Position numbers and translations under genes: made by a program. The notes under the pieces are model-generated. The model did not search any database, had not been told where the DNA came from, and saw nothing but the letters and a program-made list of their open reading frames with translations. This document shows, in pieces, positions 1 through 64,000 of a stretch of DNA of 64,000 nucleotides (the stretch's first letter is position 1; the number at the start of each line of letters is the position of its first letter). Source of the DNA: an uncultured Verrucomicrobiales bacterium (lineage in GTDB: Bacteria > Verrucomicrobiota > Verrucomicrobiia > Verrucomicrobiales > Akkermansiaceae); contig CALGZA010000031.1 in assembly GCA_937934595.1 (NCBI GenBank), positions 62,001-126,000 on the forward strand. The letters run 5' to 3'.

Positions 1-949
1 CGTCCCATATGATGTTTTTTTTATCACGAAGTGCTTGCTTGAGTGCTTCTTTGGCGGCTTGCATGACTTGTCCGTTTTTTGATTGGTCATCACGTTTTCC
101 TGTGATTTTTTTTCTTATTTCATCTAGTGAAATGATGGTTTCGTTGGTTCTGTTTTTTTCAATCCAGGATGATTTGCCTGATCCGCTGGGGCCGCAGAGC
201 AGGGTGGTGGTGTAGGTGTTAGTGGGAATGTTGAACGCTCTTGGGATGGCTTCGTGGATGCTTTTTATGATGCCGTCTTCGTAGTCTAGTATGGATTTAG
301 CGAGGGCGTGTTGGTGGAAGAGGTCTGGGTGTTTTGGGAAGGCATTTTTTATGGCTGTGTCCCAGCCTGAGTGGGGGTTTGTATCCCAGCATTGCCATTC
401 TTGGGCTTGGATTTTGAATAGTTCTACTTGTTCGATTTGGGATTCTTGGTCAGGGCATGTTCTGCCAAGCATGTCTGCACGGCAGAGGTGGTATAGGAGT
501 GGGACGTTACAGATTCTGGCTAGTCTGGCGTATTTTGCTCTTGGGGAGTTATCTGAGATTAGTTTTCGGATATCGTGGTGGTGTCCGACGAGGGCGATGA
601 TGGTTTCTATGTCGTCTGGGGTGATTATGTTTGATCCTGATAAGTGAGTTGCTAGATAGCTTCTGCCTATGGGTGCGTGGCGAGGGGAGACGATGCGTTT
701 TATGCCGTTTATTTCTCTTTCGCGGGTTGTTATTGGTTTTGCGATGTCGTGGAATGCGGCAGCGTAGTTAAGGGTTTTGATGTTGTTTTTGAGATGGGAT
801 TCCTTGGCTGCTGCGTCCATTACCATTTGAGTGTGGGTGGCTACATTTCCTTCGGCGTGCCATTCTGGGTCTTGAGGGGTTTGCTCAAGTTTGTTTAGTA
901 AGGGTAATATATGGCTGAACTGAGTAATGATGTCTGTTAGTTTATCCAT
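1..949 (-). CDS. HD-Pnk RNA end-healing enzyme (HD phosphoesterase + polynucleotide kinase), 3' end cut by window edge
   Basis: The reverse-strand reading frame from ATG at 949 stays open to the window edge (316 residues visible). The N-terminal part has HD-superfamily metal ligands: H39 in VATHT, H67-D68 in FHDIAK, and the GHHHD motif at 122-126. The C-terminal part starts a P-loop kinase with Walker A at 253-261 (GPSGSGKSS) and an Asp in ISLDEIR (276), as in T4-type polynucleotide kinases. The same order, HD 2',3'-phosphoesterase then 5'-OH kinase, is known from Runella HD-Pnk, which heals broken RNA or DNA ends before ligation. The start overlaps the stop of the upstream RNA ligase by 8 nt, so the two are almost certainly co-translated. 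The lid and C-terminus of the kinase lie outside the window. The function is inferred from the domain pair; the domains themselves are clear. Confidence 0.88.
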   Translation of the reverse strand, partial: MDKLTDIITQFSHILPLLNKLEQTPQDPEWHAEGNVATHTQMVMDAAAKESHLKNNIKTLNYAAAFHDIAKPITTREREINGIKRIVSPRHAPIGRSYLATHLSGSNIITPDDIETIIALVGHHHDIRKLISDNSPRAKYARLARICNVPLLYHLCRADMLGRTCPDQESQIEQVELFKIQAQEWQCWDTNPHSGWDTAIKNAFPKHPDLFHQHALAKSILDYEDGIIKSIHEAIPRAFNIPTNTYTTTLLCGPSGSGKSSWIEKNRTNETIISLDEIRKKITGKRDDQSKNGQVMQAAKEALKQALRDKKNIIWD

Positions 950-1586
950 TTTGGGATGACTTTAGTTTGTTGGGGATTATTGGTGCGTGCATCCAGTGTT
1001 GATCTGTTTGGACGTGTTTTGGTCTGACCCATTTGGCTACGGATTTGGCGAAGTTGTCATAATGGAATTTTTGTTTTAGTCTTACGACGTATCCTTCTGA
1101 TTTTTCGGTGTTTACTTTTAATTTACGGATGAGTGATTCATCCCAGGTGCCTGTGTGGAGTTCTTTAGGGGTGGGGCAGTTTAGTAGTTCTGCCCATTGT
1201 TTAGTTTCTTCCCAGTCTAGGCAGGTGTTAGATTGGTCCCAGATGGAGAATAGGTAGAAGTAGCTGTCTAGATTTTGGTATATGACGGAGTGTTGTGCGT
1301 ACATATTTTCTCCGCAGAGTCTCCAGTTTTCTGGGATGTCTTGTGCTATGGTGGCGTGCCATGATTTAACCCAGTCTCTGGAGGGGTGGTGGCGGCCGTC
1401 TAGAGAGCGAGCATGAATGTCATTGTTATACATGCTGGTGTTTTCCCCGTCCATTTTCTCTGTGACTACTACTTCTTGGCCAATGAAGTGGTCGAGATTT
1501 AACTGATAGATATCGTCATCAGTTACGCTAGATGACCAGGGGAGGTGCGGGGTGCGGGGGTATTTTTTTAATGCTGAGTGCTGCAT
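942..1586 (-). CDS. ATP-dependent RNA ligase (covalent nucleotidyltransferase, PF09414-like)
   Basis: A 214-residue protein carrying the ordered nucleotidyltransferase motifs. Motif I is EKMDGEN with candidate adenylation lysine K44. Motif Ia is ARSLDGR (59-65), motif III is LCGENMY (90-96), motif IV is SEGYVVRLK (163-171), and motif V is AKWVRPK (184-190). The N-terminal KYPRTPHLP segment is typical of small bacterial RNA ligases. It probably seals 3'-OH/5'-phosphate RNA ends through a ligase-adenylate and an RNA-adenylate intermediate. It is compact, with no obvious large C-terminal specificity domain. Its stop overlaps the start of the downstream HD-Pnk gene, giving a sealing-healing operon. 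There is no Shine-Dalgarno sequence upstream of the ATG. The substrate (tRNA, mRNA or rRNA) cannot be told from sequence. Confidence 0.88.
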   Translation of the reverse strand: MQHSALKKYPRTPHLPWSSSVTDDDIYQLNLDHFIGQEVVVTEKMDGENTSMYNNDIHARSLDGRHHPSRDWVKSWHATIAQDIPENWRLCGENMYAQHSVIYQNLDSYFYLFSIWDQSNTCLDWEETKQWAELLNCPTPKELHTGTWDESLIRKLKVNTEKSEGYVVRLKQKFHYDNFAKSVAKWVRPKHVQTDQHWMHAPIIPNKLKSSQNG

Positions 1587-1709
1587 TTTATGCTCTTGAT
1601 TAGGTTATGGGCCTAAATCGAGCATGAATTTTTTTATTCTATGGATTTCTCAATTTGCTGGATTTGGTGGGCCTTATATTTTTGGGAGGTGTGCTTGTTG
1701 CTATGGTTG

Positions 1710-2525
1710 CTAATAGGGGATTGATTCCATTGTTGGGATGGCATCAAGTAGTTTTTGAGTGTAGTTGTGTTCTGGGTTATTGAAGAGTTGTTCAGCTTCT
1801 CCGTATTCTACTATTTTTCCTTTGTACATGACAGCGATGTTGTCAGCGATGAAGCGGACTACAGAGAGGTCGTGAGAGATGAAGATCATGGTTAGGTCTA
1901 GTTCTTCTCTTAGTTTGAGTAGGAGGTTTAGAATTTGTGACTGTATGGATACGTCTAGTGCTGACACTGGCTCGTCAGCGATGATGAGTTTAGGTTCTGG
2001 AGCTAGGGCTCTGGCGATGGCGATTCTTTGGCGTTGTCCGCCAGAGAACTCGTGTGGGTATTTTTTCATGAAGGAGGGGTTTAAGCCTACGCGTTCCATG
2101 ATTTTTACGACTGCTTCCATCATCTCGTTTTTGTCTCTGGCTAGTTGTGGATGTCTCTGAAGAAGTGCTTCTGAGAGGGTTGAGTAGATGGTCATTCTGG
2201 GGTTGAGTGACGCGTAGGGATCCTGGAAGATCATTTGGAAGTCTAGTCTTTTGTGTCTTACTTGATCTGGGGATAGCTGGGTAAGGTTTTGGTCTTCGAG
2301 TATGATATTTCCTGATGTGGCGGGGATGAGTTGCATGATTGTGCGTGAGAGGGTGGATTTACCGCATCCGGATTCGCCAACTAGTCCGAGGATTTCTCCT
2401 TTTTGAATTGATAATGATATGCCGTCTACGGCTTTTACTGAGTCGACTTCTTTTTGGATGAGGAGTCCTTTTTTGATGGGGAAGTGAGTTTTAACTTCTT
2501 GTAGTTCTAGGAATGAATTTGTCAT
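1710..2525 (-). CDS. ABC transporter ATP-binding protein, OppF/DppF type
   Basis: A 271-residue nucleotide-binding subunit of an oligopeptide/dipeptide-type ABC transporter. Walker A is GESGCGKST (50-58), the Q-loop region is MIFQDPYASLNPRM, the ABC signature is SGGQRQR, Walker B with the catalytic Glu is LIIADEP, and the switch is ISHDLSVV. The tail NYTQKLLDAIP is the beginning of the oligopeptide-transporter C-terminal extension. That extension is cut short, so the protein is smaller than typical OppF (about 320-330 residues). It starts 26 nt after proS stops, on the same strand, so the two are probably co-transcribed. No permease or substrate-binding gene is next to it, so its partner subunits must be elsewhere. 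Peptide import is the family's usual role; the actual substrate is unknown. Confidence 0.85.
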   Translation of the reverse strand: MTNSFLELQEVKTHFPIKKGLLIQKEVDSVKAVDGISLSIQKGEILGLVGESGCGKSTLSRTIMQLIPATSGNIILEDQNLTQLSPDQVRHKRLDFQMIFQDPYASLNPRMTIYSTLSEALLQRHPQLARDKNEMMEAVVKIMERVGLNPSFMKKYPHEFSGGQRQRIAIARALAPEPKLIIADEPVSALDVSIQSQILNLLLKLREELDLTMIFISHDLSVVRFIADNIAVMYKGKIVEYGEAEQLFNNPEHNYTQKLLDAIPTMESIPY

Positions 2526-2551
2526 TTGGAGTGGGTGAGTTAGGGTTATTG

Positions 2552-4072
2552 TTAGTAGCTGCGTCCCCAGATGGCTCTGGTTTTGGTAGGTGTTCCTGTT
2601 AGAATGCAGGGTTGTTCGTCTCCGTCTTGTTGGTTACAGGGGAGGCAACGGATGGAGATTTTGTGTTTTTTACTGAGGGCTTCTTCTTCATCGTTAGATC
2701 CTGCCCATGGTGTGGTTAGCCAACCTGGTTGATCGCTGTTAGACCAGTGTTTTTCAAATTCTGATAGGTCTGAGCAGTCGTTCATGTTGTTGTCTCTGAG
2801 TTCTGTGGCACGGCGTAGAATTTCGTTTTGAATGTCTTGGAGTGTGTTGGTGCAGTTGCGGATGAATTCTTCTTTATCTAGGAAGTGTTTTACGGATGAG
2901 TCTTCGTCTCTGCGCTGCATGCATACTTTTCTGGCTTCTAGGTCACGAGGGCCTATTTCTATTCGGATAGGAGCGCCTTTTTTGACCCATTCCCATTTTT
3001 TAGCGCCGCCGCCGAGGTCTCTTTTGTCAACTTGAACACGGAGGGGATGGCCGTGGAAGTTTTTGTGGCGAAGGGTGGTAGCGAGAGCTTCGCAGGCATC
3101 GATGATGGCGTCACGTGAGTCATCTTTTGGAGTGACTGGGATTATGATAATTTGTTGTGATGCGATGCGTGGGGGGCAGACTAGGCCGTCGTCATCTGAG
3201 TGTGCCATGATGAGTGTGCCGATGAGTCTTGTAGAGACGCCCCAAGAGGTGGTCCATGCAAGTTGTTCTGAGTTGTCTCTGCCAGTGAAGGAGATATTTT
3301 GTGCTTTTGAGAAATTCTGTCCGAGGAAGTGCGATGTTCCGGCTTGGATGGCTTTTTTGTCTTGGACCATGGCTTCTACGGTTAGAGTCATATCTGCACC
3401 AGGGAATCTTTCGACTTCTGATTTTTCACCTGGGATGACGGGGATGGCGAGGTGGTTGGTGATGAAGTCTGTGTAGATGCCGTGCATTAGTTTTGTTTCA
3501 GCGATGGCTTCTTCTTTTGTTTCGTGCGCGGTATGTCCTTCTTGCCAGAGGAATTCAGCGGTTCGGAGGAATAGCCGTGTGCGCATTTCCCACCGCATTA
3601 CGTTAGCCCATTGGTTAATGAGTAGTGGGAGGTCACGGTAGGAATTAGTCCAGCGAGAGAATGCGGCTCCGATGATGGTTTCTGATGTGGGGCGGATTAC
3701 ATAAGGTTCAGCTAGCTCACCAGATGGGATCATTTTTGTTGATCCGTCATCTTGTTTTTCTGCTTCGAGGCGATGATGAGTGACTACAGCGCATTCAGTG
3801 GCAAAGCCTTCTGCGTGTTCGGCTTCTTTTTCTAGGTAAGAGAGGGGGATGAGGAGGGGGAAGTATGCGTTTTGGTGGCCAGTTTGTTTAAAGTATAGGT
3901 CAAGTTGTTGTTGGATGTTTTCCCATAATGCGTAGCCCCATGGTTTGATGACCATGCATCCACGGGTTTCAGAGTTTTCTGCCATGTCAGCGCCTTTGAT
4001 TACCTGTTGATACCATTCAGGGAAGTCCTCGGTTCTGGTTGGTGAGATTGCATTTTTGGGTTGTTTTGCCAT
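2552..4072 (-). CDS. proS: prolyl-tRNA synthetase, archaeal/eukaryotic-type (ProS type 3)
   Basis: A 506-residue class II aminoacyl-tRNA synthetase that charges tRNA-Pro. The catalytic core has the RPTSETIIG segment, a motif 2 region (MRWEMRTRLFLRTAEFLWQEGHT) and a motif 3 region (TTSWGVSTRLIGTLIMAHSDDDG). There is no YbaK-type editing insertion. The short length, anticodon-binding domain, C-terminal Cys pair (CLPC) and terminal Tyr (WGRSY) are marks of the archaeal-type enzyme, which is also found in Bacteroidota and Verrucomicrobiota. The ATG at 4072 gives the usual N-terminus leading to DFPEWYQQVI. A 291-nt divergent gap separates it from the pilus-like operon. Downstream is an OppF-like ATPase 26 nt away. 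Confidence 0.96.
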   Translation of the reverse strand: MAKQPKNAISPTRTEDFPEWYQQVIKGADMAENSETRGCMVIKPWGYALWENIQQQLDLYFKQTGHQNAYFPLLIPLSYLEKEAEHAEGFATECAVVTHHRLEAEKQDDGSTKMIPSGELAEPYVIRPTSETIIGAAFSRWTNSYRDLPLLINQWANVMRWEMRTRLFLRTAEFLWQEGHTAHETKEEAIAETKLMHGIYTDFITNHLAIPVIPGEKSEVERFPGADMTLTVEAMVQDKKAIQAGTSHFLGQNFSKAQNISFTGRDNSEQLAWTTSWGVSTRLIGTLIMAHSDDDGLVCPPRIASQQIIIIPVTPKDDSRDAIIDACEALATTLRHKNFHGHPLRVQVDKRDLGGGAKKWEWVKKGAPIRIEIGPRDLEARKVCMQRRDEDSSVKHFLDKEEFIRNCTNTLQDIQNEILRRATELRDNNMNDCSDLSEFEKHWSNSDQPGWLTTPWAGSNDEEEALSKKHKISIRCLPCNQQDGDEQPCILTGTPTKTRAIWGRSY

Positions 4073-4363
4073 GAGTGGAGTGAAGAGAAAAATGGAAGAA
4101 CTGGAAAGGGTAAAGTTGTTCCAATTGTTACTAAATGGCTACTTAGTTAGTAGATCTGAAATATAAGAAGGTGTTTGTTTTTTGATAGTATGGGTGTGAT
4201 TTGTTAGGCGTGTGAAAGTTGAATGTTGCTACTTTTAAGGGGGATACACTGAGCTTAATTCAGCTAGTTGATTATTACTCTCAGAGAATTTAGTCATTTT
4301 GTCACATTTATTCTCGCCAAACCTTCCATTGATCAGTTAGTTTAAACCTAATCAATTTAAATT

Positions 4364-4993
4364 ATGAACAATAACAGATACAAATTCCTATTGTCCGCGC
4401 TACTCATGTTAGTGTTACCAGCTTCTTTCGCAATGGCTCAGTATAAGGTTCAGGTTGATAAACCTGAGATCGTAGCTGTGAAGTCGCCTGATTTTAAAAA
4501 CTTGATGGCGAAGAAGAAATTTAAGCCTAGTGAGTGGTTAGAGGTGGAGGTTAAATTTAAGGTCGAAGTTTCTTCTAAAGCTAAGAAAAAGGTTAAATTT
4601 TTAGATAAGGTTTTAATTAAGTGGTTCATAGCTGCGAAAACTCCAGAGAATGGCAAAGGTATGATCTTGTTAGAAAAAGAGGTTATGCATGTGAATGTTC
4701 CAGTCGGTAAAGAAATTTATGCGTCAGTTTATCTTTCACCAAACTCAGTGCTGCGATTAACTGGTAATGACCGAGTTAGTAAGGCTGTTTTTGAGGAGGT
4801 GGGTGGTGAAATAAGAGTTAACGGCATGGAGGCTCACAAGAATTCTGGGTTTTTTAGCATGAATAAGCAAAGTAAGTGGTGGACTAATGCTAATTTGTCA
4901 CGCTACGATAAGATTCCATTGCTCAATAAAAATGAGACTCCATTTAAAATTATGTGGTATGGTCGTTACGCTGAGATCGAAAATAAGCGATAG
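4364..4993 (+). CDS. Amuc_1102-like secreted protein of the pilus-associated cluster
   Basis: A 209-residue exported protein with a clear signal peptide (hydrophobic 9-21, cleavage near AMA-Q26) and a lysine-rich mature part predicted to be mostly beta. Size, N-terminal pattern and position as first gene before pilM match Akkermansia Amuc_1102, for which an immunoglobulin-like fold has been reported. It is 81 nt upstream of the PilM-like gene on the same strand and is probably the first cistron of the operon. There is no Shine-Dalgarno sequence; the ATG follows an AT-rich run. The exact role is unknown. An envelope accessory role in assembling or presenting the pilus-like machine is inferred from context. 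Confidence 0.75.
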   Translation: MNNNRYKFLLSALLMLVLPASFAMAQYKVQVDKPEIVAVKSPDFKNLMAKKKFKPSEWLEVEVKFKVEVSSKAKKKVKFLDKVLIKWFIAAKTPENGKGMILLEKEVMHVNVPVGKEIYASVYLSPNSVLRLTGNDRVSKAVFEEVGGEIRVNGMEAHKNSGFFSMNKQSKWWTNANLSRYDKIPLLNKNETPFKIMWYGRYAEIENKR

Positions 4994-5074
4994 TCAATTA
5001 GATTCAGCTAACGCCTCCTGTGTTTGCTGGGTGGTGTAGTCATAATTTCAATCAATTTAACATAATTCATATAT

Positions 5075-6919
5075 ATGGCTGATACACAGTCGATCATAGC
5101 ACTAAATATAGGTTCGCAGCGGGTTACAATGGGGGTCATGGCTCCTTCGAGTAGTGGGGGTCTTATCTTGAAAAGGTACGAGTCTTCGACAATACTTGCT
5201 GATCCGGCTGCAGAGATGACTCGTTTGCCGCAGATTCGATTGGCGATTTCTGAGTTGTCGAGCAAGTTGGGGCTGAGTAAGGGTAAAGTTAATTATGCTG
5301 TATCTGGGCAATCTGTTTTTACTCGTTTTGTTAAATTGCCGTCATTAGATAGTGATGACATTGAGCAGTTAGTGGCTTTTGAGGCGCAGCAGCATGTTCC
5401 ATTTCCTATTAATGAGGTTGTGTGGGACTGGCAGCTTTTAAGCTCTGAAGGAGGGCAGCAAGAGGTTGTTTTAGTGGCTATAAAATCTGATTCTCTTGAT
5501 GATATTAATGAGTGTGTTACCAACGCGGACCTTTCTACAGGTATGGTGGACGCTTCACCAATGGCTCTTGCAAACGCATTTCTCTATAATTATGGGGATT
5601 CGGAAGAGCCTACATTGATGATAGACATAGGGGCGCGTACTAGTAATTTAGTGTATGTTGATGGATCTAAAGTCTTTACTAGGACTATTGCGATTGGCGG
5701 AGCTACATTGACGTCTGCTATTGCCAAAGAATATAACGTGCCTTTTATTGAGGCTGAATCGCAAAAATGCACTAAGGGGCTGGTTGCTTTGGATACAAGG
5801 CATACTTCTCAGTTAGACGATGATACGGCATCACTTGCCTCATGTATTAGGACAGCTCTTAACAGGATGCCCGCTGAAATAGCACGGACAACAAATTTCT
5901 TCAGGAGTCAGCATGATGGAGCGGCTCCTCGCAGGATATTTTTAGCTGGGGGAGGATCAAATCTACCGATGATTTCAGATTTCATTCAAGAAAAGCTACG
6001 TTTACCGGTTGAGTATTTCAATCCACTTAAGCGGGTTTCTGTTGGTCAGGATGTCGATGTAGAGAAAGTATCAATGGAGGCTCACTCGCTAGGTGAGATT
6101 GTAGGTTTAGGCTTACGTTCGTTGAAGGAGTCTCGATTAAATATAGATTTGGTGCCTGATGTTGTTCAGCATGAGCGTGATGATGCTCAAAAACGGCCGA
6201 AGCTTATTTTAGGGTCTTGTTTGATTGTTTCAGCTTGTGCAGCGTTTTGTGTGTTTGGGTTTCTATCTAAAAAGCGAGCTGTTAGTGCAGCGGCTGATCA
6301 GGCAAAAGTTGTAAAGGCTTTAAATGTGTATGCAAATCCTATTCGCAAGAAATATGATGACGCGAACAAAGTGGCTGATGTAGTGGGCCTATATAAAGGC
6401 GCGGTTGATTCCCGGTTGCATTGGCTGGAAGGTTTACGCGATATTAAAGCTCATTTTTCTCATCCCGAGTTATGGATCATAGAGATGAAGCCTGTAGTAA
6501 ACTTTAATCCTGATGTTGAGGAAGGGGGTGATACATATGTAGAGATTCTTGATAAGAATGTTAAGAGTGTTCCCTATAATAAATCTTACATTACAGTTCC
6601 TGGTAAGGAGCCAGAATTTGATAGTAGAGGTCGTCCAAATCCAAGGTATGTTGCCCCAATGGTAAACGCTTTAAAAATTAAAGGTTTTTGGCGAGGGTCA
6701 TCGAATGGTCTTGTGCGTAATCAGTTAAAAGAGCTTATTGAGAAATCTGAGATTTTTGGAAGAGATATTACGAAAAAAGTTAGGAATAAAGATATGAAGG
6801 TGACACTTACTAACCGTGAGATACTACCTGAGAATGCTACATCATCGGAGGATGCGGATAAGCTTGGAGCTCCATTCACTGCTATTATTCCATTGAATAA
6901 CCCCATTTTAGTTAAATAG
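5075..6919 (+). CDS. pilM: PilM-PilN fusion (Amuc_1101-like), type IV pilus inner-membrane platform
   Basis: A 614-residue protein. Residues about 5-360 form a PilM/FtsA-type actin-like ATPase fold: ALNIGSQRVTMGV at the N-terminus, PTLMIDIGARTSNLVYVDG in the second phosphate loop region, and IFLAGGGSNLP in the adenosine motif. A single transmembrane helix (about 377-395, ILGSCLIVSACAAFCVFGFL) follows. The remaining 220 residues are a periplasmic PilN-like domain. In model type IV pili PilM and PilN are separate proteins that bind each other, so this is a natural fusion. The gene is followed 8 nt later by the Amuc_1100 homolog. No ATPase motor gene is in the cluster. Confidence 0.85.
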   Translation: MADTQSIIALNIGSQRVTMGVMAPSSSGGLILKRYESSTILADPAAEMTRLPQIRLAISELSSKLGLSKGKVNYAVSGQSVFTRFVKLPSLDSDDIEQLVAFEAQQHVPFPINEVVWDWQLLSSEGGQQEVVLVAIKSDSLDDINECVTNADLSTGMVDASPMALANAFLYNYGDSEEPTLMIDIGARTSNLVYVDGSKVFTRTIAIGGATLTSAIAKEYNVPFIEAESQKCTKGLVALDTRHTSQLDDDTASLASCIRTALNRMPAEIARTTNFFRSQHDGAAPRRIFLAGGGSNLPMISDFIQEKLRLPVEYFNPLKRVSVGQDVDVEKVSMEAHSLGEIVGLGLRSLKESRLNIDLVPDVVQHERDDAQKRPKLILGSCLIVSACAAFCVFGFLSKKRAVSAAADQAKVVKALNVYANPIRKKYDDANKVADVVGLYKGAVDSRLHWLEGLRDIKAHFSHPELWIIEMKPVVNFNPDVEEGGDTYVEILDKNVKSVPYNKSYITVPGKEPEFDSRGRPNPRYVAPMVNALKIKGFWRGSSNGLVRNQLKELIEKSEIFGRDITKKVRNKDMKVTLTNREILPENATSSEDADKLGAPFTAIIPLNNPILVK

Positions 6920-6927
6920 ATAAGAAC

Positions 6928-7944
6928 ATGAGTTGGTATCAAGAAAATAAATTTGCAGCTACAGTGATGGGAGCTACGGCTTTTGTCTCAGGAGTTTTGG
7001 TCTATATTGGGATGGGTTTTAATTCTGAAGCTGACCTTGCTAAACGTCAGGAACAGCGTTCGGTAAATGAGATTGATCGGTTGCAGTCGGCTAGCTTGTA
7101 TCCGAGTGCGGTCAACAAAGAGCAGTTGGCTAGAGAGGTAGAAGCATTTGCATCTGAAGCTAAAGGTTTTCAAGAAGAATTACTGAAATATAGGCCCAAG
7201 GTGATGGCGAAGTTGACTCAAAATGAGTTTAGTGGTGAGGTGACTGCTTTCCATCGTTATTTACAGGATTATTACAAAGAGAAAGGTATTTCTTTATCTA
7301 AGGGGGCATCTGTGTATTTTGGTATGGAGGAATATGCTAAGGTAACGGCATCTGAAAGTTCTACTAAGCTCTTAAACTATCAACTAAAAGCATTGAAGAG
7401 TTTATTCAAGAGTCTGGCTGACTCTGGTATAGAGTCACTTGAAAATGTTCACCGGCCACAAGCTGCTGAAGCAATTATTGCAAAAAAGGGTAAGTCTAAA
7501 AGTAATTCTAAGAGATCTAAAAAGCGTAGCCGTGCAAAGACGGTAAGTAGTGTATACGATGGATTGCCGATAGAGGTTACTTTTACTGGTTCAGAGGCAT
7601 CCATGCAGGAATTCTTTAAAAGTTTGGTTAATAACGATGATTATTTCTTTACGGTTAAGCAGTTTATGGTTCGTAATGAGAAGCAAGAGAGAGTTTCTAT
7701 ATCTAAATCGACTCTTGCTGAAAAAGCTGAACTAGCAGCAATGGAATTTGATGATCCTGGAAGTAAACAAAAAGTTAATACTAAAAAAGAGATACTTAAG
7801 CAAGTTACCGGTAACGAGAATGTGACAGTGTTTATGCTTATAGAATTAGTACTATTTCATGAGGCATCTGAGGTAGAAATACCAGGGCTTGCTATGAATA
7901 AGCAGGCAGAAATTAAAGGCGCTAAGAAGCGTGAAACTCAATAA
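6928..7944 (+). CDS. Amuc_1100-like membrane-anchored protein (PilO-like)
   Basis: A 338-residue bitopic protein with a short cytoplasmic N-terminus (MSWYQENK), one transmembrane helix (about 9-30), a helical coiled-coil-prone stretch (35-115) and a C-terminal alpha/beta region (about 205-260, then 280-330). This layout and its place between the PilM and Amuc_1099 homologs match Amuc_1100, the Akkermansia outer-envelope protein reported to signal through TLR2 and to be structurally PilO-like. A strongly basic Lys/Ser/Arg run at 186-205 breaks the fold region. It roughly accounts for the protein being longer than the 317-residue Akkermansia protein. Immune signalling must not be assumed for this homolog. 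Confidence 0.78.
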   Translation: MSWYQENKFAATVMGATAFVSGVLVYIGMGFNSEADLAKRQEQRSVNEIDRLQSASLYPSAVNKEQLAREVEAFASEAKGFQEELLKYRPKVMAKLTQNEFSGEVTAFHRYLQDYYKEKGISLSKGASVYFGMEEYAKVTASESSTKLLNYQLKALKSLFKSLADSGIESLENVHRPQAAEAIIAKKGKSKSNSKRSKKRSRAKTVSSVYDGLPIEVTFTGSEASMQEFFKSLVNNDDYFFTVKQFMVRNEKQERVSISKSTLAEKAELAAMEFDDPGSKQKVNTKKEILKQVTGNENVTVFMLIELVLFHEASEVEIPGLAMNKQAEIKGAKKRETQ

Positions 7945-7958
7945 TTATTTAGAATATA

Positions 7959-8990
7959 ATGTCTTGGTTATCAGAAAACTATGAAAAAGCTCTTATGGGA
8001 GTTGCTGTGGTAACAGTAGCTGCTGTAGGTTATTCGATATTCTCAGGGAGTGGTGATGTAAAGCCGCCAAAGACTCAAACTCCTAATGATCAGGTGCAGC
8101 TGGGTCAGAGGGATGTTTTATCTACAGCTCTCAAGAGGTTTACATCTGTGGTTGATATTGCTAGTAAGAAAAGTGATGGTAACGAGGTTCAAAGTTTTAC
8201 GGCTTTCCCACTCTATAGTGTGAAAGGTAAGAAAGGGTTGCAGTCACTTAATGACGATTTTGAGATTCATCCTGGTATGAAGTTGAAGTGGTGGAGAGAA
8301 AATGGGCTTGAGGATTATAAGTATAGTGATGGGCCTGAATTGGATGCTGATAAAGATGGGTTTACTAATCGTGAAGAGTTTGTCGGTAAAACAGACCCTA
8401 AGGATGCTAAGTCTCATCCTGATTTTATAGCTAAGCTTGAGCTTATTGATAAAAGTTCTGTTCCGTTCTCGATGAGTTGGACGAAGGTGAATGATAAACA
8501 AGGTAGTTTTACCTTTAAGTCTGGCCGGAATCGCATTTCTTACGTGCAATGTTCTGCTGGAGATAAATTGCCTCTTAAGATTGAAAAAAAATATAGGAAA
8601 TTTGAAAAATATAACAATTTGCTTGGTCGGTTTGATATTTTAGAGAAGAAAGTGGATCCTGACAAGACTGGTGAGCAAGCTGAGTATTATATTATACAGG
8701 TTAATGATAAAAATAAGGTTAAGAAGCCATTTCGGTTATATTACCGTGAAAAATACCAGTTTAAAGACTGGAAAACTAAGTTAAGCTTGAATATAAAAGG
8801 GCTGGATACTCCTTTTGAAGTGCCTGAAGGTGAGAGCTTCTCATTACCTCACGATCCCGATGCTGAGGAGCGACCTTACAGGTATCTGTCTAACAGGGAC
8901 GGAGGTATAGTTATCGAGTATCAAAAGAATGGGCAGAAAACGACTATTAATCTTGATAAGAAGGTTGTTACTAAATCCTTAGATGAGTAG
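7959..8990 (+). CDS. Amuc_1099-like membrane-anchored protein with calcium-binding-type repeat
   Basis: A 343-residue protein starting MSWLSENYEKALMG, closely like the N-terminus of the preceding gene (MSWYQENKFAATVMG). One transmembrane helix (about 9-29) is followed by a periplasmic part. Residues 129-148 hold a thrombospondin type 3/dockerin-like calcium motif: D129-A-D131-K-D133-G ending in E140, then TDPKDA. The rest is beta-rich and lysine-rich. Position and features match Akkermansia Amuc_1099. It lies 14 nt after the Amuc_1100 homolog and 133 nt before the secretin. It probably links the inner-membrane platform to the secretin, in the way PilP does; this is inferred from position only. 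Confidence 0.75.
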   Translation: MSWLSENYEKALMGVAVVTVAAVGYSIFSGSGDVKPPKTQTPNDQVQLGQRDVLSTALKRFTSVVDIASKKSDGNEVQSFTAFPLYSVKGKKGLQSLNDDFEIHPGMKLKWWRENGLEDYKYSDGPELDADKDGFTNREEFVGKTDPKDAKSHPDFIAKLELIDKSSVPFSMSWTKVNDKQGSFTFKSGRNRISYVQCSAGDKLPLKIEKKYRKFEKYNNLLGRFDILEKKVDPDKTGEQAEYYIIQVNDKNKVKKPFRLYYREKYQFKDWKTKLSLNIKGLDTPFEVPEGESFSLPHDPDAEERPYRYLSNRDGGIVIEYQKNGQKTTINLDKKVVTKSLDE

Positions 8991-8997
8991 GATGAAC

Positions 8998-9014
8998 TCC
9001 TTATTTGATAAGGA
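8998..9014 (+). promoter_or_regulatory. short hairpin between the Amuc_1099-like gene and the secretin gene
   Basis: A perfect 7-bp stem (TCCTTAT at 8998-9004 and ATAAGGA at 9008-9014) with a TTG loop sits just after the stop codon. It is not followed by a T-run, so it is not a clear terminator. It could mark an mRNA processing site or help stability within the operon. The rest of the 133-nt gap is A-rich with a C7 run just before the secretin start region. Confidence 0.35.
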
Positions 9015-9123
9015 TTAGACAATAGTCAAGTTTAAAGAGTCACAACTAATACTAAAAAATTTTACAAAAAATAAAAAAAACGCTTCACAAACCCCCCCTA
9101 AATAAACGAACCTATAATCAATT

Positions 9124-11676
9124 ATGGAAAACACACCTACGCATCGATCAAGTAGAACAGCGGCTATATTAATGGCTGCTGCAATCGCTATGCCAATTGT
9201 AGTGTCTAGTGTAGCATCTGCTAGCGAGAACAGTCTCGTCAAAGCGGAGATAGCTAGACGAGAGCTACAGATAGCAGACGCAGACAAAGCAATACAAGCA
9301 GGGCGTAAAGCCTACAGTAGCAGGAAGTTTGAAGAAGCTGTCAATCAGTATCGCAAAGCAGTACAGCTTTTACCACAGGGGCCAGTAGCGGCAGAGCGCC
9401 GTCGAGAGTATATTGGTCATTTATTAGATGGCTCAATTGCTCTATCGACACAATACCGCAGATCAGGCAAGTATTCTGAGGCTAAAGAGCTGTTAGATAA
9501 TGTTCTTAAGAGTGACCCGGGGAATATTCAGGCTAAAAAGCATCTTGAGTATCTTGATGATCCGATCAGGACTAATCCTGTGCTAACTTATGATCACACT
9601 AAGAATGTTGAGAAAGTAAGGAAGCTACTATACAGAGCAAATGGTTATTATGATTTAGGTCAATTTGATTATGCGCTATTGGAGTATCGTGAAATAATGC
9701 GCATTGACCCTTACAATAAGGCTGCTAGGCGAGGAATGGAGAAAGTTGATGCAGCGAGGAGCGATTATTACCGTGCTGCCTATGATCAGACGCGGGCTTC
9801 GATGTTGGCTCAAGTTGACCAAGCGTGGGAGATTTCTGTGCCTCCCCTTATAAGGACAGGGACTATTGATGGTGATTCTCGTGGCGAAAATGTTAACCCT
9901 GCTATTTATCTAAAGCAGAAGTTATCTAAAATTATGCTTCCTGTCGTTGAGTTTGATGAAGATGCGACTGTTAGGGATGCTATTAATTTCCTAAGGCTTC
10001 GCTCAAGGGAGCTAGATGACGAGTTGGATCCAGATAAAAGGGGTTTGAACTTTGTCTTCCGAAATAGAACCATTCTAGATGACGCTGGTGATGCCAAAAA
10101 TGCAGAAGTTCAGCTTGATAAGATTGAGAACAAGAAGCTGGGTGGTCTCAAAATTAGGAATGTTCCTCTTGAGGAGGCGTTGAAGCAGATTTGTAAGATG
10201 ACTAATCTACGTTTCAAGGTAGAGAGCTATTCGGTTGTTATTATGAATGCGTCTGATGTTGATGTGAATGAGATGTTTTCTCGCACATTCAAAGTGCCGC
10301 CTGATTTTATGAACCTTATTTCTTCTGACAACGGAGGTGGGGAAGATGGTGCTGATCCGTTTGGTGAAGATGAGGCGGCACCTAGAAAGTCTGTGGCTGA
10401 GCTGCTTACATTGATGGGTATAAATTTTCCATCAGGTTCAACAGCTGGCTTTAGTAAAGCTAGATCGACGTTGTCTGTCCGCAATACTTCTAATGCGCTA
10501 GACGCTATAGAGGAGTTGGTGATAAATTTAAGGAATAAGAAGCCAAAGCAGATTAAGATTCTCACTAAATTTGTTGAGATAAGTCAGGAAAATACCGATG
10601 AATTAGGTTTTGACTGGATTATTTCACCTTTTGGTATTACGTCAAATAGTTCTTTCCTAAGTGGTGGAACTTTGGGTAATTCGATTGGGCGGACTGGATC
10701 AGACTTTGTAAGTCCGATAAGCGGTGTCAGTGTTCCTGGAGTTGCAGGTTCTAATCAGAGTGTATCTAACATAGTTACTGGAGGTAATCGTTCAGGTGAC
10801 TATGCTATTAGCAGAGACAGTATTGATTCATTCCTTAATAATCCAAACAGGACTGCTCAGAATAGTAATGTTGCGCCGGGTATTTTATCTCTCACTGGTC
10901 TCTTTACAGATGGTCAGGTTCAGATGATCATGCGTGGTCTTAATCAGAAAAAGGGTGCTGATGTTATGACTGCTCCTAGTATTGTTACACAATCTGGAAA
11001 TATGGCTACGATACATATCATCCGTGAATTTATCTATCCAACTGAATATGAGCCACCCGAGCTTCCGCAGGCAGTAAATGTAGGTGGAGGATTGAACGGT
11101 GACGGTAATGGAGGTAATGAAGGTGGAAACATTTTCCCTGTTACTCCTGCTACTCCAACTGCGTTTGAAACACGTAATACAGGTGTTACTCTGAAGGTAG
11201 AGCCTACTCTTGATGAAGACAGTTATACGATCAATCTTAAGTTTCAGCCTGAGATAGTTGAGTTTGAGGGATTCATTAATTATGGTTCACCTATTCAGTC
11301 GCCTGGAACTGATGCATTAGGTAATCCGATCACGATCACGATTACTGAGAACCGTATTGAGATGCCTGTATTTTCAACACGTAAGGTAGATACTTCAATT
11401 ACAATCTATGATGGTCACACTGTGGCTGTTGGTGGACTTATGAGGGAAGAGGTTCAGAACGTAGAAGATAAGGTGCCTATACTTGGTGATCTTCCATTAG
11501 TTGGGCGTTTGTTCCAGACTAAGGCAGAGAATCACATCAAGAGTAATCTCATCATCTTTGTGACCGCTCGTATCATTGATGCGACTGGGCAGCCAGTATC
11601 TCAGGCAGTCATTGGTCCAGATGGAGTTCCTACTACTGGTGGAGAAGCTTCTTTATTGCCGACTATTAGTAATTAG
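9124..11676 (+). CDS. outer-membrane secretin with N-terminal TPR region (Amuc_1098/PilQ-like)
   Basis: An 850-residue outer-membrane channel. It has a signal peptide (cleavage near VASA-S35) and a TPR-type helical region (about 50-215, with units such as GRKAYSSRKFEEAVNQY and GQFDYALLEYREI). An STN/N-domain follows (about 260-375, including RNVPLEEALKQICKMTNLRF), then a low-complexity acidic linker, an N1-type domain and the secretin beta-barrel (about 600-830). The classic secretin signature VPILGDLPLVGRLF starts at 784. TPR repeats fused to a secretin are typical of the Verrucomicrobiota/Planctomycetota Amuc_1098 type. It is the last gene of the cluster and is followed by a strong terminator. 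Early codons are less GT-skewed than in neighbouring genes, consistent with high expression. Confidence 0.9.
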   Translation: MENTPTHRSSRTAAILMAAAIAMPIVVSSVASASENSLVKAEIARRELQIADADKAIQAGRKAYSSRKFEEAVNQYRKAVQLLPQGPVAAERRREYIGHLLDGSIALSTQYRRSGKYSEAKELLDNVLKSDPGNIQAKKHLEYLDDPIRTNPVLTYDHTKNVEKVRKLLYRANGYYDLGQFDYALLEYREIMRIDPYNKAARRGMEKVDAARSDYYRAAYDQTRASMLAQVDQAWEISVPPLIRTGTIDGDSRGENVNPAIYLKQKLSKIMLPVVEFDEDATVRDAINFLRLRSRELDDELDPDKRGLNFVFRNRTILDDAGDAKNAEVQLDKIENKKLGGLKIRNVPLEEALKQICKMTNLRFKVESYSVVIMNASDVDVNEMFSRTFKVPPDFMNLISSDNGGGEDGADPFGEDEAAPRKSVAELLTLMGINFPSGSTAGFSKARSTLSVRNTSNALDAIEELVINLRNKKPKQIKILTKFVEISQENTDELGFDWIISPFGITSNSSFLSGGTLGNSIGRTGSDFVSPISGVSVPGVAGSNQSVSNIVTGGNRSGDYAISRDSIDSFLNNPNRTAQNSNVAPGILSLTGLFTDGQVQMIMRGLNQKKGADVMTAPSIVTQSGNMATIHIIREFIYPTEYEPPELPQAVNVGGGLNGDGNGGNEGGNIFPVTPATPTAFETRNTGVTLKVEPTLDEDSYTINLKFQPEIVEFEGFINYGSPIQSPGTDALGNPITITITENRIEMPVFSTRKVDTSITIYDGHTVAVGGLMREEVQNVEDKVPILGDLPLVGRLFQTKAENHIKSNLIIFVTARIIDATGQPVSQAVIGPDGVPTTGGEASLLPTISN

Positions 11677-11696
11677 TAGAGCGTATGAATTGATTT

Positions 11697-11731
11697 TAAG
11701 CGGGACTGCTGAGTGCAGTTCCGCTTTTTTG
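11697..11731 (+). terminator. Rho-independent terminator after the secretin operon
   Basis: An 11-bp stem (AGCGGGACTGC at 11699-11709 paired with GCAGTTCCGCT at 11714-11724, one G-T pair) and a 4-nt loop, followed by six T residues. It lies 23 nt after the secretin stop and separates the pilus-like operon from coaE. Confidence 0.9.
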
Positions 11732-11785
11732 TTTTAGTTTGTTGTTATTTCTGCAATAATTGGGGATAAGAATTCTGTATATTTA

Positions 11786-12385
11786 ATGAGATCATTTGGT
11801 TTAACGGGGGGTATAGCTAGTGGTAAGTCGACAGCAGGCATAATGTTACGGGAGGCTGATTCTGGGTTGATTTTATTTGATGCTGATGCTTGTGTTCGAG
11901 GTTTGTATGAGGATGAGGGGTTTAGGGAGGAGGTATGTGGTGTTTTTGGTGATGAGTGTATGGGGGTGGACGGTTTGATTGATAAGGGGTATCTGCGAGA
12001 GGTTGTATTTGCGGATGATGGGATGAAGAGGAGGCTGGAGGGGCTTATTCATCCGAGGGTGAGGAAAGAATGTCTTGCAATGCAGACTAAGGCTGTGCAT
12101 AGTGCTTGTGCATCGCTGTTTGTTGCCGACGTTCCGCTTTTGTTTGAAGGTGGATTTGACTTTGGTCAGGAGGCAAATCTGGTGGTTGCTGTATCTCGTG
12201 AAACGCAGGTGCGGCGGCTGAAAATGAGGAGCGGATTCGACGATGCTACGGTTCATGCCATTCTTGCGGCTCAACTCCCCATTTCTCACAAGGAGAAATG
12301 TGCCGATGTTGTGCTGTGGAATGAGGGGCCGAGGGCTGTGTTAGAGTCACAGGTTAAAAGATTTATAGAGAATAACAGATCATGA
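11786..12385 (+). CDS. coaE: dephospho-CoA kinase
   Basis: A 199-residue P-loop kinase that phosphorylates dephospho-CoA in the last step of coenzyme A synthesis. Walker A is GGIASGKST (8-16). The family's DADACVRGLY segment (substrate contact), LIHPRVRKE and DVPLLFEGG motifs are present, with the usual length. The ATG at 11786 places the P-loop at the expected position. Its TGA stop overlaps the rho start (ATGA), so the two are translationally coupled. Codon choice is strongly GT-rich. Confidence 0.95.
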   Translation: MRSFGLTGGIASGKSTAGIMLREADSGLILFDADACVRGLYEDEGFREEVCGVFGDECMGVDGLIDKGYLREVVFADDGMKRRLEGLIHPRVRKECLAMQTKAVHSACASLFVADVPLLFEGGFDFGQEANLVVAVSRETQVRRLKMRSGFDDATVHAILAAQLPISHKEKCADVVLWNEGPRAVLESQVKRFIENNRS

Positions 12386-13917
12386 GCGAAGAAGCGCAAG
12401 AAGAATTGAATTTAGGGGACGAGCTAAGTCCGGTAGTTAAGAAGAAAGTGGCATCTACGAAGGTGGCTAAGGCTGATATCGTTAAAGATGCTGTGCTTAC
12501 TGAGGTTGTTGACTCTACTGTTGGTGACTCTGCTAAGGAGGAATCTGCTAAGGGTGGTTCATCTGGGGTTGGTTCTGAGGTTGAGGTGGATTTGGGAGGT
12601 AAGGAGGTGGATGAAGTTAGTGGAGTTGATGTTGTTGAGCCAGAGGAGCCTAAATATGATGTTCCGGTGAGTTTGGTGGTGAATGAATTTCGTGATAAGC
12701 CATTGGCTGAGTTACATGCGTTGGCGGACTCTTTGCCGATTAAGGTTCCGCCTATGGCTATAAAGAGTCAGTTGGTGTTTGATGTTTTATCGTTTTATGC
12801 AAAGCATGGTACGGAGTTGACGGGTTATGGTTTTATGGAGCAGGCTAAGGATAATTATGCTATGTTACGCTGTCCGAAGAAGTCTTTCAAGACGTCTCCT
12901 GATGATTTGTATATTGGTGGAGATTTGATAAAGAAGCATGGGTTGAGTGTGGGGCAGAAGGTGACAGTTAAGATGAGGGCGCCACGTGGCAGGGATAAGT
13001 ATCTCTCGGCAATGGAGGTGTTATTTGTAGAGGATTTAGATATTTCTGATTATGCGAAGCCTGATCCGTTTGATAAGTTAACTGCTTTAATTCCTAATGA
13101 GAGGATTATATTAGAGAATGGTTTAGAAGGTGGTCTTGGGGTGAGGTTAGTGGATTTGGTAGCGCCTTTGGGTAAGGGGCAGAGGGGTTTGATAGTGGCG
13201 CCTCCGCGTGGTGGTAAGACTATTCTTTTGAAGAATATAGCTCAATCGATTAAGTCTAATCATAAAGAGGTTGAGTTGATTATTCTTTTGTTAGATGAGC
13301 GGCCTGAGGAGGTGACTGATTTTGAGGAGACGGTGGATGCTGAGGTGTTTAGTTCTACGTTTGATGAGCCGTCACGGAGGCATGCGCAGGTATCTGATTT
13401 GGTTTTGGAGAGGGCTAAGAGGTTAGTTGAGTTAGGGAAGGATGTTGTGATTTTGTTAGATTCTCTTACGCGGTTGGCGCGTGGACACAATAATTCTCAG
13501 AAGGGTGGAGTTATTGGTTCTGGTGGAGTGAATCCTCAGGCGTTGCAGAAGAGTAGGAAGTTTTTTGGGGCTGCGCGAAATGTTGAGGGTGGGGGGAGTT
13601 TGACGATCTTGGCTACAGCTTTGGTTGAGACTGAGAGTAGGATGGATGAGGTTATTTTTGAGGAGTTCAAGGGAACTGGTAATATGGAGATAAGGCTTGA
13701 TCAGGATCTGGCCGAGCGTAGGATATATCCTGCTATTCATATACCTCAGAGTGGGACGCGGAATGATGACCGGTTGTATCATCCAGATGAGATGCAGAAG
13801 GTTTTAGAGATACGCCGAGTGGTGGCTGCTTTACCTGTTGGTGATGCTATTCAGACTTTATTGAAGGCTCTGGGTAATACTCAGAATAATACGGAGTTGT
13901 TGTTGAAGGGGATTTAA
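12382..13917 (+). CDS. rho: transcription termination factor Rho with acidic N-terminal extension
   Basis: A 511-residue hexameric RNA helicase. After an acidic, low-complexity extension (about 1-95, with repeated Glu/Val/Ser/Lys) come the Rho N-terminal helical domain (about 104-140), the cold-shock-like primary RNA-binding domain (about 145-215) and the RecA-type ATPase. Walker A is PPRGGKT (274-280), and [12 protein letters not shown] and [16 protein letters not shown] follow. The C-terminal [23 protein letters not shown] is canonical. The lysine/alanine usual in E. coli (PPKAGKT) is replaced by RG, which is common in other phyla. It overlaps coaE by 4 nt and is followed by rnd 14 nt later. 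Acidic or disordered extensions in Rho are known from several phyla; the role here is unknown. Confidence 0.96.
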
Positions 13918-13931
13918 TTTATATCTAGCAG

Positions 13932-14981
13932 ATGATAGATACTACTCAAGAGCTTGGTGATTATTTGGGTTCACTGAAGGGGGACTTCAGGGCTATGGAC
14001 CTTGAGGGTGATAGTCTGCATCGATATCATGAGAAGATTTCTTTAGTGCAGTTTACTGATGGGGAGAATCATCAGCTGATAGATCCTTTAGCTGTTGATG
14101 ATATGCAGCCATTGAAGGATTTTCTTAAGGGTGGTGAGTTGTGGATGCATGGTGCGGACTATGACATAGTTATGATGCGGAGGGATTTGGATGTGGTTCC
14201 TCCTGTTATCTGGGATACTCAGATTGGTGCTCGGTTGTTAGGTGTTAGGAAGTTTGGTTATGGTAATCTTGTTGAGCATTATGAGGGTGTGGAGATTTCT
14301 AAGAGTTCTCAGAAGGCAGATTGGTCAAAGCGTCCATTGACTGATAAGATGAAGGAGTATGCGATTAATGATGTTTTGTTTTTGAAGCCTATTGTTGAGA
14401 AGATTCTTGCGGGGCTTCATGAGAAGGGACGTTATGATTGGTTTGTTGAGAGTTGTGAGTGGGCTAGGGAGAAGGTTATGGAGCGTCCTTTGGAGAAGGA
14501 GGATCCATGGAGGATAGCGGGATCTGGTAAGTTGTTGCCTCGTGGTCAGGCGTATTTACGTGCGCTTTGGTATTGGCGAGATGAGCAGGCGATGGATTGG
14601 GATAGGCCTACTTTTATGGTATGTGGGAATAAGCAGTTGATTGCTTGGGTGTCTGATTTGATGGCGGGTAAGTCAGTTCGTTTTCCGAAACATTATAGGC
14701 CGAATAGGATAAAGGCTTTTCATGCTGCGGCTGATGAGGCGAGGCAGATGAGCGATGAGCTTTTACCGAGGAGAGTTAAGGCGAGGGGTAAGAGGCTGAA
14801 GGATGAGGCTTTTGAGGCGCGAGTTGATGCGTTGATTGAGCGCCGAGATTCTGTTGCTGAGGGTCTTGATATTGACTCTAGCTTGATTATTTCTAGGGCT
14901 TTGATAGAGGCGTTGTCTGCGCATGAGGTGGAGCCGGCTGATGTGTTGATGAAGTGGCAGATGGAAGTGATGGGGATTTAG
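13932..14981 (+). CDS. rnd: ribonuclease D-like 3'-5' exoribonuclease
   Basis: A 349-residue DEDDy exonuclease that trims tRNA and other RNA 3' ends. Exo I is MDLEGDSLHRY (catalytic Asp/Glu), Exo II is HGADYDIVMMRRD and Exo III is YAINDV, with the Tyr and Asp of the DEDDy class. The QIGARLLG segment is also typical. One HRDC-type helical domain follows (about 200-280, FMVCGNKQLIAWVSDL). It starts 14 nt after rho, so it is probably the third gene of coaE-rho-rnd. It is slightly shorter than E. coli RNase D (375 residues), so a second HRDC domain may be reduced. Confidence 0.9.
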   Translation: MIDTTQELGDYLGSLKGDFRAMDLEGDSLHRYHEKISLVQFTDGENHQLIDPLAVDDMQPLKDFLKGGELWMHGADYDIVMMRRDLDVVPPVIWDTQIGARLLGVRKFGYGNLVEHYEGVEISKSSQKADWSKRPLTDKMKEYAINDVLFLKPIVEKILAGLHEKGRYDWFVESCEWAREKVMERPLEKEDPWRIAGSGKLLPRGQAYLRALWYWRDEQAMDWDRPTFMVCGNKQLIAWVSDLMAGKSVRFPKHYRPNRIKAFHAAADEARQMSDELLPRRVKARGKRLKDEAFEARVDALIERRDSVAEGLDIDSSLIISRALIEALSAHEVEPADVLMKWQMEVMGI

Positions 14982-15022
14982 TTTTATGTTGTTGTTTTTT
15001 AGTGGGTTGTGGATCGCTTTGA

Positions 15023-15054
15023 TTTTCTAAAAAGATTGTATTTTTTTTAGAAAA
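15023..15054. repeat. AT-only inverted repeat between rnd and gyrB
   Basis: A perfect 11-bp inverted repeat (TTTTCTAAAAA at 15023-15033 and TTTTTAGAAAA at 15044-15054) with a 10-nt spacer. It could be a weak hairpin in the rnd 3' region or a protein-binding site in front of gyrB. The sequence alone does not decide. Confidence 0.4.
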
Positions 15055-15069
15055 ATGAGGATAAAGAAA

Positions 15070-15092
15070 CTGCCCTAATTAGGGGCTTTTTT
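15070..15092 (+). terminator. probable terminator or attenuator before gyrB
   Basis: GC-rich hairpin with CCCTAATTAGGG palindrome core (15073-15084), extended by G/C pairs on its edges and followed by a run of six T. It lies 90 nt after rnd and 40 nt before gyrB. It may end the coaE-rho-rnd transcript. Because the gyrB start is so near, an attenuator role is also possible. Confidence 0.55.
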
Positions 15093-15128
15093 CTGGTCAT
15101 GGGGCAATGAAACTATACTCTGCATTGA

Positions 15129-17702
<2,574 letters not shown>

Positions 17703-17721
17703 TAACGAATTTTTTTAGAAC

Positions 17722-20316
17722 ATGTCTAACGATAATATAAAAGTAGTTAATGTAGCAGATGAGATGTCTAAGTCCTTTTTGGACTATTCGATGTCTGTCA
17801 TTATTTCTCGTGCTTTACCAGATGCGCGAGATGGTTTGAAGCCGTCACAGCGACGTATCTTGTATGCGATGCACAATGATCTTTCATTGACCCCGAGCAA
17901 GGCGCATTTGAAGTCTGCGCGAATTGTGGGTGACACGATGGGTAAGTATCACCCGCATGGAGATAGTGCGATCTATACTACGTTGGTAAATATGGCGCAG
18001 CCATGGACGATGAGAGAGATTCTGATTGATGGTCAGGGTAACTTTGGTTCTGTTGAGGGGGATGCAGCTGCTGCGATGCGGTATACGGAGGCGCGCCTCA
18101 CGCATATGGGGTCTGCGATGATGATAGATTTGGAGAAGGAGACTGTAGATACTACGCCTACTTATGATGAGACGCGTGAGGAGCCTGTGGTTCTTCCTGC
18201 TGCTATTCCTAATTTATTAGTGAATGGTGGAACGGGTATAGCGGTGGGTATGGCTACAAATATTCCTTCTCATAATATGGGTGAGGTTATTGATGGTGTT
18301 TGTGCTCGTATTGATAATCCGCAGCTTTCTTTTGAGGAGGTGAAGACGTATATTAAGGGGCCTGATTTTGCGGGTGCTTGTGAGATCCGTGGTTTTAAGG
18401 GGATAGATAGTTATTTCCGTACTGGACGAGGTAGTGTGAAGATGCGAGGCACTATGGAGATAACAGAGAAGGCGTCTGGTGTTTCTGTGATAACGATTAC
18501 TCAGGTTCCGCATGGAGTTAACCGCGCTACGCTTCAGCTTAGGATAGCTGAATTGGTGAGGGAGAAGATTTTGTTAGATATCTCAGGTATGAGGGATCTT
18601 TCTGATGATGAAACACGTATTGAGATAACGCTTAAGCGTGATGCACGTGCACAGGTGGTGGTGAATCAGCTTTATAAGTTGACTGCGATGGAGACATCGT
18701 TTGGGGTTAATATGTTAGCGATTCATGAGCGTAGGCCAAAGCAGATGTCTATTCTTGATTGTTTGGATGCTTTTATTGAGCATCGGCGTGAGATTATTAT
18801 TCGTAGGACGCGTTATTTGTTAAAGAAGGCTGAGTTACGAGCGGAGAACTTGGAGGCGTTTTTGTTGGCTCTTGGTCATCTTGATGATTTTATAAAGATA
18901 ATTCGTGATTCTAAGAATAGGGATGAAGCGCGTGAGCGTTTAAAGAAGTATGATTTTCCTATAGCGACTGCTGAATCTTTGGGGATTTTGATACGTTCTC
19001 AGGCTTCTGTGCGTGGTGATAGGTATGTGTTTACGGATAGGCAGGTGAATGCGATTCTTGAGCTCCGTCTTTACCAGTTAACTGGGATGGAGAGGGATAA
19101 AGTTAAGGGTGAGTATGATAATCTGTTGATTGATATCAAAGATTTCCTTGATATTTTGGCGAAAGAGGCACGTGTTTTGGCTATTATTAAAAATGAGTTG
19201 TTAGAGATTAAGGAGAAGCATGCGACACCGCGTCATTGTCCGATTCTTCCTGATGAGGGTGAGATAGCAATAGAGGATCTTATAGCGAATGATGGGATGA
19301 TAGTTACTATTTCTAACAAAGGGAATATCAAGCGTACTCCGTCAGCTGACTACCGGGTTCAGGCGCGAGGTGGTAAGGGTGTGAAGGGAATGGATACGAC
19401 TAAGGCGAATCAGTCTAAGGATGATGAGGATGATTTTGTAGAGCATTTATTCTCTGCACAGGCTCATGATTATCTGATGTTCTTTACTAGTACTGGGCGA
19501 GTGTATGTGGAGCGGGTGTATGGTTTACCTGAGGGTTCTAGAGCTTCTAAAGGGCGTAGTATAAAAAACGTGTTAAATCTTCAGCCTGACGAGACGATAG
19601 CTGCTACGCAGAGGTTAGAGCGTCAGTTAGATGATGATGGGAATGATGTAACGTTGCAAGTGGAAGATAAGTTTGTGCTTTTTGCAACGCGCAGTGGAAA
19701 GATTAAGAAGACGGCGTTGTCTGCGTTTAAGAATTACCGAAAGGATGGTATAATTGCTATTAAGTTAGATGAGGGTAATACTCTTATTGATGTTAGGGTT
19801 ACTAATGGGAATGATGAGGTTGTTCTGGTGACACGTAAAGGTAAGTCTCTAAGGTTTGATGAGGCGCAGGCGAAGTCTCAGGGGCGAGCTACAGCGGGAG
19901 TCAGGGGGATACGACCTGATGATGATGATTATGTGGTGAGTATGGCTATTGTGAATGAGGAGGGGACGTTTCTTGTTGCTTCTGAAAACGGGATAGGTAA
20001 GCGGTCACCATTTTCTGATTATCGTGTGCAGTCACGAGGGGGTAAGGGTATTATTACGATGAAGGTGACAGAGAAGACTGGTGAGGTTGTTTCAGCTTCT
20101 ACTGTATTTCCTGATGATGAGTTGATGTTAATGACATCTGACGGTCAGTCGATAAGGATACGTTGTGCTGATGTCCGTGAATGTGGGCGTAATACTCAGG
20201 GTGTTAAGCTGGTGACTATGAAGGATGGTGTAAAGTTACAGGATACAGCTAGAGTGGTGCCTGATGATGATGTGGAAATTGACTCAGGGGAGTCTGAAGA
20301 TATTTCTGCTGAGTAA
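17722..20316 (+). CDS. gyrA: DNA gyrase subunit A
   Basis: An 864-residue DNA-cleaving subunit. The catalytic tyrosine is Y121 in [10 protein letters not shown], the winged-helix part has HPHGDSAIY, and the C-terminal beta-pinwheel contains a GyrA-box variant QARGGKG (near residue 550) with a second copy QSRGGKG near 770. The box identifies gyrase rather than topoisomerase IV. In the quinolone region the position equal to E. coli S83 is Ser (S82), but the position equal to D87 is Thr (T86) instead of Asp/Glu. The C-terminus is acidic. It is followed by a strong terminator, ending gyrB-gyrA. Confidence 0.96.
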
Positions 20317-20340
20317 TTTCTATCCTGTGATTGAAAAGTC

Positions 20341-20380
20341 AAAGCCCTTCATTTCTTTATAGATATGAAGGGCTTTTTGT
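20341..20380 (+). terminator. Rho-independent terminator after gyrA
   Basis: A perfect 12-bp stem (AAAGCCCTTCAT at 20341-20352 and ATGAAGGGCTTT at 20365-20376) with a 12-nt loop and a T-run. It starts 25 nt after the gyrA stop. Confidence 0.92.
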
Positions 20381-20537
20381 ATTTGAGAGTTGTTGTTTGA
20401 TATGGGGATGATTGGTTTGTGCTTTTTTTTCTGACAAATGCGATAAATTGTGTAAGTGTGTTTCCAAGCATTGTCACATAATACAAAATATCACATGAAG
20501 TTAAGTATTATGGGCATTATTTAACCGTACAATAATA

Positions 20538-21248
20538 ATGATGAAAAAAGTAACAATAAATAGTCTGGCCGCTGCTGTTTTAATGACAGCGAGTGGGAAT
20601 GCAGAGGAGTGGAAGAGCAGTTTTGATCTAGGCGCTACTTTGACTGAAGGTAATAGTGAATCACTTCTGGTTACGATGGGTTTTGTCACCGAGAAGATAG
20701 AGAAGCAGAACGAGTATAGAGCGAACCTTTTTTACACATATGGTGAAGAGGCGTCTAATGCGACTAATGATGAGTTATTTGGTAATGCTGCGTGGAGACA
20801 TCTGCATTCTGATAAATTTTATTCAGGAGCAAGGTTTGACTTCCGTAAGGATGAGATAGCTGAGATTGATTACAGGGCTGCTCTGACTGGATTATTCGGT
20901 TATTATGTTATTAAGGATTCTAGTACTTCACTTGCTTTTGAGGGTGGTTTAGGTCTTACTTATGAGGAGCTAGGTGGTATTTCAAATAATTATGTTCACG
21001 CATACATTGGTGAGTTTTTTGAGCATAAGTTTAATGATAAGACGAAGATTTATCAGTCGCTATCATTGGTAGCTCCTGTGGACAATACTGATGCGCATTT
21101 GGTTGTTGGTGAAATTGGTGTTGAGACCTCATTGAGTGATACGCTTAGTTTGAAGGTTTATGTTCAGAATAAGTATGATGCTCAGCCTGCAGCAGGTAAG
21201 GATGATAATGATCTGAAGGTTGTGACTGGTATTAGTTATAAGTTTTAG
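20538..21248 (+). CDS. DUF481 family outer-membrane beta-barrel protein (YdiY-like)
   Basis: A 236-residue exported protein with a signal peptide (about 1-22, cleavage near GNA-E). Alternating beta-strands run through the mature part and the C-terminal residue is Phe (GISYKF), as expected for an outer-membrane barrel. The opening WKSSFDLGATLTEGNSES and the later LGLTYEELGG and DNTDAHLVVGEIGVETSLSD fit DUF481/salt-induced outer-membrane proteins. It stands alone between two strong terminators, so it is monocistronic. The second ATG at 20541 is an equally possible start. Substrate and role are unknown. Confidence 0.82.
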   Translation: MMKKVTINSLAAAVLMTASGNAEEWKSSFDLGATLTEGNSESLLVTMGFVTEKIEKQNEYRANLFYTYGEEASNATNDELFGNAAWRHLHSDKFYSGARFDFRKDEIAEIDYRAALTGLFGYYVIKDSSTSLAFEGGLGLTYEELGGISNNYVHAYIGEFFEHKFNDKTKIYQSLSLVAPVDNTDAHLVVGEIGVETSLSDTLSLKVYVQNKYDAQPAAGKDDNDLKVVTGISYKF

Positions 21249-21315
21249 TCTAATCTAATTAAGTGTTTAGCCTTCATTAACTTGGTTACTTTTTAAGTTA
21301 GTGAGGGTAAAAATC

Positions 21316-21348
21316 AAAAAACACGTATCTTAGTGATACGTGTTTTTT
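21316..21348. terminator. strong hairpin terminator after the DUF481 gene
   Basis: A perfect 14-bp stem (AAAAAACACGTATC at 21316-21329 and GATACGTGTTTTTT at 21335-21348) with a 5-nt loop. A-runs and T-runs on both sides make it able to work in both directions. On the minus strand it is far (about 400 nt) from the pseudopilin gene. Confidence 0.88.
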
Positions 21349-21755
21349 GGTATTATACCATTTTCACAGTTATTCTGGGTGTATAGTAGTTTTAATGTAT
21401 TTGGAAACAGCAGTAGAGCTGATTTTTTGAAGTGCAAAACAATATATCAAGATTAGCTTCGTTATTCGTCAGTTGCATAGTCCGCTATTCGCTTTCCTCT
21501 TGCCTTGCTACTCTTGCTAATCTTGTTGTGTTATCAATCCATTCTAACAGTTCAAATCGTATTAGAGTGGTTTTGAGGATTTAAGGATCCTATTTTTTGC
21601 TACAAGGTTGATTTTTTAGTGAGTCTATCAATAGCAAATATAGGTATGTTATGGGAAGGCTGTATAGACTGCTGAGTAGCTATTTTTCGCTTTGCTGTTA
21701 TGCGCTCTTGGTTATCTATAATGTCTAATAATGCTGTCATTAGACTGTTTAGCGG
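21349..21755. other. 407-nt gene-free interval containing a repeat-like element
   Basis: No reading frame here has coding character in either strand. The interval holds the inverted-repeat element at 21448-21525. The remainder is AT-rich, with no terminator or RNA gene that I can recognise. It separates the DUF481 gene from the convergent pseudopilin gene. Confidence 0.5.
21448..21525. repeat. 78-bp element with 10-bp terminal inverted repeats and internal direct repeats
   Basis: CAAGATTAGC at 21448-21457 and GCTAATCTTG at 21516-21525 are perfect inverted copies 58 nt apart. On the minus strand the interior has near-repeats CGAATAGCG and CGAATAACG and several AGCAAG/GCAAGA units. It has the look of a small non-coding dispersed repeat or a structured RNA. 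No second copy was noticed in this window. Confidence 0.45.
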
Positions 21756-22340
21756 TTACCAAGATTTAGCGTCTTGTTTGTCATTGAATTCTTGATCTGG
21801 TCCAGGTGAGGCTACGATAGCTGAGTCTACATTGAGGTTGGTTTTGTATGCGGGGCCTTCTGCGTTATTACCAATTTTAGTAGCGTCTATGATGCCGTTA
21901 GCACCATAATCGAGTCTGATGGTGTATGGATTATTCCATTTGTCTATTAGTTTGCTAACGTTGTCGCCTGAGTATACGAGTCCGTCCCTGTCTCCTTTTG
22001 CTCTGTCTGCGGTGAAGAATTTTTTAGCTTTATCGTTGAAGTCTGTATTGATGCCCATGAGAACCTCAAGAAGGTCTCCGGAGTCGGTGGTTACATTTTC
22101 GTCATTTGATGGATATGTTCCTGTGTATGGAAGGCTATCGTATTCAGCTTGGAATCCCTCGATTGCAAATGTGATGTCTTTGCATATTTTTTTTGTTTTC
22201 GTTACATCTGCAGTAGTCATGAAGCCTACTATGGGTCCGTAGGCTAACCCACCTAGTATGGCGATGATGGCTACTACTACGAGAAGTTCCATTAGAGTAA
22301 AACCTTTTTTAGATGATTGAGTATGTTTGATTATTTTCAT
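21756..22340 (-). CDS. GspG-like type II secretion/type IV pseudopilin
   Basis: A 194-residue prepilin-like protein. The leader ends KKG13, with predicted prepilin-peptidase cleavage before F14. The processed N-terminus FTLMELLVVVAIIAILG has the conserved Glu at +5 and the hydrophobic alpha1 helix. The globular part ends in ASPGPDQEFNDKQDAKSW, the calcium-site/C-terminal pattern of GspG-like pseudopilins common in Verrucomicrobiota and Planctomycetota. It is a single gene, not next to gsp or pil genes. It may be a minor or major pseudopilin for a machine encoded elsewhere, possibly using the secretin cluster at 4364-11676; that link is only a guess. Confidence 0.86.
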   Translation of the reverse strand: MKIIKHTQSSKKGFTLMELLVVVAIIAILGGLAYGPIVGFMTTADVTKTKKICKDITFAIEGFQAEYDSLPYTGTYPSNDENVTTDSGDLLEVLMGINTDFNDKAKKFFTADRAKGDRDGLVYSGDNVSKLIDKWNNPYTIRLDYGANGIIDATKIGNNAEGPAYKTNLNVDSAIVASPGPDQEFNDKQDAKSW

Positions 22341-22475
22341 AATATTAATTTGATATGTGAAAGTTTTGAATAAATGCGTTTACAATGTCAACACATTAGA
22401 AGCTAGCATGTAAATGAGTAGATGGCAATGAGAAAAGAGGTTGTGTAGTGCTTGGGTTGTGTGCAAGGTATAGAT

Positions 22476-24848
22476 ATGAAGAATATGCGGGAGAGAATAC
22501 TAAGCCTAATGAAGAGTCCAGGCTATCAGCCAATGAATAAGTCGGAGTTTTCAAGGTCGCTGAATCTTCAGAGTCCTATGCGAGCTGGTTTGCGAGCTGC
22601 TTTAAGTAAGATGGAGCGTAAGGGAGAGATCGTGATGGTTAATAAATCTCGGTATGTTTTGGGGCAAGTGGGGAAGGGTGCAGGTAAATCTGGTAGTGAT
22701 GGTATGATGGTGGGAGTGTTACGTTTTCAGAATGGTGGGAATGCTTGGTTTTATCCTGATTTGAAGAATGAAGCTAATATAGCGGCTGGCTTGGATGAAG
22801 ATAAGTTTGATCGTGTTTTTGTGCCTAGTTATGATACAGGTTTGGCTTTGGATGGCGATAGAGTTTCTGTTAGTGTTAGGTTGCCGAAGGTGGGGGATAG
22901 TGAGCCAGCTAGTTCGAAGTATAAGGGGAGAAAATTTAAGGGAAAAAAGGTACAAGCTGGAAGAAAGGGAAGGCGTTCAGGTGGGAGGCGTGGTGGAAGT
23001 AGGTTTGATGATGAGGCTAAGGGTAAGGTTGTTGATGTTATAGAGAGAGTGAGTGGAGTGGTACTGGGTACTTTTAGGGTGAAGGGTAAATTCCGTTATG
23101 TTGAGCCAGATTTTACAGGGTTTAAGTCGGCTCTTGAGTTGGAGGATGGTGAGCTTGGGGCTAAGAGTGGGCAGCGGGTAGTTGTGGAGCTTATTCGCTG
23201 GGAGAGTCGATCTGCGGCGCCTGTGGGTAAGATTACTAAGGTGTTAGGGTGGCCGGAAGATCCTGGTGTGGACATAGAGAGTGTGATATCGAAGCATAAT
23301 TTGAGGTCTAGTTTTTCTAGTGAGGTTAGGTCTGAGGCGCTGGCTTTGTTGGCTTCGTTACAGGGTGGTGAGACTGATGTGGAGGAGGGTGATGAGAGTC
23401 CTGTTATAGAGGTGTCTGAGTCTGAGTTGTCTAGGCGAGAGGACTGGCGGGATGAATTGGTGCTTACTGTAGATCCTGATGATGCGAAGGATTTTGATGA
23501 TGCATTGGCGGTGAAGCGACTTGATGGTGGTGGATGGGAGCTGGCGGTGCATATTGCGGATGTTTCACATTACATTAAGCCTGGTAGTGCTCTTGATGAT
23601 GAAGCGGTTAAGCGTGGTAATAGTACGTATTTGGTGGACAGGGTGCTGCCGATGTTGCCGGTGCAGATTTCTAATAATATATGTAGTTTGAGGCCTGCTG
23701 TGGATCGATTGACTAAGTGTGCTGTGATGACTTTCGATAAGAATGGTACGCGGTTGTCTTCTAGATTCTGTGATGCGATCATTCATAGTAAGGCGAGATT
23801 AGCATATGAGCAGGCTCAGGTTCTTTTGGGTTTACCATTAGAGGATGCTTCTGAGGTGTTGGTTCCTGATGTTGGGGATGAAGTGATTAGTGCGTTGAGG
23901 GATACTTGGGAGCTAGCGAGTATCTTGCGTAAGAGGCGTTTTGCTGATGGTGCTTTGGATTTGGAGTTTGAGGAGACTAAGATAGTTTTAGATGAATCAT
24001 TAAAGGCTGTGGATGTTGTTGATGTAGTGCATAATGAGAGTCATCAGATGGTTGAAGAGTGTATGCTTGCTGCGAATGAGGCGGTGGCAGTTGCGTTAAA
24101 GATGCAGCGAAAGAATGCTATTTACCGTATTCATGAAGATCCGGATTTTGATAAGCTTAATGAGTTTGCGGAGAAGGCGCGTGCGCAGGGTTATAGGGTG
24201 GGGGATCTTACAAATAAGGTTCATATTCAGGAGCTATTAGATAAGGTGAAGGGGACGACGAATGAGGAGAGTATAAAGATAGGTTTGTTGAAGAGTTTGA
24301 AGCGAGCTGCGTATAGTACTGATGCTTTAGGTCATTATGGTTTGGCTAAGATGGATTATTGTCATTTTACGAGTCCTATACGAAGGTATGCGGATTTGGT
24401 GGTTCACCGAGCAATACAGTCTTTACTAGTGAATCCGCCAAAGGCTCCTGATCGTAATCCTAAGCTTGCGAAGCTTGCAGATATATCTAGTCATATTTCT
24501 GATACTGAACGGAAGAGTTCTGAGGCTGAGGTGGAGACGAAGCGGATGAAGATGATGGAGTATTTGGTGGGTGTTCAAGAGAGTGGGGGGAGTAAGGAGT
24601 TTACAGCGTTGGTTACGGATGTGCGTCATATGGGGTTATTTGTAGAGATATCTTCTATGAGGGTGAAGGGGTTAGTGAAGGTTGAGGATCTTCCTGGCAG
24701 GCATGGTGATAGATGGAGGATGGAGGGTTTACGTTACGTAAGTAGTGGTGGAGCTGAAATTAAGTTAGGTGAGAAGGTTAGAGTGCAGATTGTGCGAGTT
24801 GACATGGAGCGGCAGATGGTGGATTTCAGGATAGTTTGTGAAGATTAG
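22476..24848 (+). CDS. rnr: ribonuclease R
   Basis: About 790 residues from the ATG at 22476. A TTG 24 nt upstream would add eight residues, but the family alignment starts near MKNMRERIL. Order: winged-helix N-terminus (KSEFSRSLN...LSKMERKGEIV), cold-shock-like domains, RNB catalytic domain (TVDPDDAKDFDDALAVKRL with the Asp cluster; HYGLAKMDYCHFTSPIRRYADLVVHR) and a C-terminal S1 domain. It degrades structured RNA 3' to 5'. A Lys/Arg/Gly-rich insert (about 155-185 of the ORF) lies between the cold-shock-like parts, whereas E. coli RNase R has its basic tail at the C-terminus. It is divergent from the pseudopilin gene. Confidence 0.94.
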   Translation: MKNMRERILSLMKSPGYQPMNKSEFSRSLNLQSPMRAGLRAALSKMERKGEIVMVNKSRYVLGQVGKGAGKSGSDGMMVGVLRFQNGGNAWFYPDLKNEANIAAGLDEDKFDRVFVPSYDTGLALDGDRVSVSVRLPKVGDSEPASSKYKGRKFKGKKVQAGRKGRRSGGRRGGSRFDDEAKGKVVDVIERVSGVVLGTFRVKGKFRYVEPDFTGFKSALELEDGELGAKSGQRVVVELIRWESRSAAPVGKITKVLGWPEDPGVDIESVISKHNLRSSFSSEVRSEALALLASLQGGETDVEEGDESPVIEVSESELSRREDWRDELVLTVDPDDAKDFDDALAVKRLDGGGWELAVHIADVSHYIKPGSALDDEAVKRGNSTYLVDRVLPMLPVQISNNICSLRPAVDRLTKCAVMTFDKNGTRLSSRFCDAIIHSKARLAYEQAQVLLGLPLEDASEVLVPDVGDEVISALRDTWELASILRKRRFADGALDLEFEETKIVLDESLKAVDVVDVVHNESHQMVEECMLAANEAVAVALKMQRKNAIYRIHEDPDFDKLNEFAEKARAQGYRVGDLTNKVHIQELLDKVKGTTNEESIKIGLLKSLKRAAYSTDALGHYGLAKMDYCHFTSPIRRYADLVVHRAIQSLLVNPPKAPDRNPKLAKLADISSHISDTERKSSEAEVETKRMKMMEYLVGVQESGGSKEFTALVTDVRHMGLFVEISSMRVKGLVKVEDLPGRHGDRWRMEGLRYVSSGGAEIKLGEKVRVQIVRVDMERQMVDFRIVCED

Positions 24849-24916
24849 ATTGGGTTGCAGATATTGTTGAATGGGGAGTGTTTTTGTGTTTTTTCAATGA
24901 GAGAAAGATATTATTT

Positions 24917-26179
24917 ATGGCTTCAGGGTATAGAAAGATTAAGGGAGGTGTAGTAGCGCCGAGGGGGTATAAGGCATATGCAGTTGGTGCCGGTGTGAAG
25001 ACGCCCGGTGCGGACAGGTTGGATATGGCTTTGATAGCTAGTGATGTGGATTGCGTGGGGGCTGGGACTTTTACAACGAATAGGGTGAAGGCGGCCCCAG
25101 TAAGGGTTAGTCAGGCTCATTTGAGAGATGGTGACTTACGTGCTATTTTGGTAAACAGTGGTAATGCTAATGCTTGTACTGGTGTTAAGGGGGTGGAGGA
25201 TGCTCGTTTATGTGCTAAGGTTGTAGGGGATTTGTTGGGTTTGAAGCAGTCTCAAGTAGGGGTGTGTTCGACGGGAGTTATTGGTTTGCCTTTACCGATG
25301 GTGCGCATAGAGCCGAAACTGCATGAATTGGTAGGTGGTTTGGTTAGAGGTAGTGGTACGTCAGTGGCTCAGGCTATAATGACGAGTGATACTAGACATA
25401 AGGAGATAGCTGTTAGTTTGGAGGTAGGAGGAGAGCGGGTGAGGATAGGTGCGTGTGCTAAGGGGGCTGGTATGATTAATCCTTATATGGCGACTATGTT
25501 GTGTTTTGTTACGACCGATGCAAGGTTGTCTCACGGGTTGTTGAAGGAATTAGTTTCTGAGGCTGTGGGTTTATCGTTTAACAGGATAACGATTGATGGG
25601 GACATGAGCACTAATGATAGTGTTATTATGCTGGCAAATGGAGCAAGTGGGGCGAGGGGGATTAAGCGAGGATCTGCAGATTTCAGGATATTTCAGGAGG
25701 CTTTGAATTATGTGATGTTAGAGATGGCGAAGTCATTGGTCTGTGATGGTGAGAGGGTGACTAAGTTTGTAACAGTAAATGTAAAGGGTGCTAAGAGTGA
25801 GCGTGATGCGAAGAAGGCTGCGGAAGCTGTGGCAAATTCTTCCTTGGTGAAGTGTTCTTGGAATGGTAATGATCCTAATTGGGGTAGGATCATTCATGCG
25901 ATTGGTTATTCTGGGGCGGTGGTCAAGGAGGAGGGAGTAGATATTTTTATAGGTGGTCTGGCGGCATGTTTGGGTGGTTTGGAGGCTGATGTGAGTATGG
26001 ATGCTCTTCGTGAAAGAGTGGCTTGTGATGCCTTTGCTATAGATATTAATTTAAATTTAGGTGTGGGGGAATATACTGTTTATAGTAGTGATTTGTCACC
26101 TGAGTATGTTGATTTTAATCGTTCTGAGTATGCTTATTGGAAGCAGGCTAAGAAGGATGGTTTGACTAAATCTGTTTAG
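24917..26179 (+). CDS. argJ: ornithine acetyltransferase / amino-acid N-acetyltransferase (ArgJ)
   Basis: 420 residues from the ATG at 24917; an upstream GTG at 24878 gives a leader with no family similarity. ArgJ moves the acetyl group from N-acetylornithine to glutamate in cyclic arginine synthesis. The self-cleavage site is in KGAGMINPYMATML, with nucleophile T193 starting the beta chain. VNSGNANACTG, ITIDGDMSTND and SWNGNDPNWGRIIHAIGYSG are canonical. Since an ArgA-like gene is also present (43770), the cell may have both entry routes. The last 4 nt overlap the convergent PIN/TRAM gene. Confidence 0.95.
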   Translation: MASGYRKIKGGVVAPRGYKAYAVGAGVKTPGADRLDMALIASDVDCVGAGTFTTNRVKAAPVRVSQAHLRDGDLRAILVNSGNANACTGVKGVEDARLCAKVVGDLLGLKQSQVGVCSTGVIGLPLPMVRIEPKLHELVGGLVRGSGTSVAQAIMTSDTRHKEIAVSLEVGGERVRIGACAKGAGMINPYMATMLCFVTTDARLSHGLLKELVSEAVGLSFNRITIDGDMSTNDSVIMLANGASGARGIKRGSADFRIFQEALNYVMLEMAKSLVCDGERVTKFVTVNVKGAKSERDAKKAAEAVANSSLVKCSWNGNDPNWGRIIHAIGYSGAVVKEEGVDIFIGGLAACLGGLEADVSMDALRERVACDAFAIDINLNLGVGEYTVYSSDLSPEYVDFNRSEYAYWKQAKKDGLTKSV

Positions 26180-27261
26180 AGTGTGTGCTGTGAAGCAGAT
26201 GCTGCTGAGGTTTCTTCATCGTCCATTTCAGAGAATACCATTAGTCCTGCTGAGGTGTTGATTGTTGAGATGACGGTTACTTTTTGAGTGGTTCCGATTT
26301 TTGAGAATCCGTTGTTGACTACGATCATTGTTCCGTCAGGGAGGTATCCGACACCTTGTTGTTCGTCTTTGCCTGGTCTGACTATGGGGAGTTTGACTTG
26401 TGTTCCGATGTCGATTTGAGGTTTGAGGGCTTCGCTAATATCGTTGATGTTAAGGATATCAACGTTTTGTAGTCTTGCTACTTTGGCTAGATTATCGTCA
26501 GCTGTTAGGATTTTAGCGTTTAGGACGTGGCTTATTTGGAGTAGGTGAGCGTCTGAGCTGTCTGATTCTGAGCTTGCTTTTGAGTCATGAACAGTGACTT
26601 TGATGTCTTGAGATGATTGTAATTTTTCTAGGCATTCTAGTCCTTTTAGGCCGCGTTGTTTACGGCTTGGGGAGGCTGAGTTAGACATGGTTTGCAAGCG
26701 GTCTAGTATGAAACGAGGGATAACGAGGTTTTTCTCAAGGAATCCTGACTGCATGATGTTAAATAGTCTGCCGTCTGTGATGATGTCTTGATCTATAATT
26801 AATGGTTTCCCTGATGTGGCATCGTTTCTGAAACGCACGTATGGAATGACGACGGCGAAGTCATCTTGGCCGCTTCTGAGTGCGATGACGGTGCCAAGGA
26901 ATCCTAGGCTTGAGAAGAGCATGGTATTGAATGCTGTTTTGAACCCTTTATGGTTAGTGATCACTTCATCGAACACTGAACTTATGATTTCTGGGACGCC
27001 GACTCTTGTCATGAGCCATGCGCAGAAGAGTCCGATAAGGAGTCCGAAGGTGCCAGTGGAGAAGCCGCGGATGGTGTAGCTTTTAGAGAGGTTTTCAATA
27101 AACATAAATAATAGAGCAACGCAAAGACCGGCGATGATTCCTACCCATAGTTTGTCTGGCCCTAGTAGTTGAGAGGCGAGAGCCATTCCGGCGAATTCGC
27201 AGACAATGAGGTAGAGTATTCTTGCGATGTTTAGTGAGGTTGTTGATGATTTTTTGCTCAT
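26176..27261 (-). CDS. membrane-anchored PIN/TRAM-domain protein (YacL-like)
   Basis: A 361-residue protein. The N-terminal third has about four transmembrane helices (ILYLIVCEFAGMALA, WVGIIAGLCVALLFMFI, FGLLIGLFCAWLM, FSSLGFLGTVIAL). A PIN nuclease-like domain follows (about 150-280): IDQDIITDGRLFNIMQSGFL, IPRFILDRLQ, RGLKGLECLEKLQ, DAHLLQISHVLNAKILTADDNLAKVA. A C-terminal TRAM RNA-binding domain spans about 285-345. Acidic residues of the PIN site are mostly kept (D, D, D), with the usual Glu in the second motif replaced by Asp. The family is probably RNA-processing at the membrane; its substrate is unknown. It is convergent with argJ and overlaps it by 4 nt. Confidence 0.88.
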   Translation of the reverse strand: MSKKSSTTSLNIARILYLIVCEFAGMALASQLLGPDKLWVGIIAGLCVALLFMFIENLSKSYTIRGFSTGTFGLLIGLFCAWLMTRVGVPEIISSVFDEVITNHKGFKTAFNTMLFSSLGFLGTVIALRSGQDDFAVVIPYVRFRNDATSGKPLIIDQDIITDGRLFNIMQSGFLEKNLVIPRFILDRLQTMSNSASPSRKQRGLKGLECLEKLQSSQDIKVTVHDSKASSESDSSDAHLLQISHVLNAKILTADDNLAKVARLQNVDILNINDISEALKPQIDIGTQVKLPIVRPGKDEQQGVGYLPDGTMIVVNNGFSKIGTTQKVTVISTINTSAGLMVFSEMDDEETSAASASQHTL

Positions 27262-27318
27262 TTTATTTTCATGTTTTATGAATAGGTTCTGGATGTGTTT
27301 ACAGCTTTGTTTATGAGC

Positions 27319-27903
27319 TTAGTTTTTTTGCCAGATCATGGCGTGTTCACGATTTTCTCTACCTGGGTAGCTTGTTTGTGGTTTAGCCTCCCATGAAAGT
27401 GTGAATTTTCTTTCGAAGTTTTTAATGATGTCTTCGATGGAGGTGGAGAATGGTGGTCCTGTATCGGGAGGTTGGCCTGTGTCTATGAAAAAAACGCCTG
27501 CAAAATAGGCTTTTGGTTTCATGAGTTTGTGAATTTGATCGACATACAGTGAGCGAAGTTGTGGTGGGATGGCGCAGTAGCATGTGTGCTCCCAGATGAG
27601 GTCATACTGTATGGGGTGGGATTTTATGTTGAATATATCTTCATGTAGCCAAGTAGTTTTTAGCTTGGGGTAAGTTTGTTTAGCTATGCGAATGGCTTCC
27701 TGCGAGATGTCTAGGCCAGTAGTAGCGAGACCATGTTCTTCAAGGAGTGCGATATCGTGACCGATACCGCATCCTGGGATGAGGGCGGAGAATTGTGGTT
27801 GGAAAAATTGGGGGGTGTTTGAGATGAGTTCTTTTAAGACTGGAGTGGCTGCGCCTTTGTCCCATGGTTTATCGTTATTTTTGTAGCGTTTATCCCAGTC
27901 CAT
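27319..27903 (-). CDS. TPMT-family class I SAM-dependent methyltransferase
   Basis: A 194-residue protein of the thiopurine S-methyltransferase fold group. The WDKRYKNNDKPWDKGAATPVL opening is characteristic, followed by SAM motif I LIPGCGIGHDIALLEEHGLATTGLDIS and the HEDIFNI and IWEHTCYCAIPP segments. The real substrate in bacteria of this group is usually unknown (selenium or tellurium compounds, halides and thiols are known for relatives). It is 11 nt downstream of the unknown gene at 27915-28541, so the two form an operon. Confidence 0.88.
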   Translation of the reverse strand: MDWDKRYKNNDKPWDKGAATPVLKELISNTPQFFQPQFSALIPGCGIGHDIALLEEHGLATTGLDISQEAIRIAKQTYPKLKTTWLHEDIFNIKSHPIQYDLIWEHTCYCAIPPQLRSLYVDQIHKLMKPKAYFAGVFFIDTGQPPDTGPPFSTSIEDIIKNFERKFTLSWEAKPQTSYPGRENREHAMIWQKN

Positions 27904-27914
27904 GAGTTTAGTTT

Positions 27915-28541
27915 TTAACCGACTTCACGTCCGTTTTTGTCTACGACGATTAGGATTTCTTCTGAGTAGTGTTTTTCTGCGGCGTATGAGCTTATTTGGA
28001 ATGCTCGCTCGATTGTTTCTGCGGTAGCTACTTCGTTGTAATATCCATAATCGTTTTTTATTTTGATGGAGAATGGGCCTTCCATCATTTCCCAGTCGTC
28101 AGAAAAGTAGTCTTCAATGTGTGAGAAGTCTACTTCACGGAATGAAGATTTCATGAATTTTTTGACCCTGCTATGAAACCAGTTGGGAGTAAGTTTGTGG
28201 TAATCTACGATTTCTTCGGATTTTCTGTATGCGTAGTTTTGAGTTTGGAGAATGAATTCAAAACTATCAGGGTTGCCAGTGTAGACGATGGCGTTCTCCA
28301 TGGATCCTTTGTTAACACTGAGACCTGCACCGCAGATGTATAGTTTACCGTCGATTTCAGATTCAGTATCAAAGATCACTACTTCTACCGTGTAGCCGTA
28401 TTGCATAAGGAGCTCACCGATTCTGGTGAACTCTGCAACGATTACTTCTTCAACGATTCTCTCCATTTCAACATAGCCGATGTGAAGGGCTTGTCTTTTG
28501 CGATCTTCGCTGAGGGGTTTTTGATCAATATTACGAGGCAT
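27915..28541 (-). CDS. hypothetical protein, conserved-looking, no recognised domain
   Basis: A 208-residue soluble protein without signal peptide or membrane helix. It has a mixed alpha/beta, strongly acidic composition. Segments such as YGYTVEVVIFDTESEIDGKLYICGAGLSV and KHYSEEILIVVDKNGREVG are regular beta-type stretches. I do not recognise a family. It is followed closely (11 nt) by a TPMT-like methyltransferase. Codon use matches the neighbours. Confidence 0.7.
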   Translation of the reverse strand: MPRNIDQKPLSEDRKRQALHIGYVEMERIVEEVIVAEFTRIGELLMQYGYTVEVVIFDTESEIDGKLYICGAGLSVNKGSMENAIVYTGNPDSFEFILQTQNYAYRKSEEIVDYHKLTPNWFHSRVKKFMKSSFREVDFSHIEDYFSDDWEMMEGPFSIKIKNDYGYYNEVATAETIERAFQISSYAAEKHYSEEILIVVDKNGREVG

Positions 28542-28777
28542 GGGATGTTTTTTGTATGGTGATGGTATCGAATTATTTTACGAAAGTGAATTAAAAAAAT
28601 ATCTGATTTTGATTAGGGTGTTTGTTTTTTTGTGAGTGTGTATTTTGAGAGATATGAGAATCTTGTATTTCTTATGGTTGACCGTGGCAAGTTGAGTCAT
28701 TAGGGTGTATTTATTAACTGTTAATTAGCCTAGATTACAATGCGTTTTGAGTGGCTAATGGACATCATTTAACGATC

Positions 28778-31699
28778 ATGATTAAGAATAGAAATTTACC
28801 GATTTTAGCAGCTGTTACATCTATGGTGATGGCGGGAGGTCTCTGTGTGGGGCAAACTGAGGTGCCTGCGAAAGAGCTGGGTGAGGCTAAGGTTGCGACA
28901 TCAGCTAAGACTGATGTTAGTAGAGCTAAAGGGGTAGCTAGGAAGTGGGCTCACGATTTGTCTGATATAAAGGCGGATTCTAGTACATTGTATGGTACGA
29001 TGGATAATGGTATGCGTTATGTGATTCATAAGAATGGGTTGCCTGAAAAGCGCATCTCTTTTAGGTTGCATGTGGATGCTGGTTCTTTGTCGGAGACTGA
29101 TTCTCAGAGAGGTGTGGCTCATTTTTTGGAGCACATGGTGTTTAATGGGACGAAGACGTTTCCTGATGCGACGAAGTTAGTTCCTCAGATGCAGCGTTTA
29201 GGGATAGCTTTTGGAGCGCATGCGAATGCTTATACTTCTTTTGATGAGACAGTTTATATGCTGGATCTTCCTGATATGAAGCCTTCCACGGTTGATTTGG
29301 CTTTTAATGTTATGGGGGATTTTGCTGATGGTGCGCTTTTGACAAATGAGGAGATAGATGAGGAGCGTGGGGTGATTTCGTCTGAGAAGACTTCACGCGA
29401 TTCTATTGGTTTGCGGATGATGAAGAAGCAGTTTGCTAAGTTGATGCCGAATTCGTTAGTTTCTAAGCGTTTTCCGATAGGCATAGAAGAGGTGATAGCG
29501 AGTGCTCCTCGTTCTGAGTTTGTGGATTTTTATACACGATATTATACGCCTGAGAAGATGACGTTTATTGTTGTGGGTGATTTGGATGTGGCGAAGATGG
29601 AGAAGCGTGTTTTGGCTACTTTTGGGTCGATAGGGAATCCTATGGAGGCGGGTGAGCGAGGTTCGATGGGTGATGTGAGTGTGGCTAAGGGTTTTCAGAC
29701 TGCAGTGTTTTCTGATAAGGAGTTGAGCTCGACGGATGTATCATTGATACAAGTGAGGCCGAAGGAGAGGGAGATAGATAGTAAGGCGAATAGGGCGGCG
29801 AAGTTGCCTTTGAGTATAGCTCATGCTGTGATTAACCGTAGGTTTTCACGGTTAGCGAAGTTAGAGAATGCTGCGATTACGAGTGGTTCTATTAGGACGT
29901 CTGTTTTCTTTCGTGAGGCGGAATTAGGTAGTGTGGATGTTACGGCTAAGGATGGGAATTGGCAGGCAGCGGTGCCGGTTTTGGAGCAAGAGCTAAGACG
30001 AGCTGTTGAGTATGGTTTTAGTGAGGGAGAGGTAGCAGAGATAGTGGCAGGTTTGATCAATCGTTATGAGCAGAAAGTGAAAAGAGCGGCTACTAGGAAG
30101 ACTGCGAGTATAGCTTCAGCACTGGCTAAGCACGTTCATGGAGATTTTGTGTATTCTACACCTGAGGATGATCTCTCTATTTTAAAGGAGAACTTGAAGC
30201 TGGTGAATCCTGCATCTTGTCACAAGGCTCTGAAGGATTTTTGGAAGACTGAGGATATTACATTGGTGTTGAGTATACCGGAGGCGCCGGAGAATGTTGA
30301 GAAGTCATTGACTGCGTTGTTTCAGAGGTCTCAGTTGGCGAAGGTTGATGCTGTAAAGAAGAAGGAGGTTAAGGCATTTGCATACACTGACTTTGGTGAA
30401 GCTGGGACGGTGGTATCTGAGAAGCATATTGAGGATCTGGATATTCATCAGTTGGTATTTAGCAATGGCGTGAGGGTTAATTACAAGAAGACTGATTTTG
30501 AAAAGAATCAGATTTCAATAAGTTCTAAGTTTGGAACTGGTAAACTTGGGATGCCTCAAGGTAAGTTGTGGTTAAATATGTTAGCAAGTGCTGTTGTAAA
30601 CGGTGGTGGTCTAGGTAAGCATAGTTTGGATGATTTAAGGACGCTTTTAGCGGGGAAGAATGTGGGTATAGGTATGGGGATAGATGATGAGTCTTTCCGT
30701 CTGGTGGGTTTGACTACGCCTGGTGATTTAGAGCTTCAGTTGCAGTTGTTTTGTGCTTCTTTGATAGATCCAGGGATGCGGCCTGAGGCTGAGCGCCAGT
30801 TCAAAGCTAGGTTGCCGATGACTTATTCTAACATAAAGCATTCTGTAGGTGGAGCACGTGCGAGGGTTTCTGGTTGGTTGCATGGAAATGATGGTAGATT
30901 TGCATTGCCAGATATAGAGGCGGCTAAGGCTTTGAGTATACCTGATGTGTTGAACTGGGTGCAGCCTCAGATGCGCGAAAGTGCTCTTGAGATAGGTATT
31001 GTTGGTGACATTGATGTTAAGGGTCTGGTGCCTTTATTAGCTAAGACGGTGGGAGCTCTACCTAAGCGTAAACAGGCAGAGAGTGTGCCTGATGCTCTGC
31101 GTGAGATAGATGTTCCTGAGACTCCGGTGGAGAAGACGTTTACGTTTGAGAGTAAGGTTGCTACAGCATATGCTACAGTCAGGTGGAGAGCTGAGGATAA
31201 TCTTAAGCAGGATGTTAAGCTGAGTAGGCGCGTTGGAGTATTGGGTTCTATTTTGAGTGATCGTATGAGGGTGAAATTACGAGAGGAGTTGGGAGATGCA
31301 TATTCTCCTGGGGCTTATGCGCAATTATCTAGTTCATACAAGAATGTGGGGTTTGTAACTGCGAGCAGCGCTGTGAAGCCTGAGGATCTTGATAAGGTGA
31401 CTGAGGTTATCTTGAAGCTTGGTGATGATTTGGGTAAGAATGGAGCTACAGAGGATGAGCTGAAGCGTGCATTGACTCCTAGGTTTGGGATGTTAGCTAA
31501 GTCGATCAAGCAAAACTCTTATTGGCTTGATATGGTGGTGACTGAGTCACAGTCTAGGCCTTATCTGATGGACTGGGCGCGGGAGCGTGAAGCTGATTTC
31601 AGGGCAATCAAGCTGGAGGAGATAAATGCATTGGCTAGGAAGTATCTGGTGAAAGATAGAAGTATTTCTGTAAAGATTGTACCTGAGAAGGTGAAGTAG
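28778..31699 (+). CDS. secreted M16 (insulinase/pitrilysin) family zinc protease
   Basis: About 973 residues from the ATG at 28778. A GTG at 28751 would add nine polar residues before the signal peptide, so the later start is preferred. A signal peptide (about 1-26) is followed by two M16 halves. The first contains the inverted zinc motif HFLEHMVFNG and the downstream acidic helix LTNEEIDEERGVISSEK that supplies the third zinc ligand. The second half (about 560-960) lacks HxxEH and has the C-terminal R-Y type segment (RVKLREELGDAYSPGAYAQ). It probably degrades peptides in the periplasm. It is a single gene, ended by a long hairpin. Confidence 0.92.
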   Translation: MIKNRNLPILAAVTSMVMAGGLCVGQTEVPAKELGEAKVATSAKTDVSRAKGVARKWAHDLSDIKADSSTLYGTMDNGMRYVIHKNGLPEKRISFRLHVDAGSLSETDSQRGVAHFLEHMVFNGTKTFPDATKLVPQMQRLGIAFGAHANAYTSFDETVYMLDLPDMKPSTVDLAFNVMGDFADGALLTNEEIDEERGVISSEKTSRDSIGLRMMKKQFAKLMPNSLVSKRFPIGIEEVIASAPRSEFVDFYTRYYTPEKMTFIVVGDLDVAKMEKRVLATFGSIGNPMEAGERGSMGDVSVAKGFQTAVFSDKELSSTDVSLIQVRPKEREIDSKANRAAKLPLSIAHAVINRRFSRLAKLENAAITSGSIRTSVFFREAELGSVDVTAKDGNWQAAVPVLEQELRRAVEYGFSEGEVAEIVAGLINRYEQKVKRAATRKTASIASALAKHVHGDFVYSTPEDDLSILKENLKLVNPASCHKALKDFWKTEDITLVLSIPEAPENVEKSLTALFQRSQLAKVDAVKKKEVKAFAYTDFGEAGTVVSEKHIEDLDIHQLVFSNGVRVNYKKTDFEKNQISISSKFGTGKLGMPQGKLWLNMLASAVVNGGGLGKHSLDDLRTLLAGKNVGIGMGIDDESFRLVGLTTPGDLELQLQLFCASLIDPGMRPEAERQFKARLPMTYSNIKHSVGGARARVSGWLHGNDGRFALPDIEAAKALSIPDVLNWVQPQMRESALEIGIVGDIDVKGLVPLLAKTVGALPKRKQAESVPDALREIDVPETPVEKTFTFESKVATAYATVRWRAEDNLKQDVKLSRRVGVLGSILSDRMRVKLREELGDAYSPGAYAQLSSSYKNVGFVTASSAVKPEDLDKVTEVILKLGDDLGKNGATEDELKRALTPRFGMLAKSIKQNSYWLDMVVTESQSRPYLMDWAREREADFRAIKLEEINALARKYLVKDRSISVKIVPEKVK

Positions 31700-31758
31700 T
31701 TATTGATAAACATGTTATTTTAATGGCGTTTATTGTTATTGATTAGACTCAGAAACGA

Positions 31759-31822
31759 CAAGAGCGTGTCGGCTTGATATGTTGCTGACACGCTCTTGCT
31801 GTTATTTACGGCTTTGGCCGTG
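31759..31822. terminator. hairpin terminator region between two convergent genes
   Basis: A perfect 12-bp stem (CAAGAGCGTGTC at 31759-31770 and GACACGCTCTTG at 31787-31798, 16-nt loop), then a second small hairpin (ACGGC/GCCGT, about 31809-31822). It lies between the M16 gene and the convergent esterase gene, so it can serve both. There is no clean T-run, so it may act with Rho or only as an mRNA end stabiliser. Confidence 0.6.
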
Positions 31823-31871
31823 TTGATTTTGATGGGTGTTTAGAGAGGGGGTTCTCTAGCTGAGTGTTATG

Positions 31872-34868
31872 TTAGTTGTTTGCAAGTCTTAAGAATATGC
31901 TTATGTTTGTTTTACTTGCCTTGGCGTTGACGCTTACTCTATCTCCATTGACTTTAGTTGAAATGGTGGCTGTGATGCCGTTTTCATCAGAGTCGATACC
32001 GTCTGCTTTATACCAGTTTACGAAGTCTGTGGTCCATTCGTATTTGATGGTTGCATTGAGTGCTGTGCCGAATGATTGATGTTCGGCATTGTATTCACCT
32101 TTTACGAAGTCTGAGGATACAGGTTCTAGTTTTAAGGTAGAGAGGTCATTTGTTGTGAACTTTGAAGTTGCTGATTTAGCTGATACGCTAAGTGTGGCAA
32201 CTGTGGAGTTAGGGTTTGATCCATTGTATAGAGCTGTAACTTCAGTTGCTGTTAACTGACGGTCGTAGAGGTATACTTCGTCGAGTGTGTCTGCGAATCG
32301 TTGATCTCCGAACTGGTAGTTACCAATACACCTGACATCAGAGTCAACTGTGTATCCGTTTACTTCACCTACTGGTTTTCCATCAAGGTAGTAAACGACT
32401 TTTCCTGGGCTGCCGACTGCTGTGATCATATGCCATACTCCGTCTTCTCTGTTGAGGTTAACGCCGCTATCTCTGTGGCCATTACGGAATAGCCCAAGGT
32501 TTTCTTGGCTGAAATTCACGATGATTTGGTGGTAGCTTGCTCCGCGGAAGAGAGTGCGCCAGCCGTCCGAGTCAAGGCCCTCATACCATGCGGAGACTGT
32601 CCAGTTGGTGCCGAGAGGTATGCTGTTATGGGTTAGCTTGCTGGTGTTAGCGCTGAATGCGGCTCCGCCTTGAGAGAGGCCTGCATTGGTGTGGTTGACT
32701 AGGAATGGGTTTAGGTTGAAGCCGTTTCCGCTGTCGTCTTTTCCTATGTTGCTACTGTCATTGAATGAGTAGTATGCTTTGGCACCTGATGGGACTGTGT
32801 TGGTAACTGGTGTGGTTTGTAGTGAAGATCCCATTACTTCAACTTCAGCTAGAGATAGGGCGAAGTCGTTTAGTCTGTTACGGCCAAGTTGCTGAACTCT
32901 AACAATACGGCCGATGGTTTCACCGGGTTTCCATGATTCTTTGATTCCTGCGTGGCCTGAAGTTACGTAGAAGTCATCTGATTTAGCGACTGATCCAGCA
33001 GAGTTTATAATGCTGATACGGTAATTAGATAGTCTTTGTCCGAGGTGTGCGTCAGTTCTGTTGTATAAAATGATTTCTGATATAAGTTTATCACTTCCTA
33101 AGTCAACTTGCCAGTAGTCGGCATTTCTTGCTGCGTTATGAGTAACGCTACCTTCACCGTATACTCCGCTTGTATTACCGTCGATAGCGCGTGATGCGGA
33201 ACCGCCCCAGCCAATGGATGTCTGGCTTGCGACTGCACCTTGTTCTCTAGCTAAATTGATGATTGGGTTGGTTGCGGGGTCCGTTGTGTCTTCATCTTTA
33301 TCTTCTGTGGTTTTGTGTGAGAATGCAGTCGCAGGGATGGTTTGTTTTGCAATATTGGGTCCAGACCATTTCAGGGTTAGGCCGGCTCCTCCGCCGTTTT
33401 CAAAGAATTCGACGCGGATGTCATGAAGGCCGGCGCTGAGGAATGTGGTAGCGGATCTTTCACGCATGCCGTGTAGGCCGTCGTTGTTGATGATTTCTGT
33501 TCCGTCTAGCCACAATTTTGAGCCATCGTCTGAGCTTAGGTAGAATGTGTAGTTTCCTGCGGTAGTGATTTCTATCTGGCCGGTGTGTCTGGATGCGAAT
33601 GTGTCGCTCATTGAGCTTGGTAAGCCGCTCCAGGCGGAAGATACGCTTGGGTAGTTGATTTGAGCATCTGTTCTGATTATATCTGGGGTTCTTCCTGAGA
33701 GGTCAGGGAGGCTGAATATGTTGTTTGAGTAGTCGAAGAATTCAGCTTTAAGTCCAGTTTCTGATTTTTGAGCGAAGATGTGTGCATAGTTTTGTTGTAT
33801 GAAAGCTGTGAGCTGGTTGGCCATTGCTTGTTGTTCTGATGCTCTTGGGTGACCGCTAAATGCTCCATAGGGTATAAGGAGTGATTTTATTTTTTGATCT
33901 CCGTGGGTTGTTTTCATCCTGTTAACTACGGTATTTACGTAGCTCATCCATGTGGGGTTGTTAGAGATGTCCATGTTTCCTAGGATGCAGATGATTTCTG
34001 CGTTTGGGTGTGCGGCTCGGAACGTTAAGATGAGGTTCTCGTAGGCATCTATGATGCCATTAGCAGTTGAAGCGTTGTGTGGTGTAGGTTTTACCCAGCT
34101 GTCATTTTGGAAGAGGTTTACAACTACTATGTCAGCTTTATCGTTGGCGTAGCTCCAAACATTGTTTCCTATGGCGGGGATATTAGGGTTGATGGTGTTA
34201 TAGTGAAGTCCCATCGTGTATTGCGGTAATGTAGTGATGCTGTTGGGCCATGGGTGTTTGACGGCTAAGCCTGTGCCTGCGGTGCAGATGTATTCCATTT
34301 TGAGGGCTCTAGCTGTTAGAGCGCCGTATGCGTTGTAGTTGTTCCAGTATTGTGCGTCTGTAGTTTCTGTGGGTGCGTCTACACCGTGTCCATCTGTGAT
34401 GGAATCGCCGTAAAATTGAATTGTGAGCGCTGGAGCTGGAGGCGGGGTTTTGAGCGTTTTACCTGTGTCCGTGATGAATCCGTTAAAGGCTGTATTATCG
34501 TTGTAATATGATGTGAGTTTAAAGAGTTCGACCTTGTGTGTGCTAGAGGAGGCGAGTCCTGTAGCTAGTGTGATGGTCTGTGATCCTGGGATGAGGTTAA
34601 GTTTCTGAGGTGTTCCGTCATTGATGATAGCGTAGAAGAAGTCGTTGCCTGATGCGCAATCGAGGGTTACTTGGAGTGATGATCCCTCGAACCAAGCTTT
34701 GATTTGAGATCCGCTCCAGTGCATTCTTGGTGATGCTGGGTTGGTCATGTCAAATCTGCCTGTGTAGCGGATATTGCTATTTGTTGGTAAAATCTGGTCT
34801 GCTAAGCTTGTAGAGACAGATGCGATGAATGTTAATGGTATAAGGAGGCGGGTAATTTGTTTAAACAT
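31872..34868 (-). CDS. secreted multi-domain CE2-like SGNH esterase with PA14, F5/8C and LamG modules
   Basis: A 998-residue exported protein (signal peptide 1-23). Residues about 27-135 form a jelly-roll like that of carbohydrate esterase family 2. An SGNH hydrolase domain follows, with nucleophile S156 in FYGDSITDGHG and the catalytic His region SGHP (H340). Next come a PA14 module (about 372-520: GLKAEFFDY...GNYTFYLSSDDGSKLWLDG), an acidic linker, an F5/8 type C discoidin module (about 545-680: GGSASRAIDGNTSG, YWQVDLGSDKLISEI), a concanavalin/LamG module (about 700-860) and a beta-rich tail. It probably removes acetyl groups from plant, algal or host glycans outside the cell. The binding modules suggest complex polysaccharide targets. 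Confidence 0.86.
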   Translation of the reverse strand: MFKQITRLLIPLTFIASVSTSLADQILPTNSNIRYTGRFDMTNPASPRMHWSGSQIKAWFEGSSLQVTLDCASGNDFFYAIINDGTPQKLNLIPGSQTITLATGLASSSTHKVELFKLTSYYNDNTAFNGFITDTGKTLKTPPPAPALTIQFYGDSITDGHGVDAPTETTDAQYWNNYNAYGALTARALKMEYICTAGTGLAVKHPWPNSITTLPQYTMGLHYNTINPNIPAIGNNVWSYANDKADIVVVNLFQNDSWVKPTPHNASTANGIIDAYENLILTFRAAHPNAEIICILGNMDISNNPTWMSYVNTVVNRMKTTHGDQKIKSLLIPYGAFSGHPRASEQQAMANQLTAFIQQNYAHIFAQKSETGLKAEFFDYSNNIFSLPDLSGRTPDIIRTDAQINYPSVSSAWSGLPSSMSDTFASRHTGQIEITTAGNYTFYLSSDDGSKLWLDGTEIINNDGLHGMRERSATTFLSAGLHDIRVEFFENGGGAGLTLKWSGPNIAKQTIPATAFSHKTTEDKDEDTTDPATNPIINLAREQGAVASQTSIGWGGSASRAIDGNTSGVYGEGSVTHNAARNADYWQVDLGSDKLISEIILYNRTDAHLGQRLSNYRISIINSAGSVAKSDDFYVTSGHAGIKESWKPGETIGRIVRVQQLGRNRLNDFALSLAEVEVMGSSLQTTPVTNTVPSGAKAYYSFNDSSNIGKDDSGNGFNLNPFLVNHTNAGLSQGGAAFSANTSKLTHNSIPLGTNWTVSAWYEGLDSDGWRTLFRGASYHQIIVNFSQENLGLFRNGHRDSGVNLNREDGVWHMITAVGSPGKVVYYLDGKPVGEVNGYTVDSDVRCIGNYQFGDQRFADTLDEVYLYDRQLTATEVTALYNGSNPNSTVATLSVSAKSATSKFTTNDLSTLKLEPVSSDFVKGEYNAEHQSFGTALNATIKYEWTTDFVNWYKADGIDSDENGITATISTKVNGDRVSVNAKASKTNISIFLRLANN

Positions 34869-34934
34869 AATGGCCTTCCCTTACCTCTAGAATGCTCACT
34901 GTCAACCACTATTTATAAATTAATGAGGAGGGGA

Positions 34935-35398
34935 CTATTTAGTAGGGAGAATAGATAGGTGCTGCTCTCGGTAATCAATGTTTTGTTCAGCTCGAAGTTG
35001 CTTTTAAGTCATACTGGGTGGTTTTTTTCTGCTTATCTCGGGAGCATTTTTGAGTCTGTTGAGTGTTATTCTTCTCATGGTTGATAAGTTCTTTGCGGAG
35101 TTTCGATTAGTCACTTGGTTAGCATCTTCTCTGAAAATCTTGTCTGTGACCCCATGGTAATTCTTTTCTGTAGTGTATTAATATGCTATAGATTAATGAT
35201 TTTCAGGTTCTATAGCCTCTTTGGTGCTGGTCATATAATAGCTTTTGACCTGACGAATGCTATTATCTTCAGTGTCGTGTGACGATAGAGTGTAATAATA
35301 CGTTCTAGTTTTTTCCATTTTGTGCGCATGCCTTTTTGTATCCAGTCTAGGTTGCGGCAAACTAAGGTTTGTCTTGTTTCTTCTCTACCTTGTATCAT
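34935..35398 (-). pseudogene. decayed ISAs1-family transposase fragment
   Basis: Reverse-strand translation gives remnants of the ISAs1/DDE transposase C-terminal half in correct order. First is a piece with LDWIQ...KWKKLERII, then after a frameshift VKSYYMTS, the NH-stop-SIAY remnant of the HW.IEN region, and REDANQVTNRNSAKNLSTMR followed by RITLNRLK. These match the family patterns YYISSL, HWxLDVxFxED and NxxxxRRxALNLLK. At least three in-frame stops and one frameshift show it is dead. The N-terminal DDE half and terminal repeats are not visible. It fills most of the 726-nt interval between the esterase and the yceD-like gene; the rest (34869-34934 and 35399-35594) shows no gene. Confidence 0.82.
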
Positions 35399-35594
35399 GA
35401 TAAAACTTCTGAAATCCTTGTATAATCCTAAATAATAACTATTTTTCCCTAGTGTGAAGTCCTTGTTTAGCGGTTTCTTTGTTTGTGGTTTTTTTCGTGT
35501 TTGTCTTAATAATAATTATAGGGGTGTTTTTTTGGTGAGTGTTTTATTTTACTGATCCTTGACGATTTTTCTAATAGGGGTTAGCTAGAGGGGT

Positions 35595-36095
35595 ATGGAA
35601 GAGAAACTGGAAATAGAGATGGCTCATTTGCCTGAGGAGGGTAAGGCTTTTAGTGGAGTTTTGGATTCTAAGGTGTTTGGGTTATCCGAGAGGGATGCTA
35701 GGCCAGTGGGTGGTTTGGAGTATGATCTTTATGTGCAGCGATTTGATGATGAGCTTTTATTACGGGGATATTTAGGAGCTCCGTTTGAATTTGTGTGTGT
35801 TCGGACGAATAAATTATTTGTTCAGACTATTTCTTTGGAGGATGTGGCGGTAGCTTTGGAGGTGATTTCTGGTGTGGTGGATGCTACTGAGGCTATACGG
35901 GAGGAGGTTTTGATTAGTTTTCCAAGTTATCCAAGGTGTGATGAGGGGGATGATCCTATGGAGTGTGAGCTTGATGAACGCTATTTAGCGCTGGACAAAC
36001 CTGTGGAAGATGGTGTAAGTGATGCGCCCTCAGACGAGCGAGAGGATCAATGGTCCGCGCTCGATGGGTTTAATCAATTTAAAGACAAACAATAA
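35595..36095 (+). CDS. DUF177/YceD family protein
   Basis: A 166-residue acidic protein of the YceD family, known to sit before rpmF in most bacteria and linked in plants and bacteria to 23S rRNA accumulation. The family core VVDATEAIREEVLISFPSYPRC is present (about 100-120), with a Cys pair spaced by about ten residues (C121, C131). The N-terminus contains the beta-rich half. It lies 30 nt before rpmF. There is no Shine-Dalgarno consensus; GGGGTATG lies directly at the start. Confidence 0.86.
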   Translation: MEEKLEIEMAHLPEEGKAFSGVLDSKVFGLSERDARPVGGLEYDLYVQRFDDELLLRGYLGAPFEFVCVRTNKLFVQTISLEDVAVALEVISGVVDATEAIREEVLISFPSYPRCDEGDDPMECELDERYLALDKPVEDGVSDAPSDEREDQWSALDGFNQFKDKQ

Positions 36096-36103
36096 TTACA
36101 ACC

Positions 36104-36117
36104 ACCGGATATCCGGT
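36104..36117. promoter_or_regulatory. perfect 14-bp palindrome just upstream of rpmF
   Basis: ACCGGATATCCGGT is fully self-complementary. It lies 8 nt after the yceD-like stop and 8 nt before the rpmF ATG, where a ribosome binding site would normally be. It could be an operator, an mRNA hairpin controlling L32 translation, or an RNase processing site. Confidence 0.5.
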
Positions 36118-36125
36118 ATACTATT

Positions 36126-36308
36126 ATGGCAGTACCTAAGCGTAGAACATCAAAGATGAAGCAGAAGATGCGTCGCGGCGCAAACCGTTGGAGAGCCCCG
36201 TTACTACAATCTTGCCCAGAGTGTGGCAGCCGCGTCCCTGGACATATTGCTTGTCCTTCATGTGGTTACTACCGTGAGCGTCAGATTCTTGACGTTGATG
36301 TCCTCTAA
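36126..36308 (+). CDS. rpmF: 50S ribosomal protein L32
   Basis: A 60-residue bL32. The N-terminal [21 protein letters not shown] is canonical. Four cysteines (C30, C33, C43, C46) form the zinc-ribbon variant. The order yceD-rpmF-plsX is conserved across bacteria. Codon use is much less GT-skewed than in flanking genes, as expected for a highly expressed ribosomal gene. There is no Shine-Dalgarno sequence. Confidence 0.97.
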
Positions 36309-36322
36309 TAAGTGATGATTTT

Positions 36323-36347
36323 ACTTACCCTGTGGGGTGAGTTTTTT
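36323..36347 (+). terminator. terminator between rpmF and plsX
   Basis: An 8-bp stem (ACTTACCC at 36323-36330 and GGGTGAGT at 36335-36342, one G-T pair) with a 4-nt loop, followed by T5. It may give partial read-through into plsX 90 nt later. Confidence 0.75.
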
Positions 36348-36436
36348 CATATCCACTTTAATAAACGTAGCGATGGTTCTATGCTGTCGCTCGTTTTTTG
36401 TTGTTTGGATTTCATTAATAATATCTGCAAAATAAT

Positions 36437-37468
36437 ATGAGAATAGCGCTTGATGTGATGGGGGGAGATAAGGCACCTATGGTTAATGTGGTGGGTGCGC
36501 GTGATGCTTTGGTGTTGTATCCAGAGATAGAGGTTCTTTATTTGGTGGGTGATGGGGAGGTTATAGCTAGAGAGTGTGCTGAGCATAAGCTGGTTGATGA
36601 GAGGGTGGTGGTGGTGCATGCTAGTCAGGTGGTGGAGATGGGTGAGAGTGGAGCTAAGACGTTGCGTAGTAAGAGGGATTCTTCAATTTCTGTGGCTACT
36701 GGGTTGGTGAAGTCAGGAGTGGCTGATGCTGTGGTGAGTGCTGGTAATACGGGTGCTGCTGTTGCGAATGCTACTTTGAAGTTGCGGACTTTGGCGGGTG
36801 TAGAGCGGGCGGGGATAGCTTCGCCTTTACCGAATGAGCATGGTATTTGCAATTTACTTGATGCGGGTGCTAATCCTGAGGCGAAGCCTGAGCATTTATT
36901 GGCTTATGCTGTGATGGGTGCGATGTATGCAAAGCATGTTCTTGGTGTGGAGCGTCCGACTGTGGGGCTGATGTCAAATGGTGAGGAGGAGGAGAAGGGT
37001 ACTGCGTTTACTAAGGAGACTTTTGCGTTATTGAGGCGTGTGGAGGAGAGTGGTCATGCACCTTTTGATTTTCTGGGTAATATAGAGGGTGGGGATTTGT
37101 ATGAAACTAAGTTGGATGTGGCTCTGACTGATGGTTTTACGGGGAATATTATTTTGAAGAGCTGTGAGTCAACGGCGAAGGCTATGTCTAAGTGGTTAAA
37201 GCTTGAGTTTAAGCGTAAGCCGATGCGTGTTTTGGGTGCTGCGATGGCACGTGGTGCGTTTAAGGCTGTGAAGCGGAGGAGTTCTTATGAGTATTATGGT
37301 GGGAGTCCGCTTCTGGGGATAAATGGGACTGTGATCATTGCGCATGGTGGATCGTCTGCGTTAGCGATGCAGAATGCGATACGGGGTGCTGTGGAAGCGG
37401 TGGAGCAGAATGTGAATCCTGAGATTGAGGCTGTGATGTCTCGGTTGGCGGGAGAGGGGTTGGTTTAG
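36437..37468 (+). CDS. plsX: phosphate acyltransferase PlsX
   Basis: A 343-residue enzyme making acyl-phosphate from acyl-ACP for phospholipid synthesis. The start RIALDVMGGDKAP, the SAGNTGA motif and the C-terminal GGSPLLGINGTVIIAHGGS are characteristic. It follows rpmF after a probable terminator. It is convergent with the MidA-type gene, with only 6 nt between stops. No fabH/fabD genes follow, unlike the classical fab cluster. Confidence 0.96.
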   Translation: MRIALDVMGGDKAPMVNVVGARDALVLYPEIEVLYLVGDGEVIARECAEHKLVDERVVVVHASQVVEMGESGAKTLRSKRDSSISVATGLVKSGVADAVVSAGNTGAAVANATLKLRTLAGVERAGIASPLPNEHGICNLLDAGANPEAKPEHLLAYAVMGAMYAKHVLGVERPTVGLMSNGEEEEKGTAFTKETFALLRRVEESGHAPFDFLGNIEGGDLYETKLDVALTDGFTGNIILKSCESTAKAMSKWLKLEFKRKPMRVLGAAMARGAFKAVKRRSSYEYYGGSPLLGINGTVIIAHGGSSALAMQNAIRGAVEAVEQNVNPEIEAVMSRLAGEGLV

Positions 37469-37474
37469 TTTGGT

Positions 37475-38653
37475 TTAGATCTGGGCTTTAATTTCTAGTT
37501 TTTCGAGTGCTTCTGGGGAGTGTTTTCCTGATGGTGCTGTTTCTAGTATGTGGAATTGGTGTCCCATGATGGTGGGGTGGGTTAGTGTTTGGAATTGTTT
37601 GATGAGTTGGAGGGTGTTTGGGTTGATGTTATTTTCTAGGGAGAGGAGCCATTGTTTGGCGTGAGTGGTGAGGTAGTGGGCTTGTGTGGCGAATGATTTG
37701 ATTTTGTGTTGATGTTTGATGTAGGTGTTTGCGAGTTGTGTGAAGTCTACGTGAGCGGTGATGTCTTTTTGTCCTGGGTGGATGAGGGGGTTTTCGTCTG
37801 CTTGGTGTTGATGGTAGCATCTGAGGGTTCCTGTTTTACGAGCTGGTGTGTAGTATGTGCTGTGGGTGTATCCGTAGTCGATGGTTATGGTGTGTGGGTG
37901 TTCTAGTGTGTTGGTTATTTCTGCGATGTGGTGGTCAATACCTGGGCGGTATTCTGTTTGGTAGTGGTTTGGCAGTTGTGATGAGTGTGGTAGTTTGGAG
38001 GTGAATTGTTTGAGTGTGGTGGGGATGTTTTTGTTTAGGTGGAATGTGAGTGTGTTGTTTTTGAGGGTGACTGTTTTTTCGTGCCAGGTGTTGTTTTCTA
38101 GTTGGAGTAGGTGGACGGGGAGTGCGTCGATGAGTTCGTTACTTAGTATGATGCCGTGTTTGCCGGATATTGATTTTGGTGAGCTGTGGATGGTTGTTTT
38201 TGTGGTGTGTTGGCTTAGCTTTTGTTTTTGTAGTTTTTGTATTGAGGGGAGGTGTTCGATGATGTGGTAGTGGGTGTTTTTGTAGAGTTCTGGGAATGAT
38301 GATTGTATTTGGTTGAGGATGTCTAGTGCGAGTTGTCCGTTGTTGGCGCCGATTTCTATGATGTGGAATGTGGATGGGGTGTTATGGTCTAGCCAGATTT
38401 TATGTATTCGGTGTGCTAGTATGGTTCCGAAGCAGTGGCCGACGCTGACGCTGGTGAAGAAGTCGCCAGTTTTTCCGACGTTTTGGTGACCGTTTGTGTA
38501 GTATCCTAATTCTGGGTGGTAGAGAGCGTGGTGCATGAAGTCAGCAAAGCTCATGTTGCCGTTTTCTATGATGGAATGGGTGAGAAAACTTTCTAATCTG
38601 AGGGTTGCGTCTTTGGAGATCTGTGGGTATGGTTTGTTTTGTTTAGCGGGCAT
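37475..38653 (-). CDS. MidA/NDUFAF7-family SAM-dependent methyltransferase
   Basis: A 392-residue protein with the family opening FADFMHHALYHPELGYYT, then VGKTGDFFTSVSVGHCFGTILA and the SAM-binding IIEIGANNGQLALDIL. LSNELIDALPVHLL and TIDYGYTHSTYY are also typical. The mitochondrial relative methylates an arginine in complex I; the bacterial targets are unknown. Composition is extreme (many Thr, His, Lys), reflecting AC-rich coding on the lagging strand. It is divergent from the PBP gene with only 29 nt between starts. Confidence 0.88.
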   Translation of the reverse strand: MPAKQNKPYPQISKDATLRLESFLTHSIIENGNMSFADFMHHALYHPELGYYTNGHQNVGKTGDFFTSVSVGHCFGTILAHRIHKIWLDHNTPSTFHIIEIGANNGQLALDILNQIQSSFPELYKNTHYHIIEHLPSIQKLQKQKLSQHTTKTTIHSSPKSISGKHGIILSNELIDALPVHLLQLENNTWHEKTVTLKNNTLTFHLNKNIPTTLKQFTSKLPHSSQLPNHYQTEYRPGIDHHIAEITNTLEHPHTITIDYGYTHSTYYTPARKTGTLRCYHQHQADENPLIHPGQKDITAHVDFTQLANTYIKHQHKIKSFATQAHYLTTHAKQWLLSLENNINPNTLQLIKQFQTLTHPTIMGHQFHILETAPSGKHSPEALEKLEIKAQI

Positions 38654-38682
38654 TGTTAGTCTGTATTAAAATTATAGAAGTC

Positions 38683-41184
38683 ATGAGCTGGAAGAAGTTT
38701 AACTCTAGGAGGAAAGTGCGCAAGAAGTCAATATTCAGGCGCAGGTGGTTTGTGTTGCTATCTGGGTTTGTGTTTATTTGTATGGTGGTGGGTGTGTTGT
38801 TAGTGTGGATTTGGTCTGCGAAGTATAGAGATAGGGCGAATGATAATGATTTGTATGATTTATCAGATGTAAATAATGTTCAGCAGCCTAGTATGATTTA
38901 TGATAGGGGGCAGAGGGAGGTAGGTCGAATTTTTAATGAGAATAGGGATCCTATACCAGTGGGTGATGTGCCGCAGCTTTTTATTGATACTTTGATAGCG
39001 GCTGAGGATGCGCGATTTTTTAGTCATGATGGTTATGATTTGAAGGGTATCTCGAGGGTGGTGATGCAGACTATCACGGGTGGTAAGAGTAAGTCAGGAG
39101 GAGCGAGTACGTTGACGCAGCAGCTGGCGAGAAATGCTTATTATTTGCAGGATGAGAGTATACGAAGGAAGGAGAGCACGTATGAGCGTAAGTTGGTTGA
39201 GATATTTTTGGCGATGCGTATTGAGAGGCGTTATACTAAGCAGGATATATTGGAGTATTATCTGAATAGGGTGAATTTTGGTGGTGGTTATTATGGGATT
39301 CGTTCTGCCTCATTGGGGTTTTTTGGTAAGGAGCCTAAAGATCTGGAGCTTCATGAGTGTGCGTCATTGGTAGGATCTATACGTAATCCTGCGCATTTTT
39401 GTCCGACTAGTTATAATAGGACTCCGGATGGGCGTAGGGAGAGAGGGTATGAGAATAAGAAGGTGATGAATCGAGTTCTGAACCGGATGGTTATAGAGGG
39501 GATGATAACCTCTGAGGAGCGTAATAAATTTAGAGACCGTGAGTTGGTATTAAATCCTGATCCTATACAGAGGAGGACTTCACATTTTCATGATAGGGTG
39601 GCTGATAAGTTTGAGCAGATTCTGAGTGATAAGGGGATATCGGCGACTGAGAAGGCGAGAGGCGGGTATAAGATTTTTTCTACTATTGATGCTGATATTC
39701 AGGGTGTTTTGGAGCATGATCTGGAGGAGAAGTTGAGTTCTGTAGAGAGCCGTGAGGATTATGTTCATCTAAGGTATGAGGATTATGAAAAGAGAGATGG
39801 TTCTAAGCCTTCTTACCTTCAGGGGGCGGGGATGATGATGGATAATGAGACTGGTGAGGTTTTGGCTTATGTTGGTGGGCGTGATTTTAGTCAGTCACAG
39901 TATGATTTTGTTCAGTCTGGAAGGAAGCCTATGGGGACTGCGTTTTTTCCGTTTATTTATTCATCTGCTTTAGAGAATGGAATGAATAGTGCGGTGCAGT
40001 TGATAGATGAGGCGATGGATAACCGTCAGGTGATGATAGATGGTGTGGAGGGTATTTTGGGGGAGTGGGGGAATGAGGTGGCGTCTCCTCGTTATGAGGG
40101 ATTCATTCCGATGCGACGGGCGTTAGCTGCGTCTAAGATTGCGGCAACTGTTCGTTTGGGGCGAAAGATTGGATTAGATAAGGTTTGGGATACTTCTGAG
40201 AAGTTTGGTTTTAGGAGGCCGGCTGGGGGGTTGTTGAATAAGACTTTATTAGGTTCTGAGAATGGTTCTCTTCCTGAGTTGGTGAAGGCTTATTCTGCGT
40301 TTCCCAATGGTGGTGAGATGGTGAAGGATTTTGTGTGGATAAGGCGGATAGAGGATTCTGAGGGGAAGGTTATTTATGATTTTAGTGAGGAGGGGGGGTC
40401 TAAGTTACGACGCGTTATGCGAGGTTCATCTGCTTTTTTGATTAATAAGATGCTGGAGGATGCGCTGCATAGTGGTAGTGGTAGTGATGTGTATAATGCG
40501 TCTAAGATTAGTGGTTTTCATGGTGGTGGTAAGACTGGTACGACGAGTGATTTTAGTAATCATTGGTTTGTGGGTTATAATAGTAATGTGACGTGTGCGC
40601 TGTGGTCTGGTTTTTATGATGGTAGGCGCAAGGAGGTGTATGAAGGTGCCTTTAGTAAGGAGACGGTGATGCCTGTATGGATAAATGTGATGCGTAAGGC
40701 TCAAGAGTCTATGGGTGGTGGAGTAATTGAGCAGCCTGCTGATGTAGTTAAGTTGCGGATATGTAGGCATTCTGGGAAGCCTGAGTCTAAACTGTGTGAG
40801 GAGCATGTTCATGATGTTGTGTCTGGTGAGAGTAGGTATAAGAGTACTGGTTATTTAGAGTATTTTCATGTTGATCAGCGTCCTAAGGGGTCTTGTCCTG
40901 TTCATGGTGCTAGTATTGATGATTATCATGCTGATTATAGTGTGGGGGAGTCTGAGTTGAGCCCTATTGAGCGTTTGAATATAGTTCCTATTAAGCCAAA
41001 GAAGCCGACGCTTATAGGTGAGGATCCTTATCATTCACTGGCGCCAGTTTATGCGCCTAAACTTAAGAGTGTGTATAGAGCTGGGAGGGGTTTAGGATCT
41101 ATGGATTTTGATGTATTAACGGAGCAGAATAAGGCGTCTAGGATTAAGCTGGTTAAGCCGCCTAAGATGGATATAGCTGAGTAG
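38683..41184 (+). CDS. class A penicillin-binding protein with intact glycosyltransferase but degenerate transpeptidase site
   Basis: 833 residues from the ATG at 38683; the upstream TTG at 38653 adds ten residues and overlaps the divergent gene start. A basic N-terminus and one transmembrane helix (about 20-45) come first. The GT51 glycosyltransferase is complete: AAEDARFFSHDGYD with catalytic Glu, GASTLTQQLARN, and RKLVEIFLAMRIERRYTKQDILEYYLN. In the transpeptidase domain the expected SxxK is replaced by T419-A-F-F422 in MGTAFFPF, and SxN is SKI; KTGTT is intact. A Cys-containing C-terminal tail with LRICRHSGKPESKLCEEH follows. It probably polymerises glycan strands without cross-linking. 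Confidence 0.85.
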   Translation: MSWKKFNSRRKVRKKSIFRRRWFVLLSGFVFICMVVGVLLVWIWSAKYRDRANDNDLYDLSDVNNVQQPSMIYDRGQREVGRIFNENRDPIPVGDVPQLFIDTLIAAEDARFFSHDGYDLKGISRVVMQTITGGKSKSGGASTLTQQLARNAYYLQDESIRRKESTYERKLVEIFLAMRIERRYTKQDILEYYLNRVNFGGGYYGIRSASLGFFGKEPKDLELHECASLVGSIRNPAHFCPTSYNRTPDGRRERGYENKKVMNRVLNRMVIEGMITSEERNKFRDRELVLNPDPIQRRTSHFHDRVADKFEQILSDKGISATEKARGGYKIFSTIDADIQGVLEHDLEEKLSSVESREDYVHLRYEDYEKRDGSKPSYLQGAGMMMDNETGEVLAYVGGRDFSQSQYDFVQSGRKPMGTAFFPFIYSSALENGMNSAVQLIDEAMDNRQVMIDGVEGILGEWGNEVASPRYEGFIPMRRALAASKIAATVRLGRKIGLDKVWDTSEKFGFRRPAGGLLNKTLLGSENGSLPELVKAYSAFPNGGEMVKDFVWIRRIEDSEGKVIYDFSEEGGSKLRRVMRGSSAFLINKMLEDALHSGSGSDVYNASKISGFHGGGKTGTTSDFSNHWFVGYNSNVTCALWSGFYDGRRKEVYEGAFSKETVMPVWINVMRKAQESMGGGVIEQPADVVKLRICRHSGKPESKLCEEHVHDVVSGESRYKSTGYLEYFHVDQRPKGSCPVHGASIDDYHADYSVGESELSPIERLNIVPIKPKKPTLIGEDPYHSLAPVYAPKLKSVYRAGRGLGSMDFDVLTEQNKASRIKLVKPPKMDIAE

Positions 41185-41261
41185 TGTTGATGGGGGCTAA
41201 TATGGTGTTTGAGGTGTGTTAAACTGCTTGCCATATGGGATGTCATCGTTAGTCTCAGTTT

Positions 41262-42350
41262 GTGACTAATGAGAGTATGATTTTAAACAACAGGTCTGGG
41301 TATGTATGTTCTTCATGCCGCATGGTATTTTCTGTATCTCGGGCTATGGGTGGGAGTGTGGTTTGTTGTCCTGGCTGTGCTGATGAGTTGTCTTTACCTG
41401 AGTTAGCTGATAATGTGGCGGTATTAGGTGAGGTGGTGGAGGGTCATGCAGGCGGAGGGAGTGAGGTTGTGGTCATTGATCATCACAGAGGTTCTGATGT
41501 TGATGAGTATGCTGGTGGTGGGGGGAAAGTGGCGTTAATCATTTTGTCATGTTTAGCAGCTGTTTTGATGGTTGGTTGCCTTGGTTATTATTTACTTTCT
41601 GGATGGAATGATGGAGGTGTTCAGGGTGATGGTGTGATCGTTCATCTTGATGATGAGGTGAATGGTTCTGGTGGGGAGGAGGTTATGGATGCGGCTTATG
41701 TTTTTGATCCTGATAATGTTGAGCATACGGAGCGCTTGGAGGAGTTTCTTAAGGGGGTGTTTGCAGCTAAGACTGTGAATGATTTGATGACTTATGTGGA
41801 TAGTAAGCCTGGTATTAGGGGGAAGATGGAGTCTTTTTATGATGGGAAGACTGTTTCGACTTCTTCTTATAAATTGTTACATAATGCGATGAGGTTACGA
41901 GATGAATCTGGGACTGTGAGTTTTCATTGTCAGACTGAGGATTATGAAAATCATATAGGCGTGGTGCGCTATAGTGAGGATGAGATTTTATTGGATTGGG
42001 AGAGTTTTGTGGCTTATTCAGAGATGAGCTGGATGGAGTTAGCTGAGAAGAAGCCGACTGAGCCTGTGATGCTGAGGGTGGTGGCTAAGAAGGCTCATTA
42101 TTATAATGGTGTTTTTAGCGATGAGGATAAGTGGCAGGCGGTGGTCTTGATGTCACCTAACGAGGAAGAGCCTATTTATGGATATGTTAAGAAGAAGTCA
42201 TCTGATGCTGGGCGTTTGTTTAACTTTGGGTTAAGTGATAATCAGGGTGTTATTATAACGGTATGTTATCCTGAGGGTGCTACTGAGGGGAATCAGGTGT
42301 TAATCAATAGTGTGGTTCAGAGTGGCTGGGCGATTAAAAAAGAGAAATAG
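41262..42350 (+). CDS. zinc-ribbon, single-pass membrane protein of unknown function
   Basis: 362 residues from the GTG at 41262; an ATG at 41277 is also possible. An N-terminal zinc ribbon (YVCSSC...VCCPGC, about 14-38) is followed by an acidic/Gly linker, one transmembrane helix (about 88-111, VALIILSCLAAVLMVGCLGYYLL) and a 245-residue region facing the other side of the membrane with no family I recognise. Its stop is 1 nt before the ATG of the next gene, so they are co-translated. Zinc ribbon plus single helix is a common layout in Verrucomicrobiota envelope proteins. Confidence 0.7.
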   Translation: MTNESMILNNRSGYVCSSCRMVFSVSRAMGGSVVCCPGCADELSLPELADNVAVLGEVVEGHAGGGSEVVVIDHHRGSDVDEYAGGGGKVALIILSCLAAVLMVGCLGYYLLSGWNDGGVQGDGVIVHLDDEVNGSGGEEVMDAAYVFDPDNVEHTERLEEFLKGVFAAKTVNDLMTYVDSKPGIRGKMESFYDGKTVSTSSYKLLHNAMRLRDESGTVSFHCQTEDYENHIGVVRYSEDEILLDWESFVAYSEMSWMELAEKKPTEPVMLRVVAKKAHYYNGVFSDEDKWQAVVLMSPNEEEPIYGYVKKKSSDAGRLFNFGLSDNQGVIITVCYPEGATEGNQVLINSVVQSGWAIKKEK

Positions 42351-42351
42351 G

Positions 42352-43740
42352 ATGTCTAGAGATCAAGAGAGTAGTACTTATGATAAGGCTTTGAAGATAA
42401 ATTTGGATGCTTCAAAGTATGGGACGTTTGCTGAGATAGGTGCGGGTCAGGGTGTGGCGGATTGGTTTTTTAGGGCATCAGCTACAGCGGGGACGGTGGC
42501 TAAGACGATTTCGGCTTATGATATGACGATGAGTGATGAGATTTATGGCAAGTGTCAGCGCTATGTATCACGTGATAGGGTGATAGCGATGTTGGATCAT
42601 GAGTATAGTTTATTGGAGGAGCGTTTGTCTGATGGGAGGGGTGAGACTTCTACGTTTTTTACGTATTGTAATACGGTGAGGGCGAGAGGGTATAAGGATA
42701 ATGGTGAGTGTCATGGGTGGATGGGGATACGTCTTCAGTTGGATCCTATGGGTCCCCCGAGTGATATTTTGTGTCATGTGAGGCTTTTAGATAAGGAGAA
42801 TTTGGATCAGATGGAGGCGCTTGGGGTTTTGGGTGTTAATTTGATTTATGCGTCATTTTATCATAGGGATAATTTGAAGGATTTTGTTGAGTCTTTGATG
42901 GATGGCTTAGACCGAGATAATTTGGAGGTTGATGTGCTTAAGTTTTTGGGTGCGGGTTTTGATTATATAGAAAATAGGTTGTGTTCATTGCAGTTGGTTC
43001 AGAGTGGGTTGACTGACGCGGCGATGTTTACTCCTGATGGTGAGGTGGTTCAGCCTGCTGAGGTTCTTTATAAGAGGCCGATTGCGTTGTTGCGCGGTAG
43101 TTTTGATCCTGTGACGAATTTGCATTTGGATATGATGGAGCAGACTAGGGATAAGTTTTTTGAGGGCTTGGATGAGAAACAGCAGGAGCGATATATAGGG
43201 GTTTGTGAGATTTCTACGAATAATTTGCTGAGGGGTAGTGTGATTGATCATGTAGATTTTTTGGATAGGGCGGATGCTTTACAGGCGCTGGGGAAGACGG
43301 TTTTGATTTCTCGTTGTCCTGAGTTCCATAAGATAGCGACTTATTTGAACAGATATACGAATCAGCCTATTGCTATTTCTTTGAGTATAGGTTTGTTGAA
43401 TGAGTTGTTTAAGGAGAAGTGGTCTGAGAATTTGGCTGGTGGGATTTTGGAGTCTTTTGGGCGTTTGTTTAAGAGTCAGTTGAATTTGTATGTTTATCCG
43501 TGGAAGAACCGTAAGACTGGGGAGTTGGTGAATACGGAGGTATTTCGGGTGGATGAGAGGTTACGGCATTTGTTTATTTATTTTAAGGAGAATGAGATGA
43601 TTCAGGATGTTGAGTGTAGTGATGAGGCTTTATTGGCTTATACTGGAAGGGATATATTAAGGTTGATACAGGCTGGAGATGAGAGCTGGAGGGATAAGGT
43701 TCCAGATGTGGCTCATGGGTCTGCAGTGAGGTTGCGTTAA
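42352..43740 (+). CDS. conserved protein of unknown function with CoaD-type nucleotidyltransferase motif
   Basis: 462 residues from the ATG at 42352; upstream residues of the frame overlap the previous gene and look non-coding. The N-terminal half begins INLDASKYGTFAEIGAGQGVADWFF and contains TVAKTISAYDMTMSDEIYG and HGWMGIRLQLDP. These mark a widely spread bacterial family that is named inconsistently in databases. Residues 249-260 read GSFDPVTNLHLD, almost the CoaD adenylyltransferase signature GSFDPVTNGHLD, with His258 kept and the Gly of (T/H)xGH replaced by Leu. A nucleotidyl transfer role is therefore possible but unproven. It is in an operon with the zinc-ribbon gene (1 nt) and an ArgA-like gene (29 nt). 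Confidence 0.72.
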   Translation: MSRDQESSTYDKALKINLDASKYGTFAEIGAGQGVADWFFRASATAGTVAKTISAYDMTMSDEIYGKCQRYVSRDRVIAMLDHEYSLLEERLSDGRGETSTFFTYCNTVRARGYKDNGECHGWMGIRLQLDPMGPPSDILCHVRLLDKENLDQMEALGVLGVNLIYASFYHRDNLKDFVESLMDGLDRDNLEVDVLKFLGAGFDYIENRLCSLQLVQSGLTDAAMFTPDGEVVQPAEVLYKRPIALLRGSFDPVTNLHLDMMEQTRDKFFEGLDEKQQERYIGVCEISTNNLLRGSVIDHVDFLDRADALQALGKTVLISRCPEFHKIATYLNRYTNQPIAISLSIGLLNELFKEKWSENLAGGILESFGRLFKSQLNLYVYPWKNRKTGELVNTEVFRVDERLRHLFIYFKENEMIQDVECSDEALLAYTGRDILRLIQAGDESWRDKVPDVAHGSAVRLR

Positions 43741-43769
43741 TTTGTTATTTTTGTTGGTTCGATTAGGTT

Positions 43770-44831
43770 ATGGATTCTAAGTCAGATATACGCGGTTTGT
43801 TGCAGTATGTTCCTTTGTTTAGGGGGAAGGTGTTTGTGATAGATGTGGACTGGTCTGGTGCTACTGAGGCAGCTAAGGCTGAGGTGATGATGGATTTGGC
43901 GGCCTTGCAGTCGGTAGGTGTGAAGTTGGTTATTTCATTGTGTGGTGGTGAGGTTCAGCATTTTTTTGATTATTCTGCGGAGATTGAGTTACGTGTTTCT
44001 GCTGATGTTCGATCTGTGAGGGATGAGAATCTTGAGGAGTTGTTAGACCGTGGTCAGGCTTTTGTTGTGAGGCGTGATGGTGGTGTGGTTTCGGATGGAT
44101 TGATTGGTCTATGTGTTAGGTTACGTGGAGCAAAGCTTATATGTCTAACGGTTGATCCTTATTTGATAGATGGTGATGGTGAGGTTATGAAGTTCATACA
44201 TATTAGTGATTTTGCTGAGAATGTTAGAGGTTTTGATGAGGGTGGTGAGTTGTTTGCTCAGGCTGTGAAGGCTTGTGAATCTGGTGTTCCAAGGGTTCAT
44301 TTGTTAGATGTTTGTAGGCAGGGTGTTCTTTTGAGTGAGTTATTTTCACAGGAGGGAGTGGGTACGATGTTTTATACGGATAGTTACCGTGCGATACGTC
44401 AGATAGGGGAGGAGGATATTTCTGAGATGCTGGGTATGATAGGAAGATCTGTTAGGAATACTCATTTGGTTCCGCGGACTTTTGAGGAGGTGAGGGATCA
44501 TTTAGGTGCTTATTACGTGATGGAGGTGGATGATAATGTGGTGGGGTGTGTAGCGTTGTATGAGTATGGAGCTTGTGCTGAGGTTGCTTGTTTGTATGTG
44601 AAGCAGTCTCATGAGGGGACTGGATATGGTGCTTCTATGGTTTCTTTTTTGGAGGGGGTAGCGATGGAGCGTGGGATAGGGCGTGTTTTTGCGTTGAGCG
44701 AGAGGGCCGCGGTGTTTTTTGAGAGGCTGGGGTATGAGGAGATGCGTTTAGAGGAGCTTCCTGCTGAGAGGTTAGAGAGGCTGAGGGAGAGTGGACGGAG
44801 TTCTAGGGCGTTTTCTAAGCGGGTTAATTGA
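43770..44831 (+). CDS. argA: ArgA-like amino-acid N-acetyltransferase (N-acetylglutamate synthase type)
   Basis: A 353-residue protein. Residues 1-205 are a shortened amino-acid-kinase-like domain without visible ATP-binding residues. The joining segment PRVHLLDVCRQGVLLSELFS, then GVGTMFYTDSYRAIRQ, is the hallmark of N-acetylglutamate synthases. A GNAT domain closes the protein (about 235-345, with VACLYVKQSHEGTGYGASMVSFLE as the acetyl-CoA loop). It would make N-acetylglutamate, the first arginine intermediate. It overlaps the convergent EEP gene by 8 nt. argJ at 24917 is a partly redundant activity. Confidence 0.8.
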   Translation: MDSKSDIRGLLQYVPLFRGKVFVIDVDWSGATEAAKAEVMMDLAALQSVGVKLVISLCGGEVQHFFDYSAEIELRVSADVRSVRDENLEELLDRGQAFVVRRDGGVVSDGLIGLCVRLRGAKLICLTVDPYLIDGDGEVMKFIHISDFAENVRGFDEGGELFAQAVKACESGVPRVHLLDVCRQGVLLSELFSQEGVGTMFYTDSYRAIRQIGEEDISEMLGMIGRSVRNTHLVPRTFEEVRDHLGAYYVMEVDDNVVGCVALYEYGACAEVACLYVKQSHEGTGYGASMVSFLEGVAMERGIGRVFALSERAAVFFERLGYEEMRLEELPAERLERLRESGRSSRAFSKRVN

Positions 44832-45801
44832 TGATTATTACTAGGGCTCGGTGGTCGCTAGCTGGGTCTCTGGGTGGTGTGTCTAGTATGTGGGATCGTT
44901 TTTTATCGATTTGTGGGAGTAGGGAGTTTGATACGAATATGAAGTCGAATCTTGAGTAGATGTCTTCTTTGGCCCAGTATTGTGTCCATTTGGTTCCTTG
45001 TTTGTCGAAGAGTTCTATGGTGTTGAGTCTGAGTTTTTTTGGTCCACGCATGAGCCTTATTGTGTTGCTTCCTTTGGTGTCGTTCATGTCGCCGAATAGG
45101 ATTAGTTTTCTTGATGCGTCTGAGAGGAGTGTGGATGCGTGTTTTCTGAGTAGCTGTGCTTCTTCTCTTCTGATGACAGCTTGATCATAGAAGGCGATGG
45201 GGCGTTTAGATTTAAGGTGGGCACCTAGGAGGCGGAGGTTTCCTTTTGGAGTTTCTATGGAGGCGTCTAGGATACCACGTCTTATTTCGTGGGTTTTGCC
45301 TTTCATGTTGTAGGTGTATTTTGGGACGTTGTGAGGGTGGATGGGGAATTTGGAGAGGAGGGCTTGTCTGCGGTATGGGTCTGGGCCAGCTGAGAGGTAG
45401 GTGTGATTTAGGATGCAGCCTGCTTGTTTGAGTCTATTTTGGAGGTGATCTAGGTCTTGTTGTGTTCCGATTTCGCAGATTCCTAGGATGTGTGGATTAG
45501 CGCGAGAGATGTTAGAGATGAGTGCTTTTATTTCGTGTTCTGGCTTGAATTTGTTGGTTTTGCCGCGTCGCATTGTGAGGTAGTTTCTTATGTTATAGGA
45601 TACGAAGCGTATGGGTTGTGCGTTGGGGGGAGATGCTTGAGTGGGTTTGGTTTGGATTTGTTTTGTTAGTGGTTCTGTTTGGGGTTTAGTTTGGGATTCT
45701 GTGGTTGTGTTACTCCAATCGGGAGTTTGTTGTTTTTCTTTGCATGAGGTGAAGTAGAGGCTTATGAGGATGAGGCTGGTGGTGAGGAGGGCTTTATGCA
45801 T
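44824..45801 (-). CDS. EEP-family (endonuclease/exonuclease/phosphatase) lipoprotein
   Basis: 325 residues from the ATG at 45801. The longer frame to 45861 runs through the upstream terminator hairpin, so it is rejected. A lipoprotein signal with Cys20 (LISLYFTSC) is followed by a Pro/Thr/Gln-rich linker. The EEP fold has FVSYNIRNYL, LGICEIGTQQDL, LLGAHLKSKRP, LFGDMND and the terminal catalytic SDHRALV. These give the metal-dependent DNase I-like active site (Asn, Glu, Asp-x-Asn, Asp-His). It probably cleaves phosphodiesters at the cell surface; substrate unknown. Confidence 0.86.
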   Translation of the reverse strand: MHKALLTTSLILISLYFTSCKEKQQTPDWSNTTTESQTKPQTEPLTKQIQTKPTQASPPNAQPIRFVSYNIRNYLTMRRGKTNKFKPEHEIKALISNISRANPHILGICEIGTQQDLDHLQNRLKQAGCILNHTYLSAGPDPYRRQALLSKFPIHPHNVPKYTYNMKGKTHEIRRGILDASIETPKGNLRLLGAHLKSKRPIAFYDQAVIRREEAQLLRKHASTLLSDASRKLILFGDMNDTKGSNTIRLMRGPKKLRLNTIELFDKQGTKWTQYWAKEDIYSRFDFIFVSNSLLPQIDKKRSHILDTPPRDPASDHRALVIIIN

Positions 45802-45806
45802 GGAAT

Positions 45807-45838
45807 GAAAAACCTCATTGGATTTCTCCAATGAGGTG
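45807..45838 (-). terminator. Rho-independent terminator of tatA (minus strand)
   Basis: A perfect 11-bp stem (ACCTCATTGGA at 45812-45822 with TCCAATGAGGT at 45827-45837, 4-nt loop). On the minus strand it is followed by T5 (A-run at 45808-45812). It lies 29 nt after the tatA stop and immediately before the EEP start. Confidence 0.9.
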
Positions 45839-45866
45839 GTGATTGAGATTTTTTTGGTCACAGAGA

Positions 45867-46130
45867 TTAGTCTTGTGTGTTGGAGGCTGATTCTTTGATT
45901 TTTTTTGTTTCTTTAGGTTGAGTTGCTTCTGCTTCGGATCTGGATATTTCTCTTTCGAATTCGTCTCTAGCTCTTTTGAATTCTCCGGTGCTTTTGCCGA
46001 TTCCGCGAGCGAGTTCAGGGAGTTTTTTTGCTCCGAATAGAAGTAGAACGATGATGAAAAGAATAACCCATTCTCCACCGCCTGGCATACCGAAAGCGAT
46101 GATGTTGGTGATTTCTGTGTAAGTGGTCAT
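45867..46130 (-). CDS. tatA: Sec-independent protein translocase subunit TatA
   Basis: 87 residues from the ATG at 46130. An alternative ATG at 46175 adds a polar leader of 15 residues. The single transmembrane helix is WVILFIIVLLLF, followed by FGAKKLPELARGIGKSTGEFKRA, the canonical hinge and amphipathic helix of TatA/E. A charged, disordered tail follows. It moves folded proteins across the inner membrane. tatB and tatC are not nearby. It is divergent from the Hsp70 gene. Confidence 0.93.
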   Translation of the reverse strand: MTTYTEITNIIAFGMPGGGEWVILFIIVLLLFGAKKLPELARGIGKSTGEFKRARDEFEREISRSEAEATQPKETKKIKESASNTQD

Positions 46131-46283
46131 GGGTTTACTGTATTCGTGTTTGGTAGATTTAGCAAATGAAATCATAGAATGAGGTTGAGGATTTTGATAA
46201 TTTTGAGGGTGGTATTTTTGGTGATGCTAAAAACTGATGTGTTCTGGTTTACATTTGAGTTATGAGCTATTATTTAGGTTTGC

Positions 46284-48089
46284 ATGGCAGAAGACATTAT
46301 AGGTATTGATTTAGGGACGACGAATTCGGCGGTGGGTGTGGTAGAGAGTGGTTTTCCGATTTTGCTGGCTGATTCTGCTGGTCAGCGAATTACGCCGAGT
46401 GCGGTTAGTTTTGGTGTAGATGGTGGTGTTGTGGTAGGTGGGGCGGCTTTAAGGCAGAGGGGTGCTGGTGGTTCTGTGATAACGAGTGGGAAGCGTTATA
46501 TGGGGAGTCGTTATGCGGAGGTGCGAGGTGATGATTTTTGTGTGCCTTTGGTAGAGGGAGTGGGCGGTGCTGTGGCGTTTGATGTTGGTGGGGTTATGGT
46601 GACGCCTGAGGAGGTGAGTGCTGAGATTCTGAAGTATTTAAAATCTGTGGCTGAGGAGCGTCTGGGTAGGACTGTGGGTAAAGCTATAATTACGGTGCCA
46701 GCTTATTTTAATGATGGGCAGCGGACGGCGACGAAGAGGGCGGGTGAGCTGGCTGGGCTGGAGGTGGTGCGTATAATAAGTGAGCCTACGGCTGCGGCGC
46801 TGGCATATGGGCTAGATAAGCTGGAGGATTCTTCGCGAATTGTGGTGTATGATTATGGTGGTGGGACGTTTGATGTTTCTGTATTAGAGCTTCGTTCTGG
46901 TGTGTTTCAGGTTATAGCTACTGCTGGTGATACGCGGCTGGGTGGTGACCAGCTGGATGAGATTTTGGCACGTTGGTGTTGTGATGAGGTTGGTGTGTTT
47001 GATTATGATGGTTTAGGGGACTTTGATCGCCAGCGTTTGTTAGATGCTGTAAGGTTGGTTAAGGAGGCTTTGACGGATTCTGATAGGGCTAAGTTACAGT
47101 TACCGTTTTTTAGGGATGATTTGAATATTGATTTGGAGGTGGGGCGTGGGGTGTTTGAGCGGTTGATTAGGGCTGAGATTTCTCGGACGGGTCGTTATTG
47201 TAAGCAGGTTTTGTTGGATGCTGGTGTGACTGGTGTTGATAAGGTTGTTTTGGTGGGTGGTAGTACGAGAATACCTGCTGTTAGGGAGTTAGTTGGTGAG
47301 GTGTTTGGGATGGATCCTGATGTTAGTCAACATCCTGATGAGGCTGTGGCTTTGGGTGCTGTGATACAGGGTGGTATGCTGAGTGGAGCTTTGCGTGAGA
47401 TGGTTCTTTTGGATGTGACGCCGTTGAGTTTGGGGATTGAGACGTTGGGTGGTTTGATGAATGTTATTATTCCTCGTAATACTACGATTCCTTGCAAGGC
47501 TGGTGAGATGTTTACGAATGCTGTGGCGAATCAGGAGTCTATGGTGGTGCGGGTGCTTCAGGGTGAGCGTGAGATGGCGCGAGATAACTGGGAGTTAGGC
47601 CGAGTGGATGTGGGTTTTTCTGTAGCTGCAAGGGGCCAGGCTAGGGTGGGAGTGCAATTTGCGATTGATGAGGATGGGATATTAGAGGTTTTGGCACGTG
47701 ATGTTCAGACTGGTGAGGATACTGTGCTGGCTATTCAAAGTGCTGCTGTGGATGTGAGTGATGATTCTGTTGAGCAGATGGTGACTGAGAGTGTTGATTA
47801 TGCTTTTGACGATATGGCTGAGCGAGTTTTTACAGAGGCACGTTTAAAGGCTGAGGAGTTGTTGCCGGCGGTGGAGGCAGGTTTGGCTCAGGTTGGTGGT
47901 GAGATGGCGGCTGAGGATATGGCAGAGATAGAGTCTTCTGCGGATGCTGTGCGTGAGTTACTTGGGGGTAGTGATGCGAACCAGTTAAAGTCTGCTGTTC
48001 AGAAGCTGGATAAGTTAACTGAGCATATGGCAGCAATATTGGTGGAGAAGGCTATGGAGGCTGCTCTGAGTAGGAAGCTGGAAGGTTAG
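46284..48089 (+). CDS. Hsp70-family chaperone (DnaK/HscA-like)
   Basis: A 601-residue chaperone. The nucleotide-binding domain has [67 protein letters not shown] and [13 protein letters not shown]. The substrate-binding domain (about 375-490) begins [14 protein letters not shown]. The helical lid is short and the tail lacks the EEVD/EVD-like end of housekeeping DnaK. Divergence from consensus (for example, a shortened actin-lobe insert) suggests a paralog or HscA-like form. No dnaJ, grpE or isc gene is near. There is an AGG 5 nt before the ATG. Confidence 0.88.
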
Positions 48090-48098
48090 TGGGATTTA

Positions 48099-49493
48099 TT
48101 ACAGTATGACGTCTTCGTTTTGGTATACGCCGGATGCGATCCATTGGGTTTTGGTGCTTTTGTTTGTGAATGAGACTTGACCTTTGATGGTAACGTTTTC
48201 TGCGAATCTTACTGGGCCTGATATTGAGACTTTGGTGGCTTCTTTGAGTGATGGTGTTCCGAGTCCTTCTAGGATGTCTACCATTTTATATTCATCACTG
48301 AGGCTGATGACTGGTGGTTTGCCGTTACGAGATGTGATGAGCGCGATTCTGCCGTCTTCGAGTGTTTCATATGCATCTGATCTGAGGGCAAAGAGGTCTG
48401 ATGTGCTTTTGACTGGGGCGAATCTTGAGCGAGGGACGCAAATGGCTGTGGCGTCAGTGAAGCATTCGATGGCGGCCCCCATGGCTGTTTCTAGTTGGAA
48501 AACTGGTGTTGATTTTTTGTCTCTGGGGTCGATGGTTTTAGTGTTTTTAATCATTGGGAGAGGGAGGCTGCCGCCTTGTTCTTGGAGGACATGTTTGATG
48601 GCATCGAGTCTAATCCAGAGGCTGTTTGTGTTGAAGAACTGGTGGGTTTCAGTGTTTTGGAAATTTTCTAGGTCTTCTTGTGGGCATTGAGCTACTTCGC
48701 GAAGGAGTAGTTGGCCATCAGATTTTCTGATAGCTAGGTGTCCGCCTTTTTTGTCAGCTTCTGTTCTGCGAGTGGCTTCCATAAGGAATGGTTTGTCTGA
48801 AGCAGCGAAGTATTTGAGGATGCTGGGTTCAAGGACGGCTCCTAGGTTGTCAGCATTTGAAACGAATGCGTATTTGATGCCCTCATTGATGAGTTTATCT
48901 AGCCATCCTGAGCCTGCTATGGCGGCGTAGATGTCACCGTGGCCTGGTGGGCACCATTCGTTAGATGGGTGTTCTTGATCTGATGCGGGGGCTAAGGTTT
49001 CTGCATCGATTTTTGGGATTTGGTTTTGAAGTATTTCGACGTTTTCTTTATTTGAAAGACTGAGGTCTTCGTATTGTTCTAGGTGCTCTATGGTGTCTTC
49101 TGATGTGCTGAAGCTGTTCATGAGGAGGAACTTGACTTGGGCGCCTGTTGAGTGGCGAAGGAAGGTAATTTGGTCTACGATGATGTCTAAGAATGTTTTG
49201 TGGTTTTTGACTGGGAGAAGGCTTTTTGCTTTTTGGAGGCCCATGCTGGTGCCGAGTCCACCGTTTAGCTTGATGACGACTGTCTGGTTGAGGAGGTGGG
49301 GGTCGAAATTAGCGTAGGGAGATGCTATTGAGGAGAAATTGGTAAGTTCCTGGACTGGTGAGATGCTTTCTTCAGAGATCATTCCTGTCTCTTGCTTTAC
49401 GAGGGACTGGTAGTTACGCTCAAACGATTTTATGGCTGTCTCGCTAACTTCTGCGGCTTCCATTTTTTCTCTGAATAGTGTGAAATCACTCAT
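48099..49493 (-). CDS. UTP-glucose-1-phosphate uridylyltransferase, eukaryotic-type UDPGP family
   Basis: A 464-residue nucleotidyltransferase making UDP-glucose. The glycine-rich uridylyl loop is VVIKLNGGLGTSMGLQKAKSLLPVK. The UTP/uracil-binding NEWCPPGHGDIYAAI and AFVSNADNLGA segments, and a C-terminal left-handed beta-helix region (ISGPVRFAENVTIKGQVSF), match the UDPGP family of eukaryotes and some bacteria rather than GalU. It could in principle use other sugar phosphates. It is convergent with the Hsp70 gene (9 nt apart). Confidence 0.9.
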   Translation of the reverse strand: MSDFTLFREKMEAAEVSETAIKSFERNYQSLVKQETGMISEESISPVQELTNFSSIASPYANFDPHLLNQTVVIKLNGGLGTSMGLQKAKSLLPVKNHKTFLDIIVDQITFLRHSTGAQVKFLLMNSFSTSEDTIEHLEQYEDLSLSNKENVEILQNQIPKIDAETLAPASDQEHPSNEWCPPGHGDIYAAIAGSGWLDKLINEGIKYAFVSNADNLGAVLEPSILKYFAASDKPFLMEATRRTEADKKGGHLAIRKSDGQLLLREVAQCPQEDLENFQNTETHQFFNTNSLWIRLDAIKHVLQEQGGSLPLPMIKNTKTIDPRDKKSTPVFQLETAMGAAIECFTDATAICVPRSRFAPVKSTSDLFALRSDAYETLEDGRIALITSRNGKPPVISLSDEYKMVDILEGLGTPSLKEATKVSISGPVRFAENVTIKGQVSFTNKSTKTQWIASGVYQNEDVIL

Positions 49494-49555
49494 GTGGGGT
49501 GATCAGTGCCAATAAATGGTGAGAAGTCACGCCTAAATTTTTTAATATTAGAATA

Positions 49556-49595
49556 AAAAGAATGGGCTGATGCAATTTGTGCATCAGCCCATTGA
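49556..49595 (-). terminator. Rho-independent terminator of the SASA-esterase gene (minus strand)
   Basis: A perfect 14-bp stem (AATGGGCTGATGCA at 49561-49574 and TGCATCAGCCCATT at 49580-49593) with a 5-nt loop. On the minus strand it is followed by a T-rich run (49553-49560). It lies 38 nt after the stop at 49631. Confidence 0.9.
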
Positions 49596-49630
49596 GTGTT
49601 GTTAAGTTTAGATAGGTTGTATCTAGGGTA

Positions 49631-50701
49631 TTATTTTTTGAGTTGTTTGACCATTTCTTTGCCCATTTCTAGGCCTACGTTCATGTAGGTTTGTGCGTTA
49701 CGTCCATAATGTCCGCTTGAGCTGTTGCCTTTGGATAGAGGGTGGGTGTATACGAATCCGAGATTTTCACCGAGTTCTTTAGAATACTTACCGCTTGTGA
49801 AGGTTTTCATGGATTGAAGGATCTTACCGTGGCCGGACTCTTTGTCATCTTCTTTCGTTTGTCCTAGAGAAGCTGTGACGAATGCTGCTTTAGGAGCATT
49901 GAAGTCTTTACGGAGAGATGTTAGAAGTTGGACGAGGTTTTTTTCGTATGCGGCTGTGTGCGCTGGATTTCTCATGTCCTTGTCGCCTTGCCACCAGAGG
50001 AAACCTGCTACTTCATAGCCTTTTGCTCCTGGGTAGTATTTATCTAGTTCTGCTAGGATTTTTTTTGCGTTACCGATGTCTGCGTCATATTGAAGTCCTG
50101 CGTACCACTGGAGGCATGTTCCGCCTTTTTCGAATGGGACAATTTTGGCTAGTTTTCTTGATGCGAATGTTTCTCCGTAGGCGGGTTGTTCTTTGCCGTT
50201 GTGAGTGAAACGAGGGCTTCCTGGAGGAAGTAGATCCCATCCGAGGCTACGGTTACCGATTGAGCTTTTGAGGATAAGAACAGGTTCGTCGATAGCATTT
50301 CCTAGCTGGTGTCCGATACCTTGTTCTATACCGATTTTGCGTCCACTTACGGTTAGCCAATCGTTACGATAGACACTCATGCCGCGTTTCTGCATTAAGG
50401 AGACGTTTCTTACGTCTTTGCGGATAGTCCACTTGCCTTCTGCGTCAATCATGAATGGGTAGAGTTTGGCTGTTTTGGTAGCGTGTTCAAGTGATCCATC
50501 AGAATCAGCGCCTAATACTTTGCCCATCTCGAGAGTGTTTGACTGGCCGAGTATGATGAATACTTTAACTGGCTTAGTCATATCTGCTGGCTTTCCGTCT
50601 GGGTCTGGCAGGGCTTGATCTTTTGCCGGTGCGAGGCTTGTGAAGCTCATGCTCATGGTAGTGATGAGGCATGATGTTTTGAATATGTTATTTATTTTCA
50701 T
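49631..50701 (-). CDS. secreted SASA-domain (sialate O-acetylesterase-like) carbohydrate esterase
   Basis: A 356-residue exported protein (signal peptide about 1-26). The nucleophile motif is FIILGQSNTLEM (Ser of GQSN), a central block contains FLWWQGDKDM, and the C-terminal SSSGHYGRNAQTYMNVG carries a likely catalytic His. These fit the SGNH-like SASA family, which removes acetyl groups from sialic acid or other acetylated sugars. It is a single gene with its own terminator. The true substrate is unknown, but a second extracellular esterase (31872-34868) points to an acetylated-glycan diet. Confidence 0.86.
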   Translation of the reverse strand: MKINNIFKTSCLITTMSMSFTSLAPAKDQALPDPDGKPADMTKPVKVFIILGQSNTLEMGKVLGADSDGSLEHATKTAKLYPFMIDAEGKWTIRKDVRNVSLMQKRGMSVYRNDWLTVSGRKIGIEQGIGHQLGNAIDEPVLILKSSIGNRSLGWDLLPPGSPRFTHNGKEQPAYGETFASRKLAKIVPFEKGGTCLQWYAGLQYDADIGNAKKILAELDKYYPGAKGYEVAGFLWWQGDKDMRNPAHTAAYEKNLVQLLTSLRKDFNAPKAAFVTASLGQTKEDDKESGHGKILQSMKTFTSGKYSKELGENLGFVYTHPLSKGNSSSGHYGRNAQTYMNVGLEMGKEMVKQLKK

Positions 50702-50967
50702 AAGTGGTTTGCTGCGTCTATTTATGGTTTATAGTGCCGGTTTTCTTTGAGAGAACTGGTTGTCTTGTTAGTGTTACGTGAATCAAATTGCTTTTTATTC
50801 ACTATATTTAGATCTTCTCGAATGCTTGGTATGAGTCAACGAAAATACCTAAAAAAGCATGGTAGGTGGGAAGATGGATTTTTCTATTTATTTTCTGAAA
50901 GCGATTGAGTTTGCTTTTTTTTGAGGGTGGTGTATTAGATATTTAATATCAAAAAATCTTAATAAAA

Positions 50968-51204
50968 ATGAAATTGAATTTAATTAAATATTGTTCTGTT
51001 TTGGCTGTTGCTTTAGTGGGAGTCTCATGTGGAACGATTACTGGGATGGGGCAAGATTTGAAGAAGGCTGGGAGTGCTGTTAATAACCGAATAAAGACAG
51101 GAGCATGGGGATCATCAGCACCTGCGTACCAGACGCCCAACTATCAGGCGCCTGGTTACCAGCTTCCGGAGTATCAGCCACCTGGGTATGAGATTCCGAG
51201 GTAG
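50968..51204 (+). CDS. small entericidin-like lipoprotein with Tyr/Pro repeats
   Basis: A 78-residue lipoprotein. Signal and lipobox are VALVGVSC (Cys21). The mature start CGTITGMGQDLKKAGSAVNNRI resembles entericidins (C-T-x-x-G-x-G-x-D). The C-terminal half is a five-fold repeat of the type P-x-Y-Q/E-x (PAYQT, PNYQA, PGYQL, PEYQP, PGYEI). It is likely a surface-exposed, extended, stress- or wall-associated lipoprotein. The ATG follows an A-rich run without Shine-Dalgarno; the 266-nt upstream interval holds no other gene that I can see. Confidence 0.75.
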   Translation: MKLNLIKYCSVLAVALVGVSCGTITGMGQDLKKAGSAVNNRIKTGAWGSSAPAYQTPNYQAPGYQLPEYQPPGYEIPR

Positions 51205-51266
51205 TTGATTTGGAGTATTTGATGATTTAGTATTACTTAGGGAGGTTATAGCTTTATTATTCAGAG

Positions 51267-52427
51267 TTAGCGTGATGGTGTGAGCTGGAATGTGAAGCCT
51301 TTTAGGTATTCTGTTTCGGGGATGGCAGGTAATACTGGGTGGTCTAGTCTTTGGCTATGGTTCTTGATTAGTCTGACGGTTTTCTTGGCATCAACTGAGG
51401 CGCTGACTACGTTGTTAAGGTAGAGTTCTCTGCTGGCGTGGTGTGAGCAACAGAATGTGGATAGAATGCCATTGTTTTCGAGGAGTTTGAGTCCTCTGAG
51501 GTGGATTTCTTTGTAGCCTCGCATGGCGTCATTGAGCGTTTTTTTGTTTCTGGTGAATGATGGGGGGTCTAGGATGACGACATCGTATTTTTCTTTGCAG
51601 TTTTTTAGGAAATCAAATGCGTTGGCTTTGATGGCGTTGATTTCGAGTCCGTTTAGGAGGGCGTTTTGTTTGGTGGCTTCGATAGCTGATTCTGAGATGT
51701 CAACAGCTGTGACGCTGGCTGCACCGGCCTTAGCGCAGGCGAGAGCAAAGCCACCTTGATTGCAGAAGCAGTCTAGTATGCGTTTACCTTTAGCCCATTG
51801 AGCGACTGATGCGTGTGCGTCTAGTTGGTCTAGGTAGAGGCCTGTTTTTTGGCCGTCGAGGAGGTCGATTTCGAATTGGATGTCATTTGCTGTGACGATG
51901 AATGCACCAGGGTTTTCTCCATAGACTAGTTTTATGGACGGTTCTATTCCTTCTGCTTTGAGCATGGGGGAGTCGTTACGGAGGATGATTGATTTGGGAT
52001 TGAGCTGCTCGACGAGAGCATCGATGATGAGTTGTTTATTTATTTCCATTGCTAGAGTTAGTGTCTGGAGGACGAGGTGATCACCGTAACGGTCAACGAT
52101 GATGCCTGGTAGGGCGTCAGATTCTGACCAGATGACTCTGCATAAGTGGAGGTCGACATCAGATTGTTTGCGGAGTTCGATGGCTTGTGCGATTCTGCGA
52201 CCGAAGAACTCAGCATCTAATTTTTGTTTTCTGCGAGATATTCTGCGTGCTACGATTTGAGAAACTGGGTTGTATATGGCTGATCCGAGAGGGCGATCAC
52301 GATAGTCTTTCATGGTTATGACGTCTCCTGGTTTTGGGTCACCGAATGTTTTAAGTATTTCGGATGAGTAAACCCAGTCGTGGCCGTGATATATTCTTGA
52401 GCGTGGTTTGATGATGATTCCTGGCAT
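51267..52427 (-). CDS. rlmI: class I rRNA cytosine-C5 methyltransferase, RlmI family
   Basis: A 386-residue protein with an N-terminal PUA domain (PRSRIYHGHDWVYSSEILKTFGDPKPGDVI), an RlmI-type middle region (VVLQTLTLAMEINK, VYGENPGAFIVTANDIQFEIDLLDGQKTGLYLDQ) and the SAM-binding catalytic domain (GKRILDCFCNQGGFALACAKAGA). The VILDPPSFTRNK motif and CCSHHAS Cys motif are of the m5C/RlmI type. It probably modifies 23S rRNA C1962. It is downstream of trmB (57 nt) in a cluster of RNA methyltransferases. Confidence 0.9.
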   Translation of the reverse strand: MPGIIIKPRSRIYHGHDWVYSSEILKTFGDPKPGDVITMKDYRDRPLGSAIYNPVSQIVARRISRRKQKLDAEFFGRRIAQAIELRKQSDVDLHLCRVIWSESDALPGIIVDRYGDHLVLQTLTLAMEINKQLIIDALVEQLNPKSIILRNDSPMLKAEGIEPSIKLVYGENPGAFIVTANDIQFEIDLLDGQKTGLYLDQLDAHASVAQWAKGKRILDCFCNQGGFALACAKAGAASVTAVDISESAIEATKQNALLNGLEINAIKANAFDFLKNCKEKYDVVILDPPSFTRNKKTLNDAMRGYKEIHLRGLKLLENNGILSTFCCSHHASRELYLNNVVSASVDAKKTVRLIKNHSQRLDHPVLPAIPETEYLKGFTFQLTPSR

Positions 52428-52484
52428 GATTTGTGATTTGTTTAGGTTAAAGCTTAGGCTTAGGCTATTGGGTTGGAGAGGTGT

Positions 52485-53117
52485 TTAGGGTTTTTGGTAT
52501 CTGAATTGGTGCATTGTTTTGCCTTGTGATTCCCATTGGATTTGGAAGTCTGTTTTTGGGTAGAAAAAGCTGTCATCGTTCCATTCTAGTTTGGAGAATT
52601 TTTTGAATGTGTTCATTTCATCGGTTGCCCATTCGAAGTATTCTGGGTGGTCTGTTTTGAAGCAGAATTCGCCTCCAGGTTTTAGTACGTTATTAAGGCA
52701 TTCGAGGAAGTCTTGTTGAACGAGTCTGCGGCGGTGATGTCTGGCTTTTGGCCATGGGTCTGGGCAGAGGAGGTGTAGTCTGTCGATAGATTCTTTAGGG
52801 AGGAGGTATTCGATTGTGTATTTGCTTTCTAGTCTGAGGACTTTGCAGTTTGTGAGGCCTGCACGATGTGCTTTACGCGCAACTTTTTTTGCTCTGCCGA
52901 GAAGTCTTTCTACTCCGAGGAAGTTTCTTTCTGGGTGATTTTTTGCCATGGCGATGAGGAATGATCCGTCGCCACATCCTAGGTCTACTTCGAGGGGGGC
53001 GTCGTTACCGAAGATTTCGTTATTTTGCATGCGTGCGAAGTAGTCGCTTGGCATGAATTCACATTCTTCTGGTTGGCGTTGTTTTGTATCCTGAATGTTT
53101 TCCATGGTTGTTTTCAT
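52485..53117 (-). CDS. trmB: tRNA (guanine-N7)-methyltransferase TrmB
   Basis: A 210-residue enzyme making m7G46 in tRNA. The SAM motif is EVDLGCGDGSFLIAMAKNHPERNFLGVE. The family blocks RLHLLCPDPWPKARHHRRRLVQQDFL and FKTDHPEYFEWA are intact. Either Met1 or Met5 could be the start. It lies 24 nt after rsmE on the same strand, so rsmE-trmB-rlmI are probably co-transcribed. Confidence 0.95.
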   Translation of the reverse strand: MKTTMENIQDTKQRQPEECEFMPSDYFARMQNNEIFGNDAPLEVDLGCGDGSFLIAMAKNHPERNFLGVERLLGRAKKVARKAHRAGLTNCKVLRLESKYTIEYLLPKESIDRLHLLCPDPWPKARHHRRRLVQQDFLECLNNVLKPGGEFCFKTDHPEYFEWATDEMNTFKKFSKLEWNDDSFFYPKTDFQIQWESQGKTMHQFRYQKP

Positions 53118-53141
53118 TACATCTTTTTATGTAGTATGCAA

Positions 53142-53891
53142 CTATGAAGGGAGTTGAGTTTTATTGAGTTCATGTTTAATGACGCTGATTGCGAATAGCG
53201 TGGCGGTTTCTACTCTGAGGATGATATTTCCGAGTGAGACGGGGTTAAAGCCGAGGTCGATAATTTTTTGATACTCTGGGTTAGAGAAGTCACCTTCTGG
53301 TCCTATGAGGATGCTTGTTGATATGGGTTTCTCTATGTGATGGAACACATGTGAGATGGGTTTACTGTATGGTAGTAGGGCGGCTACTATATTGAGCTGG
53401 GTTTGTATTTTTTTAGTGTGCCAATGTTGGAAGGTTACTGGTGTGTGGATGGTGGGGAGGTGATTTTGGCCGCATTGTTTGCAGGCTTCAAGTGCGATGC
53501 GTTGCCATTTGGCGGTTTTTTTTTCTAGTTGTTCAGTGCGGGCGACCGTATTTTCGGTAATGAGTGGCAGGATGGAGGAGACACCGAGTTCAACGGCTTT
53601 CTGGACGATGAGTTCCATGTTTCCGCCTTTTGGGATGGCTTGGATGAGGTTTATTTTGTGTGGGGCTGATGATTTCTCAGGTTTTGAGGTTAGTTTTATT
53701 TCTATGAGTTCTTTGCTAATTGTGGATATTTGGCCTTTTGCGGATGTTCCTTCGCCGTCAAATATTTCGACGGTTTCGCCTTGTTTTGATCTTAGGACGC
53801 GAGAGCAATGATGTGCTTCGTCGCCTGTCAGTTTGAGGGTGTTGGTTTGCCAATGCTTTGAGGGGAGGAAAAAGCGGCTGATAGAATTCAT
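53142..53891 (-). CDS. rsmE: 16S rRNA (uracil1498-N3)-methyltransferase RsmE
   Basis: A 249-residue SPOUT methyltransferase. An N-terminal PUA-like region has LTGDEAHHCSRVLRSKQGETVEIFDGEG. The knot region has KGGNMELIVQKAVELGVSSILPL and the SAM loop ILIGPEGDFSNPE, then SLGNIILRVETATLFAISVIKHEL. It has the family's usual length and is the first gene of the RNA-methyltransferase cluster. Confidence 0.95.
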   Translation of the reverse strand: MNSISRFFLPSKHWQTNTLKLTGDEAHHCSRVLRSKQGETVEIFDGEGTSAKGQISTISKELIEIKLTSKPEKSSAPHKINLIQAIPKGGNMELIVQKAVELGVSSILPLITENTVARTEQLEKKTAKWQRIALEACKQCGQNHLPTIHTPVTFQHWHTKKIQTQLNIVAALLPYSKPISHVFHHIEKPISTSILIGPEGDFSNPEYQKIIDLGFNPVSLGNIILRVETATLFAISVIKHELNKTQLPS

Positions 53892-54108
53892 GCTTTATGT
53901 AGTTCTATTTCTTAAAAGCAGTCAAGTGAGTTCATGGGGGGGGTAGTAGTAGTGGGTTTTCTGAATTGAGAGATGATGAGATTATTTTATTTTTAATGGT
54001 GTGTTATTAGTTGCTTGTTATTAGTGATATGTGTGTTTTTTGGTTGATGGGCTGATGTTGTGACGAATTTTATTTTAAAATTAGCTTGCAAGCATCGATA
54101 AAATGTTG

Positions 54109-54137
54109 CAATTTCCCGTCCGCTGCACGAGAAATTG
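54109..54137. repeat. inverted repeat just upstream of tRNA-Thr
   Basis: CAATTTC (54109-54115) and GAAATTG (54131-54137) are perfect inverted copies, extended by a second CGT/ACG pairing inside with one mismatch. It lies 19 nt before the tRNA 5' end, in the presumed promoter or leader region. Its function is unknown. Confidence 0.35.
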
Positions 54138-54155
54138 GACAGCTAAACAATGATC

Positions 54156-54231
<76 letters not shown>

Positions 54232-54235
54232 TTTT

Positions 54236-54270
54236 AAACCACTTAGTATTTATACTTGAGTGGTTTTTTA
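54236..54270 (+). terminator. terminator after tRNA-Thr
   Basis: The stem AAACCACT with AGTGGTTT, enclosing a short AT-rich loop stem, is followed by T6. It starts 5 nt after the tRNA CCA end. Confidence 0.85.
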
Positions 54271-54741
54271 TTATATAGATATGAGTATCTATAGTGAAAT
54301 GGTGATAATAGACGTAATTTAGATGGTTTTGGCGTTTTAGGGGGAATACTTTATTTAATGGCGAAGAGGTTGTTTCTGGGTTTAATGAAGATATCTCATT
54401 AATTTCTGATCATAATGGCGTGCAATTAAGCGAGAATTACTTATATTATAAGTACTCTAGATTTTAATCATATTGTGTTTATATTAATACGTTCCAATGA
54501 GCTAGATAGCCTGGTAGATATTAAAAATGATCTCTAAGGTTCATGCCGTTCATGAATGGCTACAACAGTTATAGTTATTATTACAGCGGATATTATATGG
54601 GTCATAAAGCTTGAACCGCATTCATTAGAAGATGTATGCTTTGCATTAATATGAAGCTGAATTTTCACGATCTGCTTTACATCCTGATAACCTCACTTTC
54701 TACATAGTAGACAGTGAGGTTAAAGGTAGTTTATCTCTAGC
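54271..54741. other. gene-free interval between tRNA-Thr and metal-efflux operon, possible coding remnant
   Basis: No full gene. On the + strand about 54315-54470 is open without a start codon and has a protein-like composition (NGEEVVSGFNEDISLISDHN), ending at TAA. Another Tyr-rich stretch near 54540-54615 reads NGYNSYSYYYSGYYMGHKA. They may be debris of a lost gene. I do not recognise a family, and chance cannot be excluded. Confidence 0.3.
54688..54722 (-). terminator. hairpin at the end of the metal-efflux operon
   Basis: A 10-bp perfect stem (TAACCTCACT at 54688-54697 and AGTGAGGTTA at 54713-54722) with a 15-nt loop, 20 nt after the lipoprotein stop on the minus strand. It has no strong T-run, so it may act weakly or as a 3' end stabiliser. 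Confidence 0.55.
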
Positions 54742-55296
54742 TTAGTGCTTGTGGTCACCATGATCATGATCATGATCGTGGTCATGGTCATGGTCATGGT
54801 CATGATCATGATTGTTGCAAGTGCAAGCGAGCTTTTTGTTGTTGCACTTGTTGCATTTGCCTGCTTCTAGGTTGAACTTTTCTACATTTTTTTTGCCAGT
54901 CGCTTCTTTAATAGAAACGTGGATTTCTGCTGGTAATTTAGCTGTATCGGTAGAAGTATAGACTTTGCCCTCTTTAGACAGTTCGACAGGATTACCTTCG
55001 CTAAGAACTACTACTTGAGTTCCTGCGGCTGGTTCTGCTAGGAATGTAAGAGTTATTTTGTTGTCTGAATTGAGATTAAATTCTGCGATTTCCTTGATGA
55101 GACGACCTCCGTTTGCTCCCACTTGGACACCACATTTGGAATGATCTTCTTCATCTTCTTTGTGGCTATGACCTTCATGGTCATCATGTTCTTTTTTTAC
55201 ATGTATGTGAGCATCATGGTCATGTTTATCTCCGCAAGATGAAAGCAGAGTAGTAATACAAAGTGTTGATATGGTTAGTATTTTTTTTAGTTTCAT
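54742..55296 (-). CDS. His/Asp/Cys-rich metal-binding lipoprotein of the efflux operon
   Basis: A 184-residue lipoprotein (Cys21 in TTLLSSC). Its mature part starts with a His/Asp/Glu-rich stretch (GDKHDHDAHIHVKKEHDDHE). A beta-rich middle (about 60-135) is followed by a Cys cluster (CNKCNNKKLACTC, about 148-160) and ends in an HD-dipeptide tail (163-184). All these are divalent-metal ligands. It is the last gene of the czc-like operon, 62 nt after the RND gene. It probably captures or buffers Zn/Co/Ni/Cu in the periplasm for the pump. No family that I can name covers the middle region. Confidence 0.78.
   Translation of the reverse strand: MKLKKILTISTLCITTLLSSCGDKHDHDAHIHVKKEHDDHEGHSHKEDEEDHSKCGVQVGANGGRLIKEIAEFNLNSDNKITLTFLAEPAAGTQVVVLSEGNPVELSKEGKVYTSTDTAKLPAEIHVSIKEATGKKNVEKFNLEAGKCNKCNNKKLACTCNNHDHDHDHDHDHDHDHDHGDHKH
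54755..54817. repeat. 6-bp tandem repeat coding the His-Asp tail
   Basis: About ten copies of ATGATC/ATGGTC on the + strand, each coding His-Asp on the minus strand. It is a simple repeat inside the lipoprotein gene, so tail length may vary by slippage in whole HD units without frameshift. Confidence 0.8.
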
Positions 55297-55358
55297 TATA
55301 TTTGTTCTATTTTGTTGTTTTTGGTTAGTTGGTGGCAGAATGCCTTGTTTTTCCTCAT

Positions 55359-58300
55359 TTAGAGGCAGATTTTTCTTTTAACAGCTTGATCACATGCTTT
55401 TCTACCAAACATGTAGAACACAGCAGGTGTTATGGCTAGTCCGAGAATTGTGCTGGAGATGAGTCCTCCAGTAATAGCGATGGCGATAGGGCTAAGAATT
55501 TCCTTTCCTGATTCACCCGATGCAAGGACGAGTGGGATGAGAGCAATACCAGCAGAGAATGCTGTCAATAGCACTGGCAGTAGTCGTTCTTTTGTGCCTC
55601 GTATTATGAGTTCTTTACCAAAGTTCATTCCTTCTTCACTCATCAGCATGATGTAGTGAGAAATGAGCATGATGGAGTTACGCGCTGAGATTCCTGCTAC
55701 CGCGATGAAGCCCACTAATGATGCGATGGAGATAGGGATCTCCATAAAGTGAGTGAACAGAACAGCACCTATCAGTGAGAGTGGAATGTCCGTGATGACT
55801 TGGAGCACGAAGTTTATCGAGCCAAAGTAACTGAACAAGAGTACTGAGACGATCAGTAAGACTCCAATCGACCAGTTGGTAATTTTTTCAGCTGATTCCT
55901 GCTGGGCTATGTATTCGCCTTCGATAGTGATTGTTTCTGCTGGATATTGTTCTTTGATTTTTCTGTCCAGTGCTCCTACAACAGATAGTAGATCCCTGTT
56001 GGTTGGGTTGATAGCAACAGAAAATGTGCGTTCGTTGTTTTCACGGTTAATAACGTTCGGTCCTTTGGCTTGTAGAATCTCTGCTACTTGGTAGACTTGG
56101 ATTTGTTTTCCCACTCCATTGGTGATGTATAGATTTCGAATTTTATCTTCTGACTGACGAATATCGTTATCCAACCTAGAAACTATTCTAATGATCCGTT
56201 CACCCTCGTAAACTTCTAACAGTTTAGCACCATTGAGGAAGTTATGGATCTGATCATTAAAGGATTTAGGGGTGATTCCGTATACGCTGCCACGCTCTCT
56301 ATTAAAAAGGATTTGTAGCTGAGGGATAGCTGCTTGCTGTGCTATCTGAGCATCTTCTAAGCCAGGAATAGACTGACAAATATTTTGGATGCCGGTGCCG
56401 ATATTACGGAGGTGGTCTAAATCACGTCCAGATATCTTTACCACGACTTTGGCACTGACTCCTGAGAGCATGTGTCCGATACGGTCAGTTAGAGGACCGC
56501 TTACTACTGAGAATGTTCCCACTAGTGACTTCATTTTAGTCTTTATCTCATCGATTATTTCTTTACGACTTCGCGTGATGTGCTCATCAAATTCGATGTC
56601 AAACTCAACTGTAGAAACGGGGACCACGTGGTCACCATTTTCCGCTCTTCCAGCTCGGTGACCAACAGTCTTTATCCCATCAATATTTACTAGCATTTTA
56701 TCAACCGATAGACCAAGTTTATGGGTGACTTCAAGTGAGGTTCCGGGTGCAGTGGTCATCGCGACTATGAGGGTTTCTTCTTTGAATTTAGGTAGGAATT
56801 CTTTTGGCATTTTCATAAAAGTAAGAATGCTAAAAGTGAGAATGATAAGTCCAATAGCTATAGTCAGCGTAGGTAAACGTAATGCTACTTTCATGAAGGT
56901 GAGTTCAAGTAACTTCTTAAGTGTTCTAATGATGATGCCGTCTTTGTGCTCAATATTTTCTCTAGGCTTCAAGAAGATGGAGCATAGCGCAGGAATTACT
57001 GTTAGTGAGACGATGAATGATGCTACCATGCTTGCTATTGTAGCGGTAGCTATAGGGGTGAATAGGCGACCTTGGAGACCTGACAGAGCCAGCAAAGGCA
57101 CGAATACAAGGATAATGAATATAGTTGCGTAGAGAATGGAATTACGAACTTCTCCGGACGCCTTTGCGATCACTTCTATGCGTGGTCTGGGATTTGCGGC
57201 TGAAACATTTTCTTTGAGTCTGCGGAGGACGTTTTCAATATCTACAATGGCATCATCTACAACGATTCCGATGGCTACAGCAAGTCCACCCAAGGTCATC
57301 GAGTTCACACTGATATCCATCACTGTGAAAATGAGTATGGTGACAGCAAATGACAGCGGTATAGCAGTCAATGTTATGAGAGTGGTTACTAAGGAGGTAC
57401 GCGGATTTTTTAGATTGAAAAGGAAGATGAAGAGTATGATGACTACCATAATAGCTCCGTCTCTTATGGCTTCAAAGAGATTATCCATGGCTGCATTAAT
57501 GAATGATGCTTGTTTGAAAAGAGAAGTAAGTTTGATGTCTTTACCTTCAGCTTCAATTTGACGCGACATTTCTTCTAAGACGTTCTGAATTTCTGTGGTG
57601 AGAGTGCGGGTGTCCACACCTGGGGATTTTACCACACTCAAAATAACTCCTTTTTGACCATTGACTCCAGCTTCTCCGCGCTGGGGTTGGATGGCCCATT
57701 CTACTTTGGCAACGTCCGCCAGAGTGATGGTGCGATCACCCACTTTTTTTATAGTGGTGAGCTTAATTTCATCGAGATCAGAGGTCATGGAGAGCACGCG
57801 AATCATCTGTTCACGTGAGCGCTCGGTGACATATCCTCCTGTGGTATTGCTGGCTACTTGAGAGATTGCTTGATTTATTTCATTTGCGGAAATTCCGTAT
57901 GCGAGCATTTTCTCAGGAATGATTTTCACTTGTATCTGCTGGACTCCTCCTCCCATTGATAAAGAGTCAACTACACCTGGGAGCTTCATGATCTGCTTAC
58001 GCAGAGTCCAGTCCGAGTATGTGCGCAAATCAGAGGGTGAGATTTCATCGTTGGGCGAAGTGATGCCGATGAGCATGACTTCTCCCATGAGCGATGCGAC
58101 AGGAGTGAGCTGAGGCATGATACCAGCTTCCAACTCTACACTACCTAGGCGCTCTTGCACAAATTGTCTAGCACGGTAGATATCTGTGCCCCACTCGAAC
58201 TCGACCACAACGAGCGAGAGCCCCACGTCAGTTTTTGACTGAAGTCTGGTGATTCCTTGGATGCCATTGACGGCTTTTTCGATTGGTATGGTTACGTAGT

Positions 58301-58487
58301 TTTCTACTTCCTCTGGAGCCTTTCCGGGGACTTCTGTCATGATGGTGACACGAGGTTTAGTAAGATCTGGCAGGACTTCCACAGGGAGTTTATTACCCTG
58401 GATGATTCCAGCGACAATGATTGTGGCAGCAACGGCTAGGACGATGAGCCTATTCTGCAATGATTTTATGATTAAAAAATTTAACAT
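55359..58487 (-). CDS. heavy-metal efflux RND permease (CzcA/CusA type)
   Basis: A 1042-residue inner-membrane proton/metal antiporter with 12 transmembrane helices and two large periplasmic loops. The N-terminus has the RND first helix (LIVLAVAATIIVAGIIQGNKLPVEVLPDLTKPRVTIMTEVPG). TM4 carries the acidic relay VVDDAIVDIENVLRRL. TM10-12 contain VGFIAVAGISARNSIMLI and LTAFSAGIALIPLVLASGESGKEI. The acidic motif supports the heavy-metal (HME) class. Metal specificity cannot be assigned. It is the fourth gene of the operon; the start is 18 nt after the adaptor stop. Confidence 0.92.
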   Translation of the reverse strand: MLNFLIIKSLQNRLIVLAVAATIIVAGIIQGNKLPVEVLPDLTKPRVTIMTEVPGKAPEEVENYVTIPIEKAVNGIQGITRLQSKTDVGLSLVVVEFEWGTDIYRARQFVQERLGSVELEAGIMPQLTPVASLMGEVMLIGITSPNDEISPSDLRTYSDWTLRKQIMKLPGVVDSLSMGGGVQQIQVKIIPEKMLAYGISANEINQAISQVASNTTGGYVTERSREQMIRVLSMTSDLDEIKLTTIKKVGDRTITLADVAKVEWAIQPQRGEAGVNGQKGVILSVVKSPGVDTRTLTTEIQNVLEEMSRQIEAEGKDIKLTSLFKQASFINAAMDNLFEAIRDGAIMVVIILFIFLFNLKNPRTSLVTTLITLTAIPLSFAVTILIFTVMDISVNSMTLGGLAVAIGIVVDDAIVDIENVLRRLKENVSAANPRPRIEVIAKASGEVRNSILYATIFIILVFVPLLALSGLQGRLFTPIATATIASMVASFIVSLTVIPALCSIFLKPRENIEHKDGIIIRTLKKLLELTFMKVALRLPTLTIAIGLIILTFSILTFMKMPKEFLPKFKEETLIVAMTTAPGTSLEVTHKLGLSVDKMLVNIDGIKTVGHRAGRAENGDHVVPVSTVEFDIEFDEHITRSRKEIIDEIKTKMKSLVGTFSVVSGPLTDRIGHMLSGVSAKVVVKISGRDLDHLRNIGTGIQNICQSIPGLEDAQIAQQAAIPQLQILFNRERGSVYGITPKSFNDQIHNFLNGAKLLEVYEGERIIRIVSRLDNDIRQSEDKIRNLYITNGVGKQIQVYQVAEILQAKGPNVINRENNERTFSVAINPTNRDLLSVVGALDRKIKEQYPAETITIEGEYIAQQESAEKITNWSIGVLLIVSVLLFSYFGSINFVLQVITDIPLSLIGAVLFTHFMEIPISIASLVGFIAVAGISARNSIMLISHYIMLMSEEGMNFGKELIIRGTKERLLPVLLTAFSAGIALIPLVLASGESGKEILSPIAIAITGGLISSTILGLAITPAVFYMFGRKACDQAVKRKICL

Positions 58488-58505
58488 AATATGAAATGGT
58501 CAGAA

Positions 58506-59630
58506 TTAACTTACATCCTTCTTACGGAAGATGGTAAAGATGAGGAGTATAAGCAGGATACCGCATGCCGTATAAAGCAGGACGCGCTCAGTGCTAGATG
58601 GCCCTTGCTCAGCGGAGCCTCCTCCAGCAGTGGCTTTCGCAGCAGCTACTTGCTGTGGTGTGATTTCAGATCCGTCTGTGTTGTGCTTATGACCGTGTGC
58701 CTCATCGAGCGCTTTCACTAAATCATTTTTATCTGGGTTAGTGTGTGAAAGGAAATAACCTCCTTCAGTCACAATGTCGTCGATTACATTGAGTTCTTTA
58801 TTTTGGAGTATGATTTCTGCTCTATCACTGTTCACCTTACCAACTACAACAGGAACTTTTCTAAAAGCGTGATCAATTTCGTAATCACGCTTGAATACAT
58901 GAGAATTTAGCTGATCACCTTGGATAGCTGATTTAGGGACTGAGAAAACCTTAGGTCTAGAGCTAATGACTATATTGAACTCCGTGAGCATATTAGGGCG
59001 TATCTCTAGATCTGGGTTGTCGAGTAAAAATATAGCTTTGATTGTACCTGAGCTAGTGTTTGCTTCTGTGCCAAAACGAAAGAGTTTCCCTTCAAAGGTT
59101 TTATTTCCTAATGAGATGATTTTGATTTGAGCTGACTGCCCGACTTTGACGTGCGCTGCCTTACTCTCAGGAATGTCAGCAACTGCCCAGACTTTTGATA
59201 TATCGATAATATACATCAGTTCTTCACTGGGTTCTATTGGTTGACCGAGATTAATATGGCTTTTGAATACCATGCCGCCTGCAGGAGCTTTCACAGGGAT
59301 CACTGGAGGAGGGGACCCTGGCTGGCGACTCTCTACTTTAAGAACAATTTGCCCTTGTTCTACAATGTCGCCGATAACTGGTGGACGAGTAACTACTCTC
59401 CCAGCTATGCGTGAACTGACTAAAGTTATGCTGCTCGGAGTAGCTTCGATACGACCTATCGCAAAGAGTGTTTTCTCAAAGGTGGTAATCTTGGGGTTCG
59501 CAGTGAGAATCCCTGCGTTTTTTTCTTTGATAGCATCCAGAGGAATGAGATTATCTGTATTTTCTTCTGCTATTGCTAGCGGCGATACGAGGATGATACA
59601 AGTGGTAATAAATGTGATAATTGTTTTCAT
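58506..59630 (-). CDS. RND membrane fusion protein (CzcB/CusB type) with C-terminal membrane helix
   Basis: A 374-residue adaptor. A signal peptide (1-21) is followed by a barrel-sandwich/lipoyl region (VSSRIAGRVVTRPPVIGDIVEQGQIVL ... VKAPAGGMVFKSHINLGQPI), a beta-barrel (VADIPESKAAHVKVGQSAQIK) and a membrane-proximal domain. A His-rich segment (DEAHGHKHN) and an unusual C-terminal hydrophobic helix with basic end (VLLYTACGILLILLIFTIFRKK) close the protein. Most adaptors have only an N-terminal anchor. It lies between the outer-membrane factor gene (11 nt) and the permease gene. Confidence 0.9.
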   Translation of the reverse strand: MKTIITFITTCIILVSPLAIAEENTDNLIPLDAIKEKNAGILTANPKITTFEKTLFAIGRIEATPSSITLVSSRIAGRVVTRPPVIGDIVEQGQIVLKVESRQPGSPPPVIPVKAPAGGMVFKSHINLGQPIEPSEELMYIIDISKVWAVADIPESKAAHVKVGQSAQIKIISLGNKTFEGKLFRFGTEANTSSGTIKAIFLLDNPDLEIRPNMLTEFNIVISSRPKVFSVPKSAIQGDQLNSHVFKRDYEIDHAFRKVPVVVGKVNSDRAEIILQNKELNVIDDIVTEGGYFLSHTNPDKNDLVKALDEAHGHKHNTDGSEITPQQVAAAKATAGGGSAEQGPSSTERVLLYTACGILLILLIFTIFRKKDVS

Positions 59631-59641
59631 GGTGGTGATGA

Positions 59642-60955
59642 TTAAAAGGCTGAGTTTGGTTTACCGAGAGCTGCGAAATATTTGACGCGTGCTTGGTGGA
59701 ATTTGAGATTGTTATCAATGAGCGAAGCGCGAAGCTCTAGCTCTTGAGTTTTGGATTTAAGGAAGCTTGTGAAGTCTCCTTGTCCTTTCTTGTAGGCGGT
59801 TTCTAGATCGGTAGTAGTTTTCTCAGCTAATGGTAAGAGCTCCTTTCTAACAGATGCGTTTTGTGCCATCCACGTTTGCATCCCCTGCTTGTGGGTAGCT
59901 ACTTGGAGACGGATCTCAGAGGCTAGTGCGCCGCGTTCTAAAACACTTCGCTGTGCCTTAGCGATAGCGGCTTCAATGTTACCCTCGTTTTTATCATAGA
60001 AGGGCAGCGGGATAGATAGCCCTATGCCAATCCTGCCTTCAGTCTCTATTCCCTCGGGCGCATCTTCTTCTCTACCGAGTGCTCCTAGGACGGAAACTTC
60101 TACATCATCATAACGTTTGGATTTCTCTAACAGAATATTGCTTTTAGAGTGCTGAAATTCTAATGCCTTAGCACGAAAGTCTGCTCTATCTGAGAGTGAC
60201 AAAGTGCGTGATGGGATGTTGAGTGACGGGAGTGAACCAGATAAATTCAGTGGTTTAGAAGCGGGCAGGCCGATGTATTGCTTAAGTTTTGTAGTGAGTA
60301 GGTTGTGTTCACCAGCGAGTTGTTTCTTTTTGATGCTGAGAGTTTGGATTTTTAGTTTGGTCTGGGCTGCATCTAGCTGTGAGAGTTCGCCTTTTGCGGC
60401 GGCTTCATCAATGAATTTAGTGATGTTAGTCAGTGATGAGATCTGTTTGTCGATGTTTGCAGACTGGCTTCGCAGTTGAAGGATTTCTACTGCAATGATC
60501 TGGGCTGCAGTAATGAGTTGTTGCTCTGCCATTTTGATTTCCTCTTTGGCGATGAGTAGCTGGTCAGCAGAGACACGTTTCTCTAGGTTGAGCTTATTGG
60601 TGATAGGGAAGCGCTGAGAAAAACTTACCTCTAGCTCGCCTTGGGAACCGGGTATGATCTTGTTGGCACCTATCCCTAGGGTGGGGTTAGCGCGTCTTCC
60701 AGATTGGTTGAGTCGTCCAGCGCTCTCTGCTATCTTGAGTTTTGCGGCGCGTAGTTGTGGGTTGTTGTTGCTTATTCGTCTGGCGAGGGCACTTATATTA
60801 AGGGAGCTACTATAGTTTTTGGGACGTAGTTTACTGGAGAAGTTTGGCAGGTCTGCTTCGTCGGAGAGGACGATACGCTTTTTCTCAAGACTGGCGCATG
60901 AGCTAAGCATAGCGATAGTACCTGTGGTGATGATAAATTGTTTGTGAAATTTCAT
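59642..60955 (-). CDS. outer-membrane efflux factor (CzcC/CusC/TolC family) lipoprotein
   Basis: 437 residues from the ATG at 60955. The upstream part of the frame to 61042 has no family match, and the lipobox argues for this start. Lipobox AMLSSC (Cys20). Two OEP repeats follow, mostly alpha-helical: LARRISNNNPQLRAAKLKIAESAGRLNQSGRRANPTLG begins the first, and GIGLSIPLPFYDKNEGNIEAA begins the second. It forms the outer-membrane channel of the tripartite pump. It is followed by the adaptor gene after 11 nt. Confidence 0.9.
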   Translation of the reverse strand: MKFHKQFIITTGTIAMLSSCASLEKKRIVLSDEADLPNFSSKLRPKNYSSSLNISALARRISNNNPQLRAAKLKIAESAGRLNQSGRRANPTLGIGANKIIPGSQGELEVSFSQRFPITNKLNLEKRVSADQLLIAKEEIKMAEQQLITAAQIIAVEILQLRSQSANIDKQISSLTNITKFIDEAAAKGELSQLDAAQTKLKIQTLSIKKKQLAGEHNLLTTKLKQYIGLPASKPLNLSGSLPSLNIPSRTLSLSDRADFRAKALEFQHSKSNILLEKSKRYDDVEVSVLGALGREEDAPEGIETEGRIGIGLSIPLPFYDKNEGNIEAAIAKAQRSVLERGALASEIRLQVATHKQGMQTWMAQNASVRKELLPLAEKTTTDLETAYKKGQGDFTSFLKSKTQELELRASLIDNNLKFHQARVKYFAALGKPNSAF

Positions 60956-61069
60956 GATGAAAATTGAAAAAATGGGTGTGCGATCAATGCACGAAAAAAA
61001 GGTTCCTAGAAATATTAGGAAATTAAAAGGGAGCCAAACCACTCAAGAGGTTTAGCAAGAAAAAGTATA

Positions 61070-61534
61070 CTAAATAAGGAATACGCCAAGATGAATCGAC
61101 GTGAAGCGAGCGTCATGTTGTGTTACATAATCTCTCTGGGAGGGTGGTGCGTTACTCTGATTGAACAAACAGAGTAGCTGGGAAAACTGTGAAAAACTTA
61201 CCTTTTTAGATGCTATGGAAATGGCATCTAGGATGTGTTCTTTAGTTTTGATTTCAACTATTTTAGCACCGAAGAGGTAGGGATATGATTTACGAGTCTT
61301 ACAAGTGCAGTGATTAAATGGAGTGGGATTGATATCAAATTGACGATCAGCGCTGGTTGATGTTTTATGGTTATGTTCGCAGTTACAACTATTATGAGCC
61401 TCATAGACTAATCCAGCAGGAAGAGAGAGAGTCTGCGATGAGCGGCAATTAGTATCATGCGAAAGTGTCCCTAAGTTCAGTAAAATCTGGCTGAACATGG
61501 CTATTAAGCATACTATATTACCTAAGATTTTCAT
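61070..61534 (-). CDS. small exported Cys/His-rich protein leading the metal-efflux operon
   Basis: A 154-residue protein with a signal peptide (about 1-24) and two Cys/His clusters (NSCNCEHNHK around 48-57, and FNHCTCKTRK around 73-82), then a basic, helical C-terminus. I know no family for it. Its place as first gene before the outer-membrane factor and its metal-ligand clusters suggest a periplasmic metal sensor or carrier. The exported first genes of some copper/zinc operons are comparable; the link is inferred. A possible promoter is directly upstream. Confidence 0.65.
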   Translation of the reverse strand: MKILGNIVCLIAMFSQILLNLGTLSHDTNCRSSQTLSLPAGLVYEAHNSCNCEHNHKTSTSADRQFDINPTPFNHCTCKTRKSYPYLFGAKIVEIKTKEHILDAISIASKKVSFSQFSQLLCLFNQSNAPPSQRDYVTQHDARFTSIHLGVFLI

Positions 61535-61552
61535 TTTTATTTAATACTAGAA

Positions 61553-61581
61553 AATTTAAATTAGATCTTACCTTTTTTCAA
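61553..61581 (-). promoter_or_regulatory. candidate sigma-70-like promoter of the metal-efflux operon
   Basis: On the minus strand TTGAAA (61581-61576) and TAAATT (61558-61553) are 17 nt apart, close to the -35/-10 consensus. The inferred start would leave only about ten nucleotides of leader before the ATG at 61534. No regulator gene (MerR, ArsR, CzcR type) is next to the operon. Confidence 0.3.
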
Positions 61582-61662
61582 GTAGAATTTAAAATAGTGT
61601 AATAAGAGCGGGTAGGGTATGTTAGTATCTTGAGCATGATGGGGAGGGAGAAGTTGTATGGC

Positions 61663-64000
61663 TTATTTTGATTTTAGGGGAGATAGGGTGAAGGATTTGA
61701 CTGCAATACCTGCTTGTGGAGGTAGCCGGCGGAAGATGTCTAGTGTGTTTATGCCTTTTTTTAGTTCTAGGGTTATTTTTTGAGTGGTATTTGTCCAGTT
61801 ACCTTTGGTGAAGGGAAGTGTTAGATTATTAGGGGTGTTTCCGTTAATGCTTACCATGAGGTGCTGGCCGTAGTTGTTGGTTACGACGTTGGCGTGGAAG
61901 TGGTATTTACCAGGTTTTATGGCGTTCACTGTGTAGCTGAGATGTGATTGTTTTTGGATAGATGGTCCTGTGGGATCTATTTTATCACCTTGTTTGTAGT
62001 AGTTTTTGTCGTATCTATCAGCGACACGTTCTAGTGCGTTTCCGTAGATGTCATAAAGTCCCCATGGGTTTGGTTTTTTTTGTCCAACTGGGTTTGTTTT
62101 TTCTTTTGAGTTTGTTTTTGTCCAAGCGTATTCGTTGAGATTAGTGTCTGAGTTTCCGAAGAAGTATTTTGTGTTGGTTCCTGCTCTAGCTGCGTATTCC
62201 CATTCTGCTTCTGATGGTAGTCTTATGATTTTGGTTGTTTTTTCTGATGCTAATTCGCAGAATTTGAGTGCATCTTGCTCGGAGATGTTAATGGCTGGGA
62301 AGTTAGGTTTTTTTGAAGTGATGGAGGGGTTAGAGCTGGTGATGGCTTGAAGCTGAGCTTGAGTGACCTCGTATTTACCTAGATAATATCCTTTGGTGAG
62401 AGTTACTTTGTGTTTTGGAAGCTCAATGCATTGGAATCTTCCGTCTTTGGTGCTTTCGCCGCCCATGGTGAATGTGCCTGGTTTGATATAGACTAGGTCC
62501 ATGTTTATTCCTTTACCGAGATCGATAGTGATTTCTTTGGGGGTTTTTGATCCTTCTGTTGGGGTCATGGCTACGCGGAATCCCCAGTCATTGTAGCGAC
62601 CGTATCCACCGCTTTTTATTCTTGCGCCGGAGGATATGGTTCTGAGGACAGTGAGTCCCTTAGGGGTGAATCTGCCCATATTGATTTGGAGTCCTTTGTG
62701 GTAGCTTTTTAATACTTTGTTTCTGCCAGGGTTTTTATCAAATGCTGCAGCTGGGATGGTTATTATGTCATTTTTATATGTGATTTTTTTATCATTATCT
62801 GTGACGGTTGATTCTGTGACGGTGTCAGGGCCTTTTGGTGCGGCATTTGATTCACCGATTTCTGCGCCTAGAGCAGCAAGTTCTTTTGCGTTTGAGTTTT
62901 CGATGATGTCGCGCTGTAATTGGAGTGAGAGATTTCCCCAGAATCCGGGTTTTTCTTGGCCGTGTTCCCCGTAGACGCGTTTTTCATCCATGACATCACC
63001 AAGCCACATGGCTCTTTTTACTGTGGGGTATTTGATACGATCATATCTAGCTTGTGATGAAGCGAGGAAGTTACGGTCCTTTTTGTAGGGGCCTGATGTC
63101 CAGCCACGTCCCCAACCTGGTCCTAGGTTAACGACCCAGGCTTTAGGTGTCCAGTGTGTGAGAGCGGCGTGTCCTTTGCTGGGTCTGGCGGCAGTGGGTA
63201 TGCCGAATGCTCTGAGAATGAATCTGCCAAAGAAAGCACGGCGTCCGCATATTCCACCGTTCATCATTATATTTTGAAACGATTGTAGTTCTGGGCGATC
63301 ATATTTGACGTCTCCTGATCCATATTTTACATCTGAGGCGACGATACGGACATAGCGCCAGCCGTAGTCTGGTGTGGTAATGTGGGCTGGCTGGTAATTA
63401 CGCAGCATGTTACGACCCCATGTTAAGATGTGGTTAGGTTCACTGCCGTCGACGACCATTCTTAGTTCCCATGCATTGAGGTTAGCGAAGGCTGGGTCTA
63501 GGTCTTTATTGAGGTATGCGTTTGCGAAGTAGAGGAATCGTTTTACTGGGTTTATGTGAGTTTCTGATGATTTGTCATTGATGGGATTAACTTGTATGAT
63601 GGGGACGGAGTGTTCGAGGGCGATGGCGATAGCAAGTTCTCGCAGAACTTTATCGTTACTATTAGGCATTTGCTTGATGATGTTAGCGTAAATTTCCATA
63701 GCAGGTCCGTATTGTGCTGCGCTGTGAGTATTACGGCCTAATTTGATTTTTTTAGCTCCGTCAGCGGTGAGCATGTCCCGCATCAAATCAGTATCTGATA
63801 GAAGTGATTTGACTAGTTGATGGTTTTTGGGGCTTTTCTGAGCAAATGAGGCAAGGCCCTTTGGTGTTGATTCCATGAGGACTATGTATTTTACGAGTGG
63901 TGGGTCTATGGTTCCGTGAGTGATGATTTTTGAGAAGCCGGATTGTATGAAGGTTTTTTTTGTATGTAGTTTAGCTTTTGTTAGTTTATCGGTGGCGGTT
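61663..64000 (-). CDS. transglutaminase-like + FGE-like + carbohydrate-binding-like protein, 5' end outside window
   Basis: The frame is open to the right edge, so at least 778 residues; numbering here is from Met at 63876. Residues about 110-260 resemble a transglutaminase core: MNGGICGRRAFFGRF (Cys210), GIPTAARPSKGHAALTHW (His236). Residues 371-402 (ITIPAAAFDKN...) look like the beginning of a beta-sandwich carbohydrate-binding module whose rest is at 645-735. Between them is a formylglycine-generating-enzyme-like domain: MDLVYIKPGTFTMGG (459-473), LGKYEVTQAQ, RLPSEAEWEYAARAG and LYDIYGNALERVAD (607-620). The usual C-terminal VLR...GFRVA segment lies before it (410-436). The catalytic Cys pair of true FGEs is not evident, so it may bind rather than oxidise. 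Confidence 0.72.
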   Translation of the reverse strand, partial: TATDKLTKAKLHTKKTFIQSGFSKIITHGTIDPPLVKYIVLMESTPKGLASFAQKSPKNHQLVKSLLSDTDLMRDMLTADGAKKIKLGRNTHSAAQYGPAMEIYANIIKQMPNSNDKVLRELAIAIALEHSVPIIQVNPINDKSSETHINPVKRFLYFANAYLNKDLDPAFANLNAWELRMVVDGSEPNHILTWGRNMLRNYQPAHITTPDYGWRYVRIVASDVKYGSGDVKYDRPELQSFQNIMMNGGICGRRAFFGRFILRAFGIPTAARPSKGHAALTHWTPKAWVVNLGPGWGRGWTSGPYKKDRNFLASSQARYDRIKYPTVKRAMWLGDVMDEKRVYGEHGQEKPGFWGNLSLQLQRDIIENSNAKELAALGAEIGESNAAPKGPDTVTESTVTDNDKKITYKNDIITIPAAAFDKNPGRNKVLKSYHKGLQINMGRFTPKGLTVLRTISSGARIKSGGYGRYNDWGFRVAMTPTEGSKTPKEITIDLGKGINMDLVYIKPGTFTMGGESTKDGRFQCIELPKHKVTLTKGYYLGKYEVTQAQLQAITSSNPSITSKKPNFPAINISEQDALKFCELASEKTTKIIRLPSEAEWEYAARAGTNTKYFFGNSDTNLNEYAWTKTNSKEKTNPVGQKKPNPWGLYDIYGNALERVADRYDKNYYKQGDKIDPTGPSIQKQSHLSYTVNAIKPGKYHFHANVVTNNYGQHLMVSINGNTPNNLTLPFTKGNWTNTTQKITLELKKGINTLDIFRRLPPQAGIAVKSFTLSPLKSK

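Follow-up and report, generated by a model that had tools for sequence, protein, structure and literature searches.

The Akkermansia muciniphila gene cluster Amuc_1102-1098 (MUL2) includes Amuc_1100, a subject of probiotic research that is usually labelled an outer-membrane or pilus protein. A cluster of the same kind in an uncultured Verrucomicrobiales bacterium raises the question of whether these genes serve a type IV pilus or, as the initial annotation suggested might be the case, a separate envelope machine built on a secretin. We analyzed the window, a 64,000-nucleotide stretch of one contig, together with the genome from which it comes and a survey sample of 194 Verrucomicrobiota genomes.

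Identity of the cluster and its host

Five open reading frames on the plus strand (4364-11676) are, in order, homologues of Amuc_1102 (4364-4993, 209 aa), Amuc_1101 (5075-6919, 614 aa), Amuc_1100 (6928-7944, 338 aa), Amuc_1099 (7959-8990, 343 aa) and the secretin Amuc_1098 (9124-11676, 850 aa), separated by gaps of 81, 8, 14 and 133 bp. The top NCBIfam match of every protein (5/5) was its own Akkermansia equivalog among the MUL2 families NF042424, NF045709, NF038287, NF042425 and NF042912, in each case above the curated cut-off, which bears out the earlier claim of five Akkermansia genes in the same order. The five genes, their order and their strand are thus all common to MUL2 and the present cluster. 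Synteny of MUL2 in aquatic Akkermansiaceae has already been published (PMC13174399). A terminator-like hairpin of 12 pairs, followed by a T-rich tail, lies 3' of the secretin gene (11698-11726, plus strand); the hairpin scan overall gave no excess over shuffled sequences (6 sites versus 6.0), and the promoter scan was uninformative (22 sites versus 20.8 in shuffles).

The GC content is 40.6% across the cluster and 43.9% across the window, compared with 56-58% at two loci from a different genus of this family, which we take to be Akkermansia because its Amuc_1100 looks near-identical by eye to the PDB chain. Identity to one locus of this presumed Akkermansia is 25-49% over aligned residues which, together with the much lower GC content here, upholds the earlier view of a host other than A. 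muciniphila. The host belongs to Akkermansia's family but to a different genus, near Rubritalea MAGs.

Proposed roles of the membrane-associated proteins

The Amuc_1101 homologue matched NF045709 with 775 bits (cut-off 650) and the pilM model TIGR01175 with 163 bits (cut-off 133). Its actin-like, cytoplasmic PilM domain (residues 11-349, 5105-6121, plus strand; PF11104 PilM_2, E 1e-37) is the sole PilM_2 match in the genome, and the protein has one hydrophobic segment only, from about residue 375. The PilN-like segment (residues 356-614, 6140-6916, plus strand) starts with I-D-L-V-P, aligning with I-N-L-L-P of PilN. A profile of the C-terminal part built from 20 relatives placed Myxococcus xanthus PilN (3jc8, E 8e-6) at the top of 177,635 PDB sequences, the second-best match reaching only E 0.018. 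Pfam PilN gave no match in the window's own Amuc_1101 protein, and exceeded its cut-off in four relatives' frames adjoining their 1100 gene (G139 and G110; G174 and G015 only with neighbouring matches added). A structural model of the C-terminus, of poor quality (mean pLDDT 55), returned PilO and GspL periplasmic domains as its best VIA rows, with Thermus thermophilus PilN (4bhq) only at rank 38 (Z 4.3), and hhalign of the C-terminal profile against PilO-like proteins gave 44.6% probability, but over 20 columns only. Support for assigning the C-terminal part to PilN is good, and we read the protein as a PilM domain, one transmembrane helix and a putative PilN-like periplasmic part, a GspL-like architecture. 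Two candidate variants among relatives were rejected: an unfused PilN in G110 (a 274-aa frame), where the contig ends, and a fusion of 1100 with 1101 in G104 and G090 (937-aa open frames), where the genes lie in different frames.

The Amuc_1100 homologue, with a transmembrane segment at its N-terminus, matched NF038287 with 201 bits (cut-off 180). Pfam PilO (PF04350) exceeded its cut-off in one of the 20 family members scanned, the distant relative L100. An hhalign comparison of the Amuc_1100 profile with PilO-like proteins of the phylum gave 2.5-4.1% probability and no support, and a profile search of the PDB did not find PilO. We infer, with moderate support, a PilO-type role.

The Amuc_1099 homologue (NF042425, 179 bits, cut-off 50) has an N-terminal transmembrane segment, a D-x-D-x-DG Ca-binding-like loop and a C-terminal beta domain; TSP3 matches occurred in 8 of the 16 family members. 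The top VIA row of its model was the PulC HR domain (6hcg_e; 2.2 Å over 66/68 residues) at Z 5.3, a range in which chance arrangements occur. No sequence match to PilP was found, Foldseek alone returned nothing at E <= 0.001 for the models of Amuc_1099 and the Amuc_1101 C-terminus, and hhalign of the Amuc_1100 and Amuc_1099 profiles against PilO-like proteins from nine phylum loci gave 1.0-4.1% probability. The predicted structure is suggestive of a C-terminal domain like the GspC/PilP HR domain, and the PilP label may apply.

The Amuc_1098 homologue matched NF042912 with 1086 bits (cut-off 750) and the secretin family PF00263 with 108 bits (E 5e-31, cut-off 27.5), with TPR and STN domains N-terminal to the secretin domain. 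It scored below the cut-offs of both the PilQ-specific model (97 bits, cut-off 284) and GspD (107.8 bits, cut-off 351); we read it as a secretin in the PilQ role.

Motors and prepilins in the genome and in relatives

The initial annotation held that assembly ATPases and a major pilin were lacking. This is true of the cluster itself, but not of the genome, which holds five T2SSE ATPases, one PilC, one prepilin peptidase and six prepilins. There are two tandem PilB-type ATPases and three of PilT type, two above the family cut-off and one below. The absence of a pilin does not extend even to the window, where a class III prepilin is encoded on the minus strand (21756-22340, 194 aa, ...KKGFTLMELLVVVAIIAILGG...); it scored 37.5 bits with PF07963 in the genome-wide search (cut-off 21.2) and 33 bits with TIGR02532 (cut-off 16.3), and is a candidate pilin of the Amuc_1102-1098 machine. 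PilB and PilC are strong matches to type IV pilus equivalog models, yet under cut-off; one PilB favoured the PilB model (603 versus 577 bits) and the other the GspE model (585 versus 561). The PilBs and PilC are located on contig C41, the peptidase on C43, the PilTs on C43 and C122, and the cluster on C31. This placement of the motors on other contigs counts against the type IV pilus reading, and in this genome their pairing with the cluster is inferred.

A search of the whole genome with the Pfam families for PilN and PilO gave no match at E <= 0.1, and there is no second PilM. Apart from the cluster's own secretin the genome encodes only one more, also of the Amuc_1098 family, which has no 1099-1102 partners and lies close to a MoxR-like AAA ATPase. 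The genome thus has no canonical pilQ/pilO set at another site with which the pil motors could pair.

Among the 194 genomes, all 148 positive for Amuc_1100 carry a PilB/GspE-type ATPase (T2SSE E <= 9.3e-122), and 146 of the 148 have a PilT-family match above cut-off. Conversely, the seven sampled genomes without a strong PilB/GspE-type ATPase also lack Amuc_1100 (7/7). Against the pilus reading, some of the relatives' T2SSE matches come from separate, T2SS-like loci that carry a PilN/PilO of their own, and two genomes (G108, G146) have PilB and PilT with no Amuc_1098 or Amuc_1100 match. In G015 and G157, the motors lie directly upstream of the cluster, in the order pilB-pilT-pilB-pilC-...-1102-1101-1100-1099-1098, with two pilB genes flanking a pilT of 457 bits. 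These genomes represent one genus, and the linked locus is thus known from one lineage; its cluster genes tested against the Akkermansia families scored under the curated cut-offs. Alignments A1-A3 left out L060, on a cut contig, and, gene by gene, parts of L062, L063, L064, L067, L068 and L074, for which a wrong frame or no homologue had been picked; the L076 row in A1 spans the last part only.

These results bear directly on a secretin machine independent of pilus motors, as first proposed. Such a machine would fit the absence of ATPase and prepilin from the cluster itself, and the lone second secretin indicates that the Amuc_1098 family may have other uses. However, the host genome holds motors and prepilins, the linked locus joins motors to the cluster in two genomes, and a motor, whose absence from many cluster-bearing Verrucomicrobiota was the proposed test for a non-pilus function, was missing from 0 of the 148 genomes in the sample that matched the Amuc_1100 family. 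We consider this proposal highly improbable and reject it on the gene content of the genome, the co-occurrence and the physical linkage.

A type II secretion system, in which a GspL-GspM-GspC-GspD platform would serve a pseudopilus that pushes proteins out rather than a surface pilus, is a further alternative. It would explain the GspL architecture of Amuc_1101, the abundance of GspL and GspM among the VIA rows of its C-terminus, the likeness of Amuc_1099 to a GspC HR domain, the best scores of one PilB, PilC and some pilins on T2SS models, and the match of a linked-locus prepilin to GspH. The cytoplasmic part of Amuc_1101, however, belongs to PilM_2/pilM; Pfam T2SSL did not match the window protein at E <= 1, and all scores for GspD, GspE, GspF and GspG fell under their cut-offs. 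Two PilT-family ATPases exceed the cut-off in the genome and PilT lies within the linked operon; to our knowledge, type II secretion systems have no PilT. We regard this alternative as quite unlikely.

The Amuc_1102 homologue matched NF042424 with 213 bits (cut-off 55) and, in the PDB, the solved Amuc_1102 (7dsz, E 6e-29) best, as the Amuc_1100 homologue matched the solved Amuc_1100 (6lad, E 1e-16). Relatives of 1102 directly upstream of 1101 in L082 and L083 scored under the family cut-off. The published reading of MUL2 takes Amuc_1102 as an archaeal-type pilin forming a glycan-gripping filament that the other proteins would assemble; the study reports that the synteny holds in 266 of 352 Akkermansiaceae genomes other than A. 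muciniphila and that FISH-identified Akkermansiaceae take up labelled fucoidan (PMC13174399). Against this, the homologue has no Pfam match at E <= 1, hence no N_methyl, and no prepilin motif, and its N-terminal hydrophobic segment reads as a probable cleavable Sec signal peptide. The genome has six true prepilins elsewhere, and in the G015 linked locus the 1102 relative, which itself heads the pilM-Q block, comes after a prepilin gene. An Amuc_1102 filament seems unlikely; in our reading the protein is an accessory of the pilus machine that resides in the periplasm.

Proposed machine and comparison with known systems

The cluster very likely encodes the scaffold and outer-membrane secretin of a T4a-like type IV pilus, as a divergent pilMNOPQ operon. 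We read the gene order as fused pilM and pilN (1101), pilO (1100), pilP/gspC-like (1099) and pilQ (1098), with the accessory 1102. The gene identities, the presence of every type IV pilus gene class in the genome, the lack of any other PilM/PilN/PilO set, and co-occurrence and physical linkage in relatives are the observed basis for this reading.

In the proposed machine, the cytoplasmic actin-like PilM part of Amuc_1101 would dock the ATPase and PilC, and its one transmembrane helix would lead to the PilN-like periplasmic domain. As its PilO-like partner, Amuc_1100 would have an inner-membrane anchor, and Amuc_1099 would be the PilP/GspC-like linker, with its Ca-binding-like loop, contacting the PilQ secretin Amuc_1098 in the outer membrane. 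Amuc_1102 would be a secreted Ig-like accessory, its signal type arguing against a prepilin. The two PilB ATPases and single PilC (C41), working jointly with the dispersed cluster, would polymerise prepilins cut by the C43 peptidase, and the PilT ATPases (C43, C122) may retract the pili through the cluster-encoded complex; the machine might also be used for gripping glycans. The genome has two PilB-type ATPases to only one PilC and one PilM-N, and one alignment-secretin complex might serve both as extension ATPases, alternating between a pilus that retracts and a T2SS-like pseudopilus as a hybrid on a GspL-like platform, in which the Ca-binding-like PilP and the Ig-like Amuc_1102 could be lineage-specific parts; we think such a hybrid rather unlikely.

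The PilM, PilO and PilQ labels for these genes are already in print; the PilM-PilN fusion and the PilP label were not found in the literature searched, and a search combining Verrucomicrobi secretin, PilB and type IV pili found nothing related. If the type IV pilus reading is correct, Amuc_1100 would be a PilO-like part of an inner-membrane alignment complex, and its reported surface exposure and route to host receptors would need re-examination. The PilM-PilN fusion and PilP-like Amuc_1099 would give testable roles to genes published as 'uncharacterized', and the linked operon points to the candidate motor genes.

The cluster resembles the GspL-GspM-GspC-GspD platform in the architecture of Amuc_1101 and the HR-like domain of Amuc_1099, and differs from it in having PilM_2 in place of T2SSL and in the presence of PilT, in the same operon in one lineage. 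Compared with T4a PilMNOPQ, PilM and PilN here form one protein, the secretin bears TPRs and falls far under the PilQ model cut-off, the PilP-like protein carries a Ca-binding-like loop, and an additional Ig-like protein, Amuc_1102, is present. The two systems are alike in gene order, if Amuc_1101 is PilM plus PilN, in a PilM above cut-off, in one secretin, in the PilN and PilO signals of relatives, and in the PilB, PilC, PilT, PilD and pilins of the genome.

The Amuc_1102-1098 cluster and its host

ORF calling in the window gave five ORFs on one strand at 4364-11676, spaced 5' to 3' by 81, 8, 14 and 133 bp, with a terminator-like hairpin downstream at 11698-11726. All five passed the curated NCBIfam cut-offs, for Amuc_1102, Amuc_1101, Amuc_1100, Amuc_1099 and Amuc_1098 in turn, confirming the Akkermansia gene order proposed in the initial annotation. 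Pfam detected PilM_2 in the second ORF (Amuc_1101), and the fifth (Amuc_1098) contains Secretin, TPR and STN domains; the Amuc_1102, Amuc_1100 and Amuc_1099 homologues had no match above Pfam cut-offs. The best matches in a PDB sequence search were the solved Amuc_1100 and Amuc_1102 structures. By eye, proS lies upstream and coaE and rho downstream; the coaE-rho flank has likewise been described in Akkermansiaceae, with the syntenic locus, MUL2, found in 266 of 352 non-muciniphila members (PMC13174399). The cluster is real, complete and previously published, here in a further genus.

The host genome comprises 3.15 Mb in 123 contigs and is 95.9% complete. Of the sampled genomes, 17 from a different genus, taken to be Akkermansia, and a single one from a third genus fall in the same family. 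A host other than A. muciniphila, of AT-richer composition, was correctly anticipated: cluster GC is 40.6%, versus 56-58% at two loci from the presumed Akkermansia genus. Among named sequences, those closest to the Amuc_1101 protein come from uncultured Rubritalea MAGs (57-73% identity), a Verrucomicrobiales MAG (74%) and an Akkermansiaceae MAG (86%, partial gene).

Motors and prepilins in the host and across the phylum

The cluster is best explained as a sub-operon for a type IV pilus, rather than as a secretin-based machine of its own. The latter had been suggested from a lack of assembly ATPases and a major pilin, which is true of the cluster but not of the host genome: the genome encodes five T2SSE-family ATPases, one PilC and six prepilins, one of them in the window (21756-22340, minus strand). 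Contig C41 carries a tandem pair of PilB-type ATPases, the sole PilC and one prepilin; C43 carries a prepilin peptidase and a tandem PilT-family pair that scores 418 and 422 bits against a cut-off of 319; and C122 adds a third PilT-like protein, which at 266 bits stays under that cut-off. The only PilM_2 protein is the window's Amuc_1101, and Pfam PilO and PilN had no match in the genome at E <= 0.1. Adjoining the C41 pilB-pilB-pilC-prepilin genes is a 450-aa OmpA-domain protein with an N-terminal hydrophobic stretch (L016:4963-6315, minus strand).

A second Amuc_1098-family protein, encoded on C63 (L018:4162-6564, minus strand; 737 bits, cut-off 750), is the genome's only further secretin. 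It has no Amuc_1099-1102 partners; after it come a 500-aa protein with no assigned family and a MoxR-like AAA ATPase. Genomes of the host's family commonly encode two full-length Amuc_1098-family secretins, and in G125 two Amuc_1098-family secretin genes lie in tandem where the cluster ends (L071:6158-11208). A 1115-aa protein on C57 (L088:2102-5449, minus strand) joins an Amuc_1098-like TPR/STN stretch (profile 105-466, E 2e-78) to a von Willebrand-like region and has no secretin barrel.

According to the initial annotation, motor absence from many cluster-bearing Verrucomicrobiota would support a non-pilus function. Among 194 genomes of the phylum, 148 carry Amuc_1100 at E <= 0.001 (16 above the family cut-off) and 187 carry T2SSE at E <= 9.3e-122. 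The seven without such T2SSE (G008, G036, G042, G054, G057, G072, G152) are all Amuc_1100-negative, so all 148 carriers have a PilB/GspE-type ATPase; since the seven belong to two families, they perhaps represent two independent cases. PilT exceeds its cut-off in 185 genomes, the other nine being these seven plus G116 and G136, both weak Amuc_1100 carriers, hence in 146 of 148 carriers. The opposite exceptions, G108 and G146, have PilB and PilT without an Amuc_1098 or Amuc_1100 match; these genomes are small (1.7 and 1.3 Mb). Because some carriers have additional PilN/PilO loci close to T2SSE genes, this machine does not account for every T2SSE.

In two genomes of one genus, G015 and G157, pilB, pilT, pilB and pilC lie immediately 5' of the cluster on the same strand. 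In G157, an Amuc_1102 relative (NF042424, 39 bits, below the cut-off of 55) sits between pilC and the Amuc_1101 gene. In G015, a GspH-like prepilin and then three ORFs come between pilC and the five genes, which run in order from Amuc_1102 to Amuc_1098; the three ORFs had no NCBIfam match and were read by eye as a GspK-like protein and two minor prepilins. For the Amuc_1102, 1101, 1099 and 1098 members of the linked locus, the Akkermansia families gave the best matches, but all scores were under the cut-offs (39/55, 500/650, 42/50 and 445/750 bits).

Subunit assignments

What remains of interest is the subunit map, with a fused PilM-PilN. Published labels are PilM for Amuc_1101, archaeal-pilin-like for Amuc_1102 and uncharacterized for Amuc_1099 and Amuc_1100 (PMC13174399). 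Other papers name Amuc_1098 PilQ (PMC10688800) and the Amuc_1100 product PilO (PMC11573778), cite Amuc_1100 as structurally similar to proteins of type IV pili and of type II secretion (PMC13119276) and mention MUL genes for pili (PMC12418764); the original paper on the cluster is PMC5332112. Our literature search found neither Amuc_1101 stated as a PilM-PilN fusion nor Amuc_1099 as PilP, and further Amuc_1100/pilus papers may say more.

For Amuc_1100, one distant orthologue, from locus L100 with its complete syntenic cluster, is hit by NF038287 (7e-13) as well as by Pfam PilO (26.2 bits against a cut-off of 22); none of the 19 other members scanned (16 and 3 in two scans) matched Pfam PilO, and an hhalign test of Amuc_1100 against PilO was negative. 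The Amuc_1099 beta domain, modelled with confidence mostly 70-92, gave the PulC HR domain as its top row in VIA-align, the structural realignment of Foldseek's best PDB chains (Z 5.3, 2.2 Å, 66 of 68 residues; next row 3.7); VIA-align Z values under 8 may arise by chance, and sequence searches gave no support for PulC HR/PilP. Amuc_1102, in which no prepilin motif was seen, is kept as a periplasmic accessory.

The gene order fits pilMNOPQ provided that Amuc_1101 is PilM plus PilN. A profile of 20 Amuc_1101 C-termini ranked M. xanthus PilN first among 177,635 PDB sequences (E 8e-6; runner-up 0.018); the alignment sets I-D-L-V-P, located at the junction to PilM, against I-N-L-L-P, with which PilN starts. 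In Amuc_1101 ORFs adjoining the Amuc_1100 gene, Pfam PilN exceeded its cut-off in G139 (27.2 bits) and G110 (24.9), and with neighbouring matches summed in G174 (23.3) and G015 (27.3). The C-terminus was poorly predicted (pLDDT 55), and Foldseek found nothing with this model; VIA-align of Foldseek's 1000 best chains placed M. xanthus PilO on top (Z 7.9, but with an rmsd of 9.8 Å), with P. aeruginosa XcpY/GspL at 7.6 and 7.4 (2.3-2.5 Å) and PulL at 7.0 (2.7 Å), all in the range where chance is possible. GspL of type II secretion systems itself corresponds to PilM plus a PilN-like protein, and the architecture of Amuc_1101 therefore has a precedent.

Follow-up and report, generated by a model that had tools for sequence, protein, structure and literature searches.

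Evidence for a circularly permuted FGE-type domain nested within a CBM6/35-like module of verrucomicrobial proteins

The closest described structures to the domain discussed here have the FGE-type C-type-lectin (CLec) fold (PF03781), as in TvpA of Treponema denticola (2y3c), FGE, PvdO and EgtB. The family to which the domain belongs matches the same profile and has the same predicted fold (Z 18.7-20.6 to 2y3c), but its segments are swapped, it is nested in another domain and the catalytic cysteine pair of FGE is absent. In proteins with tandem FGE domains (such as L122 and L125) the last part of copy 1 together with the first part of copy 2 is colinear with the permuted unit. The latter, in contrast, is a single out-of-register unit inside a module resembling a carbohydrate-binding module (CBM), and in the tree it is not found among the tandem copies. 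The surrounding module resembles CBM6 and CBM35, in that its family profile matches solved chains of these families, but it is interrupted by the FGE domain. The insertional domains of RNA polymerase are inserted and also circularly permuted, as cited in PMC13114784. As described there they combine insertion and permutation in one domain, as here, in another fold and another host. The literature searched, with subscription papers mostly outside its scope, gave no earlier report of a permuted insert in the FGE superfamily.

The gene is located at the end of the window, by which is meant the whole stretch of 64,000 nucleotides that was analysed, and its features are itemized in Table 1. Translation confirms that the sequence there matches its first description, and the visible part comprises the last 778 residues of the protein. 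The original prediction began the open reading frame at 63876, which was wrong; the frame runs on for 530 bases past the edge of the window, giving a protein of 955 rather than 737 amino acids. The residue numbers used here are the earlier ones plus 218. Starting at the N terminus the protein has a hydrophobic leader with a possible lipobox (LIGC, judged by eye), followed by a probable coiled coil ahead of a domain with conserved C428 and H454. The long coiled coil is kept in the window protein (L007:664-3531) and is lacking in most of the other permuted relatives compared (L013-L016); the insert-less relatives also have an N-terminal coiled coil. Genes resembling those of CusCBA-type heavy-metal RND efflux lie just downstream on the same strand (window 55359-61042). 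The product is likely to be an exported multidomain protein of a lineage that, judged by its relatives, is Verrucomicrobiota-like; in it the coiled coil is followed by a Cys/His enzyme-like domain and then by a CBM6/35-like sandwich carrying a permuted ligand-binding or scaffolding FGE domain in a loop.

Table 1. Features of the gene within the window, with residues numbered for the full-length protein
Feature	Window coordinates	Strand	Residues and basis
Visible part of the gene	61663..64000	-	178-955 + stop of the 955-aa protein
N-terminal cysteine-enzyme-like domain ('transglutaminase-like')	62851..63723	-	~270-560; alignment and tree, 36 relatives
CBM6/35-like beta-sandwich, first half (KITYKND...NMG)	62674..62787	-	582-619; joined to the second half in insert-less relatives
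Displaced FGE C-terminal segment (RFTPKGLTVLR...GFRVAMTPT)	62557..62673	-	620-658; profile comparison
GFRVA strand, beta-5 equivalent	62569..62583	-	650-654; placed with high confidence in the insert model
Linker from native FGE C-terminus to native N-terminus	62515..62556	-	659-672; aligns with the linker between copies in tandem FGE proteins
FGE N-terminal part	61960..62514	-	673-857; PF03781 positions 4-199 of 255
CBM6/35-like module, second half	61672..61941	-	864-953; alignment to insert-less relatives

The description of the N-terminal domain as transglutaminase-like is unsupported as it was stated. C428 and H454 are invariant in 36 aligned proteins, and the position of N468 is variable. 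The domain has no Pfam match in any of 28 members, including to Transglut_core (PF01841), and profile-profile comparison with hhalign gave only a weak match to transglutaminase (probability 5%, E 0.007), with the cysteine motif aligned.

The sole Pfam match above cut-off in the window protein is to FGE-sulfatase (PF03781) at residues 678-846, with 113.3 bits against a cut-off of 23.3 (E 2e-32). The relatives score 110-121 bits with this profile, and searching contigs with the full protein gave FGE matches only. As the match stops at position 199 of 255, the last fifth of FGE is absent from its expected place. A canonical profile that owed nothing to the permuted family was built from 18 FGE domains from elsewhere. 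Eight full-length relatives from other genomes of the phylum are each matched twice by this profile, from ~197-201 to 235-238 in the first match and from 3-4 to 192-195 in the second. The C-part thus lies ahead of the N-part in all eight, and in none of them was a second FGE C-part found downstream of the N-part with the canonical profile. The displaced piece reads (I/L)(M/L/V)RGG(S/T)(W/L)...G(F/L)R.A in these relatives, which is the pattern of the FGE C terminus. On de-permutation they score 230.7-244.0 bits compared with 215.8-230.0 in the native order, a gain of 8.1-16.8 bits, and in each of the eight the de-permuted score is above those of 1000/1000 shuffles of the displaced piece. For L013 the Pfam FGE match extends from positions 4-201 to 4-254 when de-permuted, and a de-permuted relative aligns to positions 162-293 of the 294 of 2y3c, i.e. 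almost to the last residue.

The window protein lacks nine in-frame residues within the displaced piece (RGGTWKGDA in the relatives), and is from the only genome so affected. When de-permuted it scores 221.3 bits against a mean of 220.6 for shuffled pieces, with 183 of 1000 shuffles as good. The window protein alone was accordingly rejected as proof of permutation, and because its copy fails the shuffle test the relatives are needed to show it. The original prediction had placed the C-terminal hallmark of FGE before the N-terminal part; this holds by profile and by shuffling in the eight relatives, while the GFRVA clue on which it was founded could not alone settle the window copy. Since the RGGTW core is lost and residues 619-646 are unmodelled (see below), this copy of the displaced piece may be decaying, or may be specialised. 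The likeness to FGE could in principle have arisen by chance, with the leading RGG...GFR piece being part of the CBM-like module, and in the window protein that likeness is no better than for shuffled sequence. This is extremely unlikely, given that the match to the FGE C-part beats every shuffle in all eight relatives, and that the FGE-less relatives are without the leading piece altogether.

The position of the domain within the sandwich is clear from proteins that do not contain it. At least 18 insert-less proteins with the same N-terminal domain align to residues 1-620 of the window protein and then directly to 864-953, with few residues between. The two halves of the module are contiguous in these FGE-less relatives, and residues ~620-862 are therefore an insert in a single beta-sandwich loop. 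The nesting of FGE between two halves of such a module, as originally proposed, is supported by these proteins, which run straight across the point of insertion. The further assignment of the module as carbohydrate-binding-like stands at the level of the family, whose profile matches CBM6/35 chains of known structure (E 5.7e-10 at best), and not at that of single proteins, in which CBM6/35 matches are below the Pfam cut-offs (seen in 10 of 28 members).

The order module-N, FGE-C, FGE-N, module-C is the same in all eight full-length relatives, so that a search for it in other proteins gave a positive answer. Of the permuted relatives, five came from a sample of 190 genomes of the order, one from 384 of the class, and the other two, which belong to another class, from 387 of the phylum; these samples overlap, and with the window's own the total is nine genomes. 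As nine genomes share the arrangement it is not an assembly error, and is a real, inherited rearrangement. Examination of 131 frames with FGE showed C before N in members of the permuted family only. One genome (G498) carries a permuted paralogue as well as one without the insert. In a tree of the N-terminal (TG) domain the seven permuted members then known form one clade (93/86, and present in 94% of bootstrap trees). All nine inserts likewise form one clade in a tree of FGE domains made by a quick method (SH-aLRT 99), where the nearest to them is L128, a single FGE of normal order from the same order of bacteria (support 90). The sequence trees of both domains fit a single origin of the permuted insert.

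The structure of the insert alone was predicted by AlphaFold, using an alignment of 30 other rows that did not include the orthologues from the genome searches. The model has a pTM of 0.80, and most of the N-part is at pLDDT >90. Its best structural match is 2y3c (Z 18.7, rmsd 2.4, 186 aligned). The section W649-T658, which includes GFRVA, has a pLDDT of ~93, so that in the model this strand appears to close the FGE fold. Residues 619-646 are at pLDDT about 29-43, and when the CBM halves are present the FGE C-part is at 36-46. Prediction had been expected to show a closed FGE fold made with the leading segment (408-437 in the earlier numbering); the GFRVA strand is placed confidently, and residues 619-646 are not placed.

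The domain might alternatively be what is left of a decayed tandem FGE pair, in which case the leading piece would be a non-folding relic beside a truncated FGE, and there would be no working permutation. The missing nine core residues of the window copy and the disorder of residues 619-646 in the AlphaFold model would be consistent with this, and tandem FGE arrays show the same order of segments. We consider it unlikely, since a relic would not stay conserved as the C-part has in eight relatives, two of them from a different class, where both the RGG[ST] core and the reading frame are kept, and since even the model of the window copy places the GFRVA strand with confidence. The interpretation as a circularly permuted FGE domain is supported, and in this the original prediction was largely right.

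For the origin of the permuted domain we propose that a whole FGE-type C-type-lectin domain of ~240 amino acids was inserted, in circularly permuted form, into one loop of the sandwich. The chain would enter the insert at the native C-terminal strands, pass through a linker joining the native ends and then continue as the remainder of the domain. The new ends would come from a cut in a single native loop, at ~192-199 in the profile, and would suit insertion because they flank that cut loop. Permutation classically arises by tandem duplication, after which the outer parts are lost. Here the process would have started from FGE duplicated in tandem (or from an FGE repeat shifted in register), the outer pieces of which were later lost. 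Aligned with a tandem FGE protein, the insert is colinear from end to end with the junction of its copies 1 and 2, at 41-45% identity. Giant proteins with tandem FGE domains are present in the same order, L122 (G031:C4) having seven copies in a frame of 2462 aa and L125 (G031:C128) six in one of 1695 aa. Such arrays were rejected as the direct donor; they are colinear with the inserts, but the FGE tree puts the inserts beside a single FGE. The sequences examined included neither a tandem intermediate nor a direct donor, and as the inserts also fall outside the tandem arrays in the tree, the route is one that we infer. The joining of the native ends is plausible because in CLec folds the first and last strands, beta-1 and beta-5, lie paired where the chain naturally begins and ends (PMC5006420). 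A diversity-generating (DGR) origin was also considered and rejected, no intact DGR reverse transcriptase having been found in the genome (~96% complete), with only interrupted pieces of reverse transcriptase on other contigs.

The active-site cysteine pair of FGE is located in the C-terminal RGGS stretch. Sequence comparison shows that the pair is absent as such in the relatives, and that the window copy has lost this stretch. With the catalytic cysteines absent, formylglycine production is not expected and the inserted domain probably serves for binding. A genuine formylglycine-generating (or sulfoxide synthase-like) enzyme with neighbouring sulfatases as its targets would share the FGE fold, and sulfatases are abundant in these genomes, some of them adjoining the gene. 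The missing cysteines make such an enzyme very unlikely, as does the frequency of adjacent sulfatases, which is not above background. Among the immediate neighbours of the family 4/48 are sulfatases, compared with 8/173 other ORFs (p 0.25), and a sulfatase linkage was rejected on these figures. SASA/GQSN-type esterases make up 10/48 immediate neighbours against 3/173 other ORFs (Fisher p 1.8e-5); both counts come from 24 loci in related genomes with crude ORF calls, and at one of these (L204) the TG gene was unrecognised and the flanks were counted around the wrong position, with neither SASA nor sulfatase there. Esterases of this type adjoin TG-CBM family genes at L196, L198, L200, L210, L213, L214, L215 and L157. 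Neither a SASA nor a sulfatase gene directly adjoins the window copy; the closest gene of the SASA type lies at a distance of ~11.5 kb, in a genome with ~20 SASA matches. The same genome encodes proteins with a kinase-like N terminus and a C-terminal FGE-type domain (L008:2567-5203 and L011:3050-4588).

The permuted FGE domain would most likely act as a ligand-binding or scaffolding module beside the CBM-like module. The frequent position of the family next to SASA-type esterase genes suggests that the host may be an exported enzyme handling complex polysaccharides, possibly acetylated or sulfated. A more tentative and rather doubtful idea is that the permutation, by bringing the segment of the CLec ligand-binding face to the junction with the CBM-like loops, creates one composite binding site of FGE and CBM, delivering the N-terminal enzyme to its target.

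Annotation with collinear profiles reports a permuted FGE domain of this kind as truncated. Examples of natural permutation and of domain insertion are known separately, but the two are rarely seen so cleanly in one event for which insert-less relatives exist. The family provides a testable case of a lectin-type fold entering another domain via its own loop.
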